Assembly (NCBI GenBank): GCA_011524605.1
Contig: WTKA01000061.1
Coordinates: forward strand, 1-47,256
Length of the DNA stretch: 47,256 nucleotides
Direction of reading: 5' to 3'
From: Hyphomicrobiales bacterium
GTDB lineage: Bacteria; Pseudomonadota; Alphaproteobacteria; Rhizobiales; WTKA01
Part shown: one piece after another, positions 1 through 47,256 of the stretch
Numbering within the stretch: position 1 is the first letter of the stretch
Layout of the letters: every line of letters starts with the position of its first letter
Translations under genes and position numbers: made by a program
Notes under the pieces: model-generated
Seen by the model: the letters and a program-made list of their open reading frames with translations, nothing else
The model's database searches: none
Told to the model about the DNA's origin: nothing

Positions 1-220
1 ACCTAATAGTTTTCATTCAAACAGAATTGAACAAAATAATCACGTTCTGAGCCTAAAGCTTTGATTATTAATATGATGTGCTAGCTTATTACTTTTAGAA
101 AATTTTTTAAATGGTTATTCTATTAAGAGAGAGGTAGAAATAGAATAACCGCTCATTTTGTTATTTTTAACAACAAAAGGCGGCTGCTCTATTTGTAAGA
201 GTCCAAGTTAAGGCTGGACA
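1..220. other. Noncoding region downstream of cpdR with inverted repeats
   Basis: No convincing gene is visible. A perfect 12-bp inverted repeat (GGTTATTCTATT, 113-124, with its complement at 139-150) has a 14-nt loop. A second AT-rich hairpin lies close by (TTTTGTT 156-162 with AACAAAA 172-178, flanked by CCGC/GCGG). Neither is followed by a clean T-run on either strand, so they may be processing or weak termination sites for cpdR, which reads leftward into this region. The left edge truncates whatever lies beyond. Confidence 0.5.
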
Positions 221-583
221 CTAGTGTAGTGCTGAATTAACAGCTGTTCTAATTTTGTCGAGTGAAAATGGTTTTTCAACGACATCAACAACAATTTGCA
301 TAAGGTCATCTGCACGTTCGCGCTGATCTGCAAAGCCTGTCATAAGCAAAATGCGCAATTCATTCCAATTTTGAGAGGCAGAATGAGCAAGAGCTATGCC
401 ATCCATGCCAGGCATTCTAATATCAGAAAGAACAAGGTCAAAACTACCTTCCTGCTCTTCTAATATATCCAATGCTTCTAAGCCGTCCATTGCCGATGTT
501 ACATCATGCCCATCAAGATTAAGGGCTCTGCTAACAAAGGATCTCACCATATCATCGTCTTCTGCGATTAAGATATTTGCCAT
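221..583 (-). CDS. cpdR: CpdR-type single-domain response regulator
   Basis: A 120-residue stand-alone receiver domain. The acidic pocket (EDDD, residues 8-11), phosphoacceptor Asp54 in SDIRMPG, Thr82 in LLMTGF and Lys104 in EKPF are all present, and no output domain follows. In alphaproteobacteria CpdR, when unphosphorylated, delivers substrates including CtrA regulators to the ClpXP protease and is phosphorylated through the CckA-ChpT relay. That role is known for the family and is assumed here from length, sequence and taxonomic setting. An AAGAGAG ribosome-binding site lies about 10 nt before the ATG. The gene follows the zinc-ribbon gene on the same strand after 60 nt. A different single-domain CheY-like regulator remains possible, but the DGLEALDLL-like and TGFA segments fit CpdR well. 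Confidence 0.85.
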   Translation of the reverse strand: MANILIAEDDDMVRSFVSRALNLDGHDVTSAMDGLEALDILEEQEGSFDLVLSDIRMPGMDGIALAHSASQNWNELRILLMTGFADQRERADDLMQIVVDVVEKPFSLDKIRTAVNSALH

Positions 584-643
584 TTTTGAAGCGCTCTCTT
601 TCTACTCTTTACCAGTTTTGTTAATACCAGTTTATTTATTAAT

Positions 644-1744
644 TTATTCTGAATGATTGTCACTTGTTTCAGCTAGCTTAACCGATACATTGCTAAAATC
701 ACCTGTAGGCATTTCAATGCTTCGAGAAAAAGAAATAATTTCAGCTGGTGCAATAAATTCATTGTCTGTGGTTTTAAATTTATTGGAAACTGAACCATCT
801 TCTGCATGAAATAAAATTTCAATTTCAGGCGTCATCTTCGCTTGATTTGATTGATTTGCAATATCCCCGCGGACTAAAATCTCCCCATTACTGATATTAG
901 AAGTATCAACATCTATATTCTCGAGGGTAATGGTGTCATTCTTGCTGGAAATCAGGCCTATTTTAGCAAGCAATGGTTCTGTTATGGGTAGTTTTGAAGC
1001 AACTAGCGTAGGGTTTAGAGCAGCTAAGCTAATAATACATGCAACCAATGCAACCCATAAGAAGCCTTTACGGCTTTCATTTTCAGATTTTTGCTTTGCC
1101 TTTGTTTTAATTTTTTTCTTAGGTTGGTTTTCTTCCAAATGTTTTGATCTAACAGAAGATAAAAAGTCCATATTCTCTGAAGGGCTTTTTGGATTTTCTT
1201 GTAGCTTTGTTAGATTCTCTACGAGCTCGTCCTGCTGGGGCGGCGAGAATATTTCTGAATTATAAGTCTGCTCTAGTGAGCTAGGTGTTTCTTCTGACTT
1301 ATTTTCTCCAGCGCTAGGATTTTCATCACTATCTGTGGTACTCGGACTGTCATTATGATCAATAGCGCTCAATTTCTCATTAGGAGAAGCAATATCTTCT
1401 TGAGGAGAAGCAATCTCTTTTTGTTGGTTTTCTGTTATTTTTGCTTCAGCTATATTTTCAGGATCTTCTTTTTGAGGCGAAGCAAATGCAGGTTTTGCAA
1501 AAGAAGAAGGAGCAAAAGCTTCTTCGCCTTTATCACTCGCCGTCTCTAGCGTTTTTGCCTCGATAATTTCTTTTGTACCGCCTTCTACTTCTGTATCTTC
1601 AACTTTGTTTAGCTTTTGAAGGGCAAGCTCAAGCTCCTCACCACAATTTTTACAAGCAACAATGAAGCCATTATCTAGATTGATAGGACGGAACTGATTT
1701 TCTGCAGAACAAGAAGGACATTTTAAACGCATAAGGATACTCAT
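644..1744 (-). CDS. MJ0042-type zinc-ribbon membrane protein
   Basis: A 366-residue protein. It starts with a four-cysteine zinc ribbon (CPSC at 9-12 and CKNC at 31-34) matching the MJ0042/zinc_ribbon_5 family. A long acidic, Ser/Pro/Glu-rich linker of about 190 residues contains repeated IASPQ/ASPN units. A basic patch (KKKIKTKAK) then leads into one transmembrane segment near residues 226-248. The C-terminal part resembles the DUF3426-like periplasmic domain found in such proteins. In Hyphomicrobiales a gene of this kind commonly lies divergently beside ftsE, as here. Its function is unknown. Met5 is an alternative start, as neither start has a clear Shine-Dalgarno. The low-complexity linker probably evolves fast. 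Confidence 0.75.
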   Translation of the reverse strand: MSILMRLKCPSCSAENQFRPINLDNGFIVACKNCGEELELALQKLNKVEDTEVEGGTKEIIEAKTLETASDKGEEAFAPSSFAKPAFASPQKEDPENIAEAKITENQQKEIASPQEDIASPNEKLSAIDHNDSPSTTDSDENPSAGENKSEETPSSLEQTYNSEIFSPPQQDELVENLTKLQENPKSPSENMDFLSSVRSKHLEENQPKKKIKTKAKQKSENESRKGFLWVALVACIISLAALNPTLVASKLPITEPLLAKIGLISSKNDTITLENIDVDTSNISNGEILVRGDIANQSNQAKMTPEIEILFHAEDGSVSNKFKTTDNEFIAPAEIISFSRSIEMPTGDFSNVSVKLAETSDNHSE

Positions 1745-1941
1745 AATTTTACTATAATTCTAATTATGTCCGTAACATGTTAAAAATTCCCTTTTAGCTT
1801 TTTAATAATCGTTTCAAAAGGAGATAAAAAAGCATTTATGATTTTTATGTTTAATGAATAGTAAAGAAGTTTTCATGTAGATTAGAGGCAGAATAGGAAC
1901 GCTTTGTTCGTAAGGGCAAAGGCAGATATTGGGCAACACGC

Positions 1942-2613
1942 ATGGAAAAAACGGCCGTCATTGATTTTGAAAATGTTGGATTTCGTTATGGTATGGGAAG
2001 CGAAATTTTGAAAAACCTTACTCTCACCGTTGATAGGGGGTCTTTTCAATTTTTAACTGGACCTTCAGGTGCAGGCAAAACAACATTAATGCGCCTGATG
2101 ATTTTAGCTTTAAGGCCTTCAGCGGGTAGTTTAAGAATTTTTGGGCGATCGGCGCAATCGATTACAAGGGCAGAAATTCCTCAAATTAGAAGGCGCATAG
2201 GCATTGTATTCCAGGATTTTCGCTTGTTAGATCATTTAACAATTTTTGATAATGTTTCTTTGCCCTTACGTATATTAGGGTTGCCGGTAGAAGATTATAA
2301 GCAAGATGTTGTAGATCTATTAGATTGGGTGGGGCTTGGTGATCGTCTTGATTCTTACCCAGCTGTTTTGTCAGGGGGAGAGCAGCAGCGGGTAGCTATC
2401 GCAAGAGCTGTGATTACAAAGCCAGAGCTTTTGTTAGCAGATGAACCCACTGGCAATGTTGATCCAAAGCACGCAGAGCGTTTAATGCGATTATTTATTG
2501 AGTTAAATCGCTTAGGAACGACAATTATGTTAGCAACTCATGATCACTATCTAATGGATCAATTTGATATGCCTAAGCTCTATCTAGAAAATGGTATGAT
2601 TGAATCTTATTAA
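1942..2613 (+). CDS. ftsE: Cell division ATP-binding protein FtsE
   Basis: The 223-residue ABC ATPase is the cytoplasmic partner of FtsX. Visible motifs are Walker A GPSGAGKTT (40-48), the Q-loop region IVFQDFRLL (about 88-96), signature LSGGEQQR (143-150), Walker B LLLADEP (163-169) and the switch His in ATHD. The FQDFRLL segment and gene order distinguish FtsE from LolD-type ATPases. FtsEX sits at the septum and controls peptidoglycan hydrolase activation during division. ftsX follows after 25 nt, so the two are almost certainly co-transcribed. The zinc-ribbon gene is divergent, leaving about 200 nt for promoters. Confidence 0.95.
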   Translation: MEKTAVIDFENVGFRYGMGSEILKNLTLTVDRGSFQFLTGPSGAGKTTLMRLMILALRPSAGSLRIFGRSAQSITRAEIPQIRRRIGIVFQDFRLLDHLTIFDNVSLPLRILGLPVEDYKQDVVDLLDWVGLGDRLDSYPAVLSGGEQQRVAIARAVITKPELLLADEPTGNVDPKHAERLMRLFIELNRLGTTIMLATHDHYLMDQFDMPKLYLENGMIESY

Positions 2614-2638
2614 TTGAAGCGACGCAAAGGGTCTAAAA

Positions 2639-3676
2639 ATGGTAAAGCCAGACTTAAGTCATCAAAACCCATATGGGCAACCCTCTAGTGATAGTGATGG
2701 GGCTGGCGTGGAAAATATGACAAAAGATATAGAGCCAAATAAAGCGCAAAAAAAATATAAGGCTTTATCGATTATTCCAGCCACTTCAATCACGATAAGA
2801 GCTGTTTCAATATCAGTAGCCATTATGGCCTTTTTGGCTTGTCTTACCACTGGTTTTGTATTCATTATATGGTCTACAGCGCAAAATTGGGCAAGCGATG
2901 TTTCAGGTGAGCTTACTGTTCAGATTCGTGAAGTTGATGGTGTGGAAATAGAAAATGAAGTGCAAAAAGCGCTCACTATTCTAAAAAGTTTTGAGGGTAT
3001 TAGCAATGTTCGTGTAATGACAAATAGCGAGAATGAGGCTTTGCTAGAGCCTTGGCTGGGTCGCGGCTTGGATTTAAGTGTTTTACCGATCCCACGTCTA
3101 ATTATCGTCTCTATTGATACGGATAACCCGCCTATATTGAGTGTTTTATCAAGAGATTTAGCGCGGCAAGTTGCAGGGGTTAGTATTGATAATCATCGTT
3201 TATGGCTATCACGGCTTCGAAATATGGCAAATACATTGATAATATTAGGGGTTGGTGTTTTATGCCTTGTATTGCTTGCAACTGTTTTGACAATTGTTTT
3301 TGCCACAAGAGGTGCGGTTGCTTCTTCAAGGGAGGTTGTTGCTGTTTTAGATCTTGTTGGGGCAAATGAGAATTTTATTGCCAATCAGTTTGAAAAACAT
3401 TTTCTTAGAGTTGGCATTCAAGGCGGCCTTATCGGTGGGGGGGCTGCAATAGCGATTTTTTGGTTTGGCAGCCTTTTTTCTAGCTTGCTTTATACCAACG
3501 CAGCAGCATCTCAGTTGCAAGCCATGTTTGGTGATTTTGCCTTAAGGTTAGAAGGCTATGTCGCTGTTTTGCTTGTTTTACTCTTTGTTATATTGTTAGC
3601 AACGCTTACTTCAAGATTTTCAGTATTATCCTATTTAAAACAAAATAACTCTTTTGAGCGGATTAGAATAAAATAA
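2639..3676 (+). CDS. ftsX: Cell division membrane protein FtsX
   Basis: The 345-residue membrane partner of FtsE. A cytoplasmic N-terminus of about 55 residues is followed by TM1 (about 57-80), a periplasmic domain (about 85-190) and three further membrane segments near 195-220, 258-282 and 308-330. This is the classical four-TM FtsX plan with the large loop between TM1 and TM2. The ATG is preceded by AAAGGG at good spacing. The N-terminal cytoplasmic tail is rather long and polar, which is common in alphaproteobacteria. It acts with FtsE in septal cell-wall remodelling. Confidence 0.93.
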   Translation: MVKPDLSHQNPYGQPSSDSDGAGVENMTKDIEPNKAQKKYKALSIIPATSITIRAVSISVAIMAFLACLTTGFVFIIWSTAQNWASDVSGELTVQIREVDGVEIENEVQKALTILKSFEGISNVRVMTNSENEALLEPWLGRGLDLSVLPIPRLIIVSIDTDNPPILSVLSRDLARQVAGVSIDNHRLWLSRLRNMANTLIILGVGVLCLVLLATVLTIVFATRGAVASSREVVAVLDLVGANENFIANQFEKHFLRVGIQGGLIGGGAAIAIFWFGSLFSSLLYTNAAASQLQAMFGDFALRLEGYVAVLLVLLFVILLATLTSRFSVLSYLKQNNSFERIRIK

Positions 3677-3761
3677 ACCCTGAAAAAGCCTTGTTTTTGA
3701 AATAGGCTTGTCAAATGACATATTATTATCTTTAATCGATGGCTTATGCGGGTAATTAAAT

Positions 3762-4370
3762 GTGATAAAGCTTTTGCCAATGAGTTATATAAAAAGACAT
3801 ATATTATTTTGGCTCACAATGGGCTTGATAACGGCATTCTTAATTAGTTTTTCTTCTTATAGTGCCCAGCTCACAAGTAATGAAGTCGTGCAAATTAAAA
3901 AAGCAGATGGTCTTGTTGTTTTTACTGGAGAGGCAAGGCGCATTAACGTTGGTCTTTCTATTTTTCAAAATAAAAAAGCAGCAAATATGCTGATTTCAGG
4001 TGTTAATGATAATATTTCTAGGAAAGGCTTAGCGCGTAAGCATTCTCGGTATAACAAGATTTTAACCTGCTGCGTTGACCTTGACTATAAAGCGTTAGAC
4101 ACAATTGGGAATGCTAGAGAAACTGCTCTTTGGGCAAAAAAGAAAAAGCTCAAATCTCTCATTGTTGTAACCTCAGCCTATCACATGCCACGGTCTTTGC
4201 TTTTGCTCAAACAGCAGCTAGACGATGAGGTTGAATTGAAGCCTTTCCCCGTAAAGCTTTCTCATTTTGATGAATGGTGGACATCAACAAAATCCACTAA
4301 AATTGTTGTTGTTGAATATTTCAAATATATTGCAAGTATGCTGTCTATTGAGCTCAAGCTTTCGTCTTGA
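3762..4370 (+). CDS. YdcF/DUF218-family membrane protein
   Basis: A 202-residue DUF218 (YdcF/SanA) protein with an N-terminal membrane anchor (about 12-32) and the family core: VVFTGEARRINVGL, a LISGVN strand, NARETALWA, and VVTSAYHMPRSL with its typical YHMPR motif. The family is linked to envelope functions but the reaction is unsettled. The track start is GTG. Met7 (ATG at 3780) is an alternative, and neither has a strong ribosome-binding site. It lies 85 nt after ftsX in the same direction; ftsE-ftsX-ydcF order is familiar from Hyphomicrobiales, where plsC often follows. Here xthA, on the opposite strand, follows instead. Confidence 0.8.
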   Translation: MIKLLPMSYIKRHILFWLTMGLITAFLISFSSYSAQLTSNEVVQIKKADGLVVFTGEARRINVGLSIFQNKKAANMLISGVNDNISRKGLARKHSRYNKILTCCVDLDYKALDTIGNARETALWAKKKKLKSLIVVTSAYHMPRSLLLLKQQLDDEVELKPFPVKLSHFDEWWTSTKSTKIVVVEYFKYIASMLSIELKLSS

Positions 4371-4410
4371 GCTATGGCTGTTGCAAATATACAGGTGGGT
4401 TATAGCTCAA
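4367..4410. terminator. Inverted repeat across convergent gene ends
   Basis: TTGAGCTAT (4367-4375) and its complement ATAGCTCAA (4402-4410) overlap the stop codons of the ydcF-like gene and of xthA. Loop of 26 nt and no good T-run, so this is at best a weak bidirectional terminator or mRNA 3'-end structure. Confidence 0.35.
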
Positions 4411-5200
4411 AATCAGCTTGAACAGGGGCGTGGTCAGATGTTTTTTCCCAGTCACGTACATGGTCTAGGACTTTAATAGCCTTTAATTTAGGGCTGAGAT
4501 TTTCTGTGATCCAGACATGGTCTAAGCGTCGACCGCGGTTTGAAGCACGCCAATCACGGGCACGATAGCTCCACCAGCTATAGAGTTTTTCAGAGGCAGG
4601 GATTATTTGGCGCATAGCATCAACCCATGGCAAGGCATGTTGCAGCTTAGTAAAGACTTCCACTTCAATAGGGGTATGTGAAACGACTTTCGAGACTTGC
4701 TTGTGAGACCAGACATCATTTTCAAGCGGTGCAATATTTAAATCGCCGACTAATATGCGTTTATCTTCACCTTTTTTATCGGTGAAATGATTTGTCATGG
4801 CATCGATAAAGTCAAGCTTATGACCGAATTTATCATTTTGTTCTCGATCAGGAATATCCCCGCCAGCAGGAATATAATAATTATCAATAGCAACGGAGCC
4901 CGCTTGCGGTATTTCTGCATTAGCAGCAATATGACGACCATCGTCAATTGTCGAATGCATTAAAGTATAGGGATCGGAGAGTGGGAATTTTGAAAGCGTA
5001 GCAACACCATGATAGGCCTTGAAGCCTCTAACCGCTTGAAAAGGGTAGCCAGCTTCTTCAAAAGCCTTTGCAGGGAACTGGTCGTTGGTGCATTTAATTT
5101 CCTGTAGGCATAAAATATCTGGCTTTGCCTCTTCAATAAGCTGCTCTGCTAGGTGAAGTCTAGCGCGTACAGAATTTATGTTCCAGGTAATAATCCGCAT
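4400..5200 (-). CDS. xthA: Exodeoxyribonuclease III
   Basis: A 266-residue AP endonuclease/3'-5' exonuclease of the ExoIII (EEP) family acting in base-excision repair. Diagnostic motifs are WNINSVRARL (Asn7), LCLQEIK (Glu34, metal ligand), the catalytic GDLNIAP Asp/Asn pair, RRLDHVW, and C-terminal SDHAPV (Asp256/His257). The length is normal for the family. The usual Y(V/I)PNG segment reads YYIPAGG here, as in many alphaproteobacterial XthA2-like proteins. It is convergent with the ydcF-like gene and has its own upstream region of about 165 nt shared with the divergent DUF2333 gene. Confidence 0.93.
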   Translation of the reverse strand: MRIITWNINSVRARLHLAEQLIEEAKPDILCLQEIKCTNDQFPAKAFEEAGYPFQAVRGFKAYHGVATLSKFPLSDPYTLMHSTIDDGRHIAANAEIPQAGSVAIDNYYIPAGGDIPDREQNDKFGHKLDFIDAMTNHFTDKKGEDKRILVGDLNIAPLENDVWSHKQVSKVVSHTPIEVEVFTKLQHALPWVDAMRQIIPASEKLYSWWSYRARDWRASNRGRRLDHVWITENLSPKLKAIKVLDHVRDWEKTSDHAPVQADFEL

Positions 5201-5365
5201 ATTTATCTCTTCATCCGTTACTTTCTTTGGTGTGAAGTAACATAAATTCTGATATTTCAGAAATTATATTCGCTGAATAGAAAAATAAAATAATAAAAAA
5301 CTTACAATTACAATAAAATGCTCTTAAATATAAAAAGTTGATTATCATCTCAAGGTTTTTAAGTC

Positions 5366-6559
5366 ATGTCGTCTTTATTGGATAGAATTGTTGGTTTTTT
5401 TGAATGGTGCTGGCGCTTTTTCACGGCTCAAAGCATTACAGGATCAAAATATGACCCTTATAGGCGATCTCGAGTGAGGTGGACTTTTAGAATTATCATT
5501 ATGATAATCGTATTTATCATCCTGTTTTGGCTTATAACTTTATTTTGGGCAACGGGTTGGGTTCGGGGTTATAGCCTTGCATATCCTCAATCTGTCATTG
5601 CACCTACTGAGTTGTCTCAATCAGGGGAAACGACAAATATAACGTCAGGGCGTGTTGATGTGCAAAGCTGTGGCCGTTCCGAGCTTGTTCATATGACAAG
5701 TCATTTGACAAATGAGATGATTGTTACAAATGGCTGGATACCCTCTATGCCTCAATATAAAACAGGTCTTCTCTTTATAACAGATTGGGAAAAGACACCG
5801 TTTTTTGATAATAAAGCATCTTTCCAATTAGGCATATTACAATCTGTGAGACGAACAACAATTGAACTTGTGGATTCTTTAGGCCGTATTCGGGGTACAT
5901 CAGGCGAGGATAGTGATTTAGAATCCGCGCGCGGCAATTTAAATTTTGATCAGAGGACTTGGTATATCAATCCATTTGATCCGCAAAGACAAACTTTTTC
6001 ACCTTCTTCTTCTACAGGTTTTTATAAAGAGGCGGTTAAATCATTGGATCGCTTTAATCAAAAGCTTGCCACTTACGATGAAAAAGATGGGCGCTGTGGC
6101 GCTTTGTTTGACACAAGGGCAGATAATTTGCGCCAACTTTTAGTTCGCATATCTTCTCACTTAGGCGGTGTTGTTGATCAACTCTCAAAAAGATCACAAG
6201 GAGAGCGTTATGATCCGCGCTTAGATGAATTTGTCGCGGGTGAGGGTAATAATGCTGGTTGGTTTGATTTTCAGGCAGATAATTATTTTTACGAAGCATC
6301 AGGTGTTATGTATGCCTATCATGGCTTATTGCAAGCCGCTCGGGTTGATTTTGCTGATGTGATTGAAAAGCGAGATCTTGATGATATCTGGGATTTGATG
6401 GAAACCCATATTGCAGAGGCTGCAGCTTTATCGCCTGTCATCGTCTCAAATGGCAAGGAAGATGGTGTATTATTTCCAGACCACCTCTCCGCTCTGAGCG
6501 AAAATATGCTTCGTTCTCGTTCTAATATGGTCGAAATAAGAGATATTCTCACGCAATAA
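5366..6559 (+). CDS. DUF2333 family membrane-anchored protein
   Basis: A 397-residue protein matching DUF2333. It has a short amphipathic N-terminus, one transmembrane segment (about 41-63, rich in Ile/Phe), then a large, probably periplasmic domain with characteristic segments GWIPSMP, NFDQRTWYINPFDP, DNYFYEASGVMYAYHGLL and LFPDHLSALSENM. The function of the family is unknown. The start is supported by AAGG about 8 nt upstream. The MOSC gene follows after 26 nt, probably in the same transcript, with no obvious functional link. Confidence 0.85.
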   Translation: MSSLLDRIVGFFEWCWRFFTAQSITGSKYDPYRRSRVRWTFRIIIMIIVFIILFWLITLFWATGWVRGYSLAYPQSVIAPTELSQSGETTNITSGRVDVQSCGRSELVHMTSHLTNEMIVTNGWIPSMPQYKTGLLFITDWEKTPFFDNKASFQLGILQSVRRTTIELVDSLGRIRGTSGEDSDLESARGNLNFDQRTWYINPFDPQRQTFSPSSSTGFYKEAVKSLDRFNQKLATYDEKDGRCGALFDTRADNLRQLLVRISSHLGGVVDQLSKRSQGERYDPRLDEFVAGEGNNAGWFDFQADNYFYEASGVMYAYHGLLQAARVDFADVIEKRDLDDIWDLMETHIAEAAALSPVIVSNGKEDGVLFPDHLSALSENMLRSRSNMVEIRDILTQ

Positions 6560-6585
6560 TATAGGTTCTGAGCTTAGGCAAAAAT

Positions 6586-7218
6586 ATGATTTTAGGCCGC
6601 GTTGAAAAAATTTTTGTTGGTAAGCCTAAGAAAGAGCCTTGGGCAAGTGCGTTAACTTCTATCTCAAAGCAAGAAGTTCAAGATAGGCAACGTGTCGATA
6701 GATTTGGCCTTGTAAATGATGAACAGGCCGATAAGGTGAATCATGGCGGCGCGGCTATGCGCCTTCATGCTCACCCTATTGAACGCTATGCTTTTTGGAA
6801 TAATAAATTTATGACAAAGCTTGAAGCGGGCGCGTTTGGGGAGAATTTTGCGACATCGGGCTTGTTAGAAGAGCAAATTTATGTCGGAGATATTTGTCGC
6901 ATAGGCACGGTAACAGTCCAGCTTAGTCAAGGTCGCGTCCCCTGTCATAAGCTATGTGATCATACTGATATTAAGGAATTAGCTTATTGGTTTCAAAAAA
7001 CAGGCTATACAGGTTGGTATTATCGTATTCTTGAAACTGGCCATGTCCAAGCGGCTGATGCCATTGAATTGATTGAGCGCCCCCAGTCGAATTTGTCCTT
7101 GCTAGAGCTGAATAAGATTTTTTTCACTCGCAAAAGCAATCCAGACTTAGCAAGAAAAATACTTGAAGTTGAAGCGCTTAGCGCAGAGTGGCTGGAAAAA
7201 ATACGAGGCGCAATTTAA
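6586..7218 (+). CDS. MOSC domain protein (YiiM-like)
   Basis: A 210-residue protein with a MOSC domain: RFGLVNDEQADKVNHGG, GAFGENFAT, VGDICRIG and the conserved cysteine of GRVPCHKL (Cys120). A C-terminal helical 3-alpha extension (about 165-208) follows, as in YiiM. MOSC proteins bind the molybdenum cofactor. YiiM of E. coli reduces N-hydroxylated compounds, so a molybdenum-dependent reductase role is plausible but inferred. It has a TAGG ribosome-binding site and follows the DUF2333 gene closely. A dyad TGCCTA-N5-TAGGCA (7234-7250) lies just after its stop. Confidence 0.88.
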   Translation: MILGRVEKIFVGKPKKEPWASALTSISKQEVQDRQRVDRFGLVNDEQADKVNHGGAAMRLHAHPIERYAFWNNKFMTKLEAGAFGENFATSGLLEEQIYVGDICRIGTVTVQLSQGRVPCHKLCDHTDIKELAYWFQKTGYTGWYYRILETGHVQAADAIELIERPQSNLSLLELNKIFFTRKSNPDLARKILEVEALSAEWLEKIRGAI

Positions 7219-7387
7219 GATAATGCACATTAATGCCTAAATAATAGGCAATGACTTCTATTTGATTAATAATTAATCGAGTGCGGTGTTCTGAAAATTA
7301 GTCAGCACAAGAATAAACAAGAGATTTTTGTTAACAAACTTATCATAATCAATGCTTTATTAAATTAGGTAAATGAAATTTTAATGG

Positions 7388-7403
7388 TGGCACGCTTTAT
7401 GCT
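7388..7403 (+). promoter_or_regulatory. Sigma-54 (RpoN) promoter of the urt operon
   Basis: TGGCACG-CTTT-ATGCT matches the sigma-54 consensus TGGCACG-N4-TTGCW at all positions but one, with the essential GG (-24) and GC (-12) in correct spacing. The predicted start of transcription is near 7413, about 27 nt before the urtA ATG. This implies activation by an enhancer-binding protein, most likely NtrC under nitrogen limitation. I found no clear NtrC site upstream. A GTTAAC-centred palindrome (TTTGTTAACAAA, 7327-7338) and other dyads are present in the 7219-7387 spacer. Confidence 0.75.
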
Positions 7404-7439
7404 GTTTGGAAGGCGTTATTAAACTTACAAGGAGTGATG

Positions 7440-8744
7440 ATGATGGGTTTAAAGCGTTATGCAACTAAAATGGCTGCGACGACTGCTGTTGCTGCGGGTC
7501 TTATGTTAAGTGTGAGCGCGCATGCAGCTGAGACAATTAAAGTAGGTGTGTTACACTCGCTTTCAGGCACGATGGCAATTTCTGAGACAACATTAAAAGA
7601 CGCAATGTTGATGCTTATTGAAGAGCAAAATAAAAAAGGCGGTCTTTTAGGTAAGCAGCTAGAGGCAGTTGTTGTTGACCCAGCGTCAAACTGGCCTTTG
7701 TTTGCTGAGAAAGCACGTGAGCTTATTGAAAAAGAAAAAGTATCTGCGGTTTTTGGTGCTTGGACATCAGTATCTCGTAAATCTGTTTTGCCAGTATTTG
7801 AAGAGCTCAATAATATCATGTTCTACCCTGTTCAGTATGAGGGGGAAGAAAGCCAGCGTAATATTTTCTACACAGGTGCGGCGCCAAACCAACAGGCAAT
7901 TCCAGCTGTTGATTATCTTATGAGTGAAGATGGCGGCGAAGCGAAGCGTTGGGTTCTTGCTGGTACAGATTATGTTTACCCGCGTACGACAAATAAGATC
8001 TTAGAAGCTTATTTGATGGCAAAAGGCGTTGCTAAAGAAGATATCATGATTAATTACACGCCATTTGGTCATTCCGATTGGCAAACAATTGTATCTGATA
8101 TCAAGAAGTTTGCTTCAGAAGGAAAGAAAACAGCGGTTGTTTCCACGATTAATGGTGATGCCAATGTTCCTTTCTATAAAGAGTTAGCGAACCAAGGTAT
8201 TGAAGCTGAAGATATTCCAGTTGTTGCTTTCTCGGTTGGTGAAGAAGAGCTTGCTGGTCTTGATACTGCTCCTCTTGTTGGTCACCTAGCGGCTTGGAAT
8301 TATTTCCAATCAGTTGAAGCTGATGTAAACGAAGAGTTTATTTCAACATGGAAAAAATTCATCAAAGACGAAGATCGCGTGACAAATGACCCAATGGAAG
8401 CGCATTATATCGGCTTTAACATGTGGGTGAAAGCTGTTGAGAAAGCTGGTACTGTTGATGTTGATGCTGTTATTGATGCTCTACCAGGTATTACTGTGCC
8501 AAACTTAACTGGCGGCATGTCAACAATGCTTCCAAACCACCATATTACAAAGCCTGTATTGATTGGTGAAATTCAAGACGATGGTCAGTTTGATATCGTT
8601 TGGGAAACAGACGGTCTGGTCCCTGGTGATGCGTGGTCAGATTTCCTTCCAGGTTCTAAAGACCTAAAGTCTGATTGGGTTGAGCTAAATTGTGGTAACT
8701 ATAATGTTGCTGAAGCTAAGTGCTTAGGCGCTGCGACTAACTAA
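7440..8744 (+). CDS. urtA: Urea ABC transporter substrate-binding protein UrtA
   Basis: About 434 residues; periplasmic receptor for urea in the UrtABCDE importer. A Sec signal peptide (LKRYATK then a hydrophobic stretch ending in AHA) is followed by the branched-chain-amino-acid-receptor fold with UrtA-typical segments GVLHSLSGTMA, NNIMFYPVQYEG, NYTPFGHSDW and the C-terminal GGMSTMLPNHH. The track starts at GTG 7434, but that codon overlaps the AAGGAG ribosome-binding site (7429-7434). The run GTG-ATG-ATG-ATG makes 7440 or 7443 the realistic start. First gene of the urea operon, downstream of the sigma-54 promoter. The coding sequence looks highly expressed relative to the membrane subunits, and a terminator follows it. 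Confidence 0.96.
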   Translation: MMGLKRYATKMAATTAVAAGLMLSVSAHAAETIKVGVLHSLSGTMAISETTLKDAMLMLIEEQNKKGGLLGKQLEAVVVDPASNWPLFAEKARELIEKEKVSAVFGAWTSVSRKSVLPVFEELNNIMFYPVQYEGEESQRNIFYTGAAPNQQAIPAVDYLMSEDGGEAKRWVLAGTDYVYPRTTNKILEAYLMAKGVAKEDIMINYTPFGHSDWQTIVSDIKKFASEGKKTAVVSTINGDANVPFYKELANQGIEAEDIPVVAFSVGEEELAGLDTAPLVGHLAAWNYFQSVEADVNEEFISTWKKFIKDEDRVTNDPMEAHYIGFNMWVKAVEKAGTVDVDAVIDALPGITVPNLTGGMSTMLPNHHITKPVLIGEIQDDGQFDIVWETDGLVPGDAWSDFLPGSKDLKSDWVELNCGNYNVAEAKCLGAATN

Positions 8745-8770
8745 TATGATTTTTATCTAAATCATTACCA

Positions 8771-8810
8771 ATGGGGCTGCCCCCTTCTCCTAAAGTAGCC
8801 CCATCTTTTT
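8771..8810 (+). terminator. Intra-operon terminator/attenuator between urtA and urtB
   Basis: An 8-bp perfect stem (ATGGGGCT 8771-8778, AGCCCCAT 8797-8804) is followed at once by CTTTTTAT. It is 26 nt after the urtA stop. It has the form of a factor-independent terminator that should let only part of transcription pass into urtB, giving excess binding protein over permease. It also contains the ATG that the ORF track used for urtB. Confidence 0.75.
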
Positions 8811-8833
8811 ATCGAACTTATGTTGGTGTATTA

Positions 8834-10450
8834 ATGAAACGCTTCATTTTATTCTATGCTTTTCTTCCGTTTTTGCTGTTGGTTAGCCCTTTAATAAGCC
8901 AGGCTGAAACTACTGATGACATTGAAGTTTATGTTGAGGTTTTAAAGTCAAAGAGCACGAAGCAAAAAACAGAAGCTATTCAAAATATAGCGAAGACAGG
9001 TCATGTTAGAGCGGGGCTCATTTTAGAGGCTTTTTTAGGTGGTAAGCTCTATTCGTTAAAAGAAAATGGCGCTATTGTTATTATAAATGATGCTGCCAGC
9101 GATATCGAGATTAGTAATGCCATTTCTGGTGAGGACTTGGGTGTTGCTACAAAAAAGCAAATTAAAAAACTAAGAATTAACAATAAGTTGCGAGGGGTTG
9201 TTAAAGCATCGCTTGCAGAGTTGCAGCTTTCCCATCCTGACAAAGAAAAGCGTATGGCAGCCGCTTTATCAAAATTTAAGAGCGCTGGTTCTTCTGATAT
9301 ACCGCTCTTAGAAAATGCCATTGCTTCTGAAGAGAATAAGTCAATAAAAAAGATTTTAATTGAAGCAAAAGCTGCTGCTGAATTAAGTAGCAATGATAGC
9401 GCGATCCAGTTGGCGGCTATTAAAATTATTGAAAAGCGGGGCGACAGTCAGGCGCTTAATTTGCTCACACAGCTTTCACAATCAGCTGAAAATGAACAAG
9501 TGAAAAATGAAGCGAAGCAGGCGGTAGGCCGTGTTGAAAGTTCACTTGCTCTTTGGGATATTTCACAAACCCTATTTTATGGCCTTTCTTTAGGCTCTGT
9601 TTTGCTGCTCGCTGCGATTGGGCTTGCAATAACATTTGGCGTCATGGGCGTCATTAATATGGCGCACGGTGAAATGATTATGATCGGCGCTTATACGACT
9701 TTTATTGTGCAAGAAGTTATCCGCAATTCCATGCCAGAGCTGTTTGATGCTTCATTATTTATCGCTTTGCCTCTTGCCTTTTTGATAACAGGACTGATTG
9801 GCATTGGTATTGAGCGGGGAATTATTCGCTTTTTATATGGTCGCCCTTTGGAAACATTGCTTGCGACTTGGGGGGTGAGTTTGTTTTTACAGCAAGCGGT
9901 TCGTAGCATTTTTGGCCCTTCAAACCGTGAAGTAGGTAACCCTAGCTGGATGAGCGGCTCATTTGAATTAGGACAAATGGCGATTACATATAATCGGCTT
10001 TGGATTATTATTTTCTCTCTTGGTGTTTTGTTCATGCTTATGCTTGCTATGAAATATACAAGTTTTGGGTTGCGCATGCGAGCGGTTACACAAAATAGAA
10101 AAATGGCGGGCTCAATGGGTATTAAGACAGGTTGGGTTGATGCGCTTACTTTTGGTTTAGGTTCAGGCATTGCAGGCATTGCTGGTGTCACGCTCAGCCA
10201 AATTGATAATGTATCGCCAAACCTAGGTCAGTCTTACATCATTGATAGTTTCATGGTTGTTGTCTTTGGCGGTGTTGGTAATTTGTGGGGGACATTGGTT
10301 GGCGCTATGTCATTAGGTGTTTTCAATAAATTTTTAGAACCTGCCGTGGGCGCTGTCTTGGCAAAGATATTGGTTCTTGTCCTTATTATTTTATTCATTC
10401 AAAAACGTCCCCGCGGGCTGTTTGCGCTAAAGGGGAGGGCTGTTGAATAA
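8834..10450 (+). CDS. urtB: Urea ABC transporter permease UrtB
   Basis: A 538-residue long-form permease. The chosen start (ATG 8834) begins a clear signal peptide (MKRFILF, then a hydrophobic core ending SQAE). The track start at 8771 lies in a terminator stem and adds 21 unlikely residues. Residues about 25-235 form a charged HEAT-like helical repeat region, a known feature of UrtB. From about 240 the LivH-type permease follows, with GVMGVINMAHGEMIMIGAY and about eight membrane segments, ending in KRPRGLFALKGR. Its stop overlaps the urtC start (TAATG). With UrtC it forms the urea channel in the inner membrane. Confidence 0.95.
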   Translation: MKRFILFYAFLPFLLLVSPLISQAETTDDIEVYVEVLKSKSTKQKTEAIQNIAKTGHVRAGLILEAFLGGKLYSLKENGAIVIINDAASDIEISNAISGEDLGVATKKQIKKLRINNKLRGVVKASLAELQLSHPDKEKRMAAALSKFKSAGSSDIPLLENAIASEENKSIKKILIEAKAAAELSSNDSAIQLAAIKIIEKRGDSQALNLLTQLSQSAENEQVKNEAKQAVGRVESSLALWDISQTLFYGLSLGSVLLLAAIGLAITFGVMGVINMAHGEMIMIGAYTTFIVQEVIRNSMPELFDASLFIALPLAFLITGLIGIGIERGIIRFLYGRPLETLLATWGVSLFLQQAVRSIFGPSNREVGNPSWMSGSFELGQMAITYNRLWIIIFSLGVLFMLMLAMKYTSFGLRMRAVTQNRKMAGSMGIKTGWVDALTFGLGSGIAGIAGVTLSQIDNVSPNLGQSYIIDSFMVVVFGGVGNLWGTLVGAMSLGVFNKFLEPAVGAVLAKILVLVLIILFIQKRPRGLFALKGRAVE

Positions 10451-11619
10451 TGTTAAGTCGTTATCTTTTAAAAAAGCTTGATATTTCAGCAATGTGGTTT
10501 TTAGCGGTTTTAGCTGCAATCGCTTTGCTTGTACCTGCACTCAATTTGCTTGTGCCTGAAACAAGCGCCTTTCACCTGTCGACATATTGGGTCGTTTTAC
10601 TAGGGAAATATGCATGCTATGCTTTGCTTGCTTTAAGCGTTGATTTGGTGTGGGGCTATGCTGGCATTCTAAGTTTGGGTCATGGTGCTTTTTTTGCGCT
10701 TGGCGGCTATGTCATGGGCATGTATTTAATGCGTCAAATTGGTTCTCGCGGCGTTTATGGCGATCCAATTTTACCTGATTTTATGGTCTTTTTAAATTGG
10801 CCTGAACTGCCTTGGTTTTGGCTTGGGTCCGATGTTTTTGCTTTCACCCTTATTATGATTTTATTTGTGCCTGGCTTACTTGCCTTTGCTTTTGGTTGGT
10901 TTGCATTTAGAAGTCGGGTGACAGGGGTTTATTTGTCAATCATTACACAAGCCTTGACTTATGCCCTTATGCTTGCTTTTTTCAGAAATAATATGGGTTT
11001 TGGCGGCAATAATGGCTTGACTGATTTTAAAGATATTCTTGGCTTTAGTTTGCAAGATGACGGTACAAGAGCGGCATTATTCTCGATAAGTATTGTGATG
11101 CTTATGCTTGGTTTTATTATTTGCCGCGCTATCATTACCTCACAATTTGGCAAGGCGTTAATCGCCGTAAGAGATGCAGAGAGCCGTGTGCGCTTTTTAG
11201 GTTATAAGGCGGAAAGTTATAAGCTATTTGTTTGGACAGTCTCTGCCATGATGGCTGGCGTTGCTGGTGCATTATATGTGCCTCAGGTCGGCATTATAAA
11301 CCCGTCTGAATTCGCACCAGCTAACTCTATTGAAACAGTAATTTGGGTTGCAGTTGGCGGTAGAGGCACATTAATCGGCGCGGTTATAGGTGCTGTATCT
11401 GTGAATTTTGCAAAAACATGGTTCACAGCTGCATTGCCAGAATTATGGCTATTTGCCCTTGGAACGCTCTTTATTGTTGTAACAATTTTCATGCCAAAAG
11501 GGATTTTGGGCTTGTTTGCTGGCCATAAAATAAAACCCTTTAACCTTTCAATTTTCGGTAAAAAATCTGTAGATGCAGAAGATGGTGGAGTAGGAGATAA
11601 TAATGCAAAAAGCTCATAA
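10450..11619 (+). CDS. urtC: Urea ABC transporter permease UrtC
   Basis: A 389-residue LivM-type permease with about ten hydrophobic segments. Family markers are SVDLVWGYAGILSLGHGAFFALGGY near the N-terminus, NNGLTDF, the EAA-like loop AVRDAESRVRFLGY, and GGRGTLIGAVIGA. It pairs with UrtB in the inner membrane. Translation is coupled to urtB by the TAATG overlap, and urtD begins 17 nt before its stop. Confidence 0.95.
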   Translation: MLSRYLLKKLDISAMWFLAVLAAIALLVPALNLLVPETSAFHLSTYWVVLLGKYACYALLALSVDLVWGYAGILSLGHGAFFALGGYVMGMYLMRQIGSRGVYGDPILPDFMVFLNWPELPWFWLGSDVFAFTLIMILFVPGLLAFAFGWFAFRSRVTGVYLSIITQALTYALMLAFFRNNMGFGGNNGLTDFKDILGFSLQDDGTRAALFSISIVMLMLGFIICRAIITSQFGKALIAVRDAESRVRFLGYKAESYKLFVWTVSAMMAGVAGALYVPQVGIINPSEFAPANSIETVIWVAVGGRGTLIGAVIGAVSVNFAKTWFTAALPELWLFALGTLFIVVTIFMPKGILGLFAGHKIKPFNLSIFGKKSVDAEDGGVGDNNAKSS

Positions 11620-12352
11620 TTCTATTCTCTATCTCGATGGCGTAAGCGTCAGCTTTGATGGGTTTAAAGCGTTAAACTCGCTTTCTCTCATTATCGAGCC
11701 AGGGGAAATGCGGGCAATTATTGGACCAAACGGCGCTGGCAAAACGACTATGATGGATGTTATTACTGGCAAAACCAAGCCTGATGTTGGCGATATTTTA
11801 CTCAATGGTAGTATTGATCTTACCAAAAAAGATGAAACGGATATTGCTCAGCTGGGCATTGGACGCAAGTTTCAAAAACCGACTGTTTTTGAAAGCCATA
11901 CGGTACAAGATAATTTAGAGCTTGCACTAAAAAATGATCGCCGCGCCTTTAAAATGCTGTTCGCAAAATTAGATGCAAGCCAATATGAGCGAATAGATGA
12001 ATTACTTGAAACAATTCGATTGAAAGACCAGCGGTATGAGCTTGCTGCTAACCTATCCCATGGTCAAAAGCAATGGTTAGAAATTGGCATGTTGTTAGCG
12101 CAAGAACCTAAGTTGTTGCTTGTTGATGAACCTGCAGCAGGCATGACAGATGCAGAAACCCATGAAACAGCAATCCTTTTAAAGGAAATAGCGAAAACAA
12201 AATCTGTTGTTGTCGTTGAGCATGATATGGTTTTTGTGCGCGAATTAGGGGTGAAAGTTTCAGTACTTCATGAGGGCTCAATCCTAGCTGAGGGAAGCAT
12301 GGATGATGTGAGCAAAAATGAGCGTGTAATTGAAGTTTATTTGGGGCGTTAA
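11603..12352 (+). CDS. urtD: Urea ABC transporter ATPase UrtD
   Basis: A 249-residue LivG-type ATPase. Walker A GPNGAGKTT (41-49), GIGRKFQKPTVFE around the Q-loop, signature LSHGQKQWLEIG (the KQWLEIG form is typical of UrtD), Walker B LLLVDEPAAGMT and VVEHDM with the switch His. TAGGAG before the ATG supports the start inside the end of urtC. With UrtE it powers urea uptake. Confidence 0.96.
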   Translation: MQKAHNSILYLDGVSVSFDGFKALNSLSLIIEPGEMRAIIGPNGAGKTTMMDVITGKTKPDVGDILLNGSIDLTKKDETDIAQLGIGRKFQKPTVFESHTVQDNLELALKNDRRAFKMLFAKLDASQYERIDELLETIRLKDQRYELAANLSHGQKQWLEIGMLLAQEPKLLLVDEPAAGMTDAETHETAILLKEIAKTKSVVVVEHDMVFVRELGVKVSVLHEGSILAEGSMDDVSKNERVIEVYLGR

Positions 12353-12355
12353 TAT

Positions 12356-13051
12356 ATGTTAGTCGTAAAAGAAATAGATCTATACTATGGCGCCTCACAG
12401 GCTTTAAAGCATGTCTCCATTCAAGCGGAAATTGGTAAGGTAACCACGGTTTTAGGACGTAACGGTGTTGGTAAAACAAGTCTGCTAAAAGCTATTGTTG
12501 GTCAACAGCCTATCAGAAGCGGCAGCGTCTCTTGGCTTGATAAGGATATTTCAAAATATACACCGCCACAAAGGGGTAAGTCAGGCATTGCTTACGTACC
12601 TCAAGGGCGTGAAATTTTCCCATTGCTCACAGTTAGAGAAAATTTGGAAACTGCTTTTGCAGCTGTTTCTTCGAAGGATAAATATATTTCAGAAGAAATA
12701 TTTGAATTATTCCCCGTGCTAAAAGATATGCAAAAACGCAGGGGGGGCGATCTGTCAGGGGGGCAGCAACAGCAGCTAGCTATTGCGCGTGCGCTTACGA
12801 TGCGACCGCAATTGCTAGTTCTTGATGAGCCAACTGAGGGTATCCAGCCTTCTATCATAAAAGATATTGGGCGGATCATTGCATTGCTACGCGATCGTGG
12901 CGATATGGCTATTTTGCTAGTAGAGCAATATTATGAATTTGCACGTGATTTAGCTAACGATTTTTATGTGCTGGATCGGGGCGAAGTTGTTTTGTCCGGT
13001 GATATAGAAAAATCAGATGAAGAAGAAATTATGCAATATTTGACAGTTTAG
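12356..13051 (+). CDS. urtE: Urea ABC transporter ATPase UrtE
   Basis: A 231-residue LivF-type ATPase. Walker A GRNGVGKTS (34-42), YVPQGREIFPLLTV, signature LSGGQQQQLAIARAL and Walker B LLVLDEPTEGIQPSI. The EGIQPSI ending and the gene order distinguish UrtE from amino-acid LivF proteins. It starts 3 nt after urtD. It is the last transporter gene before a small membrane protein and the urease genes. Confidence 0.96.
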   Translation: MLVVKEIDLYYGASQALKHVSIQAEIGKVTTVLGRNGVGKTSLLKAIVGQQPIRSGSVSWLDKDISKYTPPQRGKSGIAYVPQGREIFPLLTVRENLETAFAAVSSKDKYISEEIFELFPVLKDMQKRRGGDLSGGQQQQLAIARALTMRPQLLVLDEPTEGIQPSIIKDIGRIIALLRDRGDMAILLVEQYYEFARDLANDFYVLDRGEVVLSGDIEKSDEEEIMQYLTV

Positions 13052-13061
13052 GGAGAAATTT

Positions 13062-13268
13062 ATGCGCTTTATTATAACTATTTTATCTGCCATCGCTTTT
13101 GTTCCAAATGCCTTTGCCCATAGTCAAGGTCATGCTCAGCTTTCTGTTGAGGCCTTGTTTGTGCATATGATTACCCACCCTTATCATATTGCAATATTTG
13201 GCGGTCTTACTTTTATTCTTATTTTATTTCATGTTTCTTTGCGCTATATCATAAGGCAAAAGAAATAA
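13062..13268 (+). CDS. Small His-containing membrane protein between urtE and ureD
   Basis: A 68-residue protein I cannot assign to a family. It has a good start (GGGAGAAA 6-7 nt upstream) and is packed 10 nt after urtE and 12 nt before ureD, so it looks translated. The sequence shows a signal peptide ending AFA|H, a His-bearing stretch just after cleavage (HSQGHAQ), more histidines (HMITHPYH), one hydrophobic segment (about 46-62) and a basic tail (RQKK). The layout loosely recalls the N-terminus of HupE/UreJ nickel permeases, whose mature start is also His-rich, but it is far too short to be a permease. A role in nickel or urea handling is only an inference from position. Confidence 0.75.
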   Translation: MRFIITILSAIAFVPNAFAHSQGHAQLSVEALFVHMITHPYHIAIFGGLTFILILFHVSLRYIIRQKK

Positions 13269-13280
13269 AAGGTTTTATAT

Positions 13281-14153
13281 ATGTCCTCTCTTTTAGCTGA
13301 TACGTTGCATACAGAAGACATTATTGCATTACCGCGCGCGCAAGGCTCGCTTAAAGTAAGCTTTAAGCAAAGCGGAGGCAAAACAAAGTTAGATCGCCTT
13401 TACCAGCAGGGCTGTTTAAAAGCTCGCTTCCCTAATTTAGAACCAAAAGCGCTAAAAGAAGGGGTTATGATTAATACTGCAGGCGGGCTTACCGATGGCG
13501 ATGATATTTATCAAAAAATAAGGTGGGGTAAGCAAACAAGCGCCTGCATGACCACGCAGGCAGCAGAGCGTATTTATCTTTCCCGTCAGGACAATGCAAC
13601 GATCAACACAAAGCTTGTTGTTGAAGAAGAGGCGATGGCATATTGGCTGCCGCAGGAAACTATTCTATTTGATGGCGGGAGATTTGTCCGCAATAACCAA
13701 GTTGAAGTTGCCGCAGGTGGGCGATTGCTTGCAACTGAAAGCCTAATTTTCGGGCGGTCTGCTATGAATGAACAGGTGATAAGCGGGCATGTTTTTGATA
13801 GCTGGCGCATAAAATACGACAATCAACTGGTCTTTGCGGATGGCTTTTCTTTATCGGATAATATGGCTGATTGTTTGCAAAATAAAATAATAGCCCATGG
13901 TGCAAAAGCAATTGCAACTCTGATTTATGCAGGTGAAGATGCCGCGTCTGTAGAGGCTTATCTTAAAACACAAACCAGTGGTTTAGAGTATGAACAAACC
14001 TATCTAGGATCTAGTTTATTACCAAAAATTTTGCATATAAGAATTTTGTCAGAAAATCCTGAGTATATGCGTCTTGCATTAATGAAATTAATTTCTAAAA
14101 TAATGGCACATATCGACGAAACGCATATATTGCCTAGAGTTTGGCTATGCTAA
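13281..14153 (+). CDS. ureD: Urease accessory protein UreD
   Basis: A 290-residue UreD/UreH chaperone. Characteristic stretches are a basic segment KARFPN, MINTAGGLTDGDDI, TTQAAERIYLS, YWLPQETILFDGGRF, ESLIFGRSAM and the C-terminal RVW. UreD binds apo-urease and, with UreF and UreG, forms the complex that delivers nickel to the active site. It starts 12 nt after the small membrane gene and lies 29 nt before ureA, as in many proteobacterial urease operons. Confidence 0.93.
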   Translation: MSSLLADTLHTEDIIALPRAQGSLKVSFKQSGGKTKLDRLYQQGCLKARFPNLEPKALKEGVMINTAGGLTDGDDIYQKIRWGKQTSACMTTQAAERIYLSRQDNATINTKLVVEEEAMAYWLPQETILFDGGRFVRNNQVEVAAGGRLLATESLIFGRSAMNEQVISGHVFDSWRIKYDNQLVFADGFSLSDNMADCLQNKIIAHGAKAIATLIYAGEDAASVEAYLKTQTSGLEYEQTYLGSSLLPKILHIRILSENPEYMRLALMKLISKIMAHIDETHILPRVWLC

Positions 14154-14182
14154 GCTTGTTAATCTATTAAGGAGAGGGTTAG

Positions 14183-14485
14183 ATGCATTTAACGCCTAGA
14201 GAAAAAGATAAGCTGCTGATTTCCATGGCGGCTATTGTTGCGAGAAAGCGCTTAGAGCGTGGCGTAAAATTAAATTACCCAGAAGCCATTGCTTTAATTT
14301 CTGATTTTGTTGTTGAAGGCGCGCGCGATGGTAAAACAGTAGCGCAACTCATGGAAGAGGGCGCGCATGTCATCACTCGAGAGCAGGTTATGGAAGGCAT
14401 TGCTGAAATGATCTATGATGTGCAGGTGGAAGCGACCTTTCCTGATGGTACAAAGCTTGTTACCGTTCACGAACCTATTCGATAA
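14183..14485 (+). CDS. ureA: Urease subunit gamma
   Basis: A 100-residue gamma subunit, the usual length. [10 protein letters not shown] at the start, [14 protein letters not shown], the DGKTVAQLM segment and [19 protein letters not shown] at the end are diagnostic. It is a separate gene rather than fused to beta, the common bacterial arrangement. A strong AAGGAGAGG site precedes the ATG. Confidence 0.97.
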
Positions 14486-14509
14486 CCTATGGCCTAAGGA
14501 GAGAGTGTT

Positions 14510-14821
14510 ATGATTCCTGGTGAAGTTTTTCCAAAAGACGGCGATATTATCTTAAATGAAGAGGCGCCTATATGTGTAATAAAAGTTTCAAATACGGGTG
14601 ACCGCCCTATTCAAGTTGGTAGCCATTACCACTTTTATGAAACCAATAGCGCATTAGAGTTTGATAGAGAAGAAGCGCTTGGGTTAAGGCTCGATATTCC
14701 TGCTGGTACGGCTGTACGCTTTGAACCGGGACAGAGCAGAGATGTTACGCTTATCCCTTTAAGCGGAAAGAAAATTGTTTATGGCTTTAATCAAGCTGTA
14801 ATGGGCGCGCTAAAAAGCTAA
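14510..14821 (+). CDS. ureB: Urease subunit beta
   Basis: A 103-residue beta subunit. [12 protein letters not shown] at the start, [35 protein letters not shown] and the KIVYGFN end are typical. Preceded by AAGGAGAG, 24 nt after ureA. Together with UreA and UreC it forms the (abc)3 urease assembly. Confidence 0.97.
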
Positions 14822-14835
14822 TCAGAGGATTTAAT

Positions 14836-16548
14836 ATGCCATATAAACTATCTCATGCCGCTTATGCCTCCATGTATGGACCAACAAAAGGCGATAAAAT
14901 TCGATTAGCTGACACAGACTTAATTGTTGAAGTGGAAAATGATTACACCACCTACGGTGAAGAAGTAAAGTTTGGCGGTGGTAAAGTTATTCGTGATGGT
15001 ATGGGACAGTCTCAGGTCACGCGGGCTGATGGCGCTGTTGATACTGTGATTACAAATGCTTTAATCATTGATTATACGGGCATTTATAAAGCGGATATCG
15101 GGCTGAAAGACGGTCTTATTGCAGGGATTGGTAAAGCTGGAAATCCTGACACACAGCCCAATGTGGATATTATTGTCGGCCCTTCTACCGAGGCTATTGC
15201 GGGGGAAGGGAAAATTTTAACGGCTGGTGGTTTTGATAGCCATATCCATTATATTTGCCCTCAGCAAATTGAAGAAGCTTTGATGTCAGGGGTTACAACC
15301 ATGCTTGGTGGTGGTACAGGGCCTGCAACTGGCACCAATGCTACAACATGTACACCAGGAAGCTGGCATATCTCTCGGATGTTGCAAGCTGCGGATGCTT
15401 TCCCCATGAATTTAGCTTTTGCAGGAAAGGGGAATGCGAGTTTGCCCCAAGCTTTAGAAGAGCAAATTAAAGCAGGGGCTTGTGCGATGAAGTTGCATGA
15501 GGATTGGGGGACAACGCCAGCTGCGATTGATTGTTGTTTGTCTGTTGCGGACGACATGGATGTTCAGGTTATGATCCATACTGATACGTTGAATGAATCT
15601 GGTTTTGTGGAAAACACAGTAGCTGCTTTTAAAAACCGAACCATTCACGCTTTTCATACAGAAGGGGCTGGTGGCGGTCATGCGCCAGATATTATTAAAG
15701 TATGTGGAGAGGCTAATGTTCTACCCTCATCAACAAATCCCACGCGCCCTTTCACGGTAAATACCTTAGAAGAACATTTAGATATGTTGATGGTGTGTCA
15801 TCACTTGGATCCAAATATTCCCGAAGATATCGCATTTGCTGAAAGTCGTATCCGAAAAGAAACAATTGCGGCGGAAGATATTTTGCATGATATGGGTGCC
15901 TTTTCAATCATAGCATCTGATAGCCAGGCTATGGGTCGTGTTGGAGAGGTTTTAATTCGTACTTGGCAAACAGCCGATAAGATGAAGCAGCAACGTGGGC
16001 GTTTGGTTGAAGAGACAGGGGATAATGATAATTACCGTGTGAAGCGCTATATTGCGAAATATACGATTAACCCTTCTATCGCCCATGGATTGTCAAAACA
16101 TATTGGCAGTATTGAAAAAGGCAAGTTAGCTGATCTTGTCCTTTGGTCTCCAGCCTTTTTTGGAGTAAAGCCTGATTTGATTTTAAAAATGGGGACAATT
16201 GCTGCAGCGCCTATGGGGGATCCGAATGCATCCATACCAACGCCGCAACCTGTTCATTATAGACCTATGTTTGGTGCCTATGGAAAGTCTGTTTCAAATA
16301 GTTGTGTGACTTTTGTCTCTCAGGCTGCAATGACTGAAAATGTCAAAGAAAAATTTGAACTAGAAAAAGCGTTGCTCCCAGTGGAAAATACACGCGGTGG
16401 CATTTCCAAGAAAAGTATGAAGCTAAATGATGCAATGCCGGATATTGAGGTGCATCCTGAAACCTATGAAGTAAGGGCTGATGGTCAGCTCTTAACTTGT
16501 GAGCCCGCTTCTGAATTGCCAATGGCACAGCGCTATTTCCTATTTTAA
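14836..16548 (+). CDS. ureC: Urease subunit alpha (catalytic)
   Basis: A 570-residue catalytic subunit that hydrolyses urea to ammonia and carbamate. All nickel-site residues are present, two positions later than in Klebsiella numbering: His136 and His138 (DSHIHY), carbamylated Lys219 ([10 protein letters not shown]), His248 (MIHTDTLNE), His274 ([10 protein letters not shown]) and Asp362 ([10 protein letters not shown]). The flap Cys321/His322 (MVCHH) is also intact. Nothing suggests inactivation. AGAGGA ribosome-binding site; 14 nt after ureB. Confidence 0.98.
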
Positions 16549-16556
16549 GGCATGTT

Positions 16557-17009
16557 ATGATAGAGGCAATTTGTATTAGTGAAACACAAGCAAAAGCTTT
16601 TAACCAAGTTGAGCTTGTTTATAGTGATAGAGTCCGTCGCCGTTTGGCAATGACCTGTGTTGATGGTTTTGAGTTTTTGCTCAATTTACCTCATGTGGTT
16701 GAGCTAAAAAATGGCGATCATATAGAGCTTGAAGATGGTCGGCAAATTTTAGTCAAAGCTGCTCAAGAGGCGTTAATGTCGGTTAAGGCAAAAAATACGC
16801 TGCATTTAAGCCAAACCGCTTGGCATATTGGTAATCGCCATTTAGCCTGTGAAATTCATGAGGATCATCTGCTTTTGCTTTATGATCATGTCATTCAAGA
16901 CATGCTAGAGAAACAAGGCTGTATTGTTACAAAAATATCTGCTCCTTTTCAGCCGTTAGGTGGCGCTTATGGTCACGGTGGCATTGAAGGGCATCACCAT
17001 CATGGCTAA
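16557..17009 (+). CDS. ureE: Urease nickel metallochaperone UreE
   Basis: A 150-residue UreE. The N-terminal domain includes RVRRRLAMTCVDGFEFLLNL and DGRQILVKAA. The C-terminal metal-binding domain has WHIGNRHLACEI, and DHVIQDMLEKQG, with [15 protein letters not shown] closing the protein as a short His-rich nickel-binding tail. UreE hands nickel to UreG. Its stop is overlapped by the ureF start. Confidence 0.94.
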   Translation: MIEAICISETQAKAFNQVELVYSDRVRRRLAMTCVDGFEFLLNLPHVVELKNGDHIELEDGRQILVKAAQEALMSVKAKNTLHLSQTAWHIGNRHLACEIHEDHLLLLYDHVIQDMLEKQGCIVTKISAPFQPLGGAYGHGGIEGHHHHG

Positions 17010-17697
17010 AGCGTTAACACAAAGTGAGGTTCATTATATTCTTGCAGCTTGGTTTTCCCCTAGCTACCCGGTGGGTGCTTTCAGCTATTCCCACGGTCTT
17101 GAATATGCAATTGAACACCAGCTTGTCACAGATAAGAATAGCGCACAAAACTATATTGAAACATGTCTACAATTTGGTGCAGGTCAATTAGACGGTCAAT
17201 TTTTAGCAGCAATTTATAAAGCTGGCTTAAAGGAAGATTGGCAACAAATCGTAGAGATAGCAGAGTTGGCTTCTGTTTTTGTTGGTACAAAAGAGTTGAT
17301 GTTAGAAAGCCATGCGCAAGGCGCTGCTTTTATTAAAATTACAAGGGAATGTTGGCCAAGCTTGTTGTTAAACAATTTTATTGAAAAATATAAAGGCCCT
17401 TATGCTTATGCGGTTGCGGTCGGTGTCGCTGCTGCCGGCTTAAAATTACCATTAGAAACAGTATTAACAGCTTATTTACATGGATTTTGTGCCAATATCA
17501 TTTCCGCTGCAACGCGAATTGTGCCATTAGGGCAAACCGATGGACAGCGTATAACTGCGGCAATAACAAAACCGGTGGAGAAAACAGTAAATCAAGTGCT
17601 GTCTTTAGAGGAATTCCATTTTTCTAGCGCCACCCTAATGGTTGATTGGTGTTCAATGAAGCATGAAGAACAATATACGAGGCTATTTAGATCATGA
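17002..17697 (+). CDS. ureF: Urease accessory protein UreF
   Basis: About 231 residues from ATG 17002, overlapping the ureE stop by 8 nt. The longer track start (16960) would run deep into ureE and adds non-family residues. UreF features: [18 protein letters not shown], the helical domain with [22 protein letters not shown] and [14 protein letters not shown]. UreF bridges UreD-bound urease and UreG and gates GTP-dependent nickel delivery. The ureG start overlaps its stop by 4 nt (ATGA). Confidence 0.93.
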
Positions 17698-18314
17698 CAG
17701 AAATAAAAAGAAATACAGGCCCTTTGCGTGTGGGTATTGGTGGTCCTGTTGGTTCTGGGAAAACAGCTTTAACAGAAGCTTTATGCTTTAAATTGCGTGA
17801 AAAATACTCAATTGCTGCCATTACAAATGATATTTACACAAGAGAAGATGCTCAATTTCTAACACGCTCAGGCGCTTTGCCGCCAGAAAGAATTGCTGGC
17901 GTTGAAACAGGTGGCTGTCCACATACGGCAATTCGTGAGGATGCCTCTATTAATTTAGCAGCTGTGGCAGAAATGCATGAAAATTTTCCTGATCTGCAAA
18001 TTATTTTCATTGAATCAGGGGGCGATAATCTCTCCGCAACTTTTTCTCCTGAATTAGCAGACATAACCCTTTATGTTATTGATGTTTCTGCAGGGGATAA
18101 AATTCCACGTAAAGGCGGCCCTGGTATTACGCGTTCAGATTTGCTGATTATCAATAAAATTGATCTGGCGCCTCTTGTCGGGGCAAGTCTTGAGGTTATG
18201 GATCGTGATAGTAAGAAAATGCGTGGGGAGCGCCCATTTTTATTCACAAATATCAAGGCCAATCAGGGTGTTGATGAAGTGATTAAAATGATTGAAAAGC
18301 TGGGCGGCCTTTAG
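17694..18314 (+). CDS. ureG: Urease accessory GTPase UreG
   Basis: A 206-residue SIMIBI-class GTPase. P-loop [10 protein letters not shown] (16-25), [10 protein letters not shown], the nickel-binding CPH motif (75-77) within [35 protein letters not shown], and the guanine-specificity NKIDLAP. It hydrolyses GTP to drive nickel insertion. Last gene of the ure cluster; a strong terminator follows. Confidence 0.97.
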
Positions 18315-18350
18315 GCTTAGGACGTGATTGTTTTAATAGGTCACAGCGTA

Positions 18351-18394
18351 AAATAAGAGTAATGAGAGGTTTGTCATTACTCTTATTTTTTTAT
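18351..18394. terminator. Terminator after ureG (bidirectional)
   Basis: A perfect 14-bp stem (AATAAGAGTAATGA 18352-18365; complement 18374-18387) with an 8-nt loop and a following T-run closes the urea/urease block. The reverse strand also ends in TTATTTTA, so it can serve the convergent PodJ-like gene. Confidence 0.92.
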
Positions 18395-18490
18395 CTATAT
18401 GATGGCTTGAAAATAAAACAGCCTTTTGAATAAAGATATGAAATTGATCAAGGGTTGCTCAATTTAAAAAACAGAGCGCCTGAAATTAGG

Positions 18491-21400
18491 TTAACCTTCG
18501 GTGCGTAATTTTAATTCTTCAAGCAAAATACGATCAATTGATCCAGTGGCCTCTATTTCATAGGCTTTTTGGAAGGCTTGAACAGCTTTTACCGTGTTAG
18601 GCCCCAAAAATCCATCAGGCGTACCTGCTTCAAACCCTAACATATTGAGCATGGATTGCGCGCGCTTTACGGAGTGGCTGAAGCTATTGCTGGTTTGTAC
18701 TAAGACAGGGGGCTCACTAGTAGTATTGTTTGCAGAGACATTCCCTTTTTTCATCTCATTCAGCATTTGCTGCTGATAATCGTTGATAACCACACCATTG
18801 TCTTGGGTTAAAGAGGAGGTCGTTTGCTTTAAACGCATGTCAGATGTAGCCACATTGATTTTTGGCGGTAAATTCACACTTTGATTCTTTTCTTTTGGCT
18901 GCCAATTTTTTGCAAGTAAGCTAGCATTTTTTAAATCAAACGCAGACATTTTTGCTTCTAGATCTTTTCTTAATCTTTCAGCGTCTTTATCCCCTTTTAA
19001 TGCAGCATGGGAAAACCATTTATAGGCTAAAACATAGTTTTGAGGTATGCCAATTGCATCTCTATTCATGACAGCTAAATTAAATTGGCTGTCAATTAAG
19101 CCTAATTCAGCAGCTTTTATGAAAAGGCGATTGGCTTCAAGGAGATTTTTCTCCCCGCCTTTGCCAAGAAAATGAAGATAGCCAAGATCATGCATTGCAT
19201 TTACATGGCCTTGCTGTTCTGCAAGGCTATAGTAATCTCTTGCGCTTGCAGCGTCTTTTTCTACCCCTATGCCTTTTTCTAAATGCTCACCAACACGGTG
19301 TTGTGCAGTTGCATTGCCTAAGTCAGCAAGGCGCTGCATCCATTTAAACGCAGATTGTTGATCACCTTTTGCCTTGAATTTTTCCGCAACATAATAAAGC
19401 GCCCCTTGATCTTTGTCTTGGGCAAGTTTTTTAATGTTAGGGGCAATAAGATCATCTGAAATATCTTGTATATCAGTAAAGCTGACTTCTTCATCTTCTT
19501 GCTTGGAAATAAATTTATCTGCTTTTTTCTGTATTTTTATAATATCTGCTTCAGACCAGCTTTTTGATGAATCGGTTATAGAGCCAAGTAAGGATGGCTC
19601 AATTGCATCTTTACTATTGCCAACATCTAATGCAACAGTGTCAATATATTCAGCAGGCTCTGGCAAGTTTTGTGTTGTCTCACTTTCCTCATCCAGTGAT
19701 ATAGCGCGTGGTAGCTCTTGAGTGCCCATCATACTAGGCAGCGGAAAATTATAACTTTCATTCTTTAGATCTTGAGGTATTGACCCTGTATATAACATTG
19801 TTTCTTCATCAGTAGACAGTGCGATATTTTCATTTTCAGCGCTTTTATTTTGTTGGAAAAAGATAAAGCCAGCAGCTAGAGCAAGGGTGAATAGGGATAC
19901 GCCCATCAAGCTTTTTCTTGTATTTTTTTGCGCTTCTGCAGCAATTGTTGTTTTTAATGGTGCATTATCTTTATTAAGGTTTTGACGTGCTTTTGCAAGT
20001 AGAGCAGCATTACCTACTGCAATTTCACGGTTTGTATCAAGTGTTTGCTGGCTTTCAACAGGTTGAGGTGATTGTGTAAGGTGAGTTGGATTAAAGCCAA
20101 GGCCAGGTTCAATGGGGCGATGCTCTTCTTCTTGGCTTTCATCCCAGCTGATAGGTGCGTGTGAATCTCTTACTATTTTTTCGCCATGAGCTGCGGAGCT
20201 TACGGGGTTAATTGCTGCACTTGCTTCCACATAAATTTCTTCTTCGTCTGACTGCTCAATCATAAATTCTTGTGGTTGCCCAATATCAAAACTATTTATA
20301 TTTGTTTCGTTTGTTTCATATGGTTGATTTGGGAAAACCTTCTCCAATGGGTCTGTGAAAGAGGAAGGTTCTTCTTTTTGCTGTTGCTCCTGAATGATTG
20401 GTTGAATATCAACATTCTCTGATAATGTTATTGGCGGATTATTATTCAAGCTTTGAGGCTCGCTAGCAGCTATAATGCCATTATAATCTGCGCTGTGGGG
20501 CTTGGCTTCTCGGTTTGGATCTAGTGCTGGGGCTCGATCTGATGCACTAAAAGTCATTGGGGAGAGTTGAGCAACGCTGGCTAGATTAGGGTCATTAAGA
20601 AGCTCTGCAACATTAATCTCATTCATATATTGATTGTCATCATCAATAGGTAGGCCTGTTGTGCCAATACTATTAAAATCATGCTCTTCATCAGTGGATG
20701 GATAGCCCATTTGCATTGCTGCATCTTCAAAATGGCCAATCGTTTTCAGGTCAATATTTTCAGGCTTAAGCACTGTGTTGTAAAAATCATCACCTTCTAT
20801 TTTCACGCTATTTTCTTGTTCAATGTCAATTGTTGATTTTTTTTCACTCATAATTTCTTTGCCTAAAAGGTTCTGGCTACTTTGATGCTCATTTTTAGAG
20901 GGCGTACTATTGTTAACTTCTTCAAAATTGTCTGGTTGATCAGATTTTTCAGCTTCGCTAAAGATTGAATAGTCCTTATTTTTTATACTTGCTTGTTCAG
21001 CTTTTTCTTCATGCTTGCTTGTGTTGACCTCAGGCATTATTGAGGAAGATAAGGGGGCAACAGCCTTTTGCATGATTGGGTCTGGTTTATACTTAGTGGT
21101 TTGCAAATTGCCTTCGGCATTTTTCAGCTGTACTAATATATTTTGAACTTGGTCTGTTAGGTTTCCAAGCTTGTTTTCGATAAAATTTTGTGTGCTTTGA
21201 GCAACTTGCTTCGTTGATTCAACAGATTTATTCAGGTTAGAGATCGCCATATCTGTTTGGTCTTGTCGGGAATTAATCGAATCAAATGCTTCCTGCATAG
21301 AGTTGAGCTGATTTTCTATGTTTGAACTGGCAAACTGTGCGTTATCAATTTCAGGAAGCTGGGATTCTAATTCTACGGCATGGCTGCCATCAATATCTTC

Positions 21401-22477
21401 ACTAGTCCCTGTTCTTACATAGAGTTCTTCAAGCTTTTGCAAAGATGATTTAATTTCTTCGAGATTATCAGCTTCATTCCGATTAGGAGCCAGTTCAGAA
21501 ATAACTATTTTTATATCAGCTATATCATCGATTAACTGATGAATAACCTCTGAGTTTGTGGCGGCTTTATTATCACCTTCAGGCTGAGCTTCCTGCTCCT
21601 CCATTTTTTTTGTAAGCGATTCAACGACTAGGTTAAGGCTTTTGATATCACGACTATTAAACTCTGTTTTTGCTGTTTTAATATCTTCTGCTAATGCATT
21701 TAATGAATGCGTAATATCTCTTAAATATGAAGCTTCTTCTTGTAGAGGGCCACCAAGCGTTAGAATATCTGCGCGCAGTTGATTAATTTGCTCTTCTTGA
21801 TTTGGTTCTAATTTCCAATTTTTTTGGATATCATCTAGCCGCCCCCTGAATTCGACCATGGACTCAAGAGCTGGTCTTAATTCATTAGCTTTATGATCTA
21901 AGGATAGATAGACTTTTTCGAGTTTGTCGCTGGCCGCATCAAATAAATGAGCCGATTGCTCAACTGAATTTTCTATCGTACTAGACATGCGCATCAAGCG
22001 ATTTTCAAGGCGGCTTAGCCTGTCTTCAGGTTCATCTATAATATGGCCATAAATAACTTGGTCATCAATTTTTGTCAGACGGTTTTCAATTCTATTCAGC
22101 TGGTTATCAAGTTTATCTTCTTTAGGAATATTATCTATTTTGTCTTCGATAAGGCACATGCGCTTATCCATGAAGTTTTGATATAATTCTTCTACAGATG
22201 GCACGTTGCCAGTTGATCTATTTGGTGCATTATAGCTATTTATAGAGCTCTCAGCTTGCTTTTGAACTTGATTTTCATGTTCCAAAACGCTTAGGCGGTT
22301 TGCTAATACTGAAATTGCAGAGCGAGAATCATCTTTCATTTCTGTAAGCTGTGACCCTAGCCGCTCAATGGCAGATTTCATATTTTTTTGAGGCACAGTC
22401 TGATTGTTTCGAAGATTTTGATCTTTCGAATCATCTTTCTGTCCCGATGCTTTATTCTTAAGTGTATTCTCACTCAT
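18491..22477 (-). CDS. podJ: PodJ-like polar localisation protein with Sel1 repeats and peptidoglycan-binding domain
   Basis: A 1328-residue protein. Residues about 30-460 are charged heptad-rich sequence expected to form coiled coils. About 460-850 is acidic, Gln/Ser/Asn-rich and probably disordered. One transmembrane segment lies at about 855-875. Then come about four Sel1/TPR-like repeats (about 1020-1150; motifs GNATAQHRVGEHLEKGIGV, YKWFSHAALKGDKDA) and a C-terminal PG_binding_1 domain (about 1260-1325; LGFEAGTPDGFLG). This order matches PodJ, the polar organiser of Caulobacter and Hyphomicrobiales: cytoplasmic scaffold, membrane segment and periplasmic Sel1/peptidoglycan part. The gene symbol is an architecture-based call, since N-terminal coiled coils align poorly. 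It is monocistronic and convergent with ureG. Confidence 0.75.
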   Translation of the reverse strand: MSENTLKNKASGQKDDSKDQNLRNNQTVPQKNMKSAIERLGSQLTEMKDDSRSAISVLANRLSVLEHENQVQKQAESSINSYNAPNRSTGNVPSVEELYQNFMDKRMCLIEDKIDNIPKEDKLDNQLNRIENRLTKIDDQVIYGHIIDEPEDRLSRLENRLMRMSSTIENSVEQSAHLFDAASDKLEKVYLSLDHKANELRPALESMVEFRGRLDDIQKNWKLEPNQEEQINQLRADILTLGGPLQEEASYLRDITHSLNALAEDIKTAKTEFNSRDIKSLNLVVESLTKKMEEQEAQPEGDNKAATNSEVIHQLIDDIADIKIVISELAPNRNEADNLEEIKSSLQKLEELYVRTGTSEDIDGSHAVELESQLPEIDNAQFASSNIENQLNSMQEAFDSINSRQDQTDMAISNLNKSVESTKQVAQSTQNFIENKLGNLTDQVQNILVQLKNAEGNLQTTKYKPDPIMQKAVAPLSSSIMPEVNTSKHEEKAEQASIKNKDYSIFSEAEKSDQPDNFEEVNNSTPSKNEHQSSQNLLGKEIMSEKKSTIDIEQENSVKIEGDDFYNTVLKPENIDLKTIGHFEDAAMQMGYPSTDEEHDFNSIGTTGLPIDDDNQYMNEINVAELLNDPNLASVAQLSPMTFSASDRAPALDPNREAKPHSADYNGIIAASEPQSLNNNPPITLSENVDIQPIIQEQQQKEEPSSFTDPLEKVFPNQPYETNETNINSFDIGQPQEFMIEQSDEEEIYVEASAAINPVSSAAHGEKIVRDSHAPISWDESQEEEHRPIEPGLGFNPTHLTQSPQPVESQQTLDTNREIAVGNAALLAKARQNLNKDNAPLKTTIAAEAQKNTRKSLMGVSLFTLALAAGFIFFQQNKSAENENIALSTDEETMLYTGSIPQDLKNESYNFPLPSMMGTQELPRAISLDEESETTQNLPEPAEYIDTVALDVGNSKDAIEPSLLGSITDSSKSWSEADIIKIQKKADKFISKQEDEEVSFTDIQDISDDLIAPNIKKLAQDKDQGALYYVAEKFKAKGDQQSAFKWMQRLADLGNATAQHRVGEHLEKGIGVEKDAASARDYYSLAEQQGHVNAMHDLGYLHFLGKGGEKNLLEANRLFIKAAELGLIDSQFNLAVMNRDAIGIPQNYVLAYKWFSHAALKGDKDAERLRKDLEAKMSAFDLKNASLLAKNWQPKEKNQSVNLPPKINVATSDMRLKQTTSSLTQDNGVVINDYQQQMLNEMKKGNVSANNTTSEPPVLVQTSNSFSHSVKRAQSMLNMLGFEAGTPDGFLGPNTVKAVQAFQKAYEIEATGSIDRILLEELKLRTEG

Positions 22478-22811
22478 TGGCGTACAAATCCGCGTATAAA
22501 CTTCTTTAAATATGGCTTGGAACTAAATATCTGAGGATATGCACAAAGTAATGCATAGCTATTTATACCAAAATCATAAGTGATTATTAACCATGTGCGT
22601 AAATAACTCGTTAACATAATAAGTCTTATTACTTTGTTGTTTTTAGAGTTTGAAAACTGCTTTTTCGGATTTTTAATTTAGGGTATCGACAAAAGCTGTG
22701 AATTAGACTATAGAGTCGCGATAATCTGTTTTATAGTCCTTTTGTCGACGCTGATTAACAGCATTAGCGCGATACAGGGATTTTTTTATTAGCAAGCAAA
22801 GTGGTGTAACT
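22478..22811. promoter_or_regulatory. Divergent promoter region of podJ-like gene and rplS
   Basis: A 334-nt spacer with both promoters. TAAA-N7-TTAAC (22600-22615) differs at one base from the CtrA consensus TTAA-N7-TTAAC and lies about 125 nt before the podJ-like start. A single GAGTC (22713-22717), a CcrM methylation site, lies in the loop of the rplS leader hairpin. No gene is seen. Confidence 0.45.
22686..22748 (+). promoter_or_regulatory. Structured leader upstream of rplS
   Basis: TCGACAAAAG (22686-22695) pairs with 22739-22748 and GACTATA (22706-22712) pairs with 22732-22738. The 3' side is one continuous 17-nt arm, and the 5' side carries a 10-nt bulge. It ends 63 nt before the rplS start. 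It could be an autoregulatory ribosomal-protein leader or a paired-operator site. Confidence 0.5.
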
Positions 22812-23213
22812 ATGAACCTGCTACAAGAATTAGAGCAAGAGCATCTTGCTGAACTCGAAGCAAAGCGTACAATTCCAGAATTCCAGCCTGGTGATACTTT
22901 ACGCGTGAATGTTAAAGTAACTGAAGGAACACGTACACGTGTTCAGGCTTATGAAGGTGTTTGTATCGCTCGTTCTGGCGGCGGCATTCATGAGAGCTTC
23001 ACTGTACGTAAGATTTCTTACGGCGAAGGTGTTGAGCGTGTATTCCCTGTTCATTCACCAAATATTGATTCTATTGATGTTGTGCGTCGTGGTAAAGTAA
23101 GAAGAGCAAAGCTTTACTATCTTCGTGGCCTTAGAGGAAAAGCTGCGCGTATTCCTGAGCGTAAAGACTGGATGCGTCAAAAGGCGAAAGAAGCTGCAAA
23201 AGCGGCTAAATAA
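22812..23213 (+). CDS. rplS: 50S ribosomal protein L19
   Basis: A 133-residue L19 located at the 30S-50S interface. Diagnostic segments are [48 protein letters not shown] and [18 protein letters not shown]. The Lys/Ala-rich C-terminal tail (AKEAAKAAK) is a usual alphaproteobacterial extension. It stands alone with its own leader and terminator, not attached to rpsP-rimM-trmD. Confidence 0.97.
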
Positions 23214-23239
23214 GCTTTTCCCTTATTATATATTCTTGA

Positions 23240-23272
23240 AACCCATCTTGTTATAAGGTGGGTTTTATCTTT
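23240..23272 (+). terminator. Terminator after rplS
   Basis: AACCCATCTT (23240-23249) pairs with AAGGTGGGTT (23255-23264), including one U-G pair, with a 5-nt loop and a following TTATCTTTTT tail. Confidence 0.85.
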
Positions 23273-23384
23273 TTATAGATAAGATTAGCCTGTAACAATT
23301 AAATTACCTCTGTTTTGTTTAAAATGTTAATCTTTCTAAGCTAATTATAAAACCGCAAACTTTGCAGAAATAATGGAGCTCCAA

Positions 23385-24041
23385 ATGAGATTTTTTATTG
23401 ATACAGCTGAGATTTCAGAAATTGAAGCTCTACTTCCTTCGGGTCTTGTCGATGGTGTAACGACAAATCCTTCTTTGATTGCTAAATCAGGACAAAAAAT
23501 CACAGATGTAATCGCTGAGATTTGTAAAATTGTTGAGGGTCCAGTGAGTGCAGAAGTAACGGCAACACAGGCAGATAAAATGGTTGAAGAAGGGCGCTAT
23601 CTAGCAGAGATTGCAGATAATGTTGCGATTAAACTACCTCTTACCTATGATGGTCTTGTTGCATGTAACACGCTTAGTCAAGAAGGTCATATGATCAACG
23701 TAACATTATGTTTTTCGGCAAATCAGGCTTTGCTTGCAGCAAAAGCAGGGGCAACTTTCATTTCACCATTCATCGGTCGTTTAGATGACATTAATATTGA
23801 TGGCATGGAATTAATCGAAGAGATTAGGGATATTTATGATAATTATCCTGATCTAGATACTGAAATATTAGCGGCCTCTATTCGTAGTGCAAATCATGTT
23901 AAGCAGTCTGCATTAGCTGGTGCTGATGTTGCAACTATTCCGCCAAAGGTAGTTAAAGATCTTGTAAAGCATCCTTTAACAGATAAAGGCCTTGAGATTT
24001 TCCTTGCGGATTGGGCAAAGACCAACCAGTCAATTCTTTAA
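23385..24041 (+). CDS. fsa: Fructose-6-phosphate aldolase / transaldolase-like protein
   Basis: A 218-residue protein of the small transaldolase (TalC/FSA) family. It has FFIDTAEI at the start, [13 protein letters not shown], the Schiff-base lysine Lys83 in [37 protein letters not shown] and [10 protein letters not shown]. The enzyme works in the non-oxidative pentose phosphate route or cleaves fructose-6-phosphate, which cannot be told apart by eye. Start moved from track ATG 23373, because that ATG overlaps the GGAG ribosome-binding site. The ATG at 23385 has 7-nt spacing and gives the normal family N-terminus. xerC follows after 10 nt. Confidence 0.92.
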
Positions 24042-24051
24042 TGGTTTTTGA

Positions 24052-25023
24052 ATGGTTAAAGATTTTGAGACATATAATTTAACCAACCAATACGACATAT
24101 TGCCAATGGCTTTAGGTCTTAAAGCGCATTGGCAGCAATGGCTCTATAATCTTCAATCAGAGCGGCAACTTTCCATAAAAACCTTGGAGGCTTACCAAAG
24201 TGATAGCCTCCAATATTTTTGCTTTCAACGTGATTATCTTGGAAAAATAATAGATATTGAGGATGTAATAGCGCTCAAGCCCAGAGATGTGCGCGCCTAT
24301 CTCTCTTATCTAAGAGAAAAAGGACTTGCTGTACGTTCTGTTAACAGAAAGCTATCTTGCTGCCGTTCTTTCTTTCGTTTTTTATCAAAACAAGGGTTAG
24401 CTGATGCTGGCGCTTGGGAGGCGATAAAAGGCCCTAAGCGGGCCGCACCCCTTCCCAAGGCTATCGACCATGGCGAGGCGAAAACAATTTCACTAGGCCT
24501 TGAAGCTGAACAAAATAATGTTGATTGGGTAGAATTAAGAGACAGAGCCGTTCTATCTTTGCTCTATGGCTGCGGCTTGCGAATATCTGAAGCATTATCT
24601 TTAACACTGTCTGTTATTACACCTGAAAGTGATCAATTGCGGATAGTGGGTAAGGGCAAAAAAATGCGTATTGTGCCGTTGTTGCCTGTCGTAAGAGACG
24701 GTATTTTTGCCTATATAGCCTCCTGCCCTTGGCCGCTTGACCCGCAGGGCGCTTTATTCCTTGGTGAAAAAGGCAGCGCTTTAAGCCCGCGAATCATCCA
24801 GCGAAAAATGCAATTTCTACGCGGTGCATTAGGCTTGGAAGAACATTCAACTCCACACGCGTTAAGGCATTCTTTTGCTTCTCATTTGCTCGCAAATGGC
24901 ATTGATTTGCGGGTATTACAAGATTTACTAGGTCATGAAAGCTTATCTACAACACAAATCTACACAAAAGTTGATAATGAGCGTCTCATGAAAGCTTATG
25001 AAAAAGCGCATCCTCGCTCTTAA
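24052..25023 (+). CDS. xerC: Site-specific tyrosine recombinase XerC
   Basis: A 323-residue tyrosine recombinase with a SAM-like N-terminal domain (about 25-115; SIKTLEAYQSDSLQYF) and a full catalytic set: Arg177 (GCGLRISE), Lys201/203 (GKGKKMR), His269-x-x-Arg272 (PHALRHSFASH), His295 (LLGHESL) and Tyr304 (TQIYTKV). It resolves chromosome dimers at dif with XerD. XerC rather than XerD is preferred because of its place next to fsa, from remembered Hyphomicrobiales order. It is not a phage integrase: no att sites or phage genes are near. Confidence 0.87.
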   Translation: MVKDFETYNLTNQYDILPMALGLKAHWQQWLYNLQSERQLSIKTLEAYQSDSLQYFCFQRDYLGKIIDIEDVIALKPRDVRAYLSYLREKGLAVRSVNRKLSCCRSFFRFLSKQGLADAGAWEAIKGPKRAAPLPKAIDHGEAKTISLGLEAEQNNVDWVELRDRAVLSLLYGCGLRISEALSLTLSVITPESDQLRIVGKGKKMRIVPLLPVVRDGIFAYIASCPWPLDPQGALFLGEKGSALSPRIIQRKMQFLRGALGLEEHSTPHALRHSFASHLLANGIDLRVLQDLLGHESLSTTQIYTKVDNERLMKAYEKAHPRS

Positions 25024-25129
25024 CTCTTTTTCGGGTAATTTTGTCACATTGGGGTGACTTACTTAGCCTTTTCTCGTAGAGTATACATATTATATATATG
25101 CTAAACTATCTTATAAAAGGAATAGGCTT

Positions 25130-26146
25130 GTGGGCGTTGTAATCTCATTAGATAGAGCTCAAAAAGCGGCACCAAATTTAAAAGCACTTTTAAATACGGT
25201 CAGCAGTGAAATGCAGCAAGTAGATGATATATTAGTAAAACGTGTATCATCGCAAGTGCCCCTCATTCCTGAAATTTCACAACAACTCATTCAGTCCGGT
25301 GGGAAGAGGCTGAGGCCAATTCTAACATTAGCTGCCGCAGATATGTGCGATTATACAGGCAATGAGCATGTTAAATTAGCAGCTGCAGTTGAGTTGATGC
25401 ATACAGCAACATTGTTACATGATGATGTTGTTGATGAAAGTGATATGCGGCGCGGAATCCCCACTGCTCGGAATTTGCATGGCAATCAGGCAAGCGTACT
25501 TGTTGGAGATTATATGCTTGGTCAAGCCTTTAAAATGATGGTGGAAACCGGAAGCCTTGAAGCGCTGAGTGTGTTATCTCATGCAGCGTCTGTTATTGCT
25601 GAGGGTGAAGTTTTACAGCTTGAAGCTGCTCATAATGTTGCTACTTCAGAAGATGACTATATGCAGGTCATTAGATCAAAAACAGCTGCTTTATTTTCTG
25701 CTGCTGCAGAGGTCGGCGCTATTATTGCAGATAAATCAGATGCCCATCGTGCTGCCCTACGCAGCTATGGGACAAATTTAGGCATTGCTTTTCAGTTAAT
25801 TGATGATGCTTTAGATTATTCTGGCGCTCAAGCAAGTTTAGGTAAAAATATTGGTGATGACTTCCGTGAAGGTAAAATAACCTTGCCTGTCATCTTATGT
25901 TATCGCCGCGGTAATGATGAAGAGCGTGCTTTTTGGCAGCGAACTTTAGGTGAGCAAGATTATCGCGAACATGACCTTGATCATGCTTTAGAGCTTATTT
26001 TGCATTATAATACGCTTGAAGGTTGTTTTGAACGGGCGCGCCACCATGTTAGCATTGCTAAAGATGCATTAGGTCTTTTCTCTCAATCTCAGATGAGGTC
26101 TGCTTTAGAAGATGCAGCTGATTTTGCAGTAAACCGTAAATTTTGA
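25130..26146 (+). CDS. ispB: Polyprenyl diphosphate synthase (octaprenyl/decaprenyl type)
   Basis: A 338-residue trans-prenyltransferase making the isoprenoid tail of ubiquinone. It has GGKRLRP, first Asp-rich motif LLHDDVVDESDMRRG (Asp98-Asp102), GDYMLGQAF, EGEVLQL and second motif LIDDALDYSG (Asp225-Asp229). The start is GTG with AAAAGGA upstream. Chain length cannot be read from sequence alone; decaprenyl is common in alphaproteobacteria. Its promoter zone (25024-25129) is very AT-rich with alternating TA. Confidence 0.92.
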   Translation: MGVVISLDRAQKAAPNLKALLNTVSSEMQQVDDILVKRVSSQVPLIPEISQQLIQSGGKRLRPILTLAAADMCDYTGNEHVKLAAAVELMHTATLLHDDVVDESDMRRGIPTARNLHGNQASVLVGDYMLGQAFKMMVETGSLEALSVLSHAASVIAEGEVLQLEAAHNVATSEDDYMQVIRSKTAALFSAAAEVGAIIADKSDAHRAALRSYGTNLGIAFQLIDDALDYSGAQASLGKNIGDDFREGKITLPVILCYRRGNDEERAFWQRTLGEQDYREHDLDHALELILHYNTLEGCFERARHHVSIAKDALGLFSQSQMRSALEDAADFAVNRKF

Positions 26147-26231
26147 TCTTTTTAATTTTATATTGAAGAAAATTTGTGGATTTCGGTTACTCTATCTAGC
26201 GCTGTATGAAATAGTTACAGGTCAAAATAAG

Positions 26232-26264
26232 AAAAAACCCGCTTTTAACGAGCGGGTTTTTTTA
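26232..26264. terminator. Bidirectional terminator between ispB and DUF937 gene
   Basis: AAAAAACCCGCT (26232-26243) and AGCGGGTTTTTT (26251-26262) form a 12-bp stem with a 7-nt loop. A/T runs on both sides let it serve both convergent genes. Confidence 0.93.
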
Positions 26265-26284
26265 TTCAAGGTTTGATGATAAAA

Positions 26285-26977
26285 TTAATAGCGACCATTT
26301 TTCATAAATTCAGCAAAAATATCTGCCATTGGGTTTTGTACTGAATTTTGCTGCGTGCTCTTATCTTCAAAACCTGAGTTAAATAAATTACCGAAAATAT
26401 CTAATCCTGATTGAGGGGAGGTCTTTTTTGCTTGAGATCCGCCCATAAGATTGCCAAACATATTTTCTGCCATTTGACTAAATATATTGCCGCTAGATGA
26501 GGTGCTGCCACCAAAACTATTGCCTAATACCATGCCAATCATGTCATTTATCCCGCCGCTACTTGATTGTTTAGACAGGCCACCCATTAACATTGAGGCA
26601 ATAAGCGGGAGCATTTGTTTGATAATGGTTTCACCAACACCAGACATGCTTGCTGCCTGTTGAGCAATTTGACGGCTCATGTCTTTACTACGGAATAAGT
26701 GGCCTAAAATCCCATTACCATCCTCAGTCATGCTGGCCTGAGATAGGTTGCTGACATTTTCAAAATAATTAAGGTGATCACCAGTTGATAAAGCTGAAAG
26801 AAAGCTGTTTAAGCTTTGTGGATCATTACTATTTTTTTCAAAGCCTTGAGAAAATGCAGGCAGAACCGCCTCTATTGAGGCACGGGTTTGTTCTTCAGTT
26901 AATTGAAATAATTGTGCTAAGTTTTGGATGCCTTGGCCATTTTGTGCTTGGGAAAGCAGGTCAAATAAATTATTCAT
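26285..26977 (-). CDS. DUF937 family protein
   Basis: A 230-residue protein that fits the DUF937 family. The N-terminus has LFDLLSQAQNGQGIQNLAQLFQLTEEQ, with an LPAFSQGFEKN stretch. In the middle is a Gly-rich segment GETIIKQMLPLIASMLMGGLSKQ typical of the family. The C-terminal 90 residues are Gly/Ser/Asn-rich low complexity with repeated short FGNL or SQM motifs. No signal peptide or clear catalytic motif is seen. Function unknown. TTAGGA precedes the ATG. A perfect CTTATATATATAAG palindrome (27009-27022) lies in its upstream region. Confidence 0.75.
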   Translation of the reverse strand: MNNLFDLLSQAQNGQGIQNLAQLFQLTEEQTRASIEAVLPAFSQGFEKNSNDPQSLNSFLSALSTGDHLNYFENVSNLSQASMTEDGNGILGHLFRSKDMSRQIAQQAASMSGVGETIIKQMLPLIASMLMGGLSKQSSSGGINDMIGMVLGNSFGGSTSSSGNIFSQMAENMFGNLMGGSQAKKTSPQSGLDIFGNLFNSGFEDKSTQQNSVQNPMADIFAEFMKNGRY

Positions 26978-27110
26978 GATAAAATCCTAAAGTAACTGAT
27001 GGGCGTAGCTTATATATATAAGATTGATAATTATTTTACACTTTGAAAAACTTGAATAAGTATATGTGAAAAAAATTATCAAAATAGTATATTCTAATTA
27101 CACGCTTAGA

Positions 27111-28478
27111 TTATATCTTTTTATCTTTATTTTTAGTTTCAAGTTTTGAAATCAGAAGCCAGGCGGTGATACATCCTGCGATACCGAAAGGAATAGCGCC
27201 TATTGCTTGTCCGATTATTGTCCCTTTTGCATCATAATAGTGAGCGCCAACAAGGACGAATGGTATTGTGCCTAAAGAAGCTTTGCCCCAGTTAAATAAG
27301 GTTGCTAACCCTGCATAGCTTAATGTGTTAAAAGTAGCGTTAGCAACAAATAACACGCCGTTAAATAAGAATAAGGGGCATGCAATCCAAATGAATGCAA
27401 AAACAAGCTCTTTTGAGACGCCAGTAATAGCGAATTGCTCTGCAAGGGCATGGCGAGAAGCAATGATGATAGCGCATATGAAAACTGTATAACCGATAGC
27501 AAATAGCATGCCGCTTAGATAGGCAGATTTAACGCGATCAAATTTACCCGCCCCATAATTTTGCCCAATGATGGGTCCAATTGCGCCAGATAGAGCAAAT
27601 AAAGCGCCAAATGCTACAGGAACTAGTCGGGCAATAAAAGACCACGCAGCCATTGCTTCATCGCCATATTCTGCAAGGCTGATTTGAACATATCCATTTG
27701 AAAAGGGTGTAGCGATATTAGTAAGCACGGCAGGGCCGGCAATGAAAAAATAAGGTTTTAAAGTTGATATAAGAGAGCTTTTTTGCGGAATAACCCACAT
27801 TTTGTGGATGTGAATAATAACATAAAGGCCATAAGCTGCGCCTGTAAGCCGTGCAGCAACAGATGCCATGGCCGCGCCTTCGATACCTAAATCTAGAACG
27901 AAAATTAAGATGGGGTCGAGAGCTGCATTAGTAATGGCTGAAATTAGAGTGATATAGGCTGAGCGTTTGGCATCACCAACAGCGCGCGCAATGCCTGTAG
28001 AAACCATGACAATACCCATTAAAGGCAAAGTTGGTACAATAATTATGAGATAGCTATAGGCAAGATCATATGTTTTATTTGCAGCGCCCAGATAGTGTAA
28101 TAATGGCGTTGCAAATACAAAAGTTAGTAAGCCAATGATCGAGAGGAGTGCAATAACATATAGGGTTGCTGAAGAAGCAATTTGCCTTGCTTTTTCCATA
28201 TCACCAGCACCAACGCTTCGCGATACAAGCGCGATGGTGCCAATCATAAGGCCAACGCTTAAGGAGATGTTAGCGAATAAAATTGTTCCAGCAATGCCGA
28301 GCGCAGCTTGAATTTCTAGGATGCCCAGCTGAGATAAAAACCAAAAGTCAACAAAATCAACAAGGAAAATCGCCATAAGTCCAACAGCGGCTGACGTAGC
28401 CATAATAGCAACATGTTTTAACGTTGAACCTGTTAAAAATTTTGCTTGTGCATTGTCAGCTTTTATGCCGTTGGCCAT
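27111..28478 (-). CDS. MATE family efflux transporter
   Basis: A 455-residue inner-membrane antiporter with about 12 hydrophobic segments in two related halves. MATE features are VDFVDFWFLSQLG, ISLSVGLMIGTIALVSRSVGAGD, GIARAVGDAKRSAYITL and the second-half ALSGAIGPIIGQNYGAGKFDRV. The closest type is the NorM/DinF-like branch, but the substrate is not predictable. It lies 23 nt downstream of gpmA on the same strand, so it may be co-transcribed. Confidence 0.9.
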   Translation of the reverse strand: MANGIKADNAQAKFLTGSTLKHVAIMATSAAVGLMAIFLVDFVDFWFLSQLGILEIQAALGIAGTILFANISLSVGLMIGTIALVSRSVGAGDMEKARQIASSATLYVIALLSIIGLLTFVFATPLLHYLGAANKTYDLAYSYLIIIVPTLPLMGIVMVSTGIARAVGDAKRSAYITLISAITNAALDPILIFVLDLGIEGAAMASVAARLTGAAYGLYVIIHIHKMWVIPQKSSLISTLKPYFFIAGPAVLTNIATPFSNGYVQISLAEYGDEAMAAWSFIARLVPVAFGALFALSGAIGPIIGQNYGAGKFDRVKSAYLSGMLFAIGYTVFICAIIIASRHALAEQFAITGVSKELVFAFIWIACPLFLFNGVLFVANATFNTLSYAGLATLFNWGKASLGTIPFVLVGAHYYDAKGTIIGQAIGAIPFGIAGCITAWLLISKLETKNKDKKI

Positions 28479-28501
28479 AGCTTCTACCTGTCTTGTAAAT
28501 G

Positions 28502-29119
28502 TTATTTATCTAATACTGTTTTTGTTTTTACTGTCGTATCGGCATTGAGCTCATAAACGATTGGAATGCCTGTACCTAGGTTAAGGCCAGTAATTTCATC
28601 AGTGCTCATGCGATCCAGTACCATCATTAAGGCGCGTAGTGAGTTTCCATGCGCCGCAACAATCACAGATTTTTCAGCCATCACTATTGGTAAAATAGTT
28701 TGAATGAAATAAGGCAGAACACGAGCAGCTGTGTCTTTAAGGCTTTCACCGCCTGGAGGAGGAATGTCGTAAGAACGTCTCCAAATATGAACCTGCTCTT
28801 CACCCCATTTTTCACGGGCATCATCTTTATTCAGACCCGTCAAGTCTCCGTAATGGCGCTCATTTAATGCTTCATGTTTAATAGGGGCAAGGTCACTTTG
28901 CTCAACACCATCTAAAATATGTCCGCATGTTTTTTGTGCCCGCTTTAAGTTAGAGGTAAAGGCAATATCAAATTTCAGGCCAGCTTTTTGAAGGCGGAGA
29001 CCTGCAGCTTTGGCTTCATCAACACCTTGCTCCGTTAAATCTACATCATGCCACCCTGTAAAAAGATTTTTCAAATTCCAATCACTTTGGCCATGACGCA
29101 CTAATGTTAATTGTCTCAC
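28502..29119 (-). CDS. gpmA: 2,3-bisphosphoglycerate-dependent phosphoglycerate mutase
   Basis: A 205-residue glycolytic mutase interconverting 3- and 2-phosphoglycerate. It has [10 protein letters not shown] (phosphohistidine His9), [40 protein letters not shown] and [10 protein letters not shown] (second catalytic His). It is about 40 residues shorter than E. coli GpmA, the short form usual in alphaproteobacteria. The start is GTG with AAGGAG at 7 nt. Confidence 0.94.
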
Positions 29120-29543
29120 TTGACACTCCTTCTTTAATTTTTCTGATGAATGGACTTAATATTAGAAAAAAGCAAGTCTTTGCATTATATTTTATTTTTA
29201 GGATTAAAAGCATATTCATAATATAACCTAGAAACTCTAATTCTAGTGGCAATTAATATTTATTGTAAAATGAAAGTCTAAGCGCTTAAACTTTTATTCG
29301 AATTGCTTGTAAGCAATGTTAAAATAAGCAGCTGTTAAGCTAAAAATTATCCCATTTTGCAATTCGAGCAGATTCTTTGTTGAAGAGTAGACAAAGCTGT
29401 GTTAGAGGAAGCTCGGTTTTAGCAACAATTAGATTCTTTTAAGTGAGTTAGGCGTAAGCTTAAAATTTCATATTTCACTATTGATTGATCTAAAATGTTG
29501 GTTTATTTGAAACAATGAATTAAAAAACAAAGAGAGAGAATTA
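29120..29543. promoter_or_regulatory. Intergenic region upstream of the ATP synthase operon
   Basis: A 424-nt AT-rich spacer with no recognisable gene. It must hold the divergent gpmA and atpHAGDC promoters. Dyads seen: CTAGAA-N7-TTCTAG (29228-29246) and ATTGCTT-GT-AAGCAAT (29302-29317), the latter with the form of an operator. Two GATTC (GANTC) sites lie at about 29370-29440. No assignment is possible. Confidence 0.4.
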
Positions 29544-30104
29544 GTGACAAGTCCACAATCCCAAACATCCGTTATGGCACGCCGCTATTCTACAGCTCTG
29601 TTTGAGCTTAGCGAAGAAGCTAAAGCGACAGATATTGTGTTGTCTGATTTAATAGCTTTTGCAAAATTGATTGGCGGCAATGGCGAGCTGGTTAAATTTG
29701 TAAAAAGCCCTGTTGTTGCTATTGAAGAGCAGCTTAATGTTGTCAAAGAAATATGCGCAAAATCATCTGCTAATACGTTGACAGCAAATTTTTTAGCGTT
29801 GGTAACTAAAAATGCCCGTTTAAACGCTATTGAAGAAATTATTCTAGCATTTCAGCAGCAAGTCGCTCAGGCTCGCGGTGAGGTGGTTGCTCAGGTTGTA
29901 ACTGCAACAGAGCTAGCTCAAGTCCAGTCTGAAGAGCTCACGCAAATGCTCGAAAAAACTTTAGGAAAAAAAGTTCAGCTTGAACTTAATGTTGATCCAG
30001 CTATCCTTGGCGGCCTTGTTGTTCGCGTTGGAAGTAAAATGATTGACACATCTATTCGTACAAAACTTGAAAACTTGAAAATTGCAATGAGAGAGGTCGG
30101 CTAA
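29544..30104 (+). CDS. atpH: ATP synthase F1 subunit delta
   Basis: A 186-residue delta subunit (OSCP homologue) linking F1 to the stator. It has [15 protein letters not shown] at the N-terminus, [17 protein letters not shown] and the conserved C-terminal [29 protein letters not shown]. The start is GTG behind AGAGAGAG. Its stop overlaps the atpA start (TAATG). First gene of an F1-only operon; F0 genes are elsewhere, as usual in alphaproteobacteria. Confidence 0.94.
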
Positions 30105-31633
30105 TGGATATTAGTGCCGCAGAAATTTCCTCGATTCTGAAGGATCAAATTAAGAACTTTGGTAGCGAAGCCGAAGTTTCTGAAGTTGGTCAAGTGCTGT
30201 CAGTTGGTGACGGTATTGCTCGGGTCTATGGATTAGATAATGTTCAAATGGGTGAGATGGTTGAATTTCCTGGCGGAATTCGCGGTATGGCTCTCAATTT
30301 GGAAACTGACAATGTTGGTGTTGTTATCTTTGGTTCTGACAGAGATATTAAAGAAGGCGATACTGTTAAGCGTACTGGTGCAATCGTTGATGCTCCAGTT
30401 GGTAAAGGTCTTCTAGGTCGCGTTGTTGATGGTCTTGGTAACCCAATCGATGGTAAAGGCCCTATTGAAAATGTTGAGCGTCGTCAAGTTGATGTTAAGG
30501 CACCAGGTATTTTGCCTCGTAAGTCAGTGCATGAGCCAATGCAGACAGGTCTGAAAGCTATTGATGCTCTTATTCCTGTTGGTCGTGGCCAGCGTGAGTT
30601 GATTATTGGTGACCGTCAGACGGGTAAAACAGCCGTTGCTCTTGATACGATCCTAAATCAAAAGCCAATTAACCAAGGTGACGATGAAAGCAAAAAGCTT
30701 TACTGTATTTATGTTGCTGTTGGTCAAAAGCGTTCGACTGTTGCGCAGTTCGTTAAAGTTCTTGAAGACAATGGCGCTCTTGAATATTCAATCGTTATTG
30801 CAGCTACGGCCTCTGATTCTGCACCAATGCAGTTCCTTGCGCCATTTACTGGCTGTACAATGGGTGAATATTTCCGTGATAATGGTATGCACGGTTTAAT
30901 CGTTTATGATGATCTTTCAAAGCAAGCTGTTGCTTATCGTCAGATGTCTCTTCTTCTTCGTCGTCCACCCGGGCGTGAAGCTTATCCTGGTGACGTTTTC
31001 TATCTTCACTCTCGCCTTCTTGAGCGTGCAGCGAAGCTAAATGAAGATAATGGTGCAGGCTCATTAACAGCATTACCTGTTATTGAAACGCAAGCAAATG
31101 ACGTATCTGCATTCATTCCAACAAACGTAATTTCGATTACTGATGGTCAGATTTTCCTTGAGACAGATCTTTTCTATCAAGGTATTCGTCCTGCGGTTAA
31201 CGTTGGTCTTTCAGTTTCTCGCGTTGGTTCATCTGCTCAAATTAAAGCAATGAAGCAAGTGGCTGGTAAGATTAAAGGTGAATTAGCGCAGTATCGTGAG
31301 ATGGCAGCTTTCGCTCAGTTTGGTTCTGATCTTGATGCCGCGACGCAAGCTTTGCTGAACCGTGGTTCACGTCTTACAGAATTGTTGAAGCAACCACAGT
31401 TCTCTCCTTTGAAAGTTGAAGAGCAAGTTGTTGTGATTTACTGTGGTGTGAATGGTTATTTAGATGACCTTCCATTAGACCGCGTGCGTGCATTTGAAGA
31501 GGAATTCCTAGGCTTTATGCAAGAGAAGCATATGGCTGTTTTAGATGCAATTCGCACTGAGCAAAAACTATCCGATGATACATCAGCTAAACTTAAAGAT
31601 GCTGCTGATGCTTTCAAGAAAACATTTGCTTAA
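30104..31633 (+). CDS. atpA: ATP synthase F1 subunit alpha
   Basis: A 509-residue non-catalytic nucleotide-binding subunit of normal length. [12 protein letters not shown] at the N-terminus, P-loop GDRQTGKTA (about 170), arginine-finger region [17 protein letters not shown] and C-terminal [11 protein letters not shown] are all intact. Coding is heavily biased to highly expressed-type codons. A hairpin lies in the 72-nt gap before atpG. Confidence 0.98.
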
Positions 31634-31639
31634 ATTTAA

Positions 31640-31667
31640 TGAGTGTAGAGGATCTCTTCTACACTCA
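31640..31667 (+). promoter_or_regulatory. Intercistronic hairpin between atpA and atpG
   Basis: TGAGTGTAGA (31640-31649) and TCTACACTCA (31658-31667) form a perfect 10-bp stem with an 8-nt loop. No T-run follows, so mRNA stabilisation or processing is likelier than termination. Confidence 0.65.
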
Positions 31668-31705
31668 CTCGTTTAGCTGCCCAAAGTCCGATAAATAGGT
31701 ATAAT

Positions 31706-32584
31706 ATGGCAAGCCTTAAAGAATTAAAAACTCGTATTTCTTCAGTCAAAGCGACGCAGAAGATTACCAAAGCAATGCAAATGGTTGCATCTGCAAAATT
31801 GCGCAAAGCGCAAGAGGCGATTACTGCAACGCGTCCTTATGCTGAACGCATGGACACTGTTTTAGGTAATTTAGCTGCTGGTATGCAAGCTGAAGGTGAT
31901 GCGCCAAAACTTCTTGCTGGTACAGGGGAAGATAAAGTTCATCTTCTTGTTGTTGCAAGTGCTGAGCGTGGTTTATGTGGTGGTTTTAATACATCAATCG
32001 CAAAGATTGCACGTGAACATACTCTTGATCTTCAAAGTCAGGGTAAAGAAGTTAAAATATTATGCGTTGGCAAAAAAGCTGCTGACGTATTGCGTCGCGA
32101 GTTTAGCGACATTATGCTTGACACAATTGAGTTGAGAGACGCAAAGCAGATAGAATTTAAGCATGCCGCTACCGTTTCGGATAAAATATTTGAAATGTTT
32201 GAGGCAGGTGAATTTGATGTCTGTTCTTTATTCTATGCAGAGTTTAAATCTGTAATTAGTCAAATCCCTACACGTCAGCAGCTTATTCCTGCTGACATTC
32301 CTGCGGTTGAAGCAGAAACTGGTTTAGATGTTCAATATGAATATGAGCCAGATGAGAATGAAATTTTGGCAGATCTTTTGCCACGCAATATTTCATTCCA
32401 AATTTTTAAAGCTTTGCTTGAAAATGCTGCTTCAGAACAGGGCGCGCGCATGAGTGCAATGGATAACGCAACGCGCAATGCAGGCGACATGATTAATTCT
32501 CTAACGCTGACTTATAATAGAACGCGTCAGGCAATTATTACAAAAGAACTTATTGAAATCATCTCTGGCGCTGAGGCGCTGTAA
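31706..32584 (+). CDS. atpG: ATP synthase F1 subunit gamma
   Basis: A 292-residue central stalk subunit. It has [34 protein letters not shown] at the start, [11 protein letters not shown], and the C-terminal helix [18 protein letters not shown] with [18 protein letters not shown]. Complete and of normal length. Confidence 0.97.
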
Positions 32585-32591
32585 CTAATAG

Positions 32592-34055
<1,464 letters not shown>

Positions 34056-34063
34056 AATGTCTC

Positions 34064-34103
34064 ATACTCCTATATTCTCTTAAAATATAGGAGTATTAAT
34101 TTT
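34064..34103 (+). terminator. Intercistronic terminator-like hairpin between atpD and atpC
   Basis: ATACTCCTATATT (34064-34076) and its exact complement (34084-34096) form a 13-bp stem with a 7-nt loop, followed by TAATTTTTTG. It resembles a partial terminator lowering epsilon expression relative to beta. Confidence 0.75.
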
Positions 34104-34125
34104 TTGATTTTGGAAAGACTTAAAA

Positions 34126-34530
34126 ATGGCTGATAACTTTACATTTGATCTGGTATCACCAGCAAAAGTTTTATTTTCAGAACCTGTAAAATCTGCTGTA
34201 ATTCCTGGTTCATCAGGATATTTTACAGTTTATGCCAATCATGCTCCTACAATTTCAACTTTAAGCCCAGGTATTATTTTAGTTGAAACTGAAAATAATG
34301 AAAATAAAGACGTTTTTGTTAAGGGTGGTTTTATTGATGTTACTCAAGAAAATGTAACGCTCCTTGCTGAAGATGCAAAAGCTGTTTCTGAATTAACTAA
34401 AGAAGAGCTTGAGGCAGCGATAGATCAGCTCGCAGTTGAATTAGAAGCTTCGAAGGATGAAGATTTGAAAATTAAAATTCAAGATCATCTTGCCCAGCTT
34501 AAAATTGTTGCTGAGCAGATCTCTAATTAA
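34126..34530 (+). CDS. atpC: ATP synthase F1 subunit epsilon
   Basis: A 134-residue epsilon subunit. The N-terminal beta sandwich is recognisable (FDLVSPAKVLFSEPVKSAVIPGSSGYFTVYANHAP, FVKGGFIDVTQENVTLLAEDA). The C-terminal helical pair (about 85-130) is acidic and Lys-rich. It rotates with gamma and can inhibit ATP hydrolysis. Last gene of the operon. Confidence 0.95.
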   Translation: MADNFTFDLVSPAKVLFSEPVKSAVIPGSSGYFTVYANHAPTISTLSPGIILVETENNENKDVFVKGGFIDVTQENVTLLAEDAKAVSELTKEELEAAIDQLAVELEASKDEDLKIKIQDHLAQLKIVAEQISN

Positions 34531-34551
34531 TATTTCTTATATATTTAAATT

Positions 34552-34588
34552 AAAGCCCTATTGTTTAGCGACAATAGGGCTTTTTTAT
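34552..34588 (+). terminator. Terminator of the atp operon
   Basis: AAAGCCCTATTGT (34552-34564) pairs perfectly with 34571-34583 (13 bp, 6-nt loop), running into a T-rich tail. Confidence 0.93.
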
Positions 34589-34925
34589 TGAAAGAGGATT
34601 TATAGGTTTCGGCTTTGCTTACTTGCTTCGTTCGCGCGCTCTTATCGTGGTCTCATCGCCTGCCTAGAATAACAAAAGAAAAAACAAAAAACTTTTCCCG
34701 GAATTTCGTTAGAAATATCAGGGATCGCTATCGTTTGAAGCTCTTCGCTTTACTGTGCATTATGCGGCTTAATCACGTATCAAGTGCGGGGGCAGTATGT
34801 TGTTATTTTAGAAGAATAAAAAGATGATTTTAGTCATTTGCAAGTACCACTGCATGAGGGAGCTTATGCTTCGTATTCAATCAGATATGGACAAAGTGAA
34901 TTCTCGTTAGTGGCCTAACAATCGC
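34589..34925. other. Orphan noncoding stretch between facing terminators
   Basis: About 340 nt with no recognised gene, bounded by the atp terminator and by a minus-strand terminator. The left part (about 34600-34670) is more GC-rich than the usual spacers here. The only track ORF (34615-34827) begins with TTG, lacks a good ribosome-binding site and is Arg/Lys-rich without family resemblance. I saw no signature of 6S, tmRNA, SRP or RNase P RNA. It could hold a small RNA or a decayed gene. Confidence 0.4.
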
Positions 34926-34953
34926 AAAAATACCCCGTATCAAATACGGGGTA
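34926..34953 (-). terminator. Terminator of the YejA-like gene
   Basis: TACCCCGTAT (34931-34940) and ATACGGGGTA (34944-34953) form a 10-bp stem. On the minus strand it is followed by TTTTTG, so it ends leftward transcription about 105 nt after the YejA-like stop. Confidence 0.88.
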
Positions 34954-35059
34954 GGTATAAGCTATGTATAAGCAACATTTGATTATATAATGGGTTGATA
35001 GATGGTTTTCTAGCCTAGTTCTCATCCAATACAACCACATATTTGGATTAGATTTAGTC

Positions 35060-36958
35060 CTAATCGGATTTAATATTTAACTTATTAGCTTTTTCTTCAT
35101 TCCACCACCATGTACTGACCCCTGTTCCATATTTAGGGGTTTGATCAGGGCGGTCAAAAACATCCCAATAGGCGACGCGCTCTACATCAATATACCAGTT
35201 TGGTATCCAAAAATGATTGACGCGCCACACTCTATCAATGGCCATGAAAATGGCGTGCAATTCTTCTCGGGTCTTTGCCTCAGGAATTTTTTCTGAAATT
35301 GCATCCATGATAGGGTTTTTAATACCCGCTAAATTATAAGAATTTTCTTGGTCTGCATAGCTACTGCCCCATAGTTGCTCTGAACTTTTGCGCGGGGTGA
35401 GGCTAATGCCGAATCCACCAGTAATCATGTCATAATCAAATATTTTTCGAATACGAACATATTGGGCAGGATCCATTCTTTGTAATGTAAGTTTAACGCC
35501 TATTTTCTCTAAATTTTCTTTATAGGGTAGAAGGTAGCGCTCAGTAGTTGCCCCTACATAAGGGTGGCTGATTTCTAATTTTAACCCAGCAGCATTTGTA
35601 CGGATACCATCTTTAAGCTCAAAGCCTGCTGCTTTCAGTAATTTTGTTGCTTTACGTAGCTGTTTGCGTAAACGGCCCGATCCATCTGTTTGCTCAGCTT
35701 GCCACGGCTGCTCCAAAATATTATCAGGAAGTTGATCTAAATAGGGAGCCAAAATCTCTTTTTCTAAGTCTGATGCAATTCCTGTTGCCATATAGGGCGC
35801 GTTCTGGAAAAAGCTATGCGTTCTTTTATATTGCCCATAAAAGAGGTTTTCATTTGTCCATTCAAAATCAAACATTAATGAGAGAGCTTCTCTAACGCGT
35901 ATATCTTGAAAAACAGGGCGCCTTAGGTTGAAGAAAATACCCTGCGTTCCTGTAGGGCTCGCATCTGGTAGCAGTTCTTTCACGACATCATTGCGTTCAA
36001 CCGCTGGAAAATCATATTTTGTTGCCCAGTTTTGTGAGGAATTCTCCGATCTAATAAGATATTCACCAGCTTTAAAAGCCTCAAAGGCCACTGTAGTGTC
36101 CCGATAAAATTCAACGCGAACTTTTTTGAAATTAGCAGTGCCCTTAGCGATTGGGACTTCATCTTCCCACAAATTATCACGTCGGATATATTCAATAAAT
36201 TTACCGGGTTCAAAATCTCCAACTGTGTAAGTGCCGGATGCAAGGGGTTTTGTTAGGTCTGCTTTTGTAAAATCATGTTCTGTATAAAAAGCTTTAGATA
36301 AAATAGGGATGCCAATCATACCAAGCTTATCATTTTGAGATGTATTTGGCTGAAAACGCAGTTCAAATGTTAAATCATCGATTGCCTTTGCGCTTTCCAT
36401 TTTTTCTAAAATACGCTTGAAAAGAAAATATCCTTTTTCCAGCAATAAATTATAAGAAAAGGCAACATCTTCAGCTGTTATTTGCGTGCCATCAGCGAAA
36501 GTCGCATAATCTCTTAAATTAAAACGCCAGCTATTGCCATCTTCTGCAACATCAATTGTTTCTGCAAGCAAGCCGTAGACAGCATCTGCTTCATTGCCAT
36601 TTCCGCCCATTAAGGTGGTGAATAAATAGCTATCGATGAGTGCGGGTGCTTCATTTTTATCAATCAAGCCGTTTAGCGTATCAAAAGTAGATCCTGATTG
36701 ATTGAAACGCGAGGAGCTTGGAGTGACAATATTTTTGCCTGCGATTGGTGCATTTGGATTAACATAATTTAGATATTTAAAATCAGCAGGCAACTCTAAG
36801 TCGCCAAAGACAGAAAGGCCATGGGTTCTCGTAAAGCCTTCAGGAACTGATGAAGCATGAGTGAGTGATGCAATGGGCGATAAGGCTGCAGTAGCAGCAA
36901 TTGCGCCCCCTGTTTTTAACATCGTACGACGGGTAAAACCAGTTGGAAGTGTTGGCAT
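35060..36958 (-). CDS. YejA-like ABC transporter peptide-binding protein
   Basis: About 632 residues, SBP family 5 of the YejA/oligopeptide type. A twin-arginine-like signal (TRRTMLKTGG, then an Ala-rich core ending THAS) indicates Tat export to the periplasm. Family features are HGLSVFGDLELP, FKYLNYVNPNAPIAG, FNLRDYATFADGTQITAEDV, LASGTYTVGDFEPGKFIEY, GIFFNLRRPVFQDIRVREAL, and HFWIPNWY. The start was moved to ATG 36958, which has GAGG 7-10 nt upstream; the track start is TTG. YejA feeds the YejBEF importer for peptides including microcin C. No permease or ATPase genes are adjacent, so it is an orphan here. Confidence 0.85.
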   Translation of the reverse strand: MPTLPTGFTRRTMLKTGGAIAATAALSPIASLTHASSVPEGFTRTHGLSVFGDLELPADFKYLNYVNPNAPIAGKNIVTPSSSRFNQSGSTFDTLNGLIDKNEAPALIDSYLFTTLMGGNGNEADAVYGLLAETIDVAEDGNSWRFNLRDYATFADGTQITAEDVAFSYNLLLEKGYFLFKRILEKMESAKAIDDLTFELRFQPNTSQNDKLGMIGIPILSKAFYTEHDFTKADLTKPLASGTYTVGDFEPGKFIEYIRRDNLWEDEVPIAKGTANFKKVRVEFYRDTTVAFEAFKAGEYLIRSENSSQNWATKYDFPAVERNDVVKELLPDASPTGTQGIFFNLRRPVFQDIRVREALSLMFDFEWTNENLFYGQYKRTHSFFQNAPYMATGIASDLEKEILAPYLDQLPDNILEQPWQAEQTDGSGRLRKQLRKATKLLKAAGFELKDGIRTNAAGLKLEISHPYVGATTERYLLPYKENLEKIGVKLTLQRMDPAQYVRIRKIFDYDMITGGFGISLTPRKSSEQLWGSSYADQENSYNLAGIKNPIMDAISEKIPEAKTREELHAIFMAIDRVWRVNHFWIPNWYIDVERVAYWDVFDRPDQTPKYGTGVSTWWWNEEKANKLNIKSD

Positions 36959-37135
36959 AATTTTCCTCATGTTCAATGGTTAGCTATATATATATCTATA
37001 AAATTTAGGCTATTTGTTTTTTATATTTCCCTAACAATATGACTTTTTTTTATCTATGCCGCAATATCATTTGTTAAAATAGATTTTTATTCAAGTGTTA
37101 CATGAGCTCTTTCTGATAAAATACTGTTTATAAAT

Positions 37136-37170
37136 AAAAAACTGCACCCTCACAAATTGCGGAGGGGGTG
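37136..37170 (-). terminator. Terminator of the SbmA/BacA-like gene
   Basis: On the minus strand CACCCCCTC and GAGGGTG form an imperfect stem (37145-37151 with 37162-37170) followed by GCAGTTTTTT. It lies about 30 nt after the stop. The 17-nt run AAAAAACTGCACCCTCA is shared exactly with the terminator at 38277-38307. Confidence 0.75.
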
Positions 37171-37199
37171 ATTTGTCAGTACAACTAGTACTTTTTTAT

Positions 37200-38192
37200 T
37201 TAGTCGCTTTGTGCTATTTTTGCTGCTGCAATTGCTTTTTCAAAGCCGTGTAAACGCTTATAGATTGACATGAGCTCTACAATTGTTCCCCAGCTATTTA
37301 CCAAAAATTGGAAGCTTTCTTCTACTTTGCCAAATGCGCGTAAAATTTGGTTCATAACGCCTAGAGTGATCGTGCCTGAAACAATCGTTGGTCCAAGGGC
37401 AATATAAGGAATCATGACGGACAATTGTAGATATGACCATTTTGCAATATCAAAATACATGTAATGCAGATAGAGGCGATAATAATTTTTTCTCACATTG
37501 CTAAATAGCTCTGCTATAGAGGGCGGCTCAGCTCGCTCTTCATGGTCTTCACCTAAGACAAGCTCTTTTCGATAGGCCGCTTCCACTTTTTGATTATTAA
37601 ATTCAAGTCCAGGAAGCTTTATTCCTACAATAGCTAATAGGAGAGTGCCAAAGACGCTGGATAAAATTGCAACAAAGACGAGGGCTTGATCTACAGGCCC
37701 TATCCAAGGCAATTCTGTGATATGTTCACTCATGCCCCATAAAATTGGCATAAAAGCAAATAGCGTTAAAATAGAGCGTAGAAAAGCAACACCCAAGCCT
37801 TCTACAATACGGGCAAAGCGCATCGTATCTTCTTGCACCCTTTGTGATGCTCCTTCTATTCCTCGTACTAAATGCCAGTTTGACATATAATAGTCATTCA
37901 TTGCGGTGCGCCATCGGAAAACATAATGCCTAATAAAAAATTCTAGTAAAACGGCAATAACAATAATTAGGGCAGCAATTTCAATAAAGGTTATGCATTT
38001 TGCTAAAAATTCATGAAATTCTACAGCATTTGGTGTTGCAAGCGCTTTTTGGATTGTATCATAAAAGTCACCAAACCATTCGTTGATTTTAACATCAAGC
38101 TGCACCTTATACCAAGTTACAATTAATATTAAAGCGGTACCAGCAATAGACCATGTGAACCATTTGGGGTTTGCAAAAAATGAACGAAACAT
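37200..38192 (-). CDS. SbmA/BacA-like peptide transporter
   Basis: A 330-residue inner-membrane protein of the SbmA/BacA family, proton-driven importers of peptide antibiotics and other peptides. Seen: FYDTIQKAL near the N-terminus, RWRTAMNDYYMSNWHLVRGIEGASQRVQEDTMRFARIVEGLG (the family core), the EAAYRKELVLGEDH segment and SFQFLVNSWGTIVELMSIYKRLHGFE at the end. It has about six to seven membrane segments and no ATPase domain, unlike BclA. It is shorter than E. coli SbmA (about 406 residues), missing N-terminal sequence, yet the start has a good AGAGG site. It sits beside the YejA-like gene, on the same strand but with its own terminator. Confidence 0.85.
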   Translation of the reverse strand: MFRSFFANPKWFTWSIAGTALILIVTWYKVQLDVKINEWFGDFYDTIQKALATPNAVEFHEFLAKCITFIEIAALIIVIAVLLEFFIRHYVFRWRTAMNDYYMSNWHLVRGIEGASQRVQEDTMRFARIVEGLGVAFLRSILTLFAFMPILWGMSEHITELPWIGPVDQALVFVAILSSVFGTLLLAIVGIKLPGLEFNNQKVEAAYRKELVLGEDHEERAEPPSIAELFSNVRKNYYRLYLHYMYFDIAKWSYLQLSVMIPYIALGPTIVSGTITLGVMNQILRAFGKVEESFQFLVNSWGTIVELMSIYKRLHGFEKAIAAAKIAQSD

Positions 38193-38276
38193 TTCAGCCT
38201 CTTATAAAGGTTAATATTGAGTATCAATATGCAAGAGGATTTTGAAAATAGCAAATAAGTAGTTGCTGATAGAGAC

Positions 38277-38307
38277 AAAAAAAACTGCACCCTCAATGAA
38301 AGTGCAG
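38277..38307 (-). terminator. Terminator of the cytochrome c gene
   Basis: On the minus strand CTGCACTTTC and GAGGGTGCAG (38285-38294 with 38298-38307) pair over 10 bp with two G-U pairs, followed by T8. On the plus strand those positions would be C/A mismatches, fixing the direction as leftward. Confidence 0.9.
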
Positions 38308-38345
38308 CTCTTTATATACTTAAAATTTATAGATCTAAATCAAAA

Positions 38346-38888
38346 TTATTCTGCCGCTGCAGGAAGATCCGCGGGCGTTGAGGATAGGCTACGCAAGTAT
38401 GCGATAACTGCTGCGCGGTCTTCATCTTTCCTAACGCCTGCAAAGCCCATTGATGTTCCTTTTGCAAAATCTTTTGGTTTTGTTAGGAAAGCAGATAGAT
38501 TTTCATAAGTCCAATTTTCAGAGGATAGAGCTGATAATGCGCCTGAATATTTATAATCTGAAATTGATGCGATTGGGCGGTTCAAAATATTCCAAAGATT
38601 AGGACCTGCTTTTGCGCCTGCGCCTTCTTCTACCGTGTGGCAAGCAGCGCATTTTTTAAACACTTTTTCGCCGCTAGCAATATCTGCTGATGCGACCATA
38701 AACACAGCTTGATCGATTTGCTCACCTTCTTCTTCATCTGTAGAAGCTGTTTCAGTGACTTCAATCACATAGCCTGGTTTTTCAGCTTTTTGAGAATAAA
38801 TACTGCTAGAAAAATCCGTCATTGCCATAATGAAAATGATAGCAACAAAAATTGGTCCAAAAATCTTTGAAAGCTCAAATGAGTTCAT
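38346..38888 (-). CDS. cycM: Membrane-anchored cytochrome c (CycM/c552 type)
   Basis: A 180-residue cytochrome c. An N-terminal uncleaved membrane anchor (about 8-28) is followed by an acidic linker (DEEEGEQ) and a class I cytochrome c domain with haem motif CAACH (80-84), GPNLWNILNRP, and distal Met147 in GTSMGFAG. This matches CycM-type cytochromes that carry electrons from the bc1 complex to aa3-type oxidase in Hyphomicrobiales; that role is inferred. AGAGGA site before the ATG; monocistronic. Confidence 0.85.
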   Translation of the reverse strand: MNSFELSKIFGPIFVAIIFIMAMTDFSSSIYSQKAEKPGYVIEVTETASTDEEEGEQIDQAVFMVASADIASGEKVFKKCAACHTVEEGAGAKAGPNLWNILNRPIASISDYKYSGALSALSSENWTYENLSAFLTKPKDFAKGTSMGFAGVRKDEDRAAVIAYLRSLSSTPADLPAAAE

Positions 38889-39158
38889 AATAGTCCTCTT
38901 GCGGCGTTAGTTAGGTAATAAGCATTACCTGAAAATAATTAAACAATCGATAAGCACATACTGGCGATAAGTTCAAGATAGACTTAGTCAAAAGTGATTA
39001 TAATATCGTTGCTTAGCCTGTGTTTTTGGTGAAATATGGCAATATGCCGCAACACTTGCTACTGTATCTGCCTGTGAAACAAGCCTTTATGACTTTGATT
39101 TTCAAATCGTTTATTTATAAGATTCTATTTAAATATTGATAGAATTTAAGGTGAGACC

Positions 39159-39839
39159 ATGCGCGAAATCGTTCTGGATACGGAAACAACAGGTTTTGAT
39201 CCTGCTACAGGTGATCGTATTGTCGAAATTGGTGCTTTGGAGCTCATCAACCATATTCCAACAGGGGAAAGCTTCCATGTTTATATTAACCCTGAGCGTC
39301 CTATGCCTCAATCAGCTTTTGAGGTTCATGGGCTTGGGGATGATTTTTTAAAAGACCAACCGCTTTTTGATGCGGTTGCCGATGATTTTGTTAGCTTTAT
39401 CGCTTCTGATCCGCTTATCATTCATAATGCTAGCTTTGATATGAAATTTTTAAATGCTGAATTGAAAATGTCGGGCAGGCCTATCATTACAGAAAATGAA
39501 GTTATTGATACTTTAATGATTGCAAGGCGTAAATTTCCCGGCGGGCGAAATAGCCTTGATGAATTATGCCGCAAATATAATGTTGATAATTCAGGCCGTA
39601 CTTTACACGGGGCTTTGCTTGATTCTGAGCTATTAGCTGAAGTCTATATTGAGTTGATTGAAGCACGGCAAACAGGGCTAGATCTTAATCAAAATGTCAC
39701 TGTTAAAACTGGGGAAGCAAAGGTTGAAAAAATAGCTTATAACGTTGATGTGAAAAACTTGATAACGGCTGAAGAGCAAGAAAAACATGAAGCTTTTATT
39801 CAGACAAGAATTGGTGATAAGGCGCTTTGGAATGTATGA
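39159..39839 (+). CDS. dnaQ: DNA polymerase III epsilon subunit (proofreading exonuclease)
   Basis: A 226-residue DEDDh 3'-5' exonuclease. Exo I LDTETTG (Asp7, Glu9), Exo II HNASFDMKFL (Asp94), and Exo III with His150 and Asp155 (LHGALLDSE) are complete. QTGLDL (171-176), just after the domain, fits the beta-clamp-binding pentapeptide. The C-terminal tail should bind the alpha subunit. AAGGTGAG precedes the ATG. It is not beside coaE, its usual neighbour in related genomes. Confidence 0.93.
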   Translation: MREIVLDTETTGFDPATGDRIVEIGALELINHIPTGESFHVYINPERPMPQSAFEVHGLGDDFLKDQPLFDAVADDFVSFIASDPLIIHNASFDMKFLNAELKMSGRPIITENEVIDTLMIARRKFPGGRNSLDELCRKYNVDNSGRTLHGALLDSELLAEVYIELIEARQTGLDLNQNVTVKTGEAKVEKIAYNVDVKNLITAEEQEKHEAFIQTRIGDKALWNV

Positions 39840-39934
39840 AGGTTTATTTTCAATAAAATGACATTTAAGGTTGATAATTTTCAATATTCATATAATTGTA
39901 AATTCTAATTATTCTAAAGATGATTGGAAGTGCA

Positions 39935-41977
39935 ATGAAAATAATTTCTTTTTTAAAAAAATATAAATATTATTTAATTCCATTCATCGTTATTTTAGCA
40001 CTCATTTCAATTTTACCAAAAATTAATGCTGTACTTGCCCTAGTCACGCCACCTGAATTGCCAAAAGCGCAAGCTGCAAAGAAAATTGAAAATTTACAGC
40101 AAAATTGGAATTGGGATGTAAGCCATCGTTTTCACCATGAAAGCCAAGGAACGAATACATTTCCTGTCCCTGTTGAATGGTTTGTTGCCTTAGAACAACC
40201 GCTTTCTTCGCCTCTTGGATTGTTATTCCCGGGCGTTGATAAAAACCTATTTGTGGATCAAAAATATTTAGGTCGTATGGGCTTTTTGCCGAGTGAAAAA
40301 TCAAATAAAAATCTTTATAATTTACCAATTGGCTTTGCTACAACGCCTTTCCAGCATATTGCAGGTCTTGATGATGAAGTAACATCTGTTGGTTTTACTT
40401 GCGCTGCTTGTCATACAGGTAGCCTGACCTATGATGATGTGGAGTATATTGTTCAGGGCGGCCCATCGCGCGCCGATTTAGGTCTATTCCAAGCCTCACT
40501 TGCAACTTCATTAGCGCAAACATTAGTCACGGCAAAGCTTCCAATGCCAAACAGGCGCTTTACCCGTTTTGCAAAACGCGTTTTAGGTGAGCAATATTCA
40601 TCTTCTACAAAAGCTGAATTATTAAAGCAGATGACAGCCGTTGCTATGGCCGCGAAAGCTGGCATTTCAGATCCTGTTCAGGTCACAGAAGGCTATGGAC
40701 GTCTTGATGCTCTTAATCGCATTGGTAACCAAGTTTTTGCTAAAGATTATGACCGTAAAGAGAATATTGCTCCTATAACAGCGCCTGTTAATTATCCGCA
40801 TATCTGGACTGTATCTTGGTTTGATTGGGTGCAATATGACGGCTCAATCATGCAGCCTATCATTCGCAATACGGGGGAGGCGTTAGGTGTTGCCGCTTCC
40901 CTTGATTTTAATTCTCCCATGGGCAAAGGGCGTTTTTCATCTTCTGCTTCTTTAGAAAATTTAAGTTGGATGGAAAATGCATTAAGCGGAAAAACGGCAG
41001 ATAATCAGAATTATTCGCCTTTTAAAGCGGGTAAATTTGAAGGTTTGTTAGCACCTAAATGGCCTGACGCATTTAAGAAAATTGATGTGGCTTCAGCTGA
41101 CAAAGGTAAGGCGCTTTATGAGGCTAATTGTAAAGGTTGTCATTTACCTGCAACAAATACATCGCAATTTTGGTCGGATGATGTTTTCAAGAAAATCAAA
41201 TGGTATGATAAGAATGGTCAGGCTAAATACACCAAGGATCAATATATTGACCTTAATGTTATTCCTTTAGAGAAGATAAGAACCGATCCGAGCCAGTCGC
41301 AAATCTTAGCAAATAGAAGCGTTAATACGAATAAGCTAGGCGACAGCAATGCTCTAGGCCTTGAAACTTATGTATGTATTCCTCAAAAAAAGCAGCTTTA
41401 TGGGGAGCGGAAAGCTAATGCGGTTGATCAAGAAACTCGCGTCATTGGTGAGGGGGAATATGACCTTATTACTGTTAAAGTAGAGGATAGTTCGGTAGTT
41501 AAATTTGCGCTTGCATTAGGTGCCGTCGTGCAAGAAGTGAATGATGAATGGTTTAAGGCAAATTATATCCCTAAAAAAGATCAACCTAAGTATGAAGGGG
41601 AGCAACCAAATTGTTTGCAAGCAAATGGCGGCTATAAAGCAAGGCCTTTGAATGGCATATGGGCGACAGCACCATTTTTACACAATGGTTCTGTGCCAAC
41701 CCTTGATGATTTGCTAAAGCCACAATCAGAACGCCCGCAATATGTGTTGCTTGGCCCTTCTGAGTTTGATGTGGACAAGGTTGGTCTGAAGCAGCCTACA
41801 AAAATTGATCCTTCATCTACTGGCTACGAAGATGGTTATTTTGTTTTAGATACAAAAATCATAGGCAATTTAAATACAGGTCATGAGTTTGCGGGTGAAG
41901 ATAAACCGGGTAGCCTCGGTAAAAAATTTACTGAGCAAGAGCGTAAGGATCTGATTGAATATCTAAAGACGTTATAG
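39935..41977 (+). CDS. Membrane-anchored di-haem cytochrome c, RoxA/peroxidase-like
   Basis: About 680 residues. An N-terminal membrane anchor (about 10-35) is followed by a large periplasmic domain with two c-type haem motifs: CAACH (156-160) and CKGCH (399-403). C-terminal GIWATAPFLHNGSVPTLDDLL is the hallmark of the RoxA/MauG/cytochrome c peroxidase superfamily. RoxA cleaves polyisoprene, but most relatives are uncharacterised oxidases or peroxidases, so I give no substrate. Start moved to ATG 39935 with GGAAG upstream; the track start adds five residues. The usual cleavable signal peptide is replaced by an uncleaved-looking anchor. Ends in a strong terminator. Confidence 0.83.
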   Translation: MKIISFLKKYKYYLIPFIVILALISILPKINAVLALVTPPELPKAQAAKKIENLQQNWNWDVSHRFHHESQGTNTFPVPVEWFVALEQPLSSPLGLLFPGVDKNLFVDQKYLGRMGFLPSEKSNKNLYNLPIGFATTPFQHIAGLDDEVTSVGFTCAACHTGSLTYDDVEYIVQGGPSRADLGLFQASLATSLAQTLVTAKLPMPNRRFTRFAKRVLGEQYSSSTKAELLKQMTAVAMAAKAGISDPVQVTEGYGRLDALNRIGNQVFAKDYDRKENIAPITAPVNYPHIWTVSWFDWVQYDGSIMQPIIRNTGEALGVAASLDFNSPMGKGRFSSSASLENLSWMENALSGKTADNQNYSPFKAGKFEGLLAPKWPDAFKKIDVASADKGKALYEANCKGCHLPATNTSQFWSDDVFKKIKWYDKNGQAKYTKDQYIDLNVIPLEKIRTDPSQSQILANRSVNTNKLGDSNALGLETYVCIPQKKQLYGERKANAVDQETRVIGEGEYDLITVKVEDSSVVKFALALGAVVQEVNDEWFKANYIPKKDQPKYEGEQPNCLQANGGYKARPLNGIWATAPFLHNGSVPTLDDLLKPQSERPQYVLLGPSEFDVDKVGLKQPTKIDPSSTGYEDGYFVLDTKIIGNLNTGHEFAGEDKPGSLGKKFTEQERKDLIEYLKTL

Positions 41978-42003
41978 GCTTTATAAAGTCTTGAAAAATA
42001 TAA

Positions 42004-42037
42004 AGCCTCGTATCTTTTGAAGATGCGAGGCTGTTTT
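42004..42037. terminator. Terminator between the di-haem cytochrome gene and hslO
   Basis: AGCCTCGTATCTT (42004-42016) pairs with AAGATGCGAGGCT (42020-42032) with one U-G pair, a 3-nt loop and GTTTTAT following on the plus strand. It may also act on the convergent hslO transcript, whose last codons overlap its tail region. Confidence 0.9.
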
Positions 42038-42040
42038 ATA

Positions 42041-43021
42041 TTATAGGCTATAGGCGCCTTCTTCATTGAGGCCGAAGAAAAAGCTTTTGCTGCAAAATTC
42101 ACATGTCATATCAATTTTACCGTCTTTTAGCATGTCAGATAGCTCTTCATTAGAAAATTGTTTGAGCAGAGACAGACATTTTTCTTCAGAGCATTGGCAA
42201 AAGCGAGACATGGGAACAGGCTCAGAGAGCTCTAAGTCAAACTCATTGAACAGGCGATAGAGGACGGTAATTGGGTTAACATTTGGATCTGTCAGTTCAT
42301 CTGGCTTGATTGTTGCCGCCAATGTCTTTGCTGTAACCCAGCCATCATCTTCTTCGGCGTCGCTATCCTCTTCCTCTTTGCCTGAAGGGAGATCTTTAAT
42401 AATAGCTTCCCCTGCCGCAGGTAAATGCTGCAAAATAAGGCCACCACCTACCCACTGGGAAGTGTTGCCTAAATTTTGCTCGAGCGTTTCTAGGTGAATG
42501 CTTGTGGGCAATTGTTCTGATTGATGAAAATAGCCTTCTGCAGCGCTAGCTAAATTATCGCCTTCAAGGGGAACAACACCTTGATAGCGGTTCATATGCT
42601 GGCCTTGATCAATGGTGAAAACCAGTTGACCGCCCCCAATCAATTGGGTTTGCTCTAATGCTTCATTTTCATCAATATCTGAAAATTTAGCACAAGCCCG
42701 AATGCCACCAGGGGTTTGAAAGTCTGAGACCATTAAAGAAATTGGGCCGTCGCCTTGTAACTGAATTGTAAAACGGCCTGTAAACTTTAAGCTTGTGCCT
42801 AAAAGACCACCTAAAAGAGAGGCGTTGCCTAATAGTTTTGAAACAGGAAGGGGGTATCCATGCTGCTCGATAATTTCTGTCATAACCGCGCCTAATCGAA
42901 TAAAGCGCCCCCGTATATTTAAGGCTGGAATATGAAAGCTTATAACTGCATTTTCCAGATTTTCTGATGCAAAGATTGGCATATCTTCTATTTTCTTTTG
43001 ATTAGAAGAAGCTTCAGACAT
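42041..43021 (-). CDS. hslO: Redox-regulated chaperone Hsp33
   Basis: A 326-residue Hsp33, a holdase activated by oxidative unfolding. The N-terminal domain shows RGRFIRLGAVM, LLGGLLGTSLKFTGRFTIQLQGDGPISLMVSDF and GQHMNRYQGVVPL. The C-terminal zinc site has the four cysteines FCQC and CEFC (about 270-311). It is about 30 residues longer than the E. coli protein because of an N-terminal extension and an acidic insertion (EEEDSDAEEDDG). It is the last gene of argD-argF-hslO, an order familiar from alphaproteobacteria. Confidence 0.93.
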   Translation of the reverse strand: MSEASSNQKKIEDMPIFASENLENAVISFHIPALNIRGRFIRLGAVMTEIIEQHGYPLPVSKLLGNASLLGGLLGTSLKFTGRFTIQLQGDGPISLMVSDFQTPGGIRACAKFSDIDENEALEQTQLIGGGQLVFTIDQGQHMNRYQGVVPLEGDNLASAAEGYFHQSEQLPTSIHLETLEQNLGNTSQWVGGGLILQHLPAAGEAIIKDLPSGKEEEDSDAEEDDGWVTAKTLAATIKPDELTDPNVNPITVLYRLFNEFDLELSEPVPMSRFCQCSEEKCLSLLKQFSNEELSDMLKDGKIDMTCEFCSKSFFFGLNEEGAYSL

Positions 43022-43059
43022 GGTATTCCCTTAATATAATAAAATATATGATTGGTATA

Positions 43060-43983
43060 TTATGATTTTTTCAAAAGCCAAGCCAAGATTGCTTTTTGAA
43101 TATGCATTCTATTTTCAGCCTCATCAAATACAACGGAGCGGTGACCATCAATCACATCCGCGCTCACCTCTTCCCCTCTATGGGCCGGAAGGCAGTGCAT
43201 GAATAGTGCGTCATCTTTGGCGTAGCTAAATAAATCATTTGTGATTTGGAACGGGGCTAATATCGCTGTGATATCAGTTGCAAAATCATCACCCATAGAC
43301 TCCCAAACATCCGTAACAAAACAATCAGCATTTTTTGCCGCTTCAACAGGGTCATGCGTGACAATGATTTTACTACCTGCGTTGATTAAAGGGGTTGTTT
43401 CATCAGCGCTTGGCGCCATTTCCTTAGGACAAGCAATTCGTAATTCAAAACCAAAAATATGAGCCGCTTGCATTAAAGAGCGTGTTACATTGTTGTAAGG
43501 GCCAAACCATGACACTATTTTGCCTTTCACATCGCCTCTATGCTCTTGATATGTTAATATATCCGCTAATATTTGGCAGGGATGCTCCATTTTTGTAAGG
43601 CCATTAATCACAGGCACATCAGAATGACTTGCAAGTTCAAGTAAATCATCATGATCTAAGATGCGGATCATAATGGCATCAATATAGCGCGATAAGACAC
43701 GGGCTGTATCTGCTATTGTTTCGCCGCGCCCAAGCTGCATGTCCCCTGGCGCGAGGGTAATGGTTTCCCCTTCGAGTTGGCGCATGGCAACATCAAAAGA
43801 AACACGAGTTCTTGTGGACGGGCTTTCAAAAATCATCGCTAAGATTTGCCCTTTTAGGCTATAATCAGCGTCAACATTTAAGCGATCTTTTTTCATTTCG
43901 GCTTTAAGATAAGAAGCCAGCGCTAAGATCTCATTTAATTCTTCTAGGGAAAAATCATTTAAAGATAAAAAATGCTTTGCCAT
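43060..43983 (-). CDS. argF: Ornithine carbamoyltransferase
   Basis: A 307-residue OTCase making citrulline in arginine synthesis. It has the carbamoyl phosphate motif STRTR (56-60), ornithine/CP-binding HPCQILAD, the SMG-type loop WESMGDD and catalytic FMHCLPAHRGEEV. AAGGAA site at good distance; 98 nt after argD and 38 nt before hslO. Confidence 0.96.
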   Translation of the reverse strand: MAKHFLSLNDFSLEELNEILALASYLKAEMKKDRLNVDADYSLKGQILAMIFESPSTRTRVSFDVAMRQLEGETITLAPGDMQLGRGETIADTARVLSRYIDAIMIRILDHDDLLELASHSDVPVINGLTKMEHPCQILADILTYQEHRGDVKGKIVSWFGPYNNVTRSLMQAAHIFGFELRIACPKEMAPSADETTPLINAGSKIIVTHDPVEAAKNADCFVTDVWESMGDDFATDITAILAPFQITNDLFSYAKDDALFMHCLPAHRGEEVSADVIDGHRSVVFDEAENRMHIQKAILAWLLKKS

Positions 43984-44081
43984 GGGAATTTCCTTATTTT
44001 CAATGGCATTAAAAAAGTAAAATAGATGAGCTATATTTTAAATATAATTGCTGTTGCTTATAACTCATCTAGAGAATTTGC

Positions 44082-45257
44082 TTATTGAGCTGCTTTTTCC
44101 AAAATAGAAATGGCTTCGTCAATATGTGTCTTCTCAATTATGAGAGGAGGCAAGAGGCGTAGAACATTTTCGCCAGCTGCAACGGTAAGAAGCTTGTCTT
44201 GCCTTAGCTTGTCAACAAAAGGCCGCACATCAACATTGCTTGCAAGCTGAATGCCGCGCATTAGCCCTTCACCACGAAGCTCTACATAGGTTTTTGGGTA
44301 GCTATCGACCAAAGAAGCCAGCCTTTGTTGGAAGTAAGACGATATATTTTTTACATGGTCAAGAAAGTCACTATCCAATATAATATCGAGTACGGCATTA
44401 CCAACCGCCATTGCTAGTGGATTGCCGCCATAGGTTGACCCATGACTTCCTGCCTGCATGCCCAAAGCGGCTTCTTCAGTTGTTAAACAAGCGCCTAAAG
44501 GAAAGCCGCCGCCGATGCCTTTGGCAATCGCCATAATATCAGGCTTAACGCCTGCAGCTTCATGGGCAAATAAAAACCCTGATCGACCAACACCGCATTG
44601 TACTTCATCAAAAATGAGCAATATATTATGCTCATCACAAAGAGCTCGTAAACCTTGTAGGCATTGCGGAGGAACAGCGCGAACGCCGCCCTCGCCAGAA
44701 ATAGGCTCAATAAGAATAGCAGCTGTCTCATCTGTTATAGCAGCTTTAAGTGCATCATGATCGCCCGGCTTGACTTGGTCAAATCCTTCCATCACAGGGC
44801 CAAAGCCTTCAAGATGCTTTGCTTGTCCACCTGCTGCAAGTGTTGCAAGCGTTCTACCGTGAAAAGCGCCTTCGAAGGTGATGATGCGGTATTTTTCAGG
44901 TTGCCCTTTTGCATGAAAATATTTCCGTGCCGTTTTAATTGCACATTCCATCGCTTCAGCGCCTGAATTTGAAAAGAAAACCTTGTCTGCAAAGCTCATA
45001 TCTGTAAGCCTTGTTGCCAGCTTTTCTTGGGCTGGAATTTGATACATATTAGATATATGCCATAAGGCATCGGCTTGCTGTTTTAAGGCGTCAACAAGGT
45101 GAGGGTGGCAGTGGCCTAATAAATTCACCGCAATGCCAGCTGCAAAGTCAAGATATCGTCGGTCATTTCCATCAAATAAATATACGCCTTCACCCCGCTC
45201 AAACCGATATTGTGAACGTGGGTATGTATTCATTAATGATGGAACATTATAACTCAT
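44082..45257 (-). CDS. argD: Acetylornithine aminotransferase
   Basis: A 391-residue class III aminotransferase, PLP-dependent. It has [60 protein letters not shown] and the PLP lysine in [13 protein letters not shown]. It converts N-acetylglutamate semialdehyde to N-acetylornithine. The AGAGGAAGAG site lies just before the ATG, and an unusual hairpin with a T-run lies 21 nt upstream. Confidence 0.95.
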
Positions 45258-45641
45258 CTCTTCCTCTAAAATAAAAAAGGCCGTGAGACCTATTCACACG
45301 ACCACTTTTACTTATGCCTTTATTGCGTGAAAAGGTCAATCTTTTTTCATCTGCACACCTTTAAGAAGATTTATCTCTCTTAACACTTATCAGTAAGCGG
45401 GTGAATTTAGTCTTGATTTTATTAAAATTTGTATAAATAGCGTCTGCATTCAGAATTTAACGATAATTTTCGAATCAATGCAAAAAAGTATGGAAAATTC
45501 CTTAAGGACAATGTAGAGGTGGTTGCGCTGGAACACAGTTTCAGCTTAAATAAACTAGTCATAATGAACTTGCCTTAAGTTAGCCTCGTCCTCCTTGCAG
45601 CTAATTATAATAGGTAAGGTATAAAAAATAATGGAGATGGC
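45258..45641. promoter_or_regulatory. Divergent regulatory region of argD and gcrA
   Basis: A 384-nt spacer without a visible gene. On the minus strand a sigma-70-like promoter (TTGACC 45339-45334, 17-nt spacer, CATAAG 45316-45311) would start transcription near 45304, exactly at the base of the argD leader hairpin. One GAATC (GANTC) site lies near 45472. The rest is AT-rich with no structure I can name. Confidence 0.4.
45273..45303 (-). promoter_or_regulatory. Hairpin with T-run in the argD leader
   Basis: On the minus strand GGTCGTGTGA pairs with TCACGGCC (45294-45303 with 45279-45286, one G-U pair and a bulge), followed directly by TTTTTT and then the argD ribosome-binding site. It has the form of a terminator or a 5'-end stabilising hairpin. 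Confidence 0.6.
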
Positions 45642-46157
45642 ATGAGCTGGACAGATGAACGAGTAGAGCGCCTAAAGAAAATGTGGGCCGAAGGATTAAC
45701 TGCCAGCCATATAGCAAAAGAATTAGGTGATGTTACTCGCAATGCTGTTATTGGTAAGGTGCACCGTCTTGGCCTTTCGGGACGTGCTAAAAGCACTCGT
45801 AAGCCAGTTAAACGCACTGTCAAAACCACAAATGCCGCAACAATTGCAAAAACAGAAACAGTGCAAGCGCCAATCCCCCAGCCTTCTCCCACTATTGCTG
45901 TTGGTAATACAGCGCTGAAAAGTGAAGTTATGCTCCAGCCAGCAGCTATGCCACAGCGTCGTCAAGTTGAAGAGCTTATTATCCCACTTCATCAACGCGC
46001 CTCTATTTTACAGCTTAATGAACATCGTTGTAAGTGGCCTATTGGCGACCCAACGCAACCAGATTTCCATTATTGCGGTCGTCAGAAAGACCCTGCAAAG
46101 TCCTATTGCGATCACCATTGCGGCGTTGCTTACCAAAGCCAAGATCGTAAGCGCTAA
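45642..46157 (+). CDS. gcrA: Cell-cycle regulator GcrA
   Basis: A 171-residue GcrA. The N-terminal HTH is near-diagnostic: MSWTDERVERLKKMWAEGLTAS and RNAVIGKVHRLGLSGR. A Pro/Thr/Ala-rich linker (about 55-105) leads to the sigma-70-binding C-terminal domain with HRCKWPIGDP, FHYCGR and SYCDHHCGVAYQ. GcrA acts with RNA polymerase at promoters carrying CcrM-methylated GANTC. The start is supported by TGGAGATGG. It is divergent from argD. Confidence 0.95.
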   Translation: MSWTDERVERLKKMWAEGLTASHIAKELGDVTRNAVIGKVHRLGLSGRAKSTRKPVKRTVKTTNAATIAKTETVQAPIPQPSPTIAVGNTALKSEVMLQPAAMPQRRQVEELIIPLHQRASILQLNEHRCKWPIGDPTQPDFHYCGRQKDPAKSYCDHHCGVAYQSQDRKR

Positions 46158-46199
46158 TTTCTCTAGCCTTTTATCAAATTAAAAATAATGAGTTGATCG

Positions 46200-47051
46200 A
46201 TGCAAATTATCAATGAGTTTAGCGATATTGCAGATCAATTTGATGCTGTTTTATGTGATGTATGGGGTGTGATCCATAATGGTAAGCGCCTTTATGATGG
46301 GGTGAAAGCGCCTCTTGCCCAGTTTAAGCAAGCTGGCAAGCCTGTGGTTTTGCTCACAAATGCCCCGCGCCCGCCGCAAGATGTTAAAATTCAAGTTGGT
46401 GGTATGGGGCTAGATACAGATTGTTATGACGATATTGTAACATCAGGCTATGTAACCCAAACTTTAATAGATGATCTTGGCGACAAGCCTATTTTTCATC
46501 TAGGGCCTGAGCGCGATCGCAGCTTATTGCAAAAGCAGCTCGGGCAATTAACCGCTTTGGAAGAGGCTAAGGCTGTTGTTTGCACAGGGCTTTTTGATGA
46601 TACATATGAAACGCCCGATCATTATAATGAAATGCTTTCTGATATAGCTGAGCGGCAACTGCCCTTTATCACCGCCAATCCTGATCTTGTCGTTGATCGC
46701 AATGGCACGATGATTTATTGCGCGGGTGCATTAGCAAAGCGGTTAAGTGAGCTAGGCGGCAAACCGATATTATCAGGCAAGCCTTATAGTGCAGTTTATG
46801 AAAAAAGTTTGGAAGTGATTGCTGAACAAGCAGGTAAAGATATTCCAAAAGAAAAAATTCTCTGCATTGGCGATGGCCTAATGACCGATGTCAAAGGGGC
46901 TTTGGATAATGATTTCCCATGCCTCTTTGTTTTTGGCGGCATTCATAAAGCTGATATTTTGCCAAATGGCAGCTATAGCGAAGCAGGCGCTCAATCTCTC
47001 TTTGCTGAAATAGGCCGTATTCCAGATTTTGGCATTGAAAGTTTAATTTAA
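46200..47051 (+). CDS. HAD-superfamily IIA hydrolase (TIGR01459 type)
   Basis: A 283-residue phosphatase of the NagD-like HAD-IIA class. Motif I is CDVWGVIHNG (about 19-28), motif II LLTNAPRPP, the lysine LSGKPYSAVYE and motif III/IV CIGDGLMTDVKGA. Alphaproteobacterial TIGR01459 proteins usually have VWGV(I/L)HNG as here. Natural substrate unknown. It lies 42 nt after gcrA in the same direction; co-transcription is possible. Confidence 0.9.
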   Translation: MQIINEFSDIADQFDAVLCDVWGVIHNGKRLYDGVKAPLAQFKQAGKPVVLLTNAPRPPQDVKIQVGGMGLDTDCYDDIVTSGYVTQTLIDDLGDKPIFHLGPERDRSLLQKQLGQLTALEEAKAVVCTGLFDDTYETPDHYNEMLSDIAERQLPFITANPDLVVDRNGTMIYCAGALAKRLSELGGKPILSGKPYSAVYEKSLEVIAEQAGKDIPKEKILCIGDGLMTDVKGALDNDFPCLFVFGGIHKADILPNGSYSEAGAQSLFAEIGRIPDFGIESLI

Positions 47052-47172
47052 TTTAATCTGGATTTTTAGTTTTAGCTTTAAACATTACGTAGATAAAAGC
47101 GAATTACATGATACACGATGCTGATCATTATAAATTGGCATGGAGTTTATAATCTCATATTAACAAAAATAT

Positions 47173-47206
47173 AAAAAAACTGCCCGCATTGATCAAATGC
47201 AAGCAG
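47173..47206 (-). terminator. Minus-strand terminator at right edge
   Basis: CTGCTTGCATT pairs with AATGCGGGCAG on the minus strand (47180-47190 with 47196-47206) using two G-U pairs, followed by T7. On the plus strand the same positions are C/A mismatches. It therefore ends a gene entering from the right. In-frame stops of that possible gene occur within 47210-47245, but only about 40 nt are visible. Confidence 0.8.
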
Positions 47207-47256
47207 CTTTTATTCTTTGATATTATTTATAATAGCGCTTATTAATTTGCTTGCGC

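Follow-up and report, generated by a model that had tools for sequence, protein, structure and literature searches.

Proteins of the HupE/UreJ type carry two characteristic motifs, namely HX5DH, which is located at the first helix, and a second motif, FHGx[AV]HGxE. The ECF transporters of nickel and cobalt are aided by small membrane subunits, including NikN, NikL, and CbiN. In the urease cluster of Rhizobium leguminosarum, unassigned ORFs are said to have been noted in the older literature. Metal catchers fused to HupE/UreJ-2 permeases have been described as anglerases (Ang-1 and Ang-2), which are beta-sandwich domains of approximately 175–180 residues, and a mature N-terminal histidine, which is experimentally documented as a chelator of Ni or Cu in other proteins, also occurs ahead of HupE/UreJ-2 (PMC12537917). 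A 2009 survey counted 62 bacteria that possess nickel enzymes and no known nickel transporter (PMC2667541), and it is described as unclear, for one organism, how Ni-dependent guanidine hydrolases, an enzyme class that requires this metal, are loaded without chaperones (PMC11410670).

The gene described here encodes a 68-residue protein and lies in a 47,256-nucleotide contig of a Hyphomicrobiales bacterium (WTKA01000061.1; hereafter, the window), between the genes for a urea transporter and those for urease. It belongs to a small, unnamed family that travels with different nickel enzymes, which is what is new; an earlier description of this family was not found in the literature searched, in which few subscription papers were covered.

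The Small Gene and Its Operon

The features of the locus, all on the forward strand, are as follows.

7434–13051 (+): urtABCDE, urea ABC transporter genes (ORFs with homologues in other genomes), the 5′ part of what is probably one transcription unit with the small gene
13050–13055 (+): ribosome-binding site AGGGAG, seen in the sequence, overlapping the urtE stop codon, 6 nt 5′ of the small-gene ATG
13062–13268 (+): small ORF of 68 aa, ATG to TAA, encoding a signal peptide, a mature His N-terminus, and a single membrane helix (a mini HupE-N-like protein)
13281–18314 (+): ureD, ureA, ureB, ureC, ureE, ureF, and ureG (urease; ORFs with homologues), the downstream part
18350–18389 (+): terminator-like hairpin, a 16-pair stem with a T run 3′ of ureG, at the end of the urt-ure unit

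The stop codon of urtE ends at 13051, leaving a gap of 10 nt to the small ORF, which is followed after 12 nt by the ureD start at 13281. The GC content by codon position (0.46/0.32/0.29) fits a coding gene, and the relative adaptiveness to the operon's own codons is 0.67 (neighbors, 0.65–0.74), a value that one stop-containing frame likewise reaches. Since 17 relatives share the same conserved residues (see below), the ORF is more than a chance reading frame, and it is a real gene. The earlier note on this DNA had argued for a real operon member from the tight spacing and a good ribosome-binding site, and the short gaps, the AGGGAG sequence, and the operon-like codon usage bear this out. Terminator-like sites are no more frequent here than in shuffled sequences. 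No convincing terminator was found between the small ORF and ureD, and the next convincing terminator-like hairpin is located only after ureG; therefore, urtABCDE, the small gene, and ureDABCEFG probably form a single transcription unit.

Two other features were recorded in and beside this unit. The Rfam family 5′ ureB sRNA matches positions 14992–15277 on the reverse strand (121 bits), antisense to the start of ureC, a match that may stem from conserved urease coding sequence and not from an RNA. Positions 18491–22477 (−) encode, convergently to the urease operon, a 1328-aa protein containing Sel1 repeats and a peptidoglycan-binding domain.

Predicted Layout of the Protein

The small protein, MRFIITILSAIAFVPNAFA followed by HSQGHAQLSVEALFVHMITHPYHIAIFGGLTFILILFHVSLRYIIRQKK, consists of a predicted signal peptide with an AxA site, a histidine-bearing loop, one membrane helix, and a basic end, encoded as follows.

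13062–13118 (+): predicted signal peptide MRFIITILSAIAFVPNAFA, with a putative cleavage site between AFA and H; the A-H junction is invariant in the family
13119–13187 (+): predicted periplasmic loop with mature H1 (H20), H5 (H24), H16 (H35), P21 (P40), and H23 (H42), from the family alignment and the HupE register
13179–13265 (+): membrane helix and basic C-terminal tail, from the AlphaFold2 helix at mature residues 21–48 and the hydropathy of the sequence

Six histidines are present (H20, H24, H35, H39, H42, and H57), and the mature loop peptide, HSQGHAQLSVEALFVHMITHPYH, is predicted to start with His1. An AxA-H junction is visible in the alignments. The signal-peptide-like start, the histidines, and the one membrane segment noted previously are all present as described. 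AlphaFold2, run on 10 mature sequences, predicts a short helix at residues 10–19 and a long helix at residues 21–48 (mean pLDDT 83.7, pTM 0.45); this prediction informs on the loop plus the membrane helix and no further.

Members of the Family

Searches of Pfam and NCBIfam returned no curated family above cut-off for the small protein or its relatives; the only match of the window protein in all of Pfam was a sub-threshold one to DUF6488. All searches for relatives were sequence-only and departed from the window protein and one relative, the first seed itself being at a nickel locus. Searched with the single sequence, 101 relative genomes yielded just one credible relative, in G079 (E = 0.0099; genomes and loci are referred to by G and L numbers), and most matches of this first search (L003–L017) were dismissed as chance. 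Later profile searches covered the order (two-row profile, 398 genomes), the class (eight-row profile, 385 genomes), and the phylum (eleven-row profile, 349 genomes), and further members came from scanning 84,980 species genomes with a DNA pattern. A scan of genome contigs with the window protein alone yielded nothing, and plasmid searches with four members gave no match. The family thus assembled comprises 18 strict members, including the window protein and 17 others.

In the eleven-row alignment, the sole invariant positions are A19, H20, H24, H35, P40, and H42, which correspond in mature numbering to A-H1, H5, H16, P21, and H23. Among all members, L143 has T in place of P21, and two Rhodobacteraceae members (L145 and L147) have a shorter loop; the tail is short, variable, and poorly conserved. 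The window protein shows every feature by which the family was delimited (A-H1, H5, H16, P, H23, one helix, and fewer than 90 aa). With a profile of the mature part, members score at least 48.7 bits, compared with at most 23 bits for the next ORF among the 18,508 ORFs of the fetched loci.

Neighborhoods at Nickel-Enzyme Loci

All 18 strict members lie inside a nickel-enzyme cluster or directly border one, on the same strand, 11 (including the window) with urease and seven with guanidine hydrolase, and the small genes often overlap a neighbor by 4 or 11 nt. Homologues beside urea genes, for which the earlier note had asked, do occur, 10 of the 17 further members being at urease clusters. The position within the urease operon differs among hosts: the urtE-ureD slot is used in the window and G127, the ureA-ureB interval in G081, G354, G256, G984, L143, L145 (Rhodobacter sp. 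KR11), and L147 (Paracoccus sp. JM45), and the site directly 3′ of ureG in G625 and G522. This variation indicates that the linkage is not mere inherited gene order. Because G079 and G114 belong to one genus and L146 is nearly identical to G729, the members amount to about 15 independent cases. The distribution is patchy; most ureolytic relatives are without the small protein, which is thus not essential for urease.

The guanidine hydrolase loci (G079, G114, G365, G729 [Denitrobaculum], L144, L146, and L149 [Roseibium]) share a constant gene order, in which a putative urea/guanidine ABC transporter is followed by the hydrolase, a His-rich protein, and the small protein, with an overlap of 4 or 11 nt between the genes for the latter two. 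By sequence, the hydrolase matches the Ni-dependent guanidine hydrolase GdmH of Synechocystis (PDB 7esr/7oi1) with an E-value of 1.8e-163 and keeps the residues equivalent to Thr97 and Trp305, which have been named for this enzyme (PMC11410670). The His-rich protein (L072:8484–9005 and its equivalents in L070, L075, L076, L144, L146, and L149), of approximately 130–200 aa, is an observation in its own right: it stands between the hydrolase and the small protein in all seven guanidinase loci, has no Pfam or NCBIfam match, and is possibly an unrecognized nickel chaperone.

Looser relatives, defined as small proteins from the phylum search with a mature HxGH and one helix, were found at nickel loci beside the NiFe-hydrogenase large subunit and HybE (G785), Ni-SOD (G898 and G1007), and ureG (G901). 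Elsewhere, three looser relatives from one family adjoin tatC, one adjoins a B12-dependent ribonucleotide reductase, and one adjoins unidentified genes. The nickel role suggested in the earlier note is strongly supported, by genomics, through the placement of the family at urease and Ni-guanidinase loci and of the looser relatives at NiFe-hydrogenase and Ni-SOD loci. One-helix small proteins of the HPGHD type adjoin Ni-SOD in two distantly related proteobacteria (L183:3497–4250 and L184:4000–4691), and one of the HTGHH type (L181:4005–4235) is encoded in a NiFe-hydrogenase operon, 3′ of the large subunit.

Nickel Importers in the Host Genomes

As previously stated from the sequence, the window contains no nickel permease gene, and no HupE, CbiM/NikM, or NicO/NiCoT protein was found above cut-off in the whole 2.3-Mb draft genome (96% complete). 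Another contig (G000:C114) encodes a peptide/nickel ABC binding protein and permease, the nearest solved relatives of which bind nickel or a metallophore (CntA, NikA); these proteins score below the NikA cut-offs, and the system is an importer candidate only. The binding protein (locus L137) is likewise predicted to have a mature N-terminal histidine, HDSAHEEK following AFA. Among twelve host genomes, a CbiM-type protein was found in five, a clear HupE in three, and neither in five (the window's genome, G081, G354, G625, and G984). From this mixed importer content, no fixed permease partner is evident.

Relationship to HupE/UreJ

The mature H1, H16, and H23 of the family are in register with the mature His1 and the HX5DH motif of HupE, in which HX5DH occupies mature residues 16–23 and its first histidine falls at 15–17 in most of 25 sequences. 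The window protein has HX6H (HMITHPYH) instead, such that the spacing is kept and the Asp is absent; D-H is retained in L067, L068, L073, L143, L145, L147, and L151. With respect to the curated cut-off of PF04955, the window protein gives no match and its relatives score 14.6–20.4 bits against the required 23; nonetheless, the recurring sub-threshold Pfam match of members is HupE_UreJ, always at profile positions 1–54. A multi-helix permease with FHGx[AV]HGxE was also sought in the window protein, which has 68 aa, one helix, and no such motif. Membership of the HupE family was therefore rejected on cut-off, length, number of helices, and second motif.

Among 18 non-small matches of the family profile examined in the phylum search, 13 were HupE. 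When loops were shuffled with the signal peptide and helix kept, the real sequences scored a sum of 326.8 bits against the HupE N-terminal profile, compared with 227.6 ± 9.1 for the shuffles (best of 300, 253.9 bits), which places the real loops approximately 11 sd above the shuffle mean, a figure that is not a strict probability because members are related to one another. For the window protein alone the difference is modest (9.1 versus 6.2 ± 1.0). An hhalign comparison of the mature parts of the family with HupE gave an E-value of 0.23, and a mature-only family profile did not retrieve HupE among its top matches. Since these mature-only comparisons fail, what argues for homology is the shuffled-loop test together with the register; on these sequence comparisons, common descent of the family from the HupE N-terminus is plausible. 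The description of the protein as a minimal HupE/UreJ-like start without the permease is consequently upheld as regards the register of H1, H16, and H23, the similarity of the loop beyond shuffles, and the missing permease, and it is weakened by scores below the Pfam cut-off and by the failure of the mature-only profile to reach HupE.

A gene-by-gene inspection also covered urease clusters of the order, for the most part a single cluster from each genus. Between ureA and ureB, these rhizobia encode a full-length HupE in L097, L102, L115, L117, and L127 and a short protein with a signal peptide, histidines, and one helix in L083, L084, L086, L089, L105, and L106. That of L083 (G011) is an evident truncated HupE, with 42% identity over 62 residues to the L102 HupE (E = 3.5e-13), and the others represent a second short type with a signal peptide, one helix, a mature histidine, and a cluster of the HPH type. 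In L094, L108, and L112, this interval is occupied by a third kind of short membrane protein, which lacks a signal peptide and roughly follows HPLxxFDLxxIGxxLVVVM. In the ureB-ureC interval of L083, L085, L086, L090, L108, L119, L130, and L131, secreted proteins of approximately 130–145 aa with a common TQMxMNxCA-like pattern were observed.

Proposed Role and Alternatives

Because the family stands beside nickel-enzyme genes and resembles the first segment of HupE, the small protein probably helps collect nickel for the neighboring enzyme. The reading preferred here, with confidence somewhat above even, is that of a putative membrane-tethered, periplasm-facing nickel-capturing accessory. Signal peptidase would cut after AFA to leave a mature chain beginning with His1, whose free amino group and ring would offer a natural metal chelate. 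His1, His5, His16, and His23 may then form a nickel site on the outer face of the single membrane helix, in an arrangement resembling that of the first helix and HX5DH motif in HupE/UreJ. Ni2+ captured in the periplasm would be presented to whichever importer the host has, and translation together with urease or guanidinase would raise the nickel supply exactly when the enzyme is made, such that the neighboring nickel enzyme (here, urease) could be metallated during production.

The alternatives that remain are, in descending order, a self-assembled importer, a docking or sensing protein, a protein for another metal, and a decaying HupE remnant. Several copies of the protein might together form a mini-permease, an oligomer in which their helices replace those of HupE, as the lack of HupE and CbiM in several hosts, the window's included, and the HX6H where HupE has HX5DH would allow; this is nevertheless unlikely, given the one helix, the missing second HupE motif, the poorly conserved tail, the NikA/CntA-like candidate in the window's genome, and the retention of the small protein in hosts that have HupE or CbiM. 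A nickel sensor or docking helix that anchors or regulates the urease or guanidinase maturation machinery at the membrane would be in keeping with translational coupling to maturation or structural genes and with the basic cytoplasmic tail, yet this reading is given little credence, as the conserved H1, H5, H16, and H23 are on the predicted periplasmic side and the tail is short and variable. An N-terminal histidine chelates several transition metals (PMC12537917), and a few looser relatives lie off nickel loci, one of them beside a B12-dependent reductase; a protein for copper, cobalt, or zinc that accompanies these operons by happenstance is, however, equally doubtful if not slightly more so given that all 18 strict members occur with urease or Ni-guanidinase and that looser ones occur with Ni-SOD and NiFe-hydrogenase.

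The truncated HupE in the ureA-ureB slot of G011 speaks for a functionless, decaying HupE remnant, but this origin is very improbable for a family that conserves its histidines above all other residues in divergent hosts and whose genes are tightly spaced in different positions and operons. The earlier note had also suggested that the protein stabilizes UrtBC. Apart from the position directly 3′ of urtE in the window and G127, this partnership is unsupported and scarcely credible: seven members lie in guanidinase clusters, where the ABC transporter is a different one, and around several urease-linked members no urt genes were present within the region inspected. The idea was dropped for this lack of linkage.

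On a broader view, free-standing "mini-HupE-N" proteins in operons for urease, guanidinase, hydrogenase, and Ni-SOD could form a previously undescribed class that supplies nickel locally to each enzyme, acting either as oligomeric importers themselves or as capture subunits for a generic importer, and could account for part of the nickel users without a recognized importer; this broader proposal is tentative and held at well below even confidence. A nickel catcher encoded in the operon itself, and so short that annotation can miss it, would be a candidate both for importer-less nickel users and for the loading of Ni-guanidinase.

Comparison with Known Systems

DUF6732 (PF20506) and DUF6488 (PF20098) are likewise short secreted or membrane proteins, with weak similarity mainly in the signal peptide, whereas every member of the small family is far below their cut-offs. 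NikN, NikL, and CbiN resemble the proposed accessory as small membrane proteins that help a nickel importer, but the window protein has no Pfam match, including to CbiN, NikN, or CbtB, and its genome has no nikM or cbiM. The anglerases share the idea of an N-terminal-His metal catcher, placed at the membrane before a HupE/UreJ-type permease; in contrast, the small protein is free-standing, a bare loop and one helix of 49 mature residues with an all-helical model. HupE/UreJ differs in its length (approximately 175 mature residues versus 49) and in possessing FHGxAHG and more than one helix; D22 of HupE is replaced by Y, F, or W in many members of the small family, the best of which reaches 20.4 of the 23 bits. 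For both, nevertheless, a signal peptide followed by a mature His1 is predicted, and both have metal-type residues where the first helix begins, at mature positions 16 and 23. Both also occur in operons for urease and hydrogenase, the ureA-ureB slot among the shared sites.
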